The notes under the pieces: model-generated
The model's database searches: none
What the model saw: the letters and a program-made list of their open reading frames with translations, nothing else
What the model was told of the DNA's origin: nothing
Source of the DNA: a virus
DNA length: 39,248 nucleotides
Virus record (IMG/VR): IMGVR_UViG_3300033141_005605
Location: 1-39,248 of that record
Reading direction: 5' to 3' (one strand)
Program-made: the position numbers and the translations under genes
Shown: positions 1 through 39,248 of the stretch, one piece after another
Layout of the letters: every line of letters begins with the position of its first letter
Position numbering within the stretch: position 1 is the first letter of the stretch

Positions 1-668
1 TCCCGACAGATTTGCAGCACTTTCCGCACCTCGGCCTCATGTCTGGCAGCACGATGCTTTCGCAGCAGCGCCGGCAACTTCGATTCCCACCCATCTATCG
101 TGTGTCGCTCGCACCCTATCTGGACTTCTTGCGGACCACACACGTTCACAGGCCACGGCAACGCGCCGAAGAGTTGCAACGGCGTCTTGTGAAAAATGCC
201 ACAATAATACATGCCGCCGCGAAACGTGCCGCCACAAAACGTGTCGCCGTAGAATTCGCCGCCCAAAAACACGCCGCCGCGGTACTCGCCATTCAGGAAA
301 GCACCGTTATAGAACTCGCCATCGTGAAACAGGCCGCCCCAGAACTCGCCGTCGTCGAATTCGCCTCCGCGGAACTCGCCGCCACGGAATAAGCCGCCGC
401 GAAACGTGCCACCGCGGAACAGGCCGCCCATGAACCTGCCGCCCCAAAATTCGCCGCCGCGGAACTCGCCGCCATAAAACGTGCCGCTCCAGAACACACC
501 GTCCCAGAATGTGCCGCCGTGAAACTCGCCCATCCGGAACAGGGCTGGACCGAGTACCTGCACGGTCTCGGCTATCTTGGCGTCCCAGTGCGCCCAACCC
601 TCACCCACCCGCCGCCATTCGGACTCGTCGGTGTCGGGAAAATACTCCACCACGTCCGCCAGGTCCAT
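1..668 (-). CDS. pentapeptide-repeat (beta-helix) protein, paralogue 1, C-terminus cut by window edge
   Basis: The frame opens with ATG at 668 (reads MDLADVVEYFPDTDESEW) and stays open to base 1, so the last ~15-20 residues are missing. Domain order matches its four neighbours: a ~45-residue N-terminal cap (DVV..FPDT.ES.WRRVG.GWAH.DA) ending in GPALFR, about 23 five-residue repeats of the type G-[ET]-F-[RHWY]-[GD], then a C-terminal module containing TPLQLFGALPWPVNVCGP, an IGC..HT...W motif and a charged helix. The repeat fits the pentapeptide-repeat fold with Phe at the central inward position. The start overlaps the stop of the upstream paralogue (TGATG), so translation is probably coupled. 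No catalytic motif is seen. The function is unknown; DNA mimicry or a structural solenoid are both possible. Confidence 0.85.
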   Translation of the reverse strand, partial: MDLADVVEYFPDTDESEWRRVGEGWAHWDAKIAETVQVLGPALFRMGEFHGGTFWDGVFWSGTFYGGEFRGGEFWGGRFMGGLFRGGTFRGGLFRGGEFRGGEFDDGEFWGGLFHDGEFYNGAFLNGEYRGGVFLGGEFYGDTFCGGTFRGGMYYCGIFHKTPLQLFGALPWPVNVCGPQEVQIGCERHTIDGWESKLPALLRKHRAARHEAEVRKVLQICR

Positions 669-1666
669 CACTCATCCTCCTCTGTCACGCAATCCGGATG
701 CTTCTCAAACCATTTCCGGCAGGTCCGCAGCACGGCCTGCACGTCGGCCTTGAAACCGGTGGCGCGATGCTCTTTCAACAACGCCGGCAACTTCGATTTC
801 CACTTGTTCAGCGTGTAATGCTTGCAGCCAATCTGAACTTCCTGTGGTCCGCAAACGTTCACACGCCAGGGCAGGACGCCAAAGAGTTGCAAGGGTGTAT
901 CATAGAAAACGCCGCGATGGTATTTACCACCACGATACTCGCCGCCCAAAAACTTGCCGCCACGGAAATCGCCCTCCAGGAACAGGCCGTCGCGGAACTC
1001 GCCGCTATAGAACGCGCCGCCATGAAACTCGCCGCGATGAAACTCGCCACCGCGAAATGTGCCACCCTTGTAGTCGCCGCCCCAAAACTCGCCGTCGTAA
1101 AACTTGCCGCCGCGGAAGGCCCCGTCATAAAACACGCCGTCAAAAAAGAGGCCGTCGTAAAATGCGCCGCCGTGAAAGATACCGCCGCGGAACGTACCGC
1201 CGCAGAACTCGCCGCCACGGAACTCCCCATCCATGAACTCGCCGCCATAGAACGTGCCGTCACGGAACTCGCCGCCCAAAAACTTGCCTCTATGGAACAA
1301 GCCACCATGGAACTCGCCGCCGCGGAACGTGCCGTCGCAGAAAACCCCGCTCCAGAACACGCCGTCCCAGAATGTGCCGCCGTGAAACTCGCCGCCGTGA
1401 AACAGGCCGCCCGCGAACTCTCCGCCGTGGAACGTGCCGCCGAAGTACACGCCCTTGCGGAACGTGCCGCTGTGGAACGTGCCGCCGTGGAACTCGCCGC
1501 CCCAGAACGTGCCGCCATGAAACTCCCCGCACCGAAAGATGGCGGGGCCGAACACCCGCACGGCTTTACCTATTCTGGCATCCTTGTGCGCCCACCCTTC
1601 GCCCACCTGTCGCCAGTCGGTTTTGGCGGTATCGGGAAATCGCGATACCATGTCTGCCGTGCTCAT
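668..1666 (-). CDS. pentapeptide-repeat (beta-helix) protein, paralogue 2 (largest)
   Basis: 332 residues from ATG at 1666, chosen because it overlaps the previous stop (ATGA) and restores the family N-terminus (MSTADMVSRFPDT). A longer in-frame start at 1720 lies inside the previous gene and is unlikely. About 42 consecutive pentapeptide repeats follow the N-terminal cap, nearly twice the number in the other copies. The shared C-terminal module (TPLQLFGVLPW.VNVCGP, IGC.HYTL..W, ending CVTEEDE) is complete. At four repeats per coil this predicts a solenoid of ten or so turns. The repeat expansion relative to its paralogues suggests growth by unequal recombination. The role is unknown. Confidence 0.9.
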   Translation of the reverse strand: MSTADMVSRFPDTAKTDWRQVGEGWAHKDARIGKAVRVFGPAIFRCGEFHGGTFWGGEFHGGTFHSGTFRKGVYFGGTFHGGEFAGGLFHGGEFHGGTFWDGVFWSGVFCDGTFRGGEFHGGLFHRGKFLGGEFRDGTFYGGEFMDGEFRGGEFCGGTFRGGIFHGGAFYDGLFFDGVFYDGAFRGGKFYDGEFWGGDYKGGTFRGGEFHRGEFHGGAFYSGEFRDGLFLEGDFRGGKFLGGEYRGGKYHRGVFYDTPLQLFGVLPWRVNVCGPQEVQIGCKHYTLNKWKSKLPALLKEHRATGFKADVQAVLRTCRKWFEKHPDCVTEEDE

Positions 1667-2430
1667 CGTCCGTCCTCCTCTGTCACGCAATCCGGATGTT
1701 CCCAAAACCATTTTCGACAAAGTCGCAGTACGGCCCGCACGTCGGGTTCAGAAGTAGGGGGAGGAGACGCGAGCAGACATTCCGGTACCCTTATCACGTG
1801 AGTCGGGCAGTTTTCAAACTGTTGCCAATGTTGTTGCAACCACGCTTCTTGAAACTCGTCTTCCTGAACGAGGTGGTACGCGCGAAACAACTTCGGCAAA
1901 TGCGATTCCCATTCGTCCAGCGTATAATGCAGGTGGCCGATTTGGACCTCCCACGGACCGCACACGTTCACGGGCCACGGCAACACACCGAGAAGTTGCA
2001 AGGGCGTGTCGTGGAAAATACCCCTGTAATAGAAGCCGCTAAAGAACGCGCCGCCGCGGAACTCGCCGCCAAGAAACGCGCCGTCGCGGAAATGACCACC
2101 ATAAAACACGCCACCGCTGAAATCGCCGTCATAGAAATCGCCGTGATAGAAAGTGCCACCGCGAAATGTGCCACCGCGAAACAGGCCGTCGTGAAACTCG
2201 CCGTCGTAAAACATGCCGCCATAAAACAATCCACCCATAAACACGCCACCGTAGAACTCGCCGTCGCGGAACTCGCCGCCATTGAACTCGCCTCTCCGGA
2301 GGACGACTGGCCCGCGCACCCATGCGGCTTCACCTACCTGGGCATCCTTGTGCGCCCAGCCCTTGCCGACCCGCCGCCAGTCGGATTCGACGGTATCGGG
2401 GAACTGTGCCACCACGTCCGATACGTTCAT
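1663..2430 (-). CDS. pentapeptide-repeat (beta-helix) protein, paralogue 3
   Basis: 255 residues from ATG at 2430 (MNVSDVVAQFPDT), which overlaps the upstream stop in a TGATG junction. It has the N-terminal cap, about 19 pentapeptide repeats, and a longer C-terminal module. The usual TPLQLLGVLPWPVNVCGP / IG..HYTLDEW part is followed by about 40 residues absent from the other copies (around 1760-1870), rich in Gln, Trp and His. The IGC cysteine of the sister proteins is replaced here (IGHLHYT). This copy therefore diverges most in the C-terminal module. No enzymatic motif is visible. Confidence 0.9.
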   Translation of the reverse strand: MNVSDVVAQFPDTVESDWRRVGKGWAHKDAQVGEAAWVRGPVVLRRGEFNGGEFRDGEFYGGVFMGGLFYGGMFYDGEFHDGLFRGGTFRGGTFYHGDFYDGDFSGGVFYGGHFRDGAFLGGEFRGGAFFSGFYYRGIFHDTPLQLLGVLPWPVNVCGPWEVQIGHLHYTLDEWESHLPKLFRAYHLVQEDEFQEAWLQQHWQQFENCPTHVIRVPECLLASPPPTSEPDVRAVLRLCRKWFWEHPDCVTEEDGR

Positions 2431-2484
2431 CACCCGTCCTCCTCTGTCACGCAGTCCGGATTGTCCTCGAACCACTTCCGGCAG
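2373..2484. repeat. 112-bp direct repeat, copy 1 (paralogue 3/4 junction)
   Basis: This segment matches 2936-3047 with a single mismatch (2389 versus 2952), while flanking sequence of the paralogues has diverged. It spans the end of one pentapeptide gene and the N-terminal cap of the next. Confidence 0.9.
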
Positions 2485-2993
2485 ATTTGCAGCACGGTCC
2501 GCACTTCGGCCTCATGCTCGCCGGCGGGGGGCATACGCAGCCACTCCGGCAACTTCGATTCCCACTCATTTAGCGTGTGATATTCGCACCCTATCCGAAT
2601 CTCCCGCGGCCCGCAGACGTTCACCATCCACGGCAGCACGCCGAAGAGTTGCAGAGGCGTGGAGTGAAAAACGCCTCTGTAATAGAAGCCGCTAAAAAAC
2701 ACGCCGCCGCGGAACTCGCCGCCACGGAATGCACCACCATAGAAAGTGCCGCCGCGAAATGTGCCGCCGCGAAATAGGCCGTCGTGAAACTTGCCGCCAT
2801 AAAACGTGCCGTTCCAGAATTCGCCACCCCAGAACGCGCCACCGTGAAACTCGCCGTACCGGAAGATGGCTGGCCCGCACACCTCCACGGCCTCGTCTAT
2901 CATGGCATCCCTATGTGCCCAGCCCTTGCCGACCTGCCGCCAGTCGGATTCCACGGTATCGGGGAACTGTGCCACCACGTCCGATACGTTCAT
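2430..2993 (-). CDS. pentapeptide-repeat (beta-helix) protein, paralogue 4 (shortest)
   Basis: 187 residues from ATG at 2993 (MNVSDVVAQFPDT); start and upstream stop share one base (TGATG). It carries only about 13 pentapeptide repeats between the conserved cap and the C-terminal module (TPLQLFGVLPWMVNVCGP, IGC.YHTLNEW, CVTEEDG). Its first ~35 codons are almost identical at DNA level to those of paralogue 3, which points to recent duplication or gene conversion. A GAGGAGG ribosome site lies within the end of the upstream gene, a pattern repeated at every junction of this array. Confidence 0.9.
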   Translation of the reverse strand: MNVSDVVAQFPDTVESDWRQVGKGWAHRDAMIDEAVEVCGPAIFRYGEFHGGAFWGGEFWNGTFYGGKFHDGLFRGGTFRGGTFYGGAFRGGEFRGGVFFSGFYYRGVFHSTPLQLFGVLPWMVNVCGPREIRIGCEYHTLNEWESKLPEWLRMPPAGEHEAEVRTVLQICRKWFEDNPDCVTEEDG

Positions 2994-3047
2994 CACCCGT
3001 CCTCCTCTGTCACGCAGTCCGGATTGTCCTCGAACCACTTCCGGCAG
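2936..3047. repeat. 112-bp direct repeat, copy 2 (paralogue 4/5 junction)
   Basis: Partner of 2373-2484, one mismatch in 112 bases by direct reading. The unit length between copies (563 bp) equals one paralogue gene, as expected for tandem gene duplication or gene conversion. Confidence 0.9.
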
Positions 3048-3709
3048 GTTTGCAGTACGGTCCGCATCTTGGCCTCGTATTTGGTGATACAGTGCTTCCG
3101 CAGCAACTCCGGCAACTGCGATTCCCATTCATCCAGCGTATAACGCATGGTGTCGATTTGGACCTCTCGCGGGCCGCACACGTTCACAGGCCACGGCAAC
3201 ACACCGAGAAGTTGCAAGGGCGTGTCGTGGAAGACGCCACGATAGTACTCACCGACACGGTACTCGCCACCGAGAAACTTCCCGCCCCAGAATATGCCGT
3301 CATAGAACTTGCCGTCATGAAACTCGCCCCCGCGGAACTCCCCACCGTGAAACTCCCCATCGTGGAATACGCCGCCCTCGAACTTTCCGTCCCAGAACAC
3401 ACCGCCACGAAACCGGCCGTCATAGAACTCGCCGCCGTGAAACTCGCCATCGTAAAATACGCCGTCCCAGAAGGCGCCTCCCCAAAACTCCCCTCCACGA
3501 AACTTGCCATCGCGAAATATGCCATCATAAAACTTCCCACGACGGAACTTACCGCCCCAGAAGTCGCCGCCGCGGAACAAGGCAGGGCCAAGCACCTGCA
3601 CGGCCTCGGCTATCCGAGCGTCCTTGTGCGCCCAGCCCTCATCGACCCGCCGCCAGTCGGATTCGTCGGTATCGGGGAACTGTGACACCACGTCCGATAC
3701 GTCCATCAC
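2993..3709 (-). CDS. pentapeptide-repeat (beta-helix) protein, paralogue 5 (first in transcription order)
   Basis: 238 residues from ATG at 3709 (MMDVSDVVSQFPDT; the second ATG at 3706 is equally possible). It has the N-terminal cap, about 23 G-x-F-x-[GD] repeats with Lys-rich positions, then TPLQLLGVLPWPVNVCGP, a variant IDTMRYTLDEW in place of IGC..HT, and the end CVTEEDG. The start overlaps the stop of the upstream CysRS-like gene (3706) by four bases, so the whole array is translationally tied to the recombination operon. The solenoid prediction rests on repeat pattern only. Confidence 0.9.
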   Translation of the reverse strand: MMDVSDVVSQFPDTDESDWRRVDEGWAHKDARIAEAVQVLGPALFRGGDFWGGKFRRGKFYDGIFRDGKFRGGEFWGGAFWDGVFYDGEFHGGEFYDGRFRGGVFWDGKFEGGVFHDGEFHGGEFRGGEFHDGKFYDGIFWGGKFLGGEYRVGEYYRGVFHDTPLQLLGVLPWPVNVCGPREVQIDTMRYTLDEWESQLPELLRKHCITKYEAKMRTVLQTCRKWFEDNPDCVTEEDG

Positions 3710-4056
3710 TCATCTCCTTTCGGCGGGAACGCCCGCTTCGCTTTCTTTCCCCATTGCGAGGCCAGCCAGTCACGGAAACGCTTCGTTCCTTGCGGGTTTT
3801 CGTCCTTCAGGTACCATCGCGTTCCGTCGCCTGCGTCCTCTATCTCCACGCCCAACCCCGCCAACGTGTCGCGAATGCGGTCGGCTTCCTCGAAATCGCC
3901 GACTTCACGCGCTCGATGACGCCGGTCGAGGGCTTCGTCCACCAACGCGATTGCCATCATCATCAACCGCGACTTCTCCCATTTACTCAACCAAACGAGT
4001 AGTTCTCCCTGCAAAGCAAACCGTTCTTTGTTGGGTTCATACGTCGCCACAGTCAT
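3706..4056 (-). CDS. stand-alone cysteinyl-tRNA synthetase C-terminal-type domain
   Basis: 116 residues from ATG at 4056, which overlaps the RuvC-like stop (ATGA) with GAAAGGAGG just upstream. Residues about 46-85 read RRHRAREVGDFEEADRIRD, then TLAGLGVEIEDAGDGTRW. That is the ending of bacterial CysRS enzymes: an R..AR...DF..AD.IRD.L...G..LED...GT.W helix-turn block. No HIGH, KMSKS or zinc-site region exists, and the upstream frame is antisense to another gene, so this is not a truncated full synthetase in situ. It cannot aminoacylate by itself. It may bind RNA or be a re-used helical domain. The N-terminal 45 residues are helical and unfamiliar; the tail is basic. Confidence 0.75.
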   Translation of the reverse strand: MTVATYEPNKERFALQGELLVWLSKWEKSRLMMMAIALVDEALDRRHRAREVGDFEEADRIRDTLAGLGVEIEDAGDGTRWYLKDENPQGTKRFRDWLASQWGKKAKRAFPPKGDE

Positions 4057-4544
4057 CCCTCCTTTCGTTCGAGAATCTCCAGTTCCGACAACGCCAAAAA
4101 CGTCGCATCCGCCACGTCGCCGCCGCGGTCGCGGTCCCATCGGTGCGACGGAAACAAACCCAAAACCGCCTTCTGCCGCTCGGCCTTGGTGGTGCGCAGG
4201 TCGGCGACGCTTATCGGCCGGACGTGGGCCACCCGCCGCGCCACTACCCCGTACAGCCACCCCGCCGCCACCCCGTAAATCGCCAGGCTGGCCATGTTCG
4301 TGTTCCCCATCCGGCGATGACGGCGACCGTGCGGCATCTCCACCACCGCACGGTCCGGCGCAAACTCGGCAATCACGTCGGCCAACGCGTCGGCCATCTG
4401 CTCCACGCGCCGCACGTAGCCCAGCGGCCCCGTTCCCTTGCCGGTCAACCGCTCGGCCGCCACGAGGAAAGGCCGCTTCAACGGCCATTCCACAATGGCC
4501 ACGCCCGTGCACGTCGAAGAAGGGTCCACGCCGAGGACTCTCAT
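4053..4544 (-). CDS. RuvC-like Holliday-junction resolvase
   Basis: 163 residues from ATG at 4544. The N-terminus MRVLGVDPSSTCTGVAI is the RNase H-fold strand carrying the first catalytic Asp (D7). The second acidic residue is in AVVEMP (E69), and the C-terminal pair is in GDVADA (D143, D146), the spacing expected for RuvC-family nucleases. The length equals that of compact RuvC proteins. Its neighbours (ERF annealing protein, YqaJ-type exonuclease) make a recombination or replication-fork role likely, resolving branched DNA before packaging. The stop overlaps the next start. Confidence 0.85.
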   Translation of the reverse strand: MRVLGVDPSSTCTGVAIVEWPLKRPFLVAAERLTGKGTGPLGYVRRVEQMADALADVIAEFAPDRAVVEMPHGRRHRRMGNTNMASLAIYGVAAGWLYGVVARRVAHVRPISVADLRTTKAERQKAVLGLFPSHRWDRDRGGDVADATFLALSELEILERKEG

Positions 4545-4547
4545 CAG

Positions 4548-5201
4548 TCACTTCCCTCGATGATAACCGCGTTCCAGGCATCGCCGCAGGTATCCGCCAG
4601 GATCAACCGGATTGTGGTGGAGCGTGTAGCGCGCCGCCACCACGATGTCGTCCACGCCGTAGCGGTCCCGGGCGGTCTTGCGCTGCATCCCCGTCCACCC
4701 GACCGCCACCATCGCCGCCTCGGCCACCATCATCTTGCTGGCCTTCTTTCGGGCCTGCGCCGAAATGGCGTCAGCCAGTTGTTGACACGCTTGGGTCCGC
4801 ATCCCGTCTTGAACGGCCGGCTGCGTTGATTCGTCGGCCGCTTTGGCGTCGCGGTCCGCCTCGCGCTCGCCTTGCTTCTGACGGTCACGATACACCCGTT
4901 GACGGGCCACGTTCGACGGGTCACGCTGATAGCGGTCCCAGTTCACGATGATTAGCCGTTCGTCGTCCACCCGAACCGCCCCGTCCTCTATGGCGGCTTT
5001 CAGCATGACGTTCCAAGACTGGAGCGGAATCCGTTTCTGCCGCCGCCATTCAGCGTCGAATCGAGCCAGAGAAACCCGACCGCCTCGATAAAACTGTTTC
5101 GCTTCGAGCAAGAGTTTCACCCACGCCGCGAACGCCCCCGCTGGCAATCGGGCCGTCCATCCGCTACAGACCATCGCACAGTCCAAGCGAATCCAAGGCA
5201 T
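4548..5201 (-). CDS. replisome-organiser / DnaD-like replication protein (probable)
   Basis: 217 residues from ATG at 5201. The N-terminal ~90 residues (WIRLDCAM, then KLLLEAKQ, SWNVMLKAAIEDGAVRVDDERLIIVNWDRYQRD) look like the winged-helix N-terminus of phage replisome organisers, followed by the usual basic RQRVYRDRQK linker. The C-terminal ~60 residues may be a DnaD-type or helicase-loader tail (YGVDDIVVAARYTLHHNP...YLRRCL). The position between ERF and RuvC genes supports a replication role. The assignment is by pattern only; no Walker motif is present. The ribosome site at this start is weak. Confidence 0.55.
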   Translation of the reverse strand: MPWIRLDCAMVCSGWTARLPAGAFAAWVKLLLEAKQFYRGGRVSLARFDAEWRRQKRIPLQSWNVMLKAAIEDGAVRVDDERLIIVNWDRYQRDPSNVARQRVYRDRQKQGEREADRDAKAADESTQPAVQDGMRTQACQQLADAISAQARKKASKMMVAEAAMVAVGWTGMQRKTARDRYGVDDIVVAARYTLHHNPVDPGGYLRRCLERGYHRGK

Positions 5202-5257
5202 TCGTATTCATCCGCCCGACCCGCCTGCGTGCAACGCACAGGCAGGAATGTTCCGCA

Positions 5258-6220
5258 CTAGCAAGCAGGGGTATCAGCCCCCTCTTTTTCGAGCCATTCG
5301 GTCAGGCGCCGGACGGTCGTCGCGTCGAGGGCGTCGATGTCCGGTACGTCGCGCTGGAGAACGTGTTCCACCCACTCGCGGAACTCGCGGCGCATCAGGT
5401 CCGCCGAAGGAAGGGCATCGCCGTATCGGGCCTTGGCCCAGGCCAACTTGAGCGCCTTGTCAGGCTGTCGCTTCTCTTTCCCGCGTTCGCGCAGAACCTG
5501 CTTCAACACGGACAACTTCGATTGCCGAATGTCGGCGAACGTCTCGGCGTCCGCCAACCGAAGAAAGTCCTCTTTCCGAATCCCAGCCGCGGCGGCCTGT
5601 TTCTCCAGGTCGGCGGCTTCCTGCTCGGAGATGGTCGCTCCCTCCATCCTGGCGTCCGTGTCCTTGTCAATCACGATGTTCAGGGCATCGCAAAGCGCCC
5701 CGCGACGGGCATACGACCGCGCCGCACCGTCCGACTGGGCTTCACTACAACCGGGCGGACCGGAACCGATACGGACGGAAAAGGAGTTCGATTCGCAATG
5801 ACCCGCCGCGTGCGTCAACGTGCACACGGCTTCCATCCGGTTGTCCGATGCGTGCATCGTGAAAGAGACGCTGAAACCGTGCCGGACCAAGTAAGGTTTC
5901 ACCTGTTCCATGATGTCCTCATACGCCGCGAACACGCTCCGGACGTTCCCCTGCTTGTCCGGAATGACGCGGGTTGCCGCGACGACCGGCAACTCCGCCT
6001 GAAGCGCCGCCTTGGCGGCCGCGAATGCCTTCTTCGCCTGCACGGCGTCCATCTTGACGTAGAGGTCGCAGACCTTCTCCAGGGCAGCCGCGTTATCTTC
6101 CGTCACCCCCCGACCAATCAACTCGTGGAGGATACCCCCAATCGGGTTCTCTCCATTCGTCTCGGCCATCTGACCGGCCTGGGCCTGCTTCACGAGCGCT
6201 CGGGCTTTATCGTCTGCCAT
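5258..6220 (-). CDS. erf: ERF-family single-strand DNA annealing protein
   Basis: 320 residues from ATG at 6220 behind AGGAGCCTATC. The ERF core spans residues about 45-200: AAYEDIMEQVKPYLVRHGFSV, then CTLTHAAGH, then AQSDGAARSYARRGALCDALNI with an acidic end DKDTDAR. These are hallmarks of ERF recombinases such as P22 Erf. The C-terminal third is helical and charged, likely for oligomer or partner contacts. It anneals complementary single strands, working with the exonuclease encoded directly upstream. This pairing is the standard two-component phage recombination (SynExo) arrangement. Confidence 0.9.
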   Translation of the reverse strand: MADDKARALVKQAQAGQMAETNGENPIGGILHELIGRGVTEDNAAALEKVCDLYVKMDAVQAKKAFAAAKAALQAELPVVAATRVIPDKQGNVRSVFAAYEDIMEQVKPYLVRHGFSVSFTMHASDNRMEAVCTLTHAAGHCESNSFSVRIGSGPPGCSEAQSDGAARSYARRGALCDALNIVIDKDTDARMEGATISEQEAADLEKQAAAAGIRKEDFLRLADAETFADIRQSKLSVLKQVLRERGKEKRQPDKALKLAWAKARYGDALPSADLMRREFREWVEHVLQRDVPDIDALDATTVRRLTEWLEKEGADTPAC

Positions 6221-6229
6221 GATAGGCTC

Positions 6230-6883
6230 CTAGAATCCGAGAACTTCATCTTCCTCACACGGGGGCGTTTGTCCGTAAAGGTCTTTGAGGCGCTGATAAC
6301 CGGCCTCAAGCCGTTCGCAGAACGCCGCCAATGCCTGCCTCAACGCCTTCTGGGCGGCCGCCACAGGCCGACATTCCGCGATGAACGGCGGAAACTCCGG
6401 ACAATACGACATGAACACCCAGCGGTCGGCCCCCGTCACGTAAAGCGCCCCCTGGATTTGCGGCAGATACTCGTCCGGCACCTCGCCGCTCATCAGGTAG
6501 CCCACGTGGGTATGCGGCATGGGACACTTGACCTCGATGCCGCTCCCGTCGTCAAATAGACCGTCCGGCGAACAACCGACACGCCCGTCGTCCGTCGTCA
6601 AGAAACCGACGCGACGCACCCGGCGCGACGAAAGAATCTCGTAGTACGGAATGGCTTCGGCTTCGCGAAGGCTCCCCTGCTCCAGAACGCCGCCGCCCCA
6701 AGAAGGCAACGGCGACCCGCGCCACTTCTCGGCGAGTTTCTTGTAGAAATACGTGTCCACGGCTTTCCCGGTCTTGATTTTCCAAGCCGGCGTGACCAGG
6801 TTCTTGAACTCGCTGGCCGTCGGAATACCCGCCCGAAGCCGTAGCCACTCTTCGGTACCCTGTTTGACGTCGTGGATAATCAC
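6230..6883 (-). CDS. YqaJ / lambda-exonuclease family recombination nuclease
   Basis: 217 residues. The start is GTG at 6883, overlapping the upstream stop (GTGA). Motifs in order: QGTEEWLRLRAGIPTAS (residues 8-24), GCSPDGLF (D107), GIEVKCP (E117-x-K119) and PQIQGALYVT. This is the PD-(D/E)XK core of YqaJ/Red-alpha exonucleases with the C-terminal Gln motif. It would resect duplex DNA 5' to 3' and load the ERF protein whose gene is ten bases downstream. Length is typical for the family and catalytic residues are intact. Confidence 0.9.
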   Translation of the reverse strand: MIIHDVKQGTEEWLRLRAGIPTASEFKNLVTPAWKIKTGKAVDTYFYKKLAEKWRGSPLPSWGGGVLEQGSLREAEAIPYYEILSSRRVRRVGFLTTDDGRVGCSPDGLFDDGSGIEVKCPMPHTHVGYLMSGEVPDEYLPQIQGALYVTGADRWVFMSYCPEFPPFIAECRPVAAAQKALRQALAAFCERLEAGYQRLKDLYGQTPPCEEDEVLGF

Positions 6884-7269
6884 GGGTCACACTTCCGGTA
6901 ATCGTGCGCCGCTTCGATGAGCGATTCCCAGTCGTCCGGTTGCCGCGTCACGTTCTCGGCCAGTTCCATCGCGACCAGGGCCGCCTCGTCGAACAGGCCG
7001 CCAAGCACGTGATCGTGGCGAGAGTGCCGACCACGATAAGACCTCCAGGCTTCCCAGCCCAGTCGAATCAGTTCGACGACCGCATCTTTCGCGATGTCGG
7101 CGTCGTCCTGGTCCATCGGCGGCCCAAGGGGCTTGGCCCGCTGCGGCCGACACACGCCGCAATAGCACGGCCAGACGGGCAACGAAGTCGACTCGAAGGT
7201 ACGATGACAACGGGCACACCGAACGACGTGGAGTTTGGCGTCCACCGCGTCTTGCTGAATGGCCTTCAT
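6880..7269 (-). CDS. zinc-ribbon protein of unknown function
   Basis: 129 residues from ATG at 7269 (MKAIQQDAVDAKL), chosen for the AAAGGAGA ribosome site and its ATGA overlap with the upstream gene; longer starts lie inside that gene. Residues about 17-43 hold CARC...CYCGVC, a four-cysteine metal-binding knuckle. The rest is helical (DIAKDAVVELIRLGWEAW..., LFDEAALVAMELAENVTRQPDDWESLIEAAHDY). The position next to the exonuclease suggests a DNA-metabolism accessory, but nothing specific is recognised. Confidence 0.75.
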   Translation of the reverse strand: MKAIQQDAVDAKLHVVRCARCHRTFESTSLPVWPCYCGVCRPQRAKPLGPPMDQDDADIAKDAVVELIRLGWEAWRSYRGRHSRHDHVLGGLFDEAALVAMELAENVTRQPDDWESLIEAAHDYRKCDP

Positions 7270-7439
7270 CGCATTCTCCTTTCCTGGTCGCGTTCGATGT
7301 CGCCGGCGGGTTCGCGCACGTCCGGCGACGCTTCCACGGGCACCAGGCGCGCGCGGCCCATCGCCACCGCCAGGTCCCACAGTTCCTGTCCCAAAGACGA
7401 ACGGGCCGGAGCAAAGGGTTCACGGGCTTCTTCTCTCAT
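7266..7439 (-). CDS. small unknown protein (57 aa)
   Basis: The ATG at 7439 overlaps the stop of the transglycosylase gene (ATGA), and the stop overlaps the next start (ATGA). This double coupling is the main evidence that it is real. The product is acidic-basic mixed (MREEAREPFAPARSSLG..., ending DIERDQERRMR) with one short helix (ELWDLAVAMGRARL). No family is recognised. Confidence 0.6.
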   Translation of the reverse strand: MREEAREPFAPARSSLGQELWDLAVAMGRARLVPVEASPDVREPAGDIERDQERRMR

Positions 7440-8107
7440 CGTTCCACCTCCAAGAATCGTTGGACCTTGTGCCAGTAAACCAGGGTACTTTTCCGTTCCG
7501 GTCCACGAGGACCGCCGTTCCAGATTCGCGCCAGTACCGAAACAGGCACACGTTCGACGCCGTGCTGCTTGGCCCACCGCAAGCCGTAATACGCCACGTA
7601 GATATCGAACATTTCCCGACTACGAACCGGCGAGAGGCGGTCGGCTAGGGTGTATCGCTTCGCAGCGCCCGTCAACGCTAGGATACGATTCACGTCCTCG
7701 ACACACACCGCGTGTATCTGGACGATGCCGACCGCCTTCCCGCCATCTCCTATCGCACGGGCATTCCCGCCAGATTCCACCTGAACGATAGCCCGCCACA
7801 AGTTGTCCAGGACCACAAAGGGGCCGGGCCAGGCCGCTTTGTTTGCGCCAGAGGCCCCTGGCGTAATCCACCAAAGAATCAAAATCAGCATTAGGATTGC
7901 GAAACCGCCCCTGGCAAAAGCCTCGCCGTCCGCCAGGCGTTCCCCGTAGGACCGATGATGACCCGGATGGCCGGAGTAGTCGTCGGGTCGGTCCTCAGCG
8001 TCGGCGGCGCGGGTGTTCGCAGCGTCGATAGCCGAGAAGTGTTTCGGGTCGCACCGGTCGTCGACGTGCCGCCGGCCGCAAATCACGCAGCGCTCAATAT
8101 AGGCCAT
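7436..8107 (-). CDS. membrane-anchored lytic transglycosylase (SLT-type)
   Basis: 223 residues from ATG at 8107 behind AGAGGAGATAGTC. Residues 7-19 hold a knuckle (CVICGRRHVDDRC). A ~16-residue hydrophobic segment (GGFAILMLILILWWIT, 67-82) follows, so the N-terminus is cytoplasmic and the enzyme domain is exported. The catalytic domain starts WRAIVQVESGGN (E111 as catalytic acid), then GGKAVGIVQIH and ARIWNGGPRG, the three SLT/goose-lysozyme-like motifs. It would cleave murein, either at lysis or at entry. Sitting at the head of the recombination operon rather than with virion genes is unusual. Confidence 0.85.
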   Translation of the reverse strand: MAYIERCVICGRRHVDDRCDPKHFSAIDAANTRAADAEDRPDDYSGHPGHHRSYGERLADGEAFARGGFAILMLILILWWITPGASGANKAAWPGPFVVLDNLWRAIVQVESGGNARAIGDGGKAVGIVQIHAVCVEDVNRILALTGAAKRYTLADRLSPVRSREMFDIYVAYYGLRWAKQHGVERVPVSVLARIWNGGPRGPERKSTLVYWHKVQRFLEVER

Positions 8108-8109
8108 GA

Positions 8110-8376
8110 CTATCTCCTCTTCCGAGCGGACCCCGAAACAGGCGGGCCGGGCCGGTCCGCGGGGTGCTGCGTCGCCACCCTCGCGACCCCGGCCCGGTGG
8201 TCCGCCGCTTGACGGCTGGCGCCGCCCCGACGCGGGACGGCGCCGGTGCGTTTTCCGCACATGGCGGATACGCTCGCAATCATCTCCGGACAGAGCAGGT
8301 CCTTCGCATCGGAGGCCCGGTGCCCCATCATGACGACCAGAACAAGCGAAACCCAAGTCAATACAGAACTGGACAT
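8110..8376 (-). CDS. small exported protein with N-terminal signal/TM segment
   Basis: 88 residues from ATG at 8376, overlapping the stop of the preceding tiny membrane protein (TAATG). Residues 1-20 (SSSVLTWVSLVLVVMMGHRASDA) look like a signal peptide or anchor. Two cysteines follow (LLCPEM, SAMCGKR), then a low-complexity Arg/Gly/Ala/Pro tail. The GC-rich tail may be poorly conserved. The context (next to a transglycosylase) makes a lysis accessory possible, but this is inference. Confidence 0.55.
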   Translation of the reverse strand: MSSSVLTWVSLVLVVMMGHRASDAKDLLCPEMIASVSAMCGKRTGAVPRRGGASRQAADHRAGVARVATQHPADRPGPPVSGSARKRR

Positions 8377-8477
8377 TAGCGCGCTCCGAAGATTGCGACG
8401 ATCAACACCACCAGGATGACCACCAACGCCAAGACGCTGACAATCGACCCGACCGAGAACCAGAAATCGCGGTTCAT
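8376..8477 (-). CDS. 33-residue single-pass membrane protein
   Basis: ATG at 8477 behind AAGGAGCACACC. The product is MNRDFWFSVGSIVSVLALVV plus ILVVLIVAIFGAR: essentially one transmembrane helix with a tiny polar end on each side. The frame is open upstream to an ATG at 8828 with its own CAGGAG site 7 bases away, so a 150-residue form fused to a Pro/Ala-rich stretch is possible. The short form has the better ribosome site and a sensible composition. It could be a holin-like or regulatory micropeptide. Confidence 0.6.
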   Translation of the reverse strand: MNRDFWFSVGSIVSVLALVVILVVLIVAIFGAR

Positions 8478-8835
8478 GGTGTGCTCCTTGGGCAGGTCGG
8501 CGGGGTGCGCAGGGGGAAGGCCTGCCTGCAGCAGGCAGGTGGGGAAACGCAACCCCGCCGGACCGGCCGATGATACAGGGGCAACGGCGGCGGCGATACC
8601 GGGAGTACGCCGCGGGGCGAAAGGTGACAAGGCGGTGCAGCCCGCCCCGGCCCCGTGGACGCCGTTGCCAGGCGATGAAGGGCCCCGAAGAGGGGAGAAA
8701 GCGACGGAAAATGAAGCCGCGGGGCGATGGGCCCGATGAGTGACACGTCTGGACGGACAGGCCAGTTCGACCAGGCGCACAAATCGCCCCGCGGGCTTTT
8801 GCATTGGCTTGAAGGTCGAACCGGTCATCGGTCAC
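8478..8835 (-). other. GC-rich leader of the recombination operon, no convincing gene
   Basis: About 360 bases between promoter and first confident gene. Two overlapping frames open here (GTG 8835, ATG 8828 with CAGGAG), but both translate into Pro/Ala/Arg-rich low-complexity sequence. The stretch contains several G/C inverted repeats, including a perfect palindrome at 8521-8539. It may be an untranslated structured leader or a degenerate gene. Confidence 0.4.
8521..8539. repeat. REP-like perfect palindrome
   Basis: CCTGCCTGC-A-GCAGGCAGG, nine-base arms around one central base. Related CCTGC/GGCAGG words recur near 9096-9108 and 38439-38460. Such palindromes are typical of host-type extragenic repeats in some environmental bacterial genomes. 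Confidence 0.6.
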
Positions 8836-8853
8836 TCCTGTCCGTCCACCTGC

Positions 8854-8881
8854 ACTATACCCCCCATCGGCCAGGAGTCAA
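8854..8881 (-). promoter_or_regulatory. sigma70-like promoter of the leftward recombination operon
   Basis: On the minus strand TTGACT (8881-8876), 16-base spacer, TATAGT (8859-8854). It is preceded by T-tracts (8890-8915 region) resembling an UP element. It fires toward 8835 and the genes to the left. The upstream box TTTTTTCTCTTGACT (8890-8876) matches the rightward promoter at 36077-36091 except for one base. Confidence 0.75.
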
Positions 8882-9166
8882 GAGAAAAAACAGAAAAAAT
8901 CGAAAAAAATCTTGCCACCCCCCTCAATTGCTCTGGACTCGCCGATAAACGTCCAGGGCAGGCACAGGAATGGCCACAGGACGCACGAGGTTTGCGCAGA
9001 ATCGGCGAACGCCCCTTCAGACGACCCAGACCATGCCTTGGGGGAGAAAACGCAACAGAGGGGCACACAGGAAGTTTTTGGCGATTCCGCTTTGCCTGCT
9101 GGCAGACAGGGCGGACCTACGCCAAGATGGCCTCGGCCGGATGCTGACGTGCTCCATTCGCAACCG

Positions 9167-9183
9167 CCGAACCGCCGCGCTCT
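9167..9183 (-). repeat. 17-base control element, copy C
   Basis: Reads AGAGCGCGGCGGTTCGG on the minus strand, identical to 35874-35890 (plus) and one base different from 9245-9261 (plus). Its end overlaps the hairpin at 9177-9192. Confidence 0.8.
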
Positions 9184-9235
9184 TTAGCGCGTCTGACGTT
9201 TTGTCTTTTTTACCGTCTGTACAAACGGCTTTTTT
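9177..9235 (+). terminator. paired hairpins with T run (plus-direction terminator candidate)
   Basis: First hairpin CGCGCT-CTTT-AGCGCG (9177-9192) is followed after a few bases by a T-rich stretch. Second is CCGTCTGT/ACAAACGG (9213-9228, one mismatch), directly followed by CTTTTTT. The T runs lie on the plus-strand side, so they would stop rightward transcription; no rightward gene is evident just upstream. The second palindrome could instead be a repressor operator. Confidence 0.5.
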
Positions 9236-9241
9236 CTATGC

Positions 9242-9264
9242 AATAGAGCGCGGTGGTTCGGTTA
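9242..9264 (+). repeat. 17-23 base control element, copy A
   Basis: Matches 35871-35893 at 21 of 23 positions; core AGAGCGCGGTGGTTCGG. It faces copy C at 9167-9183, making an inverted pair about 60 bases apart. Confidence 0.8.
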
Positions 9265-9340
9265 CGACGGTAGGCTCGTTATAGGCGCTAATGTCTTTGT
9301 CGTTGTCTATGTCTTTTGTCTATGTCTAGGGCGTTACGGC

Positions 9341-9380
9341 GCGTTACGTAACGTTACAGTGCGTTACGTAACGTTACACC
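9341..9380. repeat. two tandem 20-base repeats with internal palindrome
   Basis: Unit 1 GCGTTACGTAACGTTACAGT (9341-9360) and unit 2 with the last two bases changed (9361-9380), preceded by a partial unit GCGTTACGGC (9331-9340). Each contains the palindrome GTTACGTAAC. The arrangement resembles iterons or a repressor-binding array just downstream of the late operon's last gene. Confidence 0.8.
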
Positions 9381-9430
9381 CACATTTTTAGCCCGTTTTC
9401 GGCGATTTTGGGGCGTGGCCGTCGAATACG

Positions 9431-10294
9431 TCAGATGTTCGCGTGGATTTCCCTGGAGGCGGGATGAATGGTCACGCTGGCCGCGCCGAGAACGGTCGGG
9501 CGGTAGCCGCGCTGTTCGCCGTAAGTCGTCGTGTTCTCCGCGTAGGTCTTGAGGTAGGAACCGCTGATGATGCCGAGCCGCTCGCGAGCCACGAGTTCGT
9601 CGCAGGCGGCATTGGCCCCGATAGCGGGTTCGCGACGACCCACCTGGTCGTGGACATGGCCGACCATGTAAACGTCGGCGTCGAAGGATTGCATGAACTG
9701 GACGAGGCGGTTGAGTTTTCCGCCAGGCGTCTGGGCATACCCTGCCCCATGATGGACGAAAAATCGGAAAGTGGAACAACTGCCGGTTCCGCGCGGCCGC
9801 TCCATGTGCAACGACGGCTTGGGGCCGCTTCGCGAATCACGCACGAAAACGAGGTCGAACAAGGCGCAGTATCCCAGGTCCGGTGCGCCGAGTTCCGTAC
9901 AGAGCCAGCCGTGCAACGCCTCGTGTTCGGTACGGAGTTGATACTTCTTTTCGTGGTTGCCGATGAGCAAACCGAGACACTTGTGTTTGATGGGGGCGAG
10001 AAAGTCGCGGGCCTTCTTCATGCCGATTTCGCCGAGGTTGCCGAGGTCGCGAACTGTGAGCCACGGGGCCACGGCGTCAGGGTCGAACCGGATGTCGCGA
10101 TAACCTATGAAGTCCACCATGTCGCCGCCGCCCACCCAGAAGGAAAAGGGGTCGTCCAGGATCGCGCGGATATCGGCGCGAAGCCGGTCCTCCGCGCAGG
10201 CGGCGTTGCCCAGGTGGAGGTCCGAAAGATTCCAGATGGTGAACGTGTCTTTCCGGCTTGCATACAGAATATACCGCTTGCCGGCGGCTTTCAT
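9431..10294 (-). CDS. calcineurin-like metallophosphoesterase
   Basis: 287 residues from ATG at 10294 behind AAGGAGG. All metal-binding motifs are present: SDLHLGN (D25, H27), GGGDMVD (D58), GNHE (112-115), HHG (181-183) and GHVH (212-215). This makes a complete dinuclear phosphoesterase. The substrate could be a phosphodiester or phosphomonoester (DNA ends, cyclic nucleotides or host signalling nucleotides); nothing in the sequence decides. It is the last gene of the long leftward operon, separate from the replication genes. Confidence 0.85.
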   Translation of the reverse strand: MKAAGKRYILYASRKDTFTIWNLSDLHLGNAACAEDRLRADIRAILDDPFSFWVGGGDMVDFIGYRDIRFDPDAVAPWLTVRDLGNLGEIGMKKARDFLAPIKHKCLGLLIGNHEKKYQLRTEHEALHGWLCTELGAPDLGYCALFDLVFVRDSRSGPKPSLHMERPRGTGSCSTFRFFVHHGAGYAQTPGGKLNRLVQFMQSFDADVYMVGHVHDQVGRREPAIGANAACDELVARERLGIISGSYLKTYAENTTTYGEQRGYRPTVLGAASVTIHPASREIHANI

Positions 10295-10316
10295 GGCCCC
10301 TCCTTGAATCGTGTGG

Positions 10317-10511
10317 CTATCGTCTACTGTGACTCGTCTCGCCCCTGCTCATGCCGTCGGCGATACCTTGGCCGACGTTGAAAGAGGCGATGATAGTCGT
10401 CACGAAGCCCGCCAGCCACTTGACGGTTTCGAGGTCGCGACCGAGAAGCAACAGTCCGACGACGGCCGCGACGCCAATGAGCGAAAGGACGAACTTCTTG
10501 GACGCTAGCAT
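10317..10511 (-). CDS. small two-TM protein, holin candidate
   Basis: 64 residues from ATG at 10511 behind AAGGAG. Two hydrophobic stretches (FVLSLIGVAAVVGLLLLG and WLAGFVTTIIASFNVGQGI) are separated by a short charged turn, with basic ends. Size and topology fit a class II holin. The neighbours are lipoproteins and other membrane proteins, consistent with a lysis group, but no holin family motif is recognised. Confidence 0.6.
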   Translation of the reverse strand: MLASKKFVLSLIGVAAVVGLLLLGRDLETVKWLAGFVTTIIASFNVGQGIADGMSRGETSHSRR

Positions 10512-10984
10512 GGGGGTTTCTCCTTGGCCCTTCGTACCTGGTAATCCTGGGCGCCTTTTCGGACGCCCACCAAGGCCGCCTGAATCAGCGACAGGTCTTT
10601 TTCGTCGAGGTTCCCGTCCTGTCCCACGGCCCCGGAAACGTATCCGCAGGCCGCCGTCAGACCGACTTCGATATAGGCGATTTCGTCGTCATCGAGATTC
10701 ACGTCGATGGCGTCGAGCAGGTCTTGCAGCCCCATCACGGGCGACGTACCGTCCATCATGGTCTGGACCAGGCCGATGCCCAAGGTCGCGCCGGTCTCCA
10801 CGCGCTGGGCGACCTTGATTTCGGCTTCGTCGCGTTCGAGCAAGGTGGCCGTTCCGGCGCGCGCCGCTTCCTGGGCAAGCGTCTTGATGAGGGCGAACTG
10901 TTCATCGTTGTCCTTGATGCTCTGCCAGCCCGCACAACCGGCGCTCATCCAGGCGACGATACCTATCAGGGGGAGCATGCGCAT
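10505..10984 (-). CDS. lipoprotein of unknown function (159 aa)
   Basis: ATG at 10984 with AAGGAGTGACCC upstream. The signal peptide MRMLPLIGIVAWMSAGC ends in a lipobox (SAGC, Cys17). The mature part is helical with Ala-rich segments, an acidic loop (DVNLDDDEIAYIEVG) and a second EF-like acidic stretch (DGNLDEKDLSL). It would be anchored to the periplasmic face of a membrane. A role in lysis or exclusion is possible. The stop overlaps the holin-like start by seven bases. Confidence 0.75.
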   Translation of the reverse strand: MRMLPLIGIVAWMSAGCAGWQSIKDNDEQFALIKTLAQEAARAGTATLLERDEAEIKVAQRVETGATLGIGLVQTMMDGTSPVMGLQDLLDAIDVNLDDDEIAYIEVGLTAACGYVSGAVGQDGNLDEKDLSLIQAALVGVRKGAQDYQVRRAKEKPPC

Positions 10985-10987
10985 GGG

Positions 10988-11254
10988 TCACTCCTTCATC
11001 AGTGCGTCCACGAATCCAGGCGTCAACAGGTAGGCGTTGCGCCAGTTATAGTTGATGTCGTCGAGCGTCAGGCCATCTTCGGCCTGGAAATGGCCGTCCA
11101 CGAGGCGCAGGTTCCCGTCGGCGTCGATGTCCCAAGAGGCGTCCGTCAGGCTGATGACGCCCTGATAAGCGGGGAACGTGCGGTCAACGGGTTCTGTCAC
11201 GCAACCGCTTGCGCAGACGAGGCCCGACGCGATTAGAATCCATACTAGCCGCAT
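10988..11254 (-). CDS. small lipoprotein (88 aa), possible outer spanin
   Basis: ATG at 11254 (MRLVWILIASGLVCASGC) preceded by GAGGAGACAAGAAG; the lipobox cysteine is residue 18. The start lies 71 bases inside the upstream gene (11184-11396) in another frame. That nested layout is typical of spanin pairs. The mature part (VISLTDASWDIDADGNLRLVDGHF..., NWRNAYLLTPGFVDAL) is not proline-rich as Rz1 proteins usually are. The spanin reading is therefore tentative; the lipoprotein reading is firm. Confidence 0.7.
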   Translation of the reverse strand: MRLVWILIASGLVCASGCVTEPVDRTFPAYQGVISLTDASWDIDADGNLRLVDGHFQAEDGLTLDDINYNWRNAYLLTPGFVDALMKE

Positions 11255-11396
11255 CTTCTTGTCTCCTCTCTTCGCGGGCGCCGGCTTCGGCGTCATCCAC
11301 GCGCCGCGCGAACCGCCGATGCCACCAGCGGGCGATTTCCACGAGGCCCGGCAGACTCAAGAAAAACGCCTTGATGGCTTCTAGCCAGGTATTCAT
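11184..11396 (-). CDS. small basic protein with N-terminal hydrophobic helix, possible inner-spanin partner
   Basis: 70 residues. The ATG at 11396 overlaps the stop of the next upstream gene (ATGA). The N-terminus (WLEAIKAFFLSLPGLVEIARWW) is a moderately hydrophobic helix; the rest is strongly charged and Arg-rich (HRRFARRVDDAEAGAREERRQ). It is too short for a classical Rz. The last third overlaps the lipoprotein gene in another frame, so its codon composition there is constrained. Confidence 0.5.
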   Translation of the reverse strand: MNTWLEAIKAFFLSLPGLVEIARWWHRRFARRVDDAEAGAREERRQEDAASMDSNRVGPRLRKRLRDRTR

Positions 11397-11659
11397 GATG
11401 CCGTCAACCATCCGTAAGCCAGTCGCGCCAGAAGTCCGCAGACCCCCACGAACGCCGCGGAAGCGATGAACAGCAGGAACGCCATCTTGAGGTTCAGGGT
11501 ATCCACTTCGCGCCGCAGCCCCTTTTGACCGTTTCCGCAGACGGCGGTTTTGATGGATTGGAGTTCGTTCAGAATCTGGCCGCTGATGAGTTCGCAGCGG
11601 TCCATCTGTGCGGCCTGTTGCGTTTCAAGCGTCGCCAACCGTTCGTCGTGCATGGTCAT
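11393..11659 (-). CDS. coiled-coil plus C-terminal TM protein (XhlA-like)
   Basis: 88 residues from ATG at 11659 (a second ATG at 11653 is possible) behind AGGAA. The N-terminal half is a coiled coil (DERLATLETQQAAQMDRCEL..., LNELQSIKTAVCGNGQKGLRREVDTLNLK). It is followed by a TM helix (MAFLLFIASAAFVGVCGLLARLAYGWL). This is the order of XhlA/BhlA-type phage membrane proteins found in lysis cassettes. It lies directly after the appendage gene. Confidence 0.65.
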   Translation of the reverse strand: MTMHDERLATLETQQAAQMDRCELISGQILNELQSIKTAVCGNGQKGLRREVDTLNLKMAFLLFIASAAFVGVCGLLARLAYGWLTAS

Positions 11660-11669
11660 GTTGGTGTTC

Positions 11670-13340
11670 CTAAAACCCCGCGCCTCTCATTGCGATTTCG
11701 CCCGTCCCGCGGAAAATGACGCCCGCGCCGTTGCCGCCGCCGTCGGTGCAGTTCACGGCGAGAATCGGTCCGCTGGACCCGTCGTAATCGAGATTCGTGA
11801 TGGTGGTAGGCGTACCGTTGCCGTCGTCCACGATGACGGGCGTACCGGAAACCGCGTGCGAAACGGCCCCCGTCCCGTCGATGGTCTTTCCGTTGCCCGT
11901 CATGACGATAACGGCGTTGCCCCAGTCCACTTCGATACCGGCAAGCGTAATGTCGCCGCCGCATTCGAGCCGACACGACTCGAAGTTGAGAACCTGCGTG
12001 CCGCTTCCCGCGCGGGCGATGGACCCTGTGACGACGTGACGCCCTTCGCCCAGGTCCAGGCGCCCGAGTCGGTCGGCAGCGGTGTCGCCCAACTCGATGC
12101 TGCCGACTTCCAGGTCGCCGCCGTCCATGTCCGCATGGGCGACTTGCGGAGACGAACCCTTCAAGATGAGCGCCCCGTCACACGCCAAGCCGCCAGGATA
12201 CTGGAACTGCGAATCGTCAAAGGCTTGTTGCCAGTTTTCCGCCGCTCCGGCGTCGATGGACGAGGCGTTCGACACGCCGGAACCCCGCAACTGGATGAAT
12301 CCGTCGGCGCCCCCGCCGGTGTTGAGGACCGTACCGCTGAAATCCCAGAAATCCGCGGTGTCCGGATACATAATCATTGTGGTACTGTTCAGGTCGAGCG
12401 TGCCGGAACCGTCGAGAGCGCGGCATCGAAGATAGCCGCTCAACGTGACCGCCGCGTTGACGACGACGCGGCCGATGGGGTACGAACTGAGATTGTGCTG
12501 GCACGTCGTCGTGTCGGCGGCGAACGTCACGCGGGCCAGGCTGGTCACGCTTGAGGCGTTGGTGACGTTCAGCCCGCCCTCGTGGACGGTCAGGTCATTG
12601 TTGTCAAAGTTGATGTACGTTCCGGCCTCGGCGTTCGTGAACCCATAAACGTTCATGTCACGGACGACGGTGGGTCGGGATTCCGTATCCGTGCCCTCGA
12701 ACGAGACCATGACATCCGACCAGTCCGCCGGTCCGCCCGACCCGTCCGTGCCGAGGTCGAGGTCGCCGTCCACGTCGAGCCGCAACGTGAGCGTGGCGCC
12801 GGACTCCACCGTCGCTACCGTCTCGCTTCCGTCCGCGTCGACACCGCCCCAAATCTCGTTGTCGCCGGAGACGTCGATACCCGAATAGACGCCAGCGCCT
12901 GTTCCCGTCAACTTGATGGGACTAGCACAGTTCAGAATGGTATCGTCGGTCAGGTAGAGTTCCGCTTCGGTGCCCGAAATCGTGAGTTGCCCTTTCTGGT
13001 CGACGGCGCCATAAGGAAGATAAGTCCCATACTGTGCAGAGATGATGACGGCCGAGTTGACGGTGGCATCCTGGATGTCGAACTCTTCATTAGACGCCGT
13101 GAGTTCCACTTGGCTGTTTGCATTGTCGGTCCAATCGCCGTAAACAAACAGAGAGGCATTGAGCGTGAGTTTAGCCGTGCCGTTCAACGTCGTAGCAGCC
13201 TCACGAATTACCTCCTCGGAAATAGTGACCGTGTGGCCGTCCGAAATGGTCACGGTATCCGTGCTGGTCGGCACACCCGCACCGCCCCACGTGGCAGCCG
13301 AGTGCCAGTCACCGTCTTGCGTCGAAGTGTAGTCTGCCAT
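11670..13340 (-). CDS. beta-solenoid surface/tail appendage protein (556 aa)
   Basis: ATG at 13340, overlapping the previous stop (TGATG). The N-terminus DWHSAATWGGAGVPTSTDTV, followed by TISDGHTVTI, is the recurrent opening of phage and bacterial parallel beta-helix or G8-like proteins. The remainder is Gly/Thr/Ser/Asp-rich with short alternating strands (TLTLRLDVDGDLDLG, SGTLDLNSTTMIMYP, LGDTAADRLGRLDLGEG). No hydrolase residues are recognisable. It is probably a virion appendage or receptor-contact protein. Confidence 0.7.
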   Translation of the reverse strand: MADYTSTQDGDWHSAATWGGAGVPTSTDTVTISDGHTVTISEEVIREAATTLNGTAKLTLNASLFVYGDWTDNANSQVELTASNEEFDIQDATVNSAVIISAQYGTYLPYGAVDQKGQLTISGTEAELYLTDDTILNCASPIKLTGTGAGVYSGIDVSGDNEIWGGVDADGSETVATVESGATLTLRLDVDGDLDLGTDGSGGPADWSDVMVSFEGTDTESRPTVVRDMNVYGFTNAEAGTYINFDNNDLTVHEGGLNVTNASSVTSLARVTFAADTTTCQHNLSSYPIGRVVVNAAVTLSGYLRCRALDGSGTLDLNSTTMIMYPDTADFWDFSGTVLNTGGGADGFIQLRGSGVSNASSIDAGAAENWQQAFDDSQFQYPGGLACDGALILKGSSPQVAHADMDGGDLEVGSIELGDTAADRLGRLDLGEGRHVVTGSIARAGSGTQVLNFESCRLECGGDITLAGIEVDWGNAVIVMTGNGKTIDGTGAVSHAVSGTPVIVDDGNGTPTTITNLDYDGSSGPILAVNCTDGGGNGAGVIFRGTGEIAMRGAGF

Positions 13341-13618
13341 CAGACATCCTCGCGTTCACGCTTGGGCGGGGTCTCGCTCACTTCCACCGCATCGACCATG
13401 ACGCGGAGCCGGACCTTCCGCCCTTTCGAGGGCTTCTCGACAGGGACGACCGCCACCACGCGCGTCTGACCGTCAGGCGTGCGAACGAGCACCCGATATT
13501 CACCCGACCGGCGGACGATGACGCGGCCCCAGCAGCGCCGGCCGGTCTTGTTCGCGGCGCGGGCGTTCAACGTGCGGGCCGGTAAAGCCAGTTCTTCGTC
13601 GAGTCGCGTTTCCGCCAT
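13340..13618 (-). CDS. small basic beta-rich unknown protein (92 aa)
   Basis: ATG at 13618 (MAETRLDEELALPARTLNAR) behind AGGAGATAACG. The core reads as strands (GRVIVRRSGEYRVLVRTPDGQTRVVAVVPVEKPSKGRKVRLRVMVD), like a small barrel or SH3-like fold. The tail is charged. It lies among virion genes and is translationally coupled to the appendage gene downstream. No family is recognised. Confidence 0.65.
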   Translation of the reverse strand: MAETRLDEELALPARTLNARAANKTGRRCWGRVIVRRSGEYRVLVRTPDGQTRVVAVVPVEKPSKGRKVRLRVMVDAVEVSETPPKREREDV

Positions 13619-13635
13619 GGCGTTATCTCCTAGAC

Positions 13636-14094
13636 TCAATCCGTGGACACGACGGCGTACCCGTTGAAATCGCCGCCGGTCGTCACGAGGGTTAGGTACT
13701 TGGAGACGGGCGCGGCCAAGCATCCGTCAGGGTCGCGGGTAAACGGAATGACCAGCCCGCCCAAGGCGGCCACGTCCATGTCGCCTGTCAAGTCGTTTTC
13801 GCCCGTGCCGTTCCCGTCGTCGTCGTAGCAAATCTTCACCGTACCGCTGGCGCCCATCGTCCCGACGAGCGCGTGGAGACGGGCAACCTTGGACGCAGCA
13901 CCGGCCACCAAGGTCACTCGACCGGCGGCCGCCTGGTCGATTTTGACACGAGAGAACGTCAGACCGCTGCCGGTGGCCTCGCGTACCCAGAGCCGATTGG
14001 TCGCGTCCACGGTCAACGGCGCCGGATTGCCTTCACCTGGAGTGTACTGGTAAAGCGTATCACCCCCGTCATCACGAATAGCGTAATCCATCAT
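13636..14094 (-). CDS. probable virion protein (152 aa)
   Basis: ATG at 14094 (tandem ATG at 14091). The sequence is beta-rich and glycine-rich (LTVDATNRLWVREATGSGLTFSRV, AAGRVTLVAGAASKVARLHALVG, GGLVIPFTRDPDGCLAAPVSKYLTLVTTG). This style is common in phage head-decoration or tail-surface proteins. It sits between the giant protein and the appendage genes. Function is by context only. Confidence 0.6.
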   Translation of the reverse strand: MMDYAIRDDGGDTLYQYTPGEGNPAPLTVDATNRLWVREATGSGLTFSRVKIDQAAAGRVTLVAGAASKVARLHALVGTMGASGTVKICYDDDGNGTGENDLTGDMDVAALGGLVIPFTRDPDGCLAAPVSKYLTLVTTGGDFNGYAVVSTD

Positions 14095-14101
14095 CGGTCT
14101 C

Positions 14102-17100
14102 CTATGCTGCCGCCCGTCCGGCGGCGCCCCAAGTTTTCGTCAACGTGCGCAGCGCGGCGACGCGCTCGGCCGTCGGTTTGTCCCGCAGGATGTCTCGCAA
14201 CAGGGCGCGGGCACGCACGAGCGTCATACCGGCGTCCCGCAACTTGCGAGCCGCTGCGACGTTCCCTTCGGCGGCCCGTTGAACGGTGCGCCGTTCGTCC
14301 GTTTTGCCCCGCGTTTTCTTTTCGCGCCGGAACGGTGCGGCGACGATTTCGGTCGTGTTCAGAACCGCCAACGCAGGCAGACCGAGCAACCCGCCCAGGC
14401 CCCGCGTCAGGTTGGCGGCCGCCCGCATGACGGCTTTGCCGCGCTTCGGTCCGTCGAAGATGGCTTGTCGCAGGTCCACCAGGGCCTTGCCGGTGTTCTC
14501 CAGCGTCGTGACGGCGATGTTCCCGCGCAGTCCGGCCTCATACGAGGACCGCGCCCGCAGGAGATGGACGAGTTCGCCGCCGAAATAGATGTTGCCAGCG
14601 ACGTTCTCCACGTAATCCAAGCCCACGGCGCCCGCGCTCTTGGGCGGTTTGCCGCGCAAGGCCCGCGCACCGACGCCGATGAGGGTGTAGATGGCCGAGA
14701 GGAACGCCAGAACCGATAGCGACCACAAGAACGGCCTGTAATCGCCGGTACGCACGGCGGCGGCGTGCGACCGCAACACCATGTTCAGATACTGGATTCG
14801 CTGGGACATGAACCGCGTAAAAACGCTCCAAAGGGCGCTGGTGCGCGACAGGCGGCCCATACCCGTGTCGTGTGCCGGCGAGTTCGGCGGTTGAGTCCGG
14901 TTCGTGTGTCGGCTCGTCGCGTCCGCCGCGCGGTTCAGGATAGCGTCGCCGTTCTCCAGCCGCCGGACCGTATCGAGCAACTTTCCTTTCGGGGCGCGAA
15001 TCCCAGCGGCCTTCAACTGGTCCTCGATGTGGGCGGCGTAAATGGCCGTAATGGCGCGACTGTCCGCCCAACGCATCCCCTCCATGCCCTTGGCGCTCAA
15101 GCGCATCAGACGCCGCCACATCTTCCGGCGACCGAACGTGTGCGTCGGAACGTAGCCAGGCGAGACGATGGACAAGGCGCTGCGATATTTCCAGCGATAG
15201 GCGAACTCCGCCGCCCGATTCATGAGGTCATCGCGCAGCGCCTTGAACTCCCCGCCCAGCCAGGCGTGGTACATGCCCGAAAGCAACCGGCCGATGCCAA
15301 GCGGTTTCGTATCGGCCGCGGGCGCAAGCGCCGAAGGTACTTGCATGATAATCGGCTTGGCGCGCCCCGTTAGGGCGGCACGGACGGCGTTGCGGAGCAA
15401 CTTGGCGGTGAGTTCGTCCGGTTCGGCCGCCGGTTGCATCGTCCGCGTCGCCATGATGTGCCGAAGATGGTCGAAAAAGATACGCGCCGTGGGTTTGCCG
15501 AGCGTCGCGTCGATGTGGCCCGCAACGGTCAAACCTTCGACGTTCGTTCCGAGCAGTTTCCAGGCGTCGTAAACGACCGGAGCGTAAGCCACGTAGGCGG
15601 CGTCGCCGTAGGTTTCCTCGAAATATTGTTCCAGCGGGTCGCAGATGATGATGGACGCCCGCGAACCGGTACGACGCTTGTATCGGCCCGCTTCGCCGAT
15701 GATGGGCAACGCATCAGGGCTGGACAGGTCGGGGGGTTCCTGCTGCTTTTCGAGCGAGACGTTTCGTTTGCGTCCCCAACGATCTTCGACGCGCTCCAGG
15801 TACGTTCCGTCGAGGCGCTTGTGCGTCTCGCTGATGGGGTCGAAGTAATCGTCATTGTTCTTGAAGTCTTTCAGCACCAGTCCGAAGTCGATGGCGACCG
15901 CTTCGTGTTCGGCCATGTAAGCCCGAAACGCGTCGATGTCGGCCATGACGGGGCGGAACTTCGGGCCTTCGCGGGCTTTTTTCCAGACGAATCCGGCCCA
16001 TTTTTCGGCGACCATCTCGGCTTCGGTGTCAGGGTCGGAAAGGTTCAGCCAAAGACCGAGCCACGCGCCGCGGGTAGCGGTTTTCTTGCCGAGCGTCGGA
16101 AACGTGAGGGTTAAGGGTTCGTTCCACCACTGGTAAAACTCTTCACTGTCGATACTGCCGCCTGGACACTTTTCCGCGGCTTTCGCCACGTTATCTTCGG
16201 CGGCGACGACCATCTCGGCATATCGCCGGTGGGCGGAATCCACCTGGTCGATGAAATAATACGCCGCGACGGAATCTTCGCCGCCCATGTAGCGTTCGGC
16301 GAGCGTATTCGTCTTGACGACGGTGCTTCGGCCCAGACGACGCAAGGCGCTCAGTTCCCTCGTCCGCGCCTGATGCTCTTCGGGCGTGACGGGGCTGGAA
16401 GCGTGCATTTCCGTCAACAGGGCCTTGGCTGCCACGAGGCGATTCGTGTGACGTTGACTCGCCACCAGGGCCTGTTCGGATTTCTGGCGAAAGACGGCTT
16501 CGTCCGCGCGGTCGGCCAGGTCGTCCAGGGCGTCGAGGTCCATCGCGAGCAACGGCCGCTTCTTCGTGCCGATGAGTTTCAGAAGTTCGTCCGCTTCGGC
16601 CCGCACGTCCGGTTCCATTTCGAGCCGATGTTTCTTGAGCCATTTTCGGGCCTTCTGCAACCGCTTGATGGGCTTGTCCTTCAGGAACCGGACGAGATAC
16701 TTGTCGGCCTGTTCCATCGCCTTCAGATACGCGCCGGGCGTTTCGGGCCACCGGCCGCTAAAGACCTTGCCACGCAACGGCATAGGCAACTTCTTGATGA
16801 CGGCCTTGAACGCCTTGAGCGTTTCGGCGTGTTCGGCTTGCCTGGCGCGAAGGGCCTTGAGTCTGGCCAGGGCGCGCCGGGCCTCACGGCGAGCGACCTT
16901 GAGTTCGGCCTTGGTCACCTTGACCGGTCGCTTCTTTTCCGGCGCAGGCTGGGCGGCGGGCGGCGCTTCGGGCGGTTTCTTGGGCGGTTGTTCGCCGCCC
17001 AACGCCCGCTTCATTTCCAGCATATCCTTGGCGGCCCGACGGTCGGCCTCGGTCGCGGCAATCGCCGAAGGTTTGGCTTCTTCGACGGGTTTCGGGGCCG

Positions 17101-19924
17101 GTTGGGGAGTCGGTTCCGGCGCCTTGGCGGCGGCGGGCTGAAGCAGTTTCCGCAACCGTCGAGCCGTTCGGATTCGGACCTTGCGTTTCGTGCGCAGATT
17201 CGTCGCGTCCCATCCGCCACGAGGATTCTCGCGGTCGATGCGAACGGGGGTGGTTTTGCCGCTGACCTTGACGGCATAGACGTCGCCCACCTGGACGGTT
17301 TTCTTGGTGATTTTGGCGGGTTTCTCGACGGCCTTCGGTTTCTCAACGACCGCCGCAGGCTTTTCGACAACCACTTCGGGCTTCTCGGCAACCGATTTAG
17401 ATTTCTCGGTAGTCGCAGCAGTTTTGGCTGTAGTAAGACATGCGCTCAAATCCAAGCGATTCAACCGCCGTCCCAAGTAGAGCGGTTGTTCAGGATCATA
17501 AGCACGATGGTCAATCCACCATGATGCCCTAGTCTTTGACGCCAATGCCGCTTCAATCTGGGCAGCCATCTCATCACATTTGGCCATTGCTTCCGCGTAT
17601 CGCGGATGGTCGGGATGAATGCCCTTGCTCCGCATGGACGCCTTGAGGGCATCCGGCAACCACGCCTTGGTATTAGCGATAATATTGCGAGCCCAAGCGA
17701 TTTGTTTATCGCTGCCGGTCAGAGGAATATCCTCTAGTTTCTGTGCCGGCGGGGCGGAAGGTTCGGGCGCGGGCGCGGCCAGTTCGGGTTCCGCCGGAGG
17801 GGGTTCCGCCGCCGTTTCGGCAACGGCGCCGCCTGCTTGTTCGGCGGGGGCGGGCGACGGTTCCACCCCTGAAGGGGCCGCTTTGGGCGCGCCTTTCCCA
17901 ACCCCCGCCGAACGTTCAAGATACGCTTTGGCCCAAGCAAGACCTTTGCGCGCATAAGGCTCGACAACAGCCGGTGGAACCGATTTACCTGCTTTTACCG
18001 CCTCGCGAACAGCCGCCTTGTGTTCTTTCTCGAGGAACTTCTCATATTCGAATTGGGTCAGACCACCCCTTTTCCTCACTATCTTATCTGGCGAAAATCT
18101 TTTGTGCGTCATCCGTTCCGCAACGTAATCTTCTTGCGACATCTGCCATGTCTGCGGAACCTCACCCGTACCCTGTCGCCACCGGAAAAACGCTTCATTG
18201 AGTTGCTCTTGCGTTTTGTAGGTAGCGCCTTTGAGCCGTTTACCTCGTGACTTGCCCTTGCGGTAAACTCCTTCCGCCTCCCTCTCGGCGCGCTTCATGG
18301 CTTGCTCGCGGTTGATGCCGAAAGATTTGAGGTCGATACGGACACGTTCGCCGGGTTTGAAGTCCCCGGGGTTTAGCCCGAACATCTCGGGGCGAATCGT
18401 CCATTTCAAACCATCGTGGAACACAAACTCGCCATCGGCGTTCACGGTAAAGGTCGGGTCAACAGCAAACTCGGGCGCAGCATCGACCATCTTACGCACA
18501 AAGGAAATGATTTTTCTAGATACCCCCTTCTCGTGGATTTTCGCAGTCACACCCTCCTTGGTCACTACGTGGTCGGGTTTTTGTTTGGCCCGCTCTCGCA
18601 GTTCGTCGATGATGGCAAGGTTGGCGGCCTTCTTGGAAATGGCAGATGCCAGAGTTTCCGCCGCCTCACGCGAGACGCCGACCGCCAGCGCCGCCTGCAA
18701 TACGTCGCCGCCGTGTTCGCCGAGAGCCGTGTAAATCTTGTTGACTATCGCCCGCGTCAGTCCAGGAATGGGCTTGGCGGCCCGCTGCAACATCGCCTTG
18801 GTCAGTTTGCCGGACGGTACGGGTAAACCGCTGAAGAGCCGCGAACCGACCAACTCGCGGTAAATGTCCGTAGGAATGCCGCCCTCACGTTTCAGGCGAC
18901 GGGCAAACTCGGCTAACGTTTCGCCTGGACGCTGACCTTCAAATCGCGGCCTTGCGCCCGAAGGCGGCGGCGGCAACGTCATGGCCGTAGTCGGTTTCTT
19001 CAGGAGCCGCGACAACGGAACGCGCGCGAGGTCCATCCCCGCCGAGAGCAAACCGCCCGCAGCGGCGGACGCCAGGCCCGCCGCGGCAATCTCGCGGGGC
19101 GTGCTTTCCGGTCGGGCGGCCGTTTCAAGCGCACCGGCCGTGCCGAGCGTGGCGGCGTAGGGAATGGCCCGACGCCCCGCCCCGCGCAACGCCGTCCGCG
19201 CCGCCGCACCCAGAGGAAGCCCGCGAAGCGTCGTCAGCGGCGGCGGCGGCGGCGCACCGATGGCGCGGCCCATCGGACCCGTCACGGCCGAAAGCGCCTT
19301 GCCGGTACCGTAAAGTTCGCCCGCCGTCTCGGACCACCACGCAGGATCGCGCAGCGCCGCGATTCCACGTTCACCGAGAGTCGGTACGCCCATCCGCTGA
19401 AGCATCCCTCGTCGCGTCACGGCGGAAACGTCGCGGAACCGTCCAGCCGCTTCGCTTCCAGGCAACCCCGTCCGCGCATAGGTTCCGATAGCCGCTCGCG
19501 GAACCGCCTGGAACGCGCGTGAAACGCCGCCCAGCCCCGCCGCGATGGTTCTGGCCGCGCCGCCGAGTCGGGCCGCAGGCTGGGCGCGTTCCCTTTCAAA
19601 GGCTTGAACAGCCCTGCGCGGAGCGGCCATCCGCGCGATATCTTCGCCCAGACCGCCGCTAATCACGTTGAGAAACTCGGTGCCCGCCACGGCCGGCGCG
19701 ACGGCTTTCTCGCCCCACGTCAGCCATCGCGGTTTGGGCGGCAACGGCAGTTGCCTTCCGCGCCGTTCCGCCGCTCGCACCTCTTCGGGCGTCGGTATCG
19801 CTTCCGGCGGAATCGGCGGCAAACTCGTGGCCGGTTCCGGTACGGGCAACGGCGGCGGAGGCGGCGGGCGCAACAGCGATTCCCGCGCCGTTTTCTGCCT
19901 GATTTTCGTCTGTTTCCGCGCCAT
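14102..19924 (-). CDS. giant multidomain protein, polyvalent / internal virion type (1,940 aa)
   Basis: A single uninterrupted frame from ATG at 19924. The N-terminus is basic, then Pro-rich (residues ~18-45), followed by Ala/Gly-rich helices (to ~330). Around residues 730-815 is a GSDKQIAWARNI...WWIDHR block seen in phage polyvalent proteins, flanked by Pro/Ala linkers and Lys/Val repeat linkers (VVEKPAAVVEKPKAVEKPAK). A long charged helical middle (~1,000-1,250) follows. Near residues 1,730-1,760 a hydrophobic segment (FLWSLSVLAFLSAIYTLIGVGA) suggests membrane interaction. Such proteins are usually packaged and ejected with DNA. No transglycosylase, polymerase or protease signature was recognised. 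Confidence 0.7.
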   Translation of the reverse strand: MARKQTKIRQKTARESLLRPPPPPPLPVPEPATSLPPIPPEAIPTPEEVRAAERRGRQLPLPPKPRWLTWGEKAVAPAVAGTEFLNVISGGLGEDIARMAAPRRAVQAFERERAQPAARLGGAARTIAAGLGGVSRAFQAVPRAAIGTYARTGLPGSEAAGRFRDVSAVTRRGMLQRMGVPTLGERGIAALRDPAWWSETAGELYGTGKALSAVTGPMGRAIGAPPPPPLTTLRGLPLGAAARTALRGAGRRAIPYAATLGTAGALETAARPESTPREIAAAGLASAAAGGLLSAGMDLARVPLSRLLKKPTTAMTLPPPPSGARPRFEGQRPGETLAEFARRLKREGGIPTDIYRELVGSRLFSGLPVPSGKLTKAMLQRAAKPIPGLTRAIVNKIYTALGEHGGDVLQAALAVGVSREAAETLASAISKKAANLAIIDELRERAKQKPDHVVTKEGVTAKIHEKGVSRKIISFVRKMVDAAPEFAVDPTFTVNADGEFVFHDGLKWTIRPEMFGLNPGDFKPGERVRIDLKSFGINREQAMKRAEREAEGVYRKGKSRGKRLKGATYKTQEQLNEAFFRWRQGTGEVPQTWQMSQEDYVAERMTHKRFSPDKIVRKRGGLTQFEYEKFLEKEHKAAVREAVKAGKSVPPAVVEPYARKGLAWAKAYLERSAGVGKGAPKAAPSGVEPSPAPAEQAGGAVAETAAEPPPAEPELAAPAPEPSAPPAQKLEDIPLTGSDKQIAWARNIIANTKAWLPDALKASMRSKGIHPDHPRYAEAMAKCDEMAAQIEAALASKTRASWWIDHRAYDPEQPLYLGRRLNRLDLSACLTTAKTAATTEKSKSVAEKPEVVVEKPAAVVEKPKAVEKPAKITKKTVQVGDVYAVKVSGKTTPVRIDRENPRGGWDATNLRTKRKVRIRTARRLRKLLQPAAAKAPEPTPQPAPKPVEEAKPSAIAATEADRRAAKDMLEMKRALGGEQPPKKPPEAPPAAQPAPEKKRPVKVTKAELKVARREARRALARLKALRARQAEHAETLKAFKAVIKKLPMPLRGKVFSGRWPETPGAYLKAMEQADKYLVRFLKDKPIKRLQKARKWLKKHRLEMEPDVRAEADELLKLIGTKKRPLLAMDLDALDDLADRADEAVFRQKSEQALVASQRHTNRLVAAKALLTEMHASSPVTPEEHQARTRELSALRRLGRSTVVKTNTLAERYMGGEDSVAAYYFIDQVDSAHRRYAEMVVAAEDNVAKAAEKCPGGSIDSEEFYQWWNEPLTLTFPTLGKKTATRGAWLGLWLNLSDPDTEAEMVAEKWAGFVWKKAREGPKFRPVMADIDAFRAYMAEHEAVAIDFGLVLKDFKNNDDYFDPISETHKRLDGTYLERVEDRWGRKRNVSLEKQQEPPDLSSPDALPIIGEAGRYKRRTGSRASIIICDPLEQYFEETYGDAAYVAYAPVVYDAWKLLGTNVEGLTVAGHIDATLGKPTARIFFDHLRHIMATRTMQPAAEPDELTAKLLRNAVRAALTGRAKPIIMQVPSALAPAADTKPLGIGRLLSGMYHAWLGGEFKALRDDLMNRAAEFAYRWKYRSALSIVSPGYVPTHTFGRRKMWRRLMRLSAKGMEGMRWADSRAITAIYAAHIEDQLKAAGIRAPKGKLLDTVRRLENGDAILNRAADATSRHTNRTQPPNSPAHDTGMGRLSRTSALWSVFTRFMSQRIQYLNMVLRSHAAAVRTGDYRPFLWSLSVLAFLSAIYTLIGVGARALRGKPPKSAGAVGLDYVENVAGNIYFGGELVHLLRARSSYEAGLRGNIAVTTLENTGKALVDLRQAIFDGPKRGKAVMRAAANLTRGLGGLLGLPALAVLNTTEIVAAPFRREKKTRGKTDERRTVQRAAEGNVAAARKLRDAGMTLVRARALLRDILRDKPTAERVAALRTLTKTWGAAGRAAA

Positions 19925-19951
19925 CGGCTTTATGGTCCCGAAACCAGAAAA

Positions 19952-20929
19952 CTAGTCGGCGGCGGCCGAAGCGGGCCGTTGCGCCTGCGGTTCCTCTTGC
20001 GGCCAAGGGCTGTTGGCCCAGAACCAGGTCACGAACCGGTCCCACCAGGATTTCGGCGGTCGCGGCATCCCCGGCGCTCCTATCTGGGCGGCGTATTCGC
20101 TCAACTGCGCCGCCATCTCCGGATTGATGTCCGCCATCGACGCAGCAAGGTCACCGAGAGCCAGGGCCTGTTGCACCGGCGTGGCTCCCGTCATCGCCTG
20201 GACGAATCCGGCCGGGTCGCGCTTGACCTGTTCCAGAACCAGCCCCTGCATCTCGCCCGCCTGCTGCGCCGCTTCGGCCTGCGCCCCCAGAAGGGCCGCC
20301 CGACCTTGCATTTGGGCGGTTTCGGCGGCGAGTTGGGCAGGCAACGCCGACGCCTGCGCCCCGAGCATCTGGCGCTGGAGGTCCGCCCGCATGAACTCGT
20401 CCGGCATCGGCATCTGTTCCGCAAGGGCTTGTCGGCCGAGACCCAAGGGGGCACGCGCCCGCGTCATCGCGGCTAACTGGGCATAGGACGGCCCGCCGCT
20501 TGCAGGTCTCTGGAGATTCCACGGTACAGATGACGGGGCATACGTCGGGGTGACGCCAGCCACATTGGAGCCGACGTATCGGCCACCTTCCACGCGGCCG
20601 CCTGGAGCAAGCGAACCCGCCAGAGCCTCGCGGCCGTATTGCGTGCCAGGGCTGTAAGGTTCCCGCACAAGCCCTTCCGGCGTCACCTGAACCCGCGGCG
20701 CGCCGCGTTCGACGATGCTCTGCATGAGTTCCGGCTGAAACGGCGTAGAAGGCCCCTGCGGCGATACGAGGTCGCGGCGCGCGGAATATCGCCGTCCCGC
20801 CCGCGCACCCGCGGCCGCGGGATTCCGCTCGTATTTCAAACGACCGGCTTCGGCCTGTTCCAGGGCTTGCAACCGCCTCTTTCGCTGAACTCGCAGCAAC
20901 GGGACGGTTGGATAGAGCGCTCTTGCCAT
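19952..20929 (-). CDS. Ala/Gln-rich virion protein, possible ejection protein (325 aa)
   Basis: ATG at 20929 is preferred (TAGGAG seven bases upstream); a TTG at 20935 is too close to the ribosome site. The first half is basic and disordered (Arg, Pro, Gly). The middle is a long helix rich in Ala, Gln and Met (LQRQMLGAQASALPAQLAAE...AQMQGRAALLGAQAEAAQQAGEMQ). The end has an aromatic patch (SWWDRFVTWFWANSPW). It lies immediately upstream of the giant gene, as small internal core proteins do in podoviruses. Confidence 0.6.
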   Translation of the reverse strand: MARALYPTVPLLRVQRKRRLQALEQAEAGRLKYERNPAAAGARAGRRYSARRDLVSPQGPSTPFQPELMQSIVERGAPRVQVTPEGLVREPYSPGTQYGREALAGSLAPGGRVEGGRYVGSNVAGVTPTYAPSSVPWNLQRPASGGPSYAQLAAMTRARAPLGLGRQALAEQMPMPDEFMRADLQRQMLGAQASALPAQLAAETAQMQGRAALLGAQAEAAQQAGEMQGLVLEQVKRDPAGFVQAMTGATPVQQALALGDLAASMADINPEMAAQLSEYAAQIGAPGMPRPPKSWWDRFVTWFWANSPWPQEEPQAQRPASAAAD

Positions 20930-20939
20930 GATCAAACTC

Positions 20940-21749
20940 CTACGTAAACGAAATCGTCTGTTGCGGGTTCCAGGTCACGTTCGCGGTGTTGCCGTAAACG
21001 TTGATGGCGTTCGTGATAGTCAAATCCGCCCCGCCGGTTTCCAGTTTGAGCGTTCCGCCGTAAAACGTGGCGTCGGTCAAGGTCGGTCCGGCTGGAGCGC
21101 GTTCGGCCGTGAAGGTTCCGTCGTACTGCGTCAAGGCCGTCACGGTGCCGCCAAGCCAGTAAACTACGCCAGCGTGCAGAATGAGGTTCGTCCCGATAGG
21201 CGCATCGAGAATGACGGTGGCTTCGGTACTCGTGCCCTGTTCGGCAACGATGAGCGTCGCGACGCCGCTGGACGATTGCCCGCCAAGCAAAGCGTCGAAA
21301 TGCACCGTTCCGTTGGAAACGCGAACCGCCGTGGCGGCCGAATCCGCGAATACCAGGTGCAGCGCGTCGTCGCTTTCGGCCGTCTTGATGACGTGACACG
21401 ACGCCACGGCCGTCGTGGTCCCGACAAGATACAGGTCGCCGTGGTCCTCGCCATTGAAGAGCCACGCGGGCGACCCAGCCAACTTGAGAATCAGCGGTTC
21501 GCTCGCCGCCCCGATAGCGTAAGAGAACCCGTCCTTGACGGTGATGTTGGCGATGCCGTTCGGATTGGCCGACTGGTCCGTATTCGTATCGAGGTCGTTG
21601 GCGGCCCTATCGTCGAAAACGATGTGGTCGGTCTGATTCTCGCCCGGGTATTCCGTGGCGACGGTCCCCGACGGCGTGTACCAGTTGGCCGCCACCTCGA
21701 AATCGCCCTCGTTCCCGCTATCGGCCCCGTACCAATGATAGGTAGCCAT
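20940..21749 (-). CDS. beta-solenoid virion appendage protein (269 aa)
   Basis: ATG at 21749 (MATYHWYGADSGNEGDFEVAANWYTPSG) behind AGGAGATAACG; the longer frame upstream lacks a ribosome site. The opening resembles that of the 556-residue protein downstream (a Trp-rich start with ...AANW), then repeated short strands rich in Thr/Gly/Asp. This looks like a second, smaller parallel beta-helix surface protein. No catalytic residues are recognised. Confidence 0.65.
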   Translation of the reverse strand: MATYHWYGADSGNEGDFEVAANWYTPSGTVATEYPGENQTDHIVFDDRAANDLDTNTDQSANPNGIANITVKDGFSYAIGAASEPLILKLAGSPAWLFNGEDHGDLYLVGTTTAVASCHVIKTAESDDALHLVFADSAATAVRVSNGTVHFDALLGGQSSSGVATLIVAEQGTSTEATVILDAPIGTNLILHAGVVYWLGGTVTALTQYDGTFTAERAPAGPTLTDATFYGGTLKLETGGADLTITNAINVYGNTANVTWNPQQTISFT

Positions 21750-21751
21750 CG

Positions 21752-22066
21752 TTATCTCCTGTACGGAAAGAGCCGGTTCAGCGCCGCTTGCCGCTTGGCA
21801 CACCCGCACGGTCGCCCGAAATGCCGCCGGTGCCAGCGTTTATACGCCGGACCGATACCCGTCCGGTTGAGAATGCGTTCAATCGTATCTCCCAGTCCGC
21901 GCGGCGGCGGCGTCCAGTCCCATCGTTTTCCGTGCGGACACGGCCAATCGACCGGCAACCCCGCCCGCTCGGCGAACGCGGCCCGCCATCTCCGGCCCCG
22001 CTCGGACGTGTCGCGACAGGTCCGACAATGCGCCCCAGCGCGACAAAGCCGTTCAAGCGGCGTCAC
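21752..22066 (-). CDS. Cys-containing phage protein with C-terminal GCxxRxxxLNxLFPY motif
   Basis: 104 residues from GTG at 22066, which overlaps the upstream stop (GTGA); ATG starts further upstream lie inside that gene. Two cysteine clusters are present: CRAGAHCRTCRD at the N-terminus and PCPHGKRWDW in the middle. The C-terminus LGDTIERILNRTGIGPAYKRW...PCGCAKRQAALNRLFPYRR matches a motif I have met in many phage proteins of unknown function. Metal binding is plausible. It is coupled to the Cys-rich gene before it. Confidence 0.7.
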   Translation of the reverse strand: MTPLERLCRAGAHCRTCRDTSERGRRWRAAFAERAGLPVDWPCPHGKRWDWTPPPRGLGDTIERILNRTGIGPAYKRWHRRHFGRPCGCAKRQAALNRLFPYRR

Positions 22067-22716
22067 CACGATACCACCGTCACCGTAGCCGTGCATCCGC
22101 TGCAATCGCAGCCCGTCCCAAACGTCCCGCAATCGTTGCATGGGTCGGCCCGCCCCGTCAGTTCAAACGTGTCGCCCTGACGGAATGACCGATACGCGGG
22201 CGATGTCCTGACAGCACAACAGACATCGACTTCTTCCACGCCCTCGTAATAGGCGCAGGCATACGGCGGCGACCCCACGCACTCGTAATCTTCGACCGCT
22301 CCACCGAAATAGGCCCGACAGTCATTGTTGTCCTCGATGGACAAGCGGGCATAGTAAAGACCCGACGATTTCTGGTAGTACAGGCGGAGCCAGTAGTAGT
22401 AGCCGTCGCTGCCGTATCGTTCCCATACCCACCGGCACCAGTCCGTATCCGTGTCGCCGCGGTAGTCTATGTTGTTCGTGAAGGTGGCGAAATCGTAGGT
22501 GCCCTCGAAGTTCTCGCAATAGGCGTCGCACGACCCGCTCACCGTCACCGTCATCGACACGTGCGAGTACGATTCCTCGTTGTGCCCGCACTGGTCACTG
22601 TCGCAAGGCGAATCCGAACAGCAACAGCACTCGTAAGCGAGTTTTCCGGCATCCGGACCGCTCTCTACGTACAAGAGTGCCCCGTCGGTGCTCCTGTATT
22701 GCAGTTCGCCAGCCAA
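22063..22716 (-). CDS. cysteine-rich protein (217 aa, 19 Cys)
   Basis: TTG at 22716 is the only start available after the upstream stop, with AGGAA ten bases before it. After a beta-like opening (LQYRSTDGALLYVESGPDAGKL) comes YECCCCSDSPC; cysteines then recur to the end (NDCGTFGTGCDCSGC), 19 in 217 residues. It is also rich in Tyr and Trp (YYYWLRLYYQ). It lies in the virion gene block. A disulfide-stabilised surface protein or metal binder is possible; no family is recognised with confidence. Confidence 0.7.
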   Translation of the reverse strand: MAGELQYRSTDGALLYVESGPDAGKLAYECCCCSDSPCDSDQCGHNEESYSHVSMTVTVSGSCDAYCENFEGTYDFATFTNNIDYRGDTDTDWCRWVWERYGSDGYYYWLRLYYQKSSGLYYARLSIEDNNDCRAYFGGAVEDYECVGSPPYACAYYEGVEEVDVCCAVRTSPAYRSFRQGDTFELTGRADPCNDCGTFGTGCDCSGCTATVTVVSW

Positions 22717-22729
22717 TGTTTCACCGTTC

Positions 22730-23203
22730 CTACGGACACCCTGCCGCGGTCGTCACGGTCACCGGCGCGCTTTCCGCGTCCACCGCCACCAAAAACCCCT
22801 GCGGGTCGAAGTGCAGCGTCCGCGTCCGAAACGTGAGCGTGTGAGCGGTCGTGTCGTACTTGACATCGGTCACGACGGCCACGTCCACGCCGTTCTCGCT
22901 CGTTCCGTGCTCCCAGGTATCCGTATCCTGCGTGCCTTGCGTGCTGTCGAGCGTCGTCCGCGTGGCGTCTGAATCCGGCGAGACGGCGACCACGTGCGTC
23001 CTGGGCGTCTCTTCCGGCATCACCGGCCGACGCGCCGGGGTTTCTCGCGGTTCCGGCAACGCCCGCAACCCCGCCATCCAGCCTTCCAGTACGCGGTGCC
23101 AGTCCGACAGCGGCCGGAAAATCTCTCGCCATTTCTCCGGAATGCCGGTCAGGTCCGGCGGCGGCGGCATCCGTTTCAGATGGTCCAAAATCTCATCGGT
23201 CAC
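22730..23203 (-). CDS. unknown protein in structural operon (157 aa)
   Basis: GTG at 23203 with GAGGCG directly upstream. The N-terminal third is helical (ILDHLKRMPPPPDLTGIPEKWREIFRPLSDWHRVLEGWMAGLRAL), the middle is a Pro/Thr-rich linker, and the C-terminal half is beta (DVKYDTTAHTLTFRTRTLHFDPQGFLVAVDAESAPVTVTTAAG). The C-terminal style is frequent in phage virion proteins. Function unknown. Confidence 0.6.
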   Translation of the reverse strand: MTDEILDHLKRMPPPPDLTGIPEKWREIFRPLSDWHRVLEGWMAGLRALPEPRETPARRPVMPEETPRTHVVAVSPDSDATRTTLDSTQGTQDTDTWEHGTSENGVDVAVVTDVKYDTTAHTLTFRTRTLHFDPQGFLVAVDAESAPVTVTTAAGCP

Positions 23204-23207
23204 CGCC

Positions 23208-24038
23208 TCACCCCTTATTGAGGAGCCTTACCTTGGCCAAGTCCGCCCAGGGTATCGCGTCGAACTTCTTGGCCGCATACGCTTTCGTGTCGCCGTCGGC
23301 AACCCATTCCCCTTCGTCGCGATACCGGTTCCCGACCAGGTTGCCGTCATCGTCGATGACCTGCACTTTCCGGACCTTGAACACGTACTTTTGAACCTTC
23401 GTGTACTCGTTCCATCCGTCTGGGTTGTATTCCAACAGCACGTCGTACAGCATGATGTCCGGCGAAGTGGTCGACCAGGTCCAATGAAGCCCCGCCATTC
23501 GCAACCGACCTGCCCGAGCGCCGAACATCTCGTGGCTGCAGACGGTATCGACCTTGGGATAAAGGTCTTGGTAAATGGCCGTGGAGGCCGCCCATCGAAG
23601 GCGCAACCGTACCCGCCCCGCCCAAACGTAAGGGTCGCCGCTGACGACGCGCCAGAGTTTCCCTTCCTCTTCGTGATGAACGTATTTCCCGTTCTTGTCC
23701 TTGACGAGGCGGACCTGCTCTTCGGTCGTCTCGCCGAGAAGGATACCGTATCCTGGACGCCGTTCCAGGGTCTCCGAGATTGTGGGTTCAGAGTAAACCG
23801 CTTCGACGATACGACTCTGCTGGACGCTATCCATCCACGTCCGGCGATGCCGCAAAAGCGGCCTGAACCTGCCGTAGGTTCCAGGAGCGGCGGCATACGC
23901 CGGCAACGCCTTTTCGATGGCGGCGTGCGTCGTTTTCGCGGGCACGTCCCATCGGTAAATCACCGTGGAACCGAGTTCCGCGTCGTCGCGCCATTCGCGC
24001 GAATCGTGCCGCTCCGTCCAGTTCGCCGGAATCCCCAT
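23208..24038 (-). CDS. unknown structural-region protein (276 aa)
   Basis: The ATG at 24038 overlaps the upstream stop (TGATG). Length and beta content (STVIYRWDVP, RVRLRLRWAASTAIYQ, MLYDVLLEYNPDGWNEYTKVQKYVFKVRKVQVIDDDGNLVGN) fit a tail or neck component located after the adaptor. It has many Trp and Tyr residues and no enzyme motif. Assignment is by position only. Confidence 0.6.
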   Translation of the reverse strand: MGIPANWTERHDSREWRDDAELGSTVIYRWDVPAKTTHAAIEKALPAYAAAPGTYGRFRPLLRHRRTWMDSVQQSRIVEAVYSEPTISETLERRPGYGILLGETTEEQVRLVKDKNGKYVHHEEEGKLWRVVSGDPYVWAGRVRLRLRWAASTAIYQDLYPKVDTVCSHEMFGARAGRLRMAGLHWTWSTTSPDIMLYDVLLEYNPDGWNEYTKVQKYVFKVRKVQVIDDDGNLVGNRYRDEGEWVADGDTKAYAAKKFDAIPWADLAKVRLLNKG

Positions 24039-24301
24039 CAGGCACCTACGTATCCGGTCCGTTTCTCATATAAGACGTGCATCTCGCAAAGTACGGCCGA
24101 CCGAATCCGCCCGACCGTCGTTCCGATGACCACGTAATCCGTATCGTCGCTGGCCGTGTCGCCGCGACTCGGTACCAAGGCGTCGTATTCGCTGCGCGGG
24201 ACGAGAAAAATCCGCACCTTCCTGGTCTGCGGTTGATCCTGGACGACGTGTTCCCGCCGTCCAAACCAATATATCGTTTCCAGGGTTTCGGTCGTCGCCA
24301 T
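24038..24301 (-). CDS. small head-tail region protein (87 aa)
   Basis: ATG at 24301, just inside the spacing after the adaptor stop (24313). An in-frame TTG at 24316 would add five residues. Product MATTETLETIYWFGRREHVVQ... with beta strands (TRKVRIFLVPRSEYDALV, YVVIGTTVGRIRSAVLCEMHVLYEK). The position between adaptor and a 276-residue virion protein suggests a neck or tail-completion role. Confidence 0.6.
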   Translation of the reverse strand: MATTETLETIYWFGRREHVVQDQPQTRKVRIFLVPRSEYDALVPSRGDTASDDTDYVVIGTTVGRIRSAVLCEMHVLYEKRTGYVGA

Positions 24302-24312
24302 CAAGTACCCCG

Positions 24313-25209
24313 TCAATCGGATACGATGTTCACACTGGCCTTGAGGCGTTCGACGCTTATGACGCCTGGACGACGAACACCAACGTCAATCGGTCCGCGA
24401 TACGGCCGTTCGTGCTCGAAGGCCCGCTTGAGCAACCTTTGGAACTCTCGGCTCATGACGGCGATAGCCCCCACATCCGCCAGGTCGTGGGCGAGGCGAA
24501 TCCGCAACGCGCCGTGCAACAAGAACAACAGGCGGTCCGGCCAATCCGCGGTGTCGCCGTCGGCGGTCATCCGCGTGGCTTTCCGGTAATACGTCATCTG
24601 GACCTGCTTGGCTTCGGACGGGGCCGGATGAACGTAAATCCCCGCATCGTCGCCGCGGACAATCACGGCGTCCGACGGGCTGCTCGTCGTCCCCGTATGG
24701 GCCATCCGGTCCGATAGCCATTCTTCCAGGGAATAATCGAGGTTGACATCGCGTTCGTCCTCGAGGACCATCGCGCCCGGTTGCCCGAAATCGCTCGGCA
24801 AGTCGTAGGCGACGTACCGGACGGCATACGTGCCGCTGGCGTTGGTCGCTCCGACGTAAGCCTGCGCAAGCGTCAAGGTTTCCTGGCTGGAATCCGACGA
24901 AACGCTGCTGATACGGTACACGCGGCCGTCCGGTCCGAGAAACTCCTGACCCGCCATGTCGTCGGAGATGTCGGCTCCGCTGGTGGTGACCGTCGCGCTG
25001 CCGTTCGTCACGCCCACTGTACCGGTCGAATAGGGGGCTTTCAGGGCGAACGCATGGATTTTCCGTCGCATCGGCCAGCGATATTCGGCGTCCAACTGGT
25101 CGATGGTATCGTTGATGAAATCCGTGAGCGCCGTCAGGCCGTCGGCGGAAGAGTCCAACCACCCGTTATGCTGGGCGTAAGTCTTGAGTTGCGACAAGGT
25201 TTTACTCAT
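24313..25209 (-). CDS. head-tail adaptor (connector) protein
   Basis: 298 residues from ATG at 25209. Helical N-terminus (LSQLKTYAQHNGWLDSSADGLTALTDFINDTIDQLDAEYRWPMRR), then YSTGTVGVTNGSATVTTSGA, DDMAGQEFLGPDGRVYRISS, and AYDLPSDFGQPGAM. This order (I.DT...L....W.W, then a beta insert with STGTV.VTNGSATVT, then LPSDF) recurs in phage adaptor or neck proteins downstream of the capsid gene. A C-terminal helical domain follows (MSREFQRLLKRAFEHERPYRGPIDVG). It would bind the portal ring and complete the head. Confidence 0.75.
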   Translation of the reverse strand: MSKTLSQLKTYAQHNGWLDSSADGLTALTDFINDTIDQLDAEYRWPMRRKIHAFALKAPYSTGTVGVTNGSATVTTSGADISDDMAGQEFLGPDGRVYRISSVSSDSSQETLTLAQAYVGATNASGTYAVRYVAYDLPSDFGQPGAMVLEDERDVNLDYSLEEWLSDRMAHTGTTSSPSDAVIVRGDDAGIYVHPAPSEAKQVQMTYYRKATRMTADGDTADWPDRLLFLLHGALRIRLAHDLADVGAIAVMSREFQRLLKRAFEHERPYRGPIDVGVRRPGVISVERLKASVNIVSD

Positions 25210-25474
25210 GGCGCTTGCCCTTCACCGACTTCGGCCCTTCTCGGAGAGACGCGTTGATGTTGCGGACGAACTCCGATTCCATCGCGCCCGGAATACCCCG
25301 CGCGGCGCAGGCGGCGTCGATTTCCTTGGCGCTTTTCCAGCCGTCCGGCGGCCTGGGTACGCACGGAACCTGAATGTCACGGTCGTTGAACCGCCCTTTG
25401 GCGGTGCCGTGGATGCCGGGGGCCCGGCCGAGACGCAGGCATTCCGCCAGGCCCCCATGCTTCCGCTTGCTCAT
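25202..25474 (-). CDS. small unknown protein between decoration and adaptor genes (90 aa)
   Basis: ATG at 25474 (MSKRKHGGLAECLRLGRAPG); the stop overlaps the adaptor start by eight bases. It is basic, with VPCVPRPPDGWKSAKEIDAACAARGIPGAMESEFVRNINASLREG. No family is recognised. The conserved packing on both sides and balanced codon use support it as a real gene. Confidence 0.6.
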   Translation of the reverse strand: MSKRKHGGLAECLRLGRAPGIHGTAKGRFNDRDIQVPCVPRPPDGWKSAKEIDAACAARGIPGAMESEFVRNINASLREGPKSVKGKRHE

Positions 25475-25487
25475 GGTGCCGTCCACC

Positions 25488-26057
25488 CTACAACGTCACG
25501 GCGATGCGCCACGGGATGGAGAGGAACACCTTGCCCGCTGCCATGACGTTGCTGCTGTTGTCGTCGGCCAACGCCACGCCGTGCGGGGCCAGGTTGTAAG
25601 CCTCGAACGTCACGGCGGCCGATGACGTACCGCTCTCGCTGATGCCCGCCTCGTTGACCCATTTGCCGTCGGTCGTCGACGGGAAAATGAGGTCTTGCGC
25701 CGAGGTGTTCGCGGTCATCGTCATCGTCGGCAGACTCAAGCCGTATTGCTGAATCCAGACGTAATACGTCGTCGAGGATGCGTCCAGCGTTCCGCCGTAC
25801 GCCAGCGCGCCGAGCGTCAGATGTTGCCCCAGCGCCCCCGTGCCGTTCTCGTCGTACTCGACCGTGCCGTCCGGAACGCCGCTCGACTGGTACAGCGACA
25901 ACGGCGCCCCCTGAATCGCCACGTTCACGTCGAGTTTGACGTAAATGGCCGAGACGTACCCGAACGTGGCGTGCGGCGCCACGCAGACTTCACCCAGACG
26001 GTGAATCTGGGTCGTACCGTACTCCTGCACCTGACTGGTGCCGTCGAACTTCAACAT
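25488..26057 (-). CDS. probable capsid decoration / head-stabilising protein (189 aa)
   Basis: ATG at 26057 behind AAAGGAG, immediately downstream of the major capsid gene. The sequence is beta-rich and contains no charged helix (TFGYVSAIYVKLDVNVAIQGAPLSLY, TYYVWIQQYGLSLPTMTMTANTSAQDLIFPST, AAGKVFLSIPWRIAVTL). Its size, location and composition fit a head-decoration or trimeric surface protein. This is inference from context; no motif is decisive. Confidence 0.6.
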   Translation of the reverse strand: MLKFDGTSQVQEYGTTQIHRLGEVCVAPHATFGYVSAIYVKLDVNVAIQGAPLSLYQSSGVPDGTVEYDENGTGALGQHLTLGALAYGGTLDASSTTYYVWIQQYGLSLPTMTMTANTSAQDLIFPSTTDGKWVNEAGISESGTSSAAVTFEAYNLAPHGVALADDNSSNVMAAGKVFLSIPWRIAVTL

Positions 26058-26076
26058 GGGTAGGCTCCTTTTGCTA

Positions 26077-27165
26077 TTAGGTGTACGCGAGGCCGAAGTA
26101 CATGGGGGCTTCGACGCCGAAACAGAACACGCCGGTCTTGAAAACGCCGATGTCGGCGCTGAGCCACGGCTGCTCTTCCATCGTAATCGCCTTGATGAAC
26201 CCCTCGCGCTTGCTCTGGCTCGTGGCGATGAACATCTTGTTGGAGTGACCGAACATGATTTCGTCGGTCGCCCCGCCCTCGATGCTGCCGGTGTCGCCGC
26301 CGTAGTTCTCGTCCCAGAACAGCGTCACGCCGTCGATGACCATGTTGTCGAACCCATCCTCGAACAAGTTGGCGTTGATGGGCCGCCGGCCGCCGTTGAC
26401 GTTGAACGACAGGTTCGATTCGATGTAGTTCGAGACGTACAGCCACGCCGACGGGTCCATGGCGCCGAAATCCGGCCGCAAATACCGGCCGCCGCCGCCA
26501 GGATTGGACGAAGCCGACAACTGGACCTTCATGTACGAAACGATGGGGAACAGATTGGCCGCGATGGATGCCGTGTCGTAATCCCAGTTGCGCGGCCGCC
26601 AATAGTCGCGCGTGCCCGCCGTGGCGGACAAGGCGATACCGGCGTACTCGGTCTGGGCCGCGGCGCTCGTGGCGCCGAACATCGACAGCCCGCCGTTCTG
26701 GTTCGTCTCGTTCTCGTTCCAGGGAATCGCCGCCAACTCGGCGTAGATGGCGTCCTGGGCGTCCCGACAACGCCGTTCCCAGATGTTGTCCAGTTTGGTC
26801 TCGTCGTTCTTGTTCAACGCCTTGTCGCGGGCCGACAACATCACGGTATGTTCGACGTTGTAGTACTGAATGGTGGCCTTCGCCAGCAGGTTCGGCTCGC
26901 TGAACTCGCGAGTCGCGGCTTCGTCGCGGTTGACCGTCGCGGTGCTTCGCGTGCTGACGATTTCCCACGAATACTCGAGACCACCAGCGTCCCACTCGAC
27001 GTTTCGCCACCGCGTACCGGTGATGCCGGATTGCCGCGCGCTTCGGTCGAGTCCAATCGTCATGACTCTCAATAGCGGCGAAATCAGACTCACGCCGTTG
27101 GCGATGGCCGGGCGAAACTTCGTCTGCATACTGCGGATTCGCGCCAGTTCTCTTGAAGTTGCCAT
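26077..27165 (-). CDS. major capsid protein
   Basis: 362 residues from ATG at 27165 with GGAGG eleven bases upstream, directly after the scaffold gene. The features fit an HK97-fold capsid of the F-protein/P22-like kind. There is a helical N-terminal arm (SRELARIRSMQTKF), a central DKALNKNDETKLDNIWERRCRDAQDAIYAELAAIPW helix (like the spine helix), and Gly/Asn-rich P-domain stretches (SNPGGGGRYLRPDFG, FDNMVIDGVTLFWDENYGGDTG). The C-terminal strand is SADIGVFKTGVFCFGVEAPMYF. Order portal-scaffold-capsid-decoration-adaptor makes the call solid. Confidence 0.85.
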   Translation of the reverse strand: MATSRELARIRSMQTKFRPAIANGVSLISPLLRVMTIGLDRSARQSGITGTRWRNVEWDAGGLEYSWEIVSTRSTATVNRDEAATREFSEPNLLAKATIQYYNVEHTVMLSARDKALNKNDETKLDNIWERRCRDAQDAIYAELAAIPWNENETNQNGGLSMFGATSAAAQTEYAGIALSATAGTRDYWRPRNWDYDTASIAANLFPIVSYMKVQLSASSNPGGGGRYLRPDFGAMDPSAWLYVSNYIESNLSFNVNGGRRPINANLFEDGFDNMVIDGVTLFWDENYGGDTGSIEGGATDEIMFGHSNKMFIATSQSKREGFIKAITMEEQPWLSADIGVFKTGVFCFGVEAPMYFGLAYT

Positions 27166-27171
27166 TCTCGT

Positions 27172-28296
27172 TTAGTCCTCCAGTTCGTCAATCCCGAACG
27201 CGGTTATCTCCGGGTCGGTCTTGGCGGGGGTCGTCATCGGTTTACGGGCAATACCGCTCGTCTTGCGGACGCGCTCCGCCGCGCGTTCGCCAGCCGAACG
27301 ATTCCATTCCTGCCGCTGACGGCGAAGGTCCAGAAACTCCTCCGCCTCGTCGTAAGAAAGACCACGCGCCATCAAATCGACCATCGACTGGTACTGGCCC
27401 GCGTCTCTCTCTTTCACTTCGGTCAACCGATACAGGGTTTCCAGGGGATACGTGTCGTCCACTCGGCAATCCACGCCGAGTTCCAGACCGACCTCGTAGA
27501 GTTGCTTGGCTTTCGGCGTACCCGCGGCCGCGTCAGGATGGGCCTTGACGAACTCGCGATATTCGCGGTCCATCTCGGCCCGTCGCGGTTCTTCGCGGAT
27601 TTCGGCCAATCGCCGTTCCATCGCCTCCATGACGGCTTGCCGTTCGGCCGCCATCACCTCGGCCAACGCCGCGTCGGGCGCTTCCTCGAACTTCTCGATG
27701 AACGCTCGACGCTGTTCGTCGGTCCAGGATGACGGCGGTTGTCCGTCGGTGTCGCTCGTCGCCTTCTCTGCGCCTTCTTCGGCGTCGCCCTGGGTTCCCT
27801 GCTGGGCGTACCAGCGGCGAAGCAGCCCCAACTCCTGCGCCTGTCGATTCATCAGCGCTTGAAGATGCCGGTCCTGCTCGACCTTCAACTTCAACGCCTC
27901 TTCGACGCTGGAGCAGTGCTTGAACTTCTCCGCATCCAGTCCGAACTCGGTCGGGTCGAACTCCGCGGCCTTGTCCTGTCGGTCGGCTTCCTCGTCCGAT
28001 TCGGTTTCAGCGTCGGCGGGCGCCGTCTCGTCGTCGCCCGCTTCGGCTTCGGCGGATTCGGGCGCCGTCTCGTCGCCGTCCGCCCCGTCGGCCGTCTCGC
28101 CTTCCTCGGGGGCCGCGTTCGCCTCCGATTCGGTCCCGTCGGATGCCGTTGTCGACGTTTCGTCCGCCGGCGGCTCCTCCGACTCGATTTCGGACGTATC
28201 TTCGACGTCCGGCCCGTGCGGCAGGTCCTCCAGGCCGAACGCCACGTCCTCGTTCGCATTTCGACCGGCGCTCGTCGCGTTATCGGTCATCGGCAT
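27172..28296 (-). CDS. capsid scaffolding protein
   Basis: 374 residues from ATG at 28296 behind AAGGAGA (a second ATG at 28290). Residues ~10-125 are extremely acidic and low in complexity (Glu, Asp, Ala, Thr). The rest is long helices and coiled coil (SVEEALKLKVEQDRHLQALMNRQAQELGLLRRW, AERQAVMEAMERRLAEIREEPRRAEMDREYREFVKAHPDAAAG). This two-part build is characteristic of scaffolds of podo- and siphoviruses. It lies seven bases upstream of the capsid gene. Confidence 0.85.
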   Translation of the reverse strand: MPMTDNATSAGRNANEDVAFGLEDLPHGPDVEDTSEIESEEPPADETSTTASDGTESEANAAPEEGETADGADGDETAPESAEAEAGDDETAPADAETESDEEADRQDKAAEFDPTEFGLDAEKFKHCSSVEEALKLKVEQDRHLQALMNRQAQELGLLRRWYAQQGTQGDAEEGAEKATSDTDGQPPSSWTDEQRRAFIEKFEEAPDAALAEVMAAERQAVMEAMERRLAEIREEPRRAEMDREYREFVKAHPDAAAGTPKAKQLYEVGLELGVDCRVDDTYPLETLYRLTEVKERDAGQYQSMVDLMARGLSYDEAEEFLDLRRQRQEWNRSAGERAAERVRKTSGIARKPMTTPAKTDPEITAFGIDELED

Positions 28297-28369
28297 GATA
28301 CGTCTCCTTCTCGCTCCTATGCGTTCCGGCCCGTCCCCGTGACGGGTTCTCGGAGAATGTCTCGCCCCG

Positions 28370-28408
28370 GCGCAAGAAATAAAGCCCGACCCCGCTAGCG
28401 GTCGGGCT
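28370..28408 (-). terminator. intrinsic terminator between packaging and capsid genes
   Basis: Nine-base perfect stem AGCCCGACC (28383-28391) / GGTCGGGCT (28400-28408) with an eight-base loop. On the minus strand it is followed by TTTATTTCTT. It would stop or attenuate leftward transcription from the packaging genes before scaffold. No clear new promoter was seen between it and 28296, so partial read-through is likely. Confidence 0.75.
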
Positions 28409-28472
28409 CCATTCTTCGCGGCATCGAGGAGGATCAGGCCTCGGCGCCGGGGCTATTCATTTGTCCGGACCT

Positions 28473-28661
28473 CTAGGTTCCCAACGCCGCGCGACCGCCA
28501 CGGCGGCTTTTCGCGGCGTTCTGCATCTTCTTCTTCGTGCATCCCATGACGGCTCGGAAATCGTCGCCGTAAGTCTCCCGACATCCACGCCAAAAGGATT
28601 CGGCTTTCGCCATGGGTACGCCGTATCGTTTCGCCATCGAACGCAGTGCTGGAAGCGGCAT
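28473..28661 (-). CDS. small basic protein (62 aa)
   Basis: The ATG at 28661 overlaps the upstream stop (TGATG). Product MPLPALRSMAKRYGVPMAKA..., then ESFWRGCRETYGDDFRAVMGCTKKKMQ and a basic tail. It resembles the short helical 'LP.LRK.AK..G....KAE..W' proteins often placed after portal genes in phages; their role is unknown. It may bind nucleic acid or capsid. The terminator follows 65 bases downstream. Confidence 0.65.
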   Translation of the reverse strand: MPLPALRSMAKRYGVPMAKAESFWRGCRETYGDDFRAVMGCTKKKMQNAAKSRRGGRAALGT

Positions 28662-29029
28662 CACCGACTCCTAATCCGTATCCGCCTTTTTTCCCGTTCC
28701 TGACGAATCGCATTTTCCAGCGGCTCTTTGGCCGCCTTGCCTCGACGGCGGTTGCACAGGTCAATGTCGCGGTCGTCGGCGAACACGACGCCGTCGGATT
28801 CCATGCGGGCGATGTCGTGGCGCGTCTCCAAACGATACCCCGCTAACCGGCCCAGACGTTTGACGTGCGGGCTGATGCTCGTGTCCGTCACCAACGCCGG
28901 AGTCGACGGAACGCGCCGGGCCGCCCGGGCGCCGCAGACGCGACAACGACAAACCGACGGCGCGTGCATCCGCTCGACGGTCTCGTATCGCTCGCCGCAG
29001 ACGCTGCATTGTCGGTCATACCGCGGCAT
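28661..29029 (-). CDS. FmdB-type zinc-ribbon protein (122 aa)
   Basis: ATG at 29029 behind GGAGGCGGCCC, overlapping the last 14 bases of the portal gene. The N-terminus MPRYDRQCSVCGERYETVERM, then CRCRVCGARAARR, is the FmdB ribbon (CxxC...CxxC). The remainder is basic and helical (GRLAGYRLETRHDIARMESDG, KAAKEPLENAIRQEREKRRIRIRSR). A second, different FmdB-like gene precedes the terminase ATPase. Probably a virion-assembly or DNA-contact accessory; function unproven. Confidence 0.75.
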   Translation of the reverse strand: MPRYDRQCSVCGERYETVERMHAPSVCRCRVCGARAARRVPSTPALVTDTSISPHVKRLGRLAGYRLETRHDIARMESDGVVFADDRDIDLCNRRRGKAAKEPLENAIRQEREKRRIRIRSR

Positions 29030-31004
29030 GGGCCGCCTCCATCCCTTCGACCGCGCCGACCGGTTCGGGCGGCAGTTCCACTTCCGGTATACGCGGTACC
29101 AGGTGCGAGAAATCTTCCAGGTCCATCAGTTCCAGAACCTTCTCGACGGCGTCCCGATAAGCCTGGAAATCCCCCGTCTGCTGGACCAACGGCATAATCA
29201 GTTCCGACAACACCTGCCTGAACTGATGGGCGCGTTCGATTTTCTGCCGCCGTTGCGTGCTGCCGTGCTCGACTCCGACGTGAATCTCACGGAGCAACAC
29301 GTCAATCGGCTGATTCCCCGACCAATACGCCGCCAAATCCGGCCCCACGATGGCCTCGACGCCGAGACATTCAATCTCGCCGTCCATCAACGCCAGTTTC
29401 TGCGACACTGATTCCCACGGCCCTTCCTCTTCGACCAGCGCGGGGCCGTAAATCTCCATGCCCGTCTCGTCCCGCCCGACGACCTGGCCGTTCGGGTCGA
29501 TGTATTCCACGGTCGTCCACCGCGGCAACACCTTGTGGGCCATCTGCATGGTCTTTCGGGCAATCTGCAACTGGAACCGCTCGTACTCGCGCATCCGCCG
29601 TTCCAACTTGGCCGTGGCGCTGTCGATGCGCGTGCTGATGCTCGTGGCCGTTTCGTTCCCCACCGAGTCCGGTTCGCCGGAACGCATAATCTCCGGAATC
29701 ATGCTGATACGGTCGTAGGTCTGCTGAACGTGCTCGATGTATTCTAAATCCTGTCGCTCAATCGTGCCGTAATCCACCGGAACGATGAGGGGTTTTCCGT
29801 CAGGCGTCAACGCGTTCATGAATACCTGTACGCGGTCGCTGGACATCATCTGCGCAACCTGGTGTTCGTCGTACCCGCATCCCGACGTTGCCAGAAACTT
29901 CGGCGGATTCCGCAACGCCGCCCGCGTGTGCAGGTCCGTCAACGCCGTCTCGTGGTCGGCTAGAATGCGTTTCTCGTGCTGATAATCCGTGAACCCATAA
30001 ATCGTATCGTGGCTCCGGTTGTACTGCAGAATCGTCACGGGCCATTCCCCGTAATCCAACAAGTACGGGGCAGGCCAGTCCGGCACGTCGTCGAGCGGCT
30101 CGTCCAACCCTTCCACCAACCGGACGTATCGCCGCGGTTCGTTCATCGCGAAACGGTCGCGGAACCGCGACCATTGCGGTTTGCCTTCCGGCCCCGAATC
30201 TTCCGGCCGCGGGTCGGTGTCGTACAAGGCGTATTCGTTGCGGAGATACAGGTGCCACACGCGACATCGGGCCACGGTATCCTTGACGTCGGCCATCGCC
30301 CGTTCGCGGTCGAAATCGACGTTGCCGACGGCCTCGGTTTCACCGTCGTCCGTTTCGGCCCGTTGAGATTGTCGCGCCGACTCGGCCGCTTTCGCCAGTT
30401 CCGACAACGGCCGACCGGTTTCCCGCGCCAGAAGTTCCGCCGATTCGTATTCGCAGACTGCCACCCATCCGGCATCTTCCAGGCGAGAAGAAAGACCGTC
30501 GAACCGGACGTGTTCCGGCGGCAGACGTTGAATCGTCGGCAATCCGCGCTTGTGGTCCCAGCGATGCCAGATGACGCCCAGGTTCACCAAGTCCGCGTCG
30601 TGCCGCGCGTCGCGAATCTCCTTGGCGAAATCCTGTTCCTCGAAAATGTACTGGTACAACTCTTCGTCGCATTCGGCCGCCCCCGCCACGCGCGGGTTGT
30701 CGGCGTGCGCTCCCTTGGCCTGAAAATGCACGGTCGCCGGCTGCTGGTCCAGAAACGCCGCCTGCGTGTCAATCTTCGTCCGGAACAGGTTCGCCCGCGG
30801 CGGTAAAGGGTCGTCCGCTTTCCCTGCGTAAGCCTCGCGCGCTTCACGCCACGCTTTCCGCGGTATGGGCGTGGCCGTCTTGATGAGCGAGAAGAAATGA
30901 CGCGCCCGGTCGCGCATCCGTTTCGGGTCGTCGGAAGCGCCGCCCGCCGCGGGAATCGTCCGCGCCCAAGGTCGTCGTCCGGCTGCCGTCGTCTCTTTCG
31001 CCAT
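29016..31004 (-). CDS. portal protein (P22-like)
   Basis: 662 residues from ATG at 31004 behind GAGGTGAACGG. The N-terminal helical region (RMRDRARHFFSLIKTATPIPRKAWREAREAYAG) and PPRANLFRTKIDTQAAFLDQQPATVHF lead into the stem/crown core. There, WHRWDHKRGLPTIQRLPPEHVRFDG, LEYIEHVQQTYDRISMIPEIMRSGEPDSVGNETATSI and a long helix (RIDSATAKLERRMREYERFQLQIARKTMQMAHKVL) follow the large-portal pattern. The size and the position between terminase nuclease and scaffold genes agree. It forms the dodecameric DNA channel at one capsid vertex. Confidence 0.85.
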   Translation of the reverse strand: MAKETTAAGRRPWARTIPAAGGASDDPKRMRDRARHFFSLIKTATPIPRKAWREAREAYAGKADDPLPPRANLFRTKIDTQAAFLDQQPATVHFQAKGAHADNPRVAGAAECDEELYQYIFEEQDFAKEIRDARHDADLVNLGVIWHRWDHKRGLPTIQRLPPEHVRFDGLSSRLEDAGWVAVCEYESAELLARETGRPLSELAKAAESARQSQRAETDDGETEAVGNVDFDRERAMADVKDTVARCRVWHLYLRNEYALYDTDPRPEDSGPEGKPQWSRFRDRFAMNEPRRYVRLVEGLDEPLDDVPDWPAPYLLDYGEWPVTILQYNRSHDTIYGFTDYQHEKRILADHETALTDLHTRAALRNPPKFLATSGCGYDEHQVAQMMSSDRVQVFMNALTPDGKPLIVPVDYGTIERQDLEYIEHVQQTYDRISMIPEIMRSGEPDSVGNETATSISTRIDSATAKLERRMREYERFQLQIARKTMQMAHKVLPRWTTVEYIDPNGQVVGRDETGMEIYGPALVEEEGPWESVSQKLALMDGEIECLGVEAIVGPDLAAYWSGNQPIDVLLREIHVGVEHGSTQRRQKIERAHQFRQVLSELIMPLVQQTGDFQAYRDAVEKVLELMDLEDFSHLVPRIPEVELPPEPVGAVEGMEAAHAAV

Positions 31005-31008
31005 CCGT

Positions 31009-32004
31009 TCACCTCATCCGCGCCGGCACGGCCTTCGCCCTGCCGTATTGCCCCAAAGCCAGGTCCGCGGGCCGAATCGCCTGCCTGGCCCGACGTTGCC
31101 ATACCACGCTGGGCGTCTGACACAAGTATCGAACCACGTCCGGACCGTCTTTGTCCCTGTCCTCGATCCTCTCCGGCCCTGGAACCTGTCCCCCCACGTC
31201 TTTCCATCGCAGGTTCGCGCACTGCTCGAACAGGCTCTGCGAACCGTCGGCACATTCCGGATGAAACCAGACGGCCGGATGGGCCGCCAACCGTTCCAAC
31301 GCGCTTCGCGTGAGCGACGCCGGAAGTTTCGGATGAACACGATACCCGTTCCAGATACTCCACCTGGCCAACGCCGCCATGAACGCCTGCGTCAACCAAT
31401 CGTATCCCGTCCGGCTATTGTCCGCTCGAACCAGCGGCAACCCGTTTTCCGCGTAGATTTCCGCCGGCGTCCGCGCGTCCGTCTTGCTCCGTTGCCACGC
31501 CGCGGGGTCCGCCACCGTCGCCGCGATGGATTCGTCCGCCGGCGTCGCCTGGAGAATGTTCCACGCATTGACCGCCGCGGGCAGGTCCGTCGCGTAATAT
31601 TGCCGATAGAAATACCGGTCCCCCGCCTCGTGCCGACCGCGACCCCGATGAATCGCCATCCAGGCACAACACGTCGGATGACGCGTGCCAGGGTCCAAGC
31701 CGCGGTACAACGTCCAATCGTCCGTCAACAACTCGCGATACGGTTTCCGCCACACGTGGACCTCACGGTCCAACATCGGCCAGACCGGCGAACCCCCGCG
31801 GACGAGTTCAATCTCCATCTCGCGTTGCCACGCGACCGTATGCCGACCGCCGTACAACATGGACCGCTCGTCCGCCCACGCCTCGTCGTGGTCAGGGTCG
31901 TCGCGCCAGTGAATCGGTACCACGACGAACCCCGTGGCCAGTCGCCGCACGGGTTCACGCAACCCTTCCGGCCGCTCGATGACTTTGCCCGCAATGGCCA
32001 GCAT
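31009..32004 (-). CDS. terminase large subunit, separate nuclease half
   Basis: 331 residues from ATG at 32004, overlapping the upstream stop (TGATG). Residues ~26-50 (FVVVPIHWRDDPDHDEAWADE) and ~60-85 match the segment that follows the ATPase in ordinary large terminases. YRGLDPGTRHPTCCAW (D104) is the first RNase H-fold nuclease strand, LVRADNSRTGYDW a middle acidic motif, and KDGPDVVRYLCQ the C-terminal acidic helix. No ATPase motif is present; that part is encoded at 33955-34749. Together they make one complete TerL in two chains. It would cut concatemers during headful packaging. Confidence 0.8.
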   Translation of the reverse strand: MLAIAGKVIERPEGLREPVRRLATGFVVVPIHWRDDPDHDEAWADERSMLYGGRHTVAWQREMEIELVRGGSPVWPMLDREVHVWRKPYRELLTDDWTLYRGLDPGTRHPTCCAWMAIHRGRGRHEAGDRYFYRQYYATDLPAAVNAWNILQATPADESIAATVADPAAWQRSKTDARTPAEIYAENGLPLVRADNSRTGYDWLTQAFMAALARWSIWNGYRVHPKLPASLTRSALERLAAHPAVWFHPECADGSQSLFEQCANLRWKDVGGQVPGPERIEDRDKDGPDVVRYLCQTPSVVWQRRARQAIRPADLALGQYGRAKAVPARMR

Positions 32005-32669
32005 CAACCCGCCTCTTCCAAGTGCGACGCACGCTCACGTTGCACGGACCACGGCACCAAGTCCGCTTGACGAATCTCGACGCCCGCCGCCTCCAGCCCC
32101 GTACACAACGAACGCCAAATCTTCGCCTCGTTCGACCAACGATACGGCGTCGAAACTCGCTCCGTCGGTCCGCTGTACACGCTATCCTCGAGGCCCAGGT
32201 TCATCCCATAACAGTCGATGCGCTTCGCCCCGAGCCAGTATGCCAACCCCAAAGCCGTCGTCCCGCTGTACCGGTACCACTTGGACCGCCTGACCGGCTG
32301 GACCACGTGCGGATAAACCGTCTCGTGCAACTGTTCCTTGAACACGGTCCGCGGCCGGTCACGTTCCCACGCCGCCGAAACCGCCTCGTCGTCCGCGTTC
32401 CGCACGGCGTCCGGTACGCTCGCCCGCAGACACAACCGCCGCTGGTCCGCCGGTCTGTCCCACGTGCAACATTCCACGTACCGCGTCTCATCCGCGATAA
32501 CCCACCAGTCGCACTCTTCGACGAACCCCGCGTACATCGCTGCAATTACAACGTCGTAATCCTGTCGGCCCGGATAAAGAAGCGCGCTCCGGCCGTCCGC
32601 GACAATCGCCACCCGCTTCGACAGGAGCGGCCCGGGCGGCGGCAACGGTTCGTTGGCCACGTCGCTCAT
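32004..32669 (-). CDS. glycosyltransferase-fold protein (sialyltransferase / MptE-DUF115-like)
   Basis: 221 residues from ATG at 32669. VAIVADGRSALLYPGRQDYDVVIAA is a Rossmann-type opening; DWWVIADETRYVECCTWD follows. SGTTALGLAYWLGAKRIDCYG (then MNLGLEDS) is the most telling part. A 'TG..AL.LA..LGAK.I.LYG.D' segment is shared by GT29/GT42 sialyltransferases and MptE/DUF115 proteins. The gene lies four bases into the end of a CMP-sugar-synthetase-like gene, so a pathway (activate sugar, then transfer) is a natural inference. The exact reaction is unproven. Confidence 0.6.
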   Translation of the reverse strand: MSDVANEPLPPPGPLLSKRVAIVADGRSALLYPGRQDYDVVIAAMYAGFVEECDWWVIADETRYVECCTWDRPADQRRLCLRASVPDAVRNADDEAVSAAWERDRPRTVFKEQLHETVYPHVVQPVRRSKWYRYSGTTALGLAYWLGAKRIDCYGMNLGLEDSVYSGPTERVSTPYRWSNEAKIWRSLCTGLEAAGVEIRQADLVPWSVQRERASHLEEAG

Positions 32670-33397
32670 ACCGCCGCCCTTCCGCCTTCACCGCGCGGCG
32701 GCTGAACGCGGCAGGCGGACCGGTCGCTCCATAACCTCTCCGCGGCCGACCAATCGGTTTCCGTGTCCAAATCGACCGATTCGTCCGCCGGCACCTCGAA
32801 AACCTCCAGCCGACCTGAAAACGTGCCGTTCATCCCGACCGCTTCACGCGCCAAATACGTGTCCGCACGGATGCCCGTCAACGCCCAGACGATACGACGC
32901 AACGGCGGCAGGTCTTGGGTCCGCCGCGTGTCACGGTACGTAAAAAGCGGCCGACCGTCGGCGTCGAGCCAATAGGCCCGCTCTTCCGTCGCCGTGAAAA
33001 GCACGTCCGCATCCGACACCCGCATCCTGGCCAAAAACCGCTCGGCCGTCCTCTTCCGCAGAAGCGGCGCCGTCGTGTTCCACCACAACAGCCGATGCCA
33101 ACCTTCCGTCAACCCCAACTGGACCAACATATCCATGATGACGAGGTTGAACCGCGTTTCACGGGCCAATCCGGGCGGCTCGTGTATCAACTGGGCACCC
33201 GCCGCCCGCGCTGCCTTGGCCACCTCACGCGAGGCCGTGTAAACGTATGGACCATCCACGCCAGGCATCACTTCGCAGACTTCGCGCGCCAAACCGACCG
33301 CGTGGGCCACCAGCGGCTTACCGGCAAACAAGCGAAGGTTCTTCCCCGGCACCCGCTCGCTCTCGACCTTCGCCGGAATGACGCACGCGATTTTCAT
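32666..33397 (-). CDS. acylneuraminate/CMP-sugar cytidylyltransferase family protein
   Basis: 243 residues from ATG at 33397 (ATGA overlap with the upstream gene). The N-terminus MKIACVIPAKVESERVPGKN, then LRLFAGKPLVAHAV, is the signature P-loop-like CTP-binding start of NeuA/KdsB-type enzymes. WWNTTAPLLR corresponds to the QPTSPLR motif. DADVLFTATEE and GIRADTYL.REAVGMNGT follow, with VDLDTETDWSAAERL at the end. All fit CMP-N-acetylneuraminate synthetases. It would couple CTP to a nonulosonic acid-like sugar. Finding it inside the packaging operon, between terminase halves, is highly unusual. Confidence 0.8.
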   Translation of the reverse strand: MKIACVIPAKVESERVPGKNLRLFAGKPLVAHAVGLAREVCEVMPGVDGPYVYTASREVAKAARAAGAQLIHEPPGLARETRFNLVIMDMLVQLGLTEGWHRLLWWNTTAPLLRKRTAERFLARMRVSDADVLFTATEERAYWLDADGRPLFTYRDTRRTQDLPPLRRIVWALTGIRADTYLAREAVGMNGTFSGRLEVFEVPADESVDLDTETDWSAAERLWSDRSACRVQPPRGEGGRAAV

Positions 33398-33933
33398 TCG
33401 ACCGGTTCCAGGTCTTTCGCGTCGAGGTACAGGCCGTTCGGTTTCCCGTCAATCGCCACCTTGACCTTTCCGCCACGCCTGCGCCGGACCACGCCTTCGC
33501 CGAACTTGCTGTGACGGACGCGCTGGCCCTCGGAGAACCCCGCGGCTTCCGGCGTGAGCGGCCCGCCGTCCAGCATGTTCGCCACCGGCACACCCAGCCT
33601 GCCGGCCTTGTTCTCGATGAGAACGCGGGCCTTCTCACGCTGAAGCCGCACGACCTCCGCCAGTTGCGCCTGCTCCTCTTCAGATAGAGGCGTCGCCGCG
33701 GGCGCAAACGGCTCTTCCACCTCGTTCACTTCCGGGGGCGGGGGCGGCTCGACCGGCACGTTTAGACCCGCATCCGCCTGGTCGTTGATGGTGATGTGCT
33801 TGTTCGCCACCGGCTCCTTCTCCGGCGGCGTCTGGGGCGCCTCCGGCGTCACCGGCGTCTCCGGCTCCCGCGCCTCAACTTTGACGTGCTCATCCGCCGA
33901 CTGTTTCTTACGCCTGCCCTTGCTCTTGGCCAT
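33394..33933 (-). CDS. disordered-linker protein with C-terminal Tudor/KOW-like domain (179 aa)
   Basis: ATG at 33933 behind AAGGAG. The N-terminus is Lys/Arg-rich (MAKSKGRRKKQ), then a long Pro/Glu/Val-rich linker (residues ~20-95) and a helix (SEEEQAQLAEVVRLQREKARVLIENKAGRL). The C-terminal ~45 residues hold GQRVRHSKFGEGVVRRRRGG, then KVKVAIDG. This is the Tudor-like module seen at the end of UvrD-type helicases ('G..V.H..FG.G.V'), where it contacts RNA polymerase or DNA. It is the first gene of the insertion between the terminase halves; a transcription or packaging adaptor role is possible. Confidence 0.65.
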   Translation of the reverse strand: MAKSKGRRKKQSADEHVKVEAREPETPVTPEAPQTPPEKEPVANKHITINDQADAGLNVPVEPPPPPEVNEVEEPFAPAATPLSEEEQAQLAEVVRLQREKARVLIENKAGRLGVPVANMLDGGPLTPEAAGFSEGQRVRHSKFGEGVVRRRRGGKVKVAIDGKPNGLYLDAKDLEPVE

Positions 33934-33954
33934 CAATCCGCTCCTTATTTAGGC

Positions 33955-34749
33955 TTACGCCGGCACGGCCTCTACGCCCGGCCGATACGCCCCGACGGAC
34001 CCCCCGCCGAGGCGGTCCTGCAACAACTCCTCGTACATGAACCCAAAATCGGCCGAACCGATGCAGGTAATCCGCTCGCAACAGGCCAACGCGTACCCAT
34101 ACGATTCGGCCGCGTCCTCGTGCAATTGGAACTCGTCCGCTATCCACCACGACGGCGTGTGCGACTGCAACTGGTGGGCACCGTGGGCCACCGCCCGCAA
34201 AACGCTGCCGTTGGCGAACCGGACGTAGGTATCCGCTCGCCGGACAACCGGCGTCGCCAGCCACGGGGCGAACTCCGTCAGGCGGTCATAGGCGCCCATC
34301 AGCCGGTCACGCAATACAGCCACGGCCTGGGCCTCGTCCTGGCTCTGGAACATATACAGCCGCCCGCCGGTGAACATGGCGTCACCGAGAATGTACCCAG
34401 CCACTAGCCACGTCACCATCATTTGGCGCGATTTGGGAATGACGACGAACCGTTCGGCCCAAAGGTAATGGGCCAAGGTCTGAAGGTACCGCTTCGGCGG
34501 TAGTGTCCTGTGGGGCGACTTCCACCCCTTTTCCCGCCACCACTGATCTTCGGTCACGAAGTAGTTGACCAAGAAGTACCACGGCGACCGCTCGCATCTG
34601 ACCTGCTCGCGGGCCTGAAGTTGGCGGTCTTTGGCCGCCCGACGCAAGAGGTCGTGGCTAACCGTCGGCTCAAGCGTGGCGTCGAGAGGGTCTTGGCAGT
34701 CCTCCGTTGGCGCCCACGGCACGTACTGCCTATCGGCCACCATCACCAT
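33955..34749 (-). CDS. terminase large subunit, separate ATPase half
   Basis: 264 residues from ATG at 34749 (TGATG overlap with the zinc-ribbon gene). VVIPKSRQMMVTWLV (103-117) is the SRQ-type Walker A of phage terminases, WWIADEF (201-207) the Walker B with catalytic Glu, and CIGSAD (229-234) the coupling motif. The chain ends soon after (stop at 33955) with no nuclease domain. The nuclease starts 1.95 kb further on at 32004. The break falls at the natural inter-domain linker, so this is a clean domain split rather than a random truncation. Confidence 0.85.
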   Translation of the reverse strand: MVMVADRQYVPWAPTEDCQDPLDATLEPTVSHDLLRRAAKDRQLQAREQVRCERSPWYFLVNYFVTEDQWWREKGWKSPHRTLPPKRYLQTLAHYLWAERFVVIPKSRQMMVTWLVAGYILGDAMFTGGRLYMFQSQDEAQAVAVLRDRLMGAYDRLTEFAPWLATPVVRRADTYVRFANGSVLRAVAHGAHQLQSHTPSWWIADEFQLHEDAAESYGYALACCERITCIGSADFGFMYEELLQDRLGGGSVGAYRPGVEAVPA

Positions 34750-34988
34750 CAGCGGCGCCCTCCTGCCTGCCGCTCACCCACTGGCGGGGCACGGCCGCGG
34801 TCCCGCCGCGAGTCCGTCGCGTAGAAGCCAGGGCCACGGAATATCACCGCCCCGCCCGCGCCAATCTGTCGCCGCGCTCGCCGACCACAAACAGGACAAC
34901 GCCGACTCTGCGGCGCCTCGCCCATGCTGCAGAAGTGCTCATGCCGATGGCCGCGGCTGCAGAGGTAGTCGTAAGTGGGCACGCTCAC
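34749..34988 (-). CDS. FmdB-type zinc-ribbon protein (79 aa)
   Basis: ATG at 34988 (MSVPTYDYLCSRGHRHEHFCSM); its stop meets the terminase ATPase start and its start overlaps the terminase small-subunit stop. RRCPVCGRRARRQIGAGGAVIFRGPGFYATD is the usual FmdB continuation, including the characteristic F.GPGFY.TD end. The first metal site is CSRGH rather than CxxC, so His may replace Cys. Coupling on both sides to terminase genes suggests a packaging accessory. Confidence 0.8.
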   Translation of the reverse strand: MSVPTYDYLCSRGHRHEHFCSMGEAPQSRRCPVCGRRARRQIGAGGAVIFRGPGFYATDSRRDRGRAPPVGERQAGGRR

Positions 34989-35455
34989 CCCCGCTTTTGA
35001 CGCCCAGGCTTCCCGCCGCCCTCGCCGTCGTCGTCGTGCTTGTCCCCGCTCTCGCCCTCGTCCTCCGCAAACGCCGCACGCACGCCGTCCGCACCGGCAA
35101 CCGTCGGGTCAGGATGACGAAGCCGAATCTCGCCGCGTAAATCCACCTGTCGCCGCTCCGTCCGCCGCCATTGGTCGGGGTCGATGGACTCCAGCCACCG
35201 CGCCGACGATTCCCACCGAAGTTCACCGCGAGCAATGCGACGCTCCGCCTTGGCTTTGGCTTCGCCAATGGCCTTTTTTAGGACGGGCACGAGAGAGGCA
35301 TAAGGTTCCTTGCCTTCATCCGCCCACGTTCGCCAATGCCTCAACTGCCTTTCGGAGATTCCGACGGCTTCGGCCGCGTTTTTCAGGCTCGCGCCCTCGC
35401 GGATGTCATCGGCGAGTTTTGCGACCAGTTTCGGCGTGCACTTTGGCGTTTTCAT
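34985..35455 (-). CDS. terminase small subunit
   Basis: 156 residues from ATG at 35455. The N-terminal region TPKLVAKLADDIREGASLKN, then AAEAVGISERQLRHWRTWADEG, is the helix-turn-helix of TerS proteins. PYASLVPVLKKAIGEAKAKAERRIARG is the oligomerisation helix, and SSARWLESIDPDQWRRTERR is a typical TerS block ('A..WLERR.P..W'). The C-terminus is acidic then basic (DKHDDDGEGGGKPGRQKRG). It would recognise pac DNA and load the ATPase encoded 240 bases downstream. Confidence 0.85.
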   Translation of the reverse strand: MKTPKCTPKLVAKLADDIREGASLKNAAEAVGISERQLRHWRTWADEGKEPYASLVPVLKKAIGEAKAKAERRIARGELRWESSARWLESIDPDQWRRTERRQVDLRGEIRLRHPDPTVAGADGVRAAFAEDEGESGDKHDDDGEGGGKPGRQKRG

Positions 35456-35781
35456 GGCCTGCTTCCTGCTGCGCTCACACCGGCGCCCGCGCGAGGCACC
35501 AGAATCCGGCCGGTCGCGAGTCGCACCCGCTCGCTGGCCTGCGCGGCGGCCTGCTGGGCGACGGCCTCGTAGCGGTCAAACGCCGCTTGAGGCGAATCGG
35601 CCTCGATGACGAAACGCACAACGGCCGGCCCTGCGCTCGTCATCACCTGGGCTTCGCCGAGGTACCGCGTCGGCCCAGCCTCTCCGTCGACGGGCTCCAG
35701 GACAATCAACGACCGCCCGGCCTGCCACAGCCGCGCGGTCTCGCGATAAATCGCATTGTCGGCCTGCTGCTCGTCCGGCAT
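35452..35781 (-). CDS. unknown protein, first gene of the late operon (109 aa)
   Basis: ATG at 35781 (MPDEQQADNAIYRETARLWQAG) behind AGGGGAGCC; longer in-frame starts upstream overlap the control region. Core: SLIVLEPVDGEAGPTRYLGEAQVMTSAGPAVVRFVIEADSPQAAFDRYEAVAQQAAAQ, an alpha/beta arrangement. The stop overlaps the terminase small-subunit start (ATGA). No family is recognised. Confidence 0.65.
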   Translation of the reverse strand: MPDEQQADNAIYRETARLWQAGRSLIVLEPVDGEAGPTRYLGEAQVMTSAGPAVVRFVIEADSPQAAFDRYEAVAQQAAAQASERVRLATGRILVPRAGAGVSAAGSRP

Positions 35782-35865
35782 CACGGCTCCCCTGAACACC
35801 CGCCCAACGCCTTCTCGGCGGCACGCCCAACCGCCGGCTCGACAACAACACATCAACAACAGATA

Positions 35866-35894
35866 ATAATAATAGAGCGCGGCGGTTCGGTAAA
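35866..35894 (-). promoter_or_regulatory. candidate promoter of the late (packaging) operon
   Basis: Minus strand: TTTACC (35894-35889), 17-base spacer, TATTAT (35871-35866), about 85 bases upstream of the first gene. The spacer and -35 coincide with the conserved 17-23 base element. A TTGACA at 36000-35995 with a weak CATTTT -10 (35977-35972) is an alternative. Confidence 0.5.
35871..35893 (+). repeat. 17-23 base control element, copy B
   Basis: AGAGCGCGGCGGTTCGG core at 35874-35890. It is identical to the inverted copy at 9167-9183 and 21/23 identical with 9242-9264 over the longer unit. It occurs only in the two main control regions in this window. Confidence 0.8.
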
Positions 35895-36139
35895 GACAAC
35901 GACAGGGACAAACGGCACAGGAGTCGGTGCCGGCATCTGACGCCCGCCGTCCCCGTAGCCTACCATATGCCAAAATGCCCGCATCTTATTTGCTTGTCAA
36001 CCCCCTTTTTTTCCACAAAAGCAAAAAAATCTTCAGAATCGGCGTTTCTGGGCCAAAAACCGCGAAAAAAATCTACTTTTTTCGCTTGACTTGTGGGCAC
36101 TTGTGGCCGATAATACTAGTGGAGAGTGGAGGTAGAGGC
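35895..36139. other. divergent control region, no gene
   Basis: A/T-rich tracts (36001-36010, 36025-36031, 36064-36082) in otherwise GC-rich DNA, with the rightward promoter at 36086-36114 and leftward candidate promoters. No tRNA or supportable ORF. Confidence 0.6.
36077..36114 (+). promoter_or_regulatory. sigma70-like promoter of the rightward small-gene operon
   Basis: TTGACT (36086-36091), 17-base spacer, GATAAT (36109-36114), preceded by TTTTTTCGC and several A/T tracts. The box TTTTTTCGCTTGACT and the word TGGCCGAT before the -10 also occur at the leftward promoter at 8854-8890, so the two are probably read by the same host polymerase early after infection. Confidence 0.8.
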
Positions 36140-36167
36140 ATGCGAATCACCCGACCAATCGAGACTC

Positions 36168-36221
36168 GGCCCTGCCGGTTCACGCCTATCGCGTGCTTCT
36201 CCCACTCCCACCGGCAGGGCC
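36168..36221 (+). promoter_or_regulatory. long structured leader element (12-bp stem with inner hairpin)
   Basis: GGCCCTGCCGGT (36168-36179) pairs perfectly with ACCGGCAGGGCC (36210-36221). The 30-base loop contains CACGC/GCGTG (inner five-base stem). It is followed by ATTTTG. It may be an attenuator or RNA-stability element ahead of the first small gene. Confidence 0.6.
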
Positions 36222-36262
36222 ATTTTGTCCGCGGCCGACGCGGGCAGGAAAGGAGAGAGACG

Positions 36263-36586
36263 GTGACGAAGTACACTTACCATTTGGCCGAAGAGGTTGG
36301 GCCGTGCCATTTCGCATCCGCAGGCATGCGAGCAGAGGACGGCGAGTACTACCGTGTAGGCCGCCAGGACGAGGCAGGATTCCCGGTTTGGGACACCGGC
36401 CACCGCGTCACCCTTGGCTACTGGCCAGAAGCGGGCCGGGCCGTCGTCTGTGAGGGCGACAAGGCCACTTGTTGGATGGACGCATCATCGGCGATAGACG
36501 CACTCCGCAAGTGGACGGAATCCGTCGGCGCGAACATGGACCCTTGGGCAGAGTTGGCCGCATGGCGCCGCCGTCACGACCAGTGA
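36263..36586 (+). CDS. small unknown protein, paralogue of the next gene (107 aa)
   Basis: GTG at 36263 behind AAAGGAGAGAGACG. The product has TYHLAEEVGPCHFASAGMRAEDGEYYRVG, then HRVTLGYWPEAGRAVVCEGD and a Trp-rich end. It matches the following gene in YTY.L.E.VG, GEYYR, LGYWP..GRA.VC and A..AL.KW. An in-frame ATG at 36140 has GGAGG seven bases upstream and would add 41 residues spanning the hairpin leader. The GTG start is preferred because it aligns with the paralogue and its spacer resembles the other cassettes. Confidence 0.7.
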   Translation: MTKYTYHLAEEVGPCHFASAGMRAEDGEYYRVGRQDEAGFPVWDTGHRVTLGYWPEAGRAVVCEGDKATCWMDASSAIDALRKWTESVGANMDPWAELAAWRRRHDQ

Positions 36587-36600
36587 AGGTTTGACACCTT

Positions 36601-36698
36601 CCCCGCCCGTGCGGCGGGGCCTGCCCCCTACGGGAGGCAAGCCCGGCCGCATGACGTGGCCAAGGCCAGCCCGCGGCCGATGCGGGCGAGAAAGGAGG
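36601..36698 (+). repeat. hairpin cassette 1 (intergenic RNA-structure repeat)
   Basis: Hairpin 1 CCCCGCC/GGCGGGG (36601-36619). Hairpin 2 TGCCCCC-TACG-GGAGGCA (36622-36639). Hairpin 3 GGCCGC/GTGGCC (36645-36661). An extra hairpin CCCGC/GCGGG (36670-36686) comes before the AAAGGAGG ribosome site. Same order as in cassettes at 36977 and 37695. Confidence 0.8.
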
Positions 36699-36704
36699 AT
36701 GGCG

Positions 36705-36968
36705 ATGATGGAGTACACGTACATGTTGGGCGAGTCCGTCGGGGCCGAGCATGCGTATTGCGACATGGCCGAGCCGGGCGGCGAGTACTACCGTATCCAC
36801 CGCTACGGCGAGGACGGGTACGAGGTCACCGGCAACGCCATTATCCTTGGCTACTGGCCGGCGTCCGGTCGGGCCGCCGTCTGCGATGGCGGAGACTCGA
36901 CGTGGCTCGACGCCGCGTCCCCAGAAGAGGCGCTCGCCAAGTGGGCGGCCGGCGACGTCGACCCTTGA
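36705..36968 (+). CDS. small unknown protein, paralogue of the preceding gene (87 aa)
   Basis: ATG at 36705 (six bases after AAAGGAGG; ATGs at 36699 and 36708 are poorer or equivalent). Product MMEYTYMLGESVGAEHAYCDM, then GGEYYRIHRYGEDGYEVTGNAIILGYWPASGRAAVCDGGD and DAASPEEALAKWAAG. It is clearly homologous to the gene at 36263. It is small, acidic and soluble, with no known domain. Duplicated early-type accessory proteins of this kind are common in phages; the target is unknown. Confidence 0.75.
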   Translation: MMEYTYMLGESVGAEHAYCDMAEPGGEYYRIHRYGEDGYEVTGNAIILGYWPASGRAAVCDGGDSTWLDAASPEEALAKWAAGDVDP

Positions 36969-36976
36969 CACCCGCC

Positions 36977-37034
36977 CCCCGCCGTGCGGCGGGGCCTGCC
37001 CAGCACGCTGGGCGCGCCCGGCCGCATGGTGGCC
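36977..37034 (+). repeat. hairpin cassette 2 (intergenic RNA-structure repeat)
   Basis: Hairpin 1 CCCCGCC-GTGC-GGCGGGG (36977-36994), hairpin 2 GCCCAG-CACG-CTGGGC (36998-37013), hairpin 3 GGCCGC-ATG-GTGGCC (37020-37034), then GAAAGGAG. The stems are kept relative to the other cassettes although bases and loops differ. Confidence 0.8.
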
Positions 37035-37051
37035 ACGAAAGGAGATAGACG

Positions 37052-37351
37052 ATGAATACCTCAATCCGATTTGTGGTGCATGCTGTAAAATGGCGGGACC
37101 GGCGATACGGCAACACGTATCATTCGGTGCGAGTGTATCGGACCGATACTGGCGAAGTGCTCGCCGTGCCGATGCAATACGGCTACGAGGACCAGTACCG
37201 CCAGACGGCCCTTGGGGCGATGCGCCGTCGCGGATGGATTACCCCGCCGCCCGGCGAACACCTCGTGGATGGCGATTATGCCACCTTGTGGATCGTGGCG
37301 GACGGGAAGAAACAAGAGTGCGTGAATCACGGGCAGTTGTCGCTCGAGTAA
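37052..37351 (+). CDS. small unknown protein (99 aa)
   Basis: ATG at 37052 behind AAAGGAGATAGACG. Product MNTSIRFVVHAVKWRDRRYG, then NTYHSVRVYRTDTGEVLAVPMQYGYEDQYRQTALGAMRRRGWI. The 'NTYHSVRV...GYEDQY...A...L' arrangement recurs in phage and bacterial hypothetical proteins, but no function is known to me. The C-terminus is DYATLWIVADGKKQECVNHG. Confidence 0.75.
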   Translation: MNTSIRFVVHAVKWRDRRYGNTYHSVRVYRTDTGEVLAVPMQYGYEDQYRQTALGAMRRRGWITPPPGEHLVDGDYATLWIVADGKKQECVNHGQLSLE

Positions 37352-37385
37352 TCCCCGCGCCCGGCCGTGCGGCCACGAAAGGAGG
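37352..37385 (+). repeat. partial hairpin cassette (third hairpin only)
   Basis: A short spacer keeping only GGCC-GTGC-GGCC (about 37363-37374) and the shared CACGAAAGGAGG ribosome site. Hairpins 1 and 2 of the full cassette are absent here. Confidence 0.6.
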
Positions 37386-37391
37386 ATGAGG

Positions 37392-37688
37392 ATGAAGGCA
37401 CTTGGCACCATCACGGGCGACAACCTCATGCAAGCCGTCCAGCGGGCCTATGGGCCGTTGGCGAAGGCCACCGCAATCAACGAGGTGCTCTTCCCCGGCC
37501 GCGGATGGGTACGGCTCGACGTCGATGCCCGCCAGACCCGCCGAGACTGGCGAGAGGTCCTCGCCGAGCACATCCAATTGACCGCCGAACTCGGCGCGAC
37601 CGCCTGGAACGTCCGTATCTACACGTGGCCCAACCAGGCGGGCCAGCCGCACGACGCGGACTTCCGCCTCCTGGAGTTGGTCAAGTGA
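37392..37688 (+). CDS. small unknown protein (98 aa)
   Basis: ATG at 37392, six bases after AAAGGAGG (the ATG at 37386 is too close). Product MKALGTITGDNLMQAVQRAY, then GPLAKATAINEVLFPGRGWVRLDVDARQTRRDWREVLAEHIQLTAELGATAWNVRIYTW. It is mixed alpha/beta with a helical centre. No family is recognised. It is followed by hairpin cassette 3. Confidence 0.7.
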   Translation: MKALGTITGDNLMQAVQRAYGPLAKATAINEVLFPGRGWVRLDVDARQTRRDWREVLAEHIQLTAELGATAWNVRIYTWPNQAGQPHDADFRLLELVK

Positions 37689-37694
37689 CCATCA

Positions 37695-37755
37695 CCCCGC
37701 CCGTGCGGCGGGGCCTGCCCAGTACGCTGGGCGCGCCCGGCCGCATGGGGCGGCC
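37695..37755 (+). repeat. hairpin cassette 3 (intergenic RNA-structure repeat)
   Basis: Hairpin 1 CCCCGCC/GGCGGGG (37695-37713), hairpin 2 GCCCAG-TACG-CTGGGC (37717-37732), hairpin 3 GGCCGC-ATGGG-GCGGCC (37739-37755), then CACGACAGGAGG. Confidence 0.8.
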
Positions 37756-37772
37756 ACGACAGGAGGATGAGG

Positions 37773-37899
37773 ATGAGCACGCGCGGATACCAGAAGGCCC
37801 TTTATGTCGCAGATACGGTGCGGACCGCCGCTGTTTTTCATGCGCGCCGTGGGCGGTCTCGATACGGTCCGGATGAACTCGTCCTGGGAAGTGGATTGA
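37773..37899 (+). pseudogene. short gene apparently frameshifted at a T run
   Basis: ATG at 37773 with AGGAGG six bases upstream gives MSTRGYQKALYVADTVRTAA. In that frame there is no stop until 38198, so it reads through the strong terminator at 37919-37948. If one T of the TTTTT run at 37834-37838 is removed, the frame continues MRAVGGLDTVRMNSSWEVD and stops at 37897-37899, just before the terminator. This gives a sensible ~41-residue protein. A one-base expansion, a sequencing error or a +1 frameshift would each explain it. Confidence 0.55.
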
Positions 37900-37918
37900 C
37901 GGCCAACCCGCGAAGAAC

Positions 37919-37950
37919 AAAAACCCCCGCCGCATGGGCGGGGTTTTTAT
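37919..37950. terminator. bidirectional intrinsic terminator between convergent operons
   Basis: A5, CCCCGCC (37925-37931), five-base loop, GGCGGGG (37937-37943), T5 (37944-37948). A/T runs on both sides make it work for the rightward small-gene operon and for the leftward regulator gene. The stem sequence is the same as hairpin 1 of the cassettes. Confidence 0.85.
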
Positions 37951-37962
37951 TTGGGCGGCCCC

Positions 37963-38337
37963 TCACGCGGACACGTGACCGCGCGGCGGTTCCCACGGGG
38001 CCGCCTCTTCCTCGGCCACGCCCACCAGGCCCAAGTCCTGCGCCGCTTTCCGCAAATCCGCCACCGTCTCCAGCCAGTCGATGGCCGGTCCCAGCCCGTG
38101 CCGGCGCAACATCCACCGCCGCCCCACGCCCTCCACGCGGCGATACCATACCAGGCCCTGGCGCTCGAGGCACTGGAGACGCCGGCGCATCGTCTTGAGC
38201 GACACGCCCGCCGCGTCCGCCAACTCCCGCATCGAGAGCGGCCCCTCGTCCAGGAGACGCACCGTGTCCAACAACGCCTCCTGGGCAAGCACGGCAAAGA
38301 GGGCCTGGACCTCCTCACCTGTCTGCTCGAGCCTCAT
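37963..38337 (-). CDS. winged-helix transcriptional regulator (ArsR-like)
   Basis: 124 residues from ATG at 38337 (MRLEQTGEEVQALFAVLAQE); an in-frame ATG at 38391 would add 18 basic residues but lies deeper in the preceding ORF. LLDTVRLLDEGPLSMRELADAAGVSLKTMRRRLQCLERQGLVWYRRV is a classical winged helix, with recognition helix VSLKTMRRRLQCLE and wing VEGVGRRWMLRR. A C-terminal helix (AIDWLETVADLRKAAQDLG) may dimerise. It is the last gene of the group entering from the right and could control the nearby divergent promoters. Confidence 0.75.
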   Translation of the reverse strand: MRLEQTGEEVQALFAVLAQEALLDTVRLLDEGPLSMRELADAAGVSLKTMRRRLQCLERQGLVWYRRVEGVGRRWMLRRHGLGPAIDWLETVADLRKAAQDLGLVGVAEEEAAPWEPPRGHVSA

Positions 38338-38425
38338 GTCCTGCCTCTTTCTCACGGCGTTTCTCCGAGAAATCATCGTCGGACGTCGCACTCGTGCGGC
38401 GCGGAAAGACGCGGGCGATTCTCAT
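38315..38425 (-). CDS. tiny ORF c, 36 aa, coupled to neighbours
   Basis: ATG at 38425 behind GGAGGAAGGGC, sharing ATGA with the preceding ORF. Product MRIARVFPRRTSATSDDDFS, then EKRREKEAGHEARADR. The stop lies 23 bases inside the regulator gene. The good ribosome site and coupling are the only evidence besides the basic N-terminus, so it may be an upstream leader for the regulator. Confidence 0.45.
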   Translation of the reverse strand: MRIARVFPRRTSATSDDDFSEKRREKEAGHEARADR

Positions 38426-38562
38426 GCCCTTCCTCCTTGCCGACAGGCAGGCAAGCAGGTGCCCGGCCGGGTTCTATCCGGCTTCCCCGGACCGGGACTT
38501 GCAATGCCGGGGGTGCTGCATTGCCGGCCCCCTGCTCGTTGGAGTTTTTGCCGCTTCGTCAT
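38422..38562 (-). CDS. tiny ORF b, 46 aa, overlaps a REP-like repeat
   Basis: The ATG at 38562 shares ATGA with the previous ORF; its stop shares ATGA with the next. The product is basic and Pro/Gly-rich, and its end (CLPACRQGG) is the translation of a GGCAGG/CCTGCC palindromic repeat (38439-38460). That suggests a repeat inserted in an intergenic spacer or a degenerate gene. Confidence 0.3.
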   Translation of the reverse strand: MTKRQKLQRAGGRQCSTPGIASPGPGKPDRTRPGTCLPACRQGGRA

Positions 38563-38615
38563 GCGCCCTTCCTGGCGTCCTCGAAGTGCTCGCACAACGG
38601 GGCGTCATCGCTCAT
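38559..38615 (-). CDS. tiny ORF a, 18 aa
   Basis: ATG at 38615, three bases after the solenoid gene stop, with GGGAGGGG upstream. Product MSDDAPLCEHFEDARKGA. It is coupled by ATGA to the next ORF. It is too short for homology; possible leader peptide. Confidence 0.3.
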   Translation of the reverse strand: MSDDAPLCEHFEDARKGA

Positions 38616-38618
38616 TGT

Positions 38619-39248
38619 TTACCCCTCCCCGACGTGGCAAACGGGCACGTCCCCACTTCGGTCCACCAGCACCGCCTTGGGGCTTTTCAGGACCGACGGT
38701 TTGAGGGGGCAATACGCGATGACGGTCACCTCGTCCCGCGCCTCGACCGTGGCTTTGTGGCGGACTTGGACTAGCGCGGAATCTGCGGCCCAAACGTGGG
38801 CCCTACCGCTTGCCTCGACGTTGGTTGAATCTTCTGCCTCGACCTCGCTTGCCCCATGAGCCTTGACTCGAACCCTCTGACAGGCACGTACTCTAGCCGA
38901 ACCCTCCACGTGAGCAAAAACAGCGTCTTGGGCCCAAACAGAAGCCATTTCGGTAGCGTAGACAAAGACCTTATCCCACGCTTCGACTTTGGCTGTGTCA
39001 TAGGCTTCAACAGACGCCGCTTCATAAGCACGGACTGTTGCATTATCGCGTGCTCTGACCTCAACCGTATCACGAGCGATGACCTCGACCGTACCTTTGG
39101 CGACAACTTTGACCCTGTCGAAAGCCTCTACACTGGCCGAATCGCAGGCTTCGACATATACTTTGTCAAACGCGCCTACCCACGCTGAACCTCGAACCTT
39201 GACTCTCGCGGAACCGAACGCGCAGGCTTCGTCCTCACCGGCAATCTC
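38619..39248 (-). CDS. octad-repeat beta-solenoid protein, N-terminus beyond window edge
   Basis: The frame is open from the right edge to the TAA at 38619: at least 209 residues, with the true start outside. An internal ATG at 38948 is not the start, because the repeat continues upstream of it without change. The protein is built of about 21 eight-residue repeats of form x-A-x-V-x-A-x-[DG] (SARVRA.., SASVEAFD, TAKVEAWD, ATVRAYE). They end in a short tail (CPLKPSVLKSPKAVLVDRSG...CHVGEG). Repeats like S-A-R-V-E-A-x-D are known from phage and prophage proteins of unknown function and should form a left- or right-handed beta-solenoid. The repeat differs from the five-residue type at the left end. 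Confidence 0.85.
   Translation of the reverse strand, partial: EIAGEDEACAFGSARVKVRGSAWVGAFDKVYVEACDSASVEAFDRVKVVAKGTVEVIARDTVEVRARDNATVRAYEAASVEAYDTAKVEAWDKVFVYATEMASVWAQDAVFAHVEGSARVRACQRVRVKAHGASEVEAEDSTNVEASGRAHVWAADSALVQVRHKATVEARDEVTVIAYCPLKPSVLKSPKAVLVDRSGDVPVCHVGEG

What the first reader, a model, noticed from the sequence alone, without database searches (positions are those of the whole stretch)
31009..34749. Terminase large subunit split into separate ATPase and nuclease genes with three genes between
The ATPase (33955-34749, Walker A-like KSRQMM and WWIADEF) ends at the inter-domain linker. The nuclease (31009-32004, LDPGTRHPTCCAW, KDGPDVVRY) begins with the residues that normally follow it. 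1.95 kb with three intact, coupled genes separates them. There is no intron core, intein or HNH gene visible at the break. Two-chain packaging motors would be a notable departure and a test of domain independence.
Basis: partly seen in the sequence, partly recalled or inferred. Interest (0 to 1): 0.75.

Follow-up and report, generated by a model that had tools for sequence, protein, structure and literature searches.

The report
Phage DNA-packaging motor in two genes
This virus, and a large uncultured family of related viruses, makes its DNA-packing motor from two separate proteins, cut between the "engine" and the "transmission plus blade", although in the model virus T4 an artificial cut between the motor's two halves stopped DNA movement.

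Summary
The large terminase (TerL) is encoded as an ATPase chain (33955-34749, -) and a nuclease chain (31009-32004, -), with three translationally coupled genes between them. I found no sign of an assembly fault, intron, intein or pseudogene at the break. The same break occurs in about 125 other viral contigs, at one homologous site, with spacings from overlapping genes to 3.7 kb; one clade has the gene order reversed. Each of 25 long records searched holds one ATPase and one nuclease region and no second TerL. Both chains keep their catalytic residues and evolve under strong purifying selection. One correction: the break is not at the inter-domain linker but inside the ATPase domain, at the core/lid border, so the "nuclease" chain carries lid, linker and RNase H nuclease. 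An ATPase tree rooted on T4-like TerL suggests one ancient split and two later re-fusions; re-fused proteins keep the nuclease chain's N-terminal motif in their linker. Best explanation: a heteromeric two-chain motor whose chains reassemble without splicing. Assembly itself is inferred. No isolate of this family was found in the phage collection searched.

The parts
33955..34749 (-). Chain A: TerL ASCE ATPase core (264 aa), ends at the core/lid border
   Evidence: PHROG TerL ~8e-7; family profile to T4 gp17 96-299 at 6e-22; model Z 23.4 to gp17
34408..34434 (-). Walker A-like KSRQMMVTW (residues 106-114); K, S, R invariant in 68 of 68 relatives
34132..34149 (-). Walker B region with D205 E206, invariant in 68 of 68
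33394..33933 (-). Intervening gene 1, unknown function, with Shine-Dalgarno AAGGAG
32666..33397 (-). Intervening gene 2, CMP-sugar cytidylyltransferase (NeuA/KdsB-like), ATGA overlap with gene 1
   Evidence: PF02348 1.9e-10; NeuA in PDB 9e-6
32004..32669 (-). Intervening gene 3, weakly sialyltransferase-like, ATGA overlap with gene 2; homologue in the same gap of L133
   Evidence: phrog_4603 E 0.0065; BLASTP 7e-5 to L133
31009..32004 (-). Chain N: lid + linker + RNase H nuclease of TerL (331 aa), starts at TGATG overlap
   Evidence: family profile to D6E TerL 1e-14; model residues 1-301 to D6E 179-417, Z 19.7
31795..32004 (-). Lid and linker part of chain N (about residues 1-70)
   Evidence: VIA alignment: gp17 nuclease domain starts at model residue 72, D6E lid and linker before it; D6E domain limits in PMC5727402
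31138..31695 (-). Nuclease catalytic stretch: D104, D166, D289 (77/77, 77/77, 75/77 relatives)
34985..35455 (-). Terminase small subunit, upstream in the same operon
   Evidence: phrog_4102 4e-15
29016..31004 (-). Portal protein, directly downstream of chain N
   Evidence: weak: PF23899 3.6e-4, phrog_12082 0.004; position

Best explanation
The two genes together are the phage's only large terminase found: a two-chain ('genes-in-pieces') TerL. Chain A is the ASCE ATPase core, the engine. Chain N is lid, linker and RNase H nuclease (transmission and wheel/blade in T4 terms). Shown here by sequence and structure comparison: homology, the break point, conserved catalytic residues, purifying selection, the clade-wide split, the reversed order in one clade, and the absence of splicing signals or of a second TerL in the records searched. 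Inferred: the chains are translated separately and associate non-covalently at the core-lid surface, so that the ATP-sensing cleft forms across two polypeptides; several such heterodimers make the ring at the portal, and the nuclease cuts at initiation and at headful. Also inferred: the split arose once in a gp17-like ancestor, and the gap then took in cargo genes.
For: Same break in 126 split loci including the window, with gaps from overlap to 3.7 kb and one reversed-order clade of 32 loci. Chains are complementary on D6E TerL (14-189 and 179-417) and natural single-chain homologues join the same two pieces. Catalytic residues invariant or nearly so. dN/dS medians 0.054 and 0.093. One ATPase and one nuclease region per long record and no other TerL. 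ATPase chains stop a median of 3 residues past the profile, no room for split inteins. Rooted ATPase tree nests five fused rows within the split clade, one-transition history rejected (AU p 0.001), and re-fused proteins keep the nuclease chain's N-terminal motif.
Against: No complex was modelled or made, so association is inference. In T4 a cut at the linker abolished translocation (PMC3012670), though that cut is elsewhere. All records are metagenomic contigs, none rated at least 90% complete, so a second TerL outside a contig is not strictly excluded. Deep branches of the trees are weak and the nuclease tree does not resolve the root.
Confidence: 0.82

Rival explanations
1. The halves are rejoined by RNA trans-splicing or by a split intein, so the working TerL is one polypeptide.
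For: Phage terL genes split by introns and spliced are known (ICP1 in PMC10448857, Jug phages in PMC12363816). True cis inteins occur in the nuclease chain of several relatives.
Against: No Rfam intron in the window or 20 further loci. No locus of 123 has room for both intein halves; ATPase chains end within 27 residues of the profile. In the reversed-order clade (32 loci) cis-splicing cannot give the right order.
Confidence: 0.05
2. The two chains act as separate machines: the ATPase ring packages alone, as in phi29-like phages, and the nuclease only cuts.
For: Genes are separate, variably spaced and even reordered. phi29-type motors package without a TerL nuclease (own knowledge).
Against: Chain N carries the lid and linker that in D6E and gp17 belong to the ATPase and transmit ATP hydrolysis. 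Two re-fusions restore the same order and junction. Chain distances correlate, r 0.78, though shared ancestry alone could cause this.
Confidence: 0.09
3. Decayed or misassembled TerL: the split is an artefact or a pseudogene.
For: Short contigs from metagenomes; a few relatives (L072, L129, L159) do look frameshifted or broken.
Against: About 125 other contigs share the break, dN/dS is well below 1, catalytic residues are kept, and no second TerL is found.
Confidence: 0.02

Closest known systems
T4 gp17 (single-chain large terminase)
   Same: Same ATPase fold and motif order; family profile hits gp17 at 6e-22, model Z 23.4
   Different: One polypeptide. An artificial cut at its linker kept both enzyme activities but abolished translocation (PMC3012670). 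The natural break here is about 55 residues earlier, at the core/lid border
D6E large terminase (Geobacillus phage)
   Same: Nuclease chain aligns over lid, linker and RNase H nuclease, 179-417 (Z 19.7)
   Different: One polypeptide
Intron- or intein-interrupted phage terL (ICP1, Jug phages, Campylobacter phage IBB_35)
   Same: terL read as two or more ORFs with other sequence between
   Different: Those are spliced back (PMC10448857, PMC12363816) or carry an intron and an intein (PMC3322345); no splicing element found here and the order is reversed in one clade
Parabacteroides phage phiPDS1 TerL in two CDS
   Same: TerL domains annotated as two CDS in one phage (PMC10773633)
   Different: 337 + 148 aa with 92 nt between, so a different break; no match to either profile of this family. 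Its authors suspected codon use or assembly
Genes-in-pieces ribonucleotide reductase (Friedrich et al. 2007, title cited in PMC3322345)
   Same: A phage enzyme split into two genes that retains function; homing endonuclease genes sit in the gap in some relatives here (L005, L064, L018)
   Different: A different enzyme; here a whole lineage and a ring motor, with reversed order and inferred re-fusion; reassembly not yet shown

Membership tests
Caudoviricete large terminase (TerL) | ASCE packaging ATPase with Walker A and B | tested here: met
   K, S, R and D, E invariant in 68 of 68; gp17 profile 6e-22. Walker A is of a deviant type, with K at the start instead of GKT
Caudoviricete large terminase (TerL) | RNase H-like nuclease with three acidic residues | tested here: met
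   D104, D166, D289; D6E, P22, SPP1 nucleases; relative L119 hits Pfam Terminase_3C 2e-5, just under its cut-off
Caudoviricete large terminase (TerL) | Both domains on one polypeptide | tested here: not met
   Two ORFs with three genes between; split in 126 loci
Caudoviricete large terminase (TerL) | Next to TerS and portal | tested here: met
   TerS phrog_4102 4e-15 upstream; portal downstream with weak matches
phi29-type ATPase-only packaging | Packaging ATPase without a TerL-type nuclease partner | tested here: not met
   An intact TerL nuclease chain is encoded in the same operon
Intron-split terL | Group I or II intron or homing endonuclease at the break | tested here: not met
   None in the window; HNH or GIY-YIG genes only in some relatives
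Split-intein protein | IntN at the end of one half and IntC at the start of the other | tested here: not met
   No room in any of 123 loci
Genes-in-pieces enzyme | Separately translated halves reassemble into a working enzyme | not testable with these tools
   Needs co-purification or complex prediction; separate ORFs and selection on both are shown

The most novel reading that the evidence does not exclude
A lineage of tailed phages uses an obligate two-protein packaging motor in which the ATPase engine and the lid-nuclease (transmission and wheel) are separate subunits assembling in trans across the ATP-sensing cleft. It arose once, tolerates reordering and cargo insertion between the genes, and has re-fused at least twice.
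Probability: 0.7. Interest if true: 0.85.

Novelty: new variant of a known kind. Interest (0 to 1): 0.78.

Why it matters
In T4, gp17 split at the linker keeps both enzyme activities but cannot translocate DNA (PMC3012670). Here nature cuts the motor elsewhere and keeps lid, linker and nuclease together. That gives a direct two-plasmid test of which connection must be covalent: the core-lid contact or the lid-nuclease link. It also affects annotation: TerL is a standard marker for phage counting and trees, and in this family the window's nuclease chain is missed by Pfam and PHROGs while the ATPase scores weakly and looks truncated.

Tried and rejected
Misassembly, pseudogene and second TerL. 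Introns and split intein. phiPDS1 as a relative: no profile match. Named phages and a plasmid with similar domains (RM378, Mel-JY01, JC1, HTVC103P, API480, Acj9, immuto, ctEqG8, Leptospira LE1, TacPo2, a Deinococcus plasmid) all have one full-length CDS at the match. tblastn of nine family proteins against the phage collection: the window nuclease had no match, the other eight gave no hit of 60% identity or more (listed rows 23-34%), so no isolate of this family. My guess that the conserved HY of chain N is the D6E lid tyrosine Y213 was wrong: by my count along the printed alignment it falls on F197, and Y213 lies about 16 residues on, still within the chain N part. The first contig search with the window nuclease alone found nothing. 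Literature searches for a natural two-gene TerL found no clade-wide case, but the library lacks most subscription papers. Several independent splits at one site remain possible but need more changes.

Full report
WHAT IS IN THE WINDOW. The window is a 39,248-base virus record. On the minus strand the packaging operon reads: TerS (34985-35455, phrog_4102 4e-15), a zinc-ribbon gene, ATPase (33955-34749), three genes, nuclease (31009-32004), portal (29016-31004, weak matches). The three genes between look real and coupled: AAGGAG precedes ATG 33933, ATGA overlaps join the next two, and TGATG leads into the nuclease. One is a CMP-sugar cytidylyltransferase (PF02348 1.9e-10; NeuA in the PDB 9e-6). 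One is weakly sialyltransferase-like. One is unknown.

IDENTITY OF THE TWO CHAINS. Neither chain has a Pfam match. The ATPase has PHROG TerL matches near 1e-6. A profile of 68 relatives hits T4 gp17 at 6e-22, residues 96-299, and the AlphaFold model (pLDDT 85.6) aligns with gp17 at Z 23.4. The nuclease profile of 77 relatives hits D6E TerL 1e-14, P22 1.8e-9 and SPP1 1e-6. Its model (pLDDT 85.5) aligns with D6E TerL at Z 19.7 over model residues 1-301. Walker A K, S, R and Walker B D, E are invariant in 68 of 68, and the three nuclease aspartates are 77/77, 77/77 and 75/77.

WHERE THE BREAK IS. The ATPase chain covers D6E 14-189 and gp17 up to 305; the nuclease chain covers D6E 179-417. Natural single-chain homologues, aligned to D6E and gp17, put the break at D6E ~186 and gp17 ~300-306. 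The D6E linker between ATPase and nuclease is 230-241 (PMC5727402). In T4 terms the engine is on one chain and transmission plus wheel on the other (PMC3012670, PMC9958956). In D6E the lid tyrosine Y213 contacts the P-loop arginine R44. The equivalent region lies in chain N and the P-loop arginine in chain A, so the ATP-sensing contact would form across two chains (inference).

THE SPLIT IS CLADE-WIDE. Of 142 loci carrying both domains, 128 are split and 14 fused; after removing duplicates there are 126 split loci including the window. Eight loci and L157 showed only one domain; several are cut by a contig end, and they were not followed up. In 94 loci the order is ATPase then nuclease: 41 with a gap of 30 nt or less (15 with a 4-nt and 8 with a 1-nt overlap), 9 with 31-140 nt and 44 with more, up to 3.7 kb. 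In 32 loci the nuclease comes first, then other genes, then the ATPase; the three of these kept in the tree form one clade (SH-aLRT 99), and a TerS (PF03592 6e-15 in L029) sits between. Split pairs also occur in contigs of metagenome-assembled genomes labelled Eremiobacterota, Omnitrophota, Chloroflexi, Phycisphaerae, Acidobacteria, WOR-3 and Betaproteobacteria; whether these are prophages was not tested. The closest relative of the window, L133 (47% and 42% identity), has about 3.65 kb between the halves, with a family-2 glycosyltransferase, a radical SAM/B12 gene and a homologue of the window's third gene.

FUNCTIONAL, NOT DECAYED. Median dN/dS is 0.054 for the ATPase (94 pairs) and 0.093 for the nuclease (35 pairs); pairs share lineages and many had saturated dS. 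All 25 long records searched (22 split, 3 fused) hold one ATPase and one nuclease region, counting intein-split matches once, and two general TerL families find nothing elsewhere. None of these records is rated at least 90% complete. ATPase chains stop a median of 3 residues after the profile and no locus of 123 has room for split-intein halves. Rfam finds no intron.

HISTORY. On an ATPase tree rooted with T4-like TerLs, fused proteins branch first. Then one clade (SH-aLRT 98) contains every split row and five fused rows nested within it: L131, and L026/L046/L054/L068. A single transition between fused and split is rejected (AU p 0.001). The nested fused proteins carry the 'KG...W' start of the nuclease chain in their linker (profile positions 1-2 onward), while the basal fused proteins match from positions 5-18. 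The simplest reading is one split and two re-fusions. Deep branches are weak, and the nuclease tree, with long outgroup branches, does not resolve the root. Chain A and chain N distances correlate (r 0.78), at least partly because they share ancestry.

MECHANISM AND COMPARISON. Most likely the chains form a heterodimer that replaces one TerL subunit of the portal ring. Three literature points frame it. T4 gp17 cut at the linker keeps ATPase and nuclease activity but loses translocation (PMC3012670). Phage terL genes split by introns are spliced back in ICP1 and Jug phages. A ribonucleotide reductase in pieces keeps function (Friedrich 2007, title cited in PMC3322345). HNH or GIY-YIG genes sit in the gap in L005, L064 and L018, which fits, but does not show, a homing-endonuclease origin. 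By membership it is a TerL in fold and residues but fails the single-polypeptide feature, so I call it a two-chain TerL, a new variant. phiPDS1 is a separate case with a different break.

LIMITS. No complex was modelled, no wet experiment exists, all records are metagenomic, and the literature library is partial.

Noticed in passing
window 32004-33397; L133 3804-7040: The gap between the two TerL genes holds sugar-related genes in the window (CMP-sugar cytidylyltransferase, sialyltransferase-like) and in L133 (GT2 glycosyltransferase, radical SAM/B12), with one shared homologue.
   Followed up: partly
L096 1573-3612; L108 2584-3987; L109 2922-4940; L119 6819-8357; L125 2921-4894; L141 4056-5858; L127 3247-5205: Inteins (Pfam Intein_splicing, some with HNH) interrupt the TerL nuclease chain in several relatives (L127 below the cut-off).
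   Followed up: partly
L142 5875-7389: The ATPase chain carries a roughly 280-residue insert that breaks the profile near position 174 and has no Pfam match.
   Followed up: partly
L118 1242-1313: A tRNA gene lies between the ATPase and nuclease genes.
   Followed up: no
window 34749-34988 and 28661-29029: Two related zinc-ribbon proteins (BLASTP 3e-6; PF09723) flank the packaging genes, one upstream of the ATPase and one downstream of the portal.
   Followed up: partly
window 36229-37776: Repeats between small genes: a 62-nt GC-rich element in 3 copies and a 27-nt element with AAGGAG in 5 copies; two of the small genes look like duplicates.
   Followed up: partly
window 14102-19924: A 1940-aa ORF with one match only, to a PHROG of unknown function (phrog_16123, 2e-8).
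   Followed up: no
L057 2996-6004: A 1002-aa protein directly upstream of the nuclease in a reversed-order locus, overlapping it by 4 nt; not identified.
   Followed up: no
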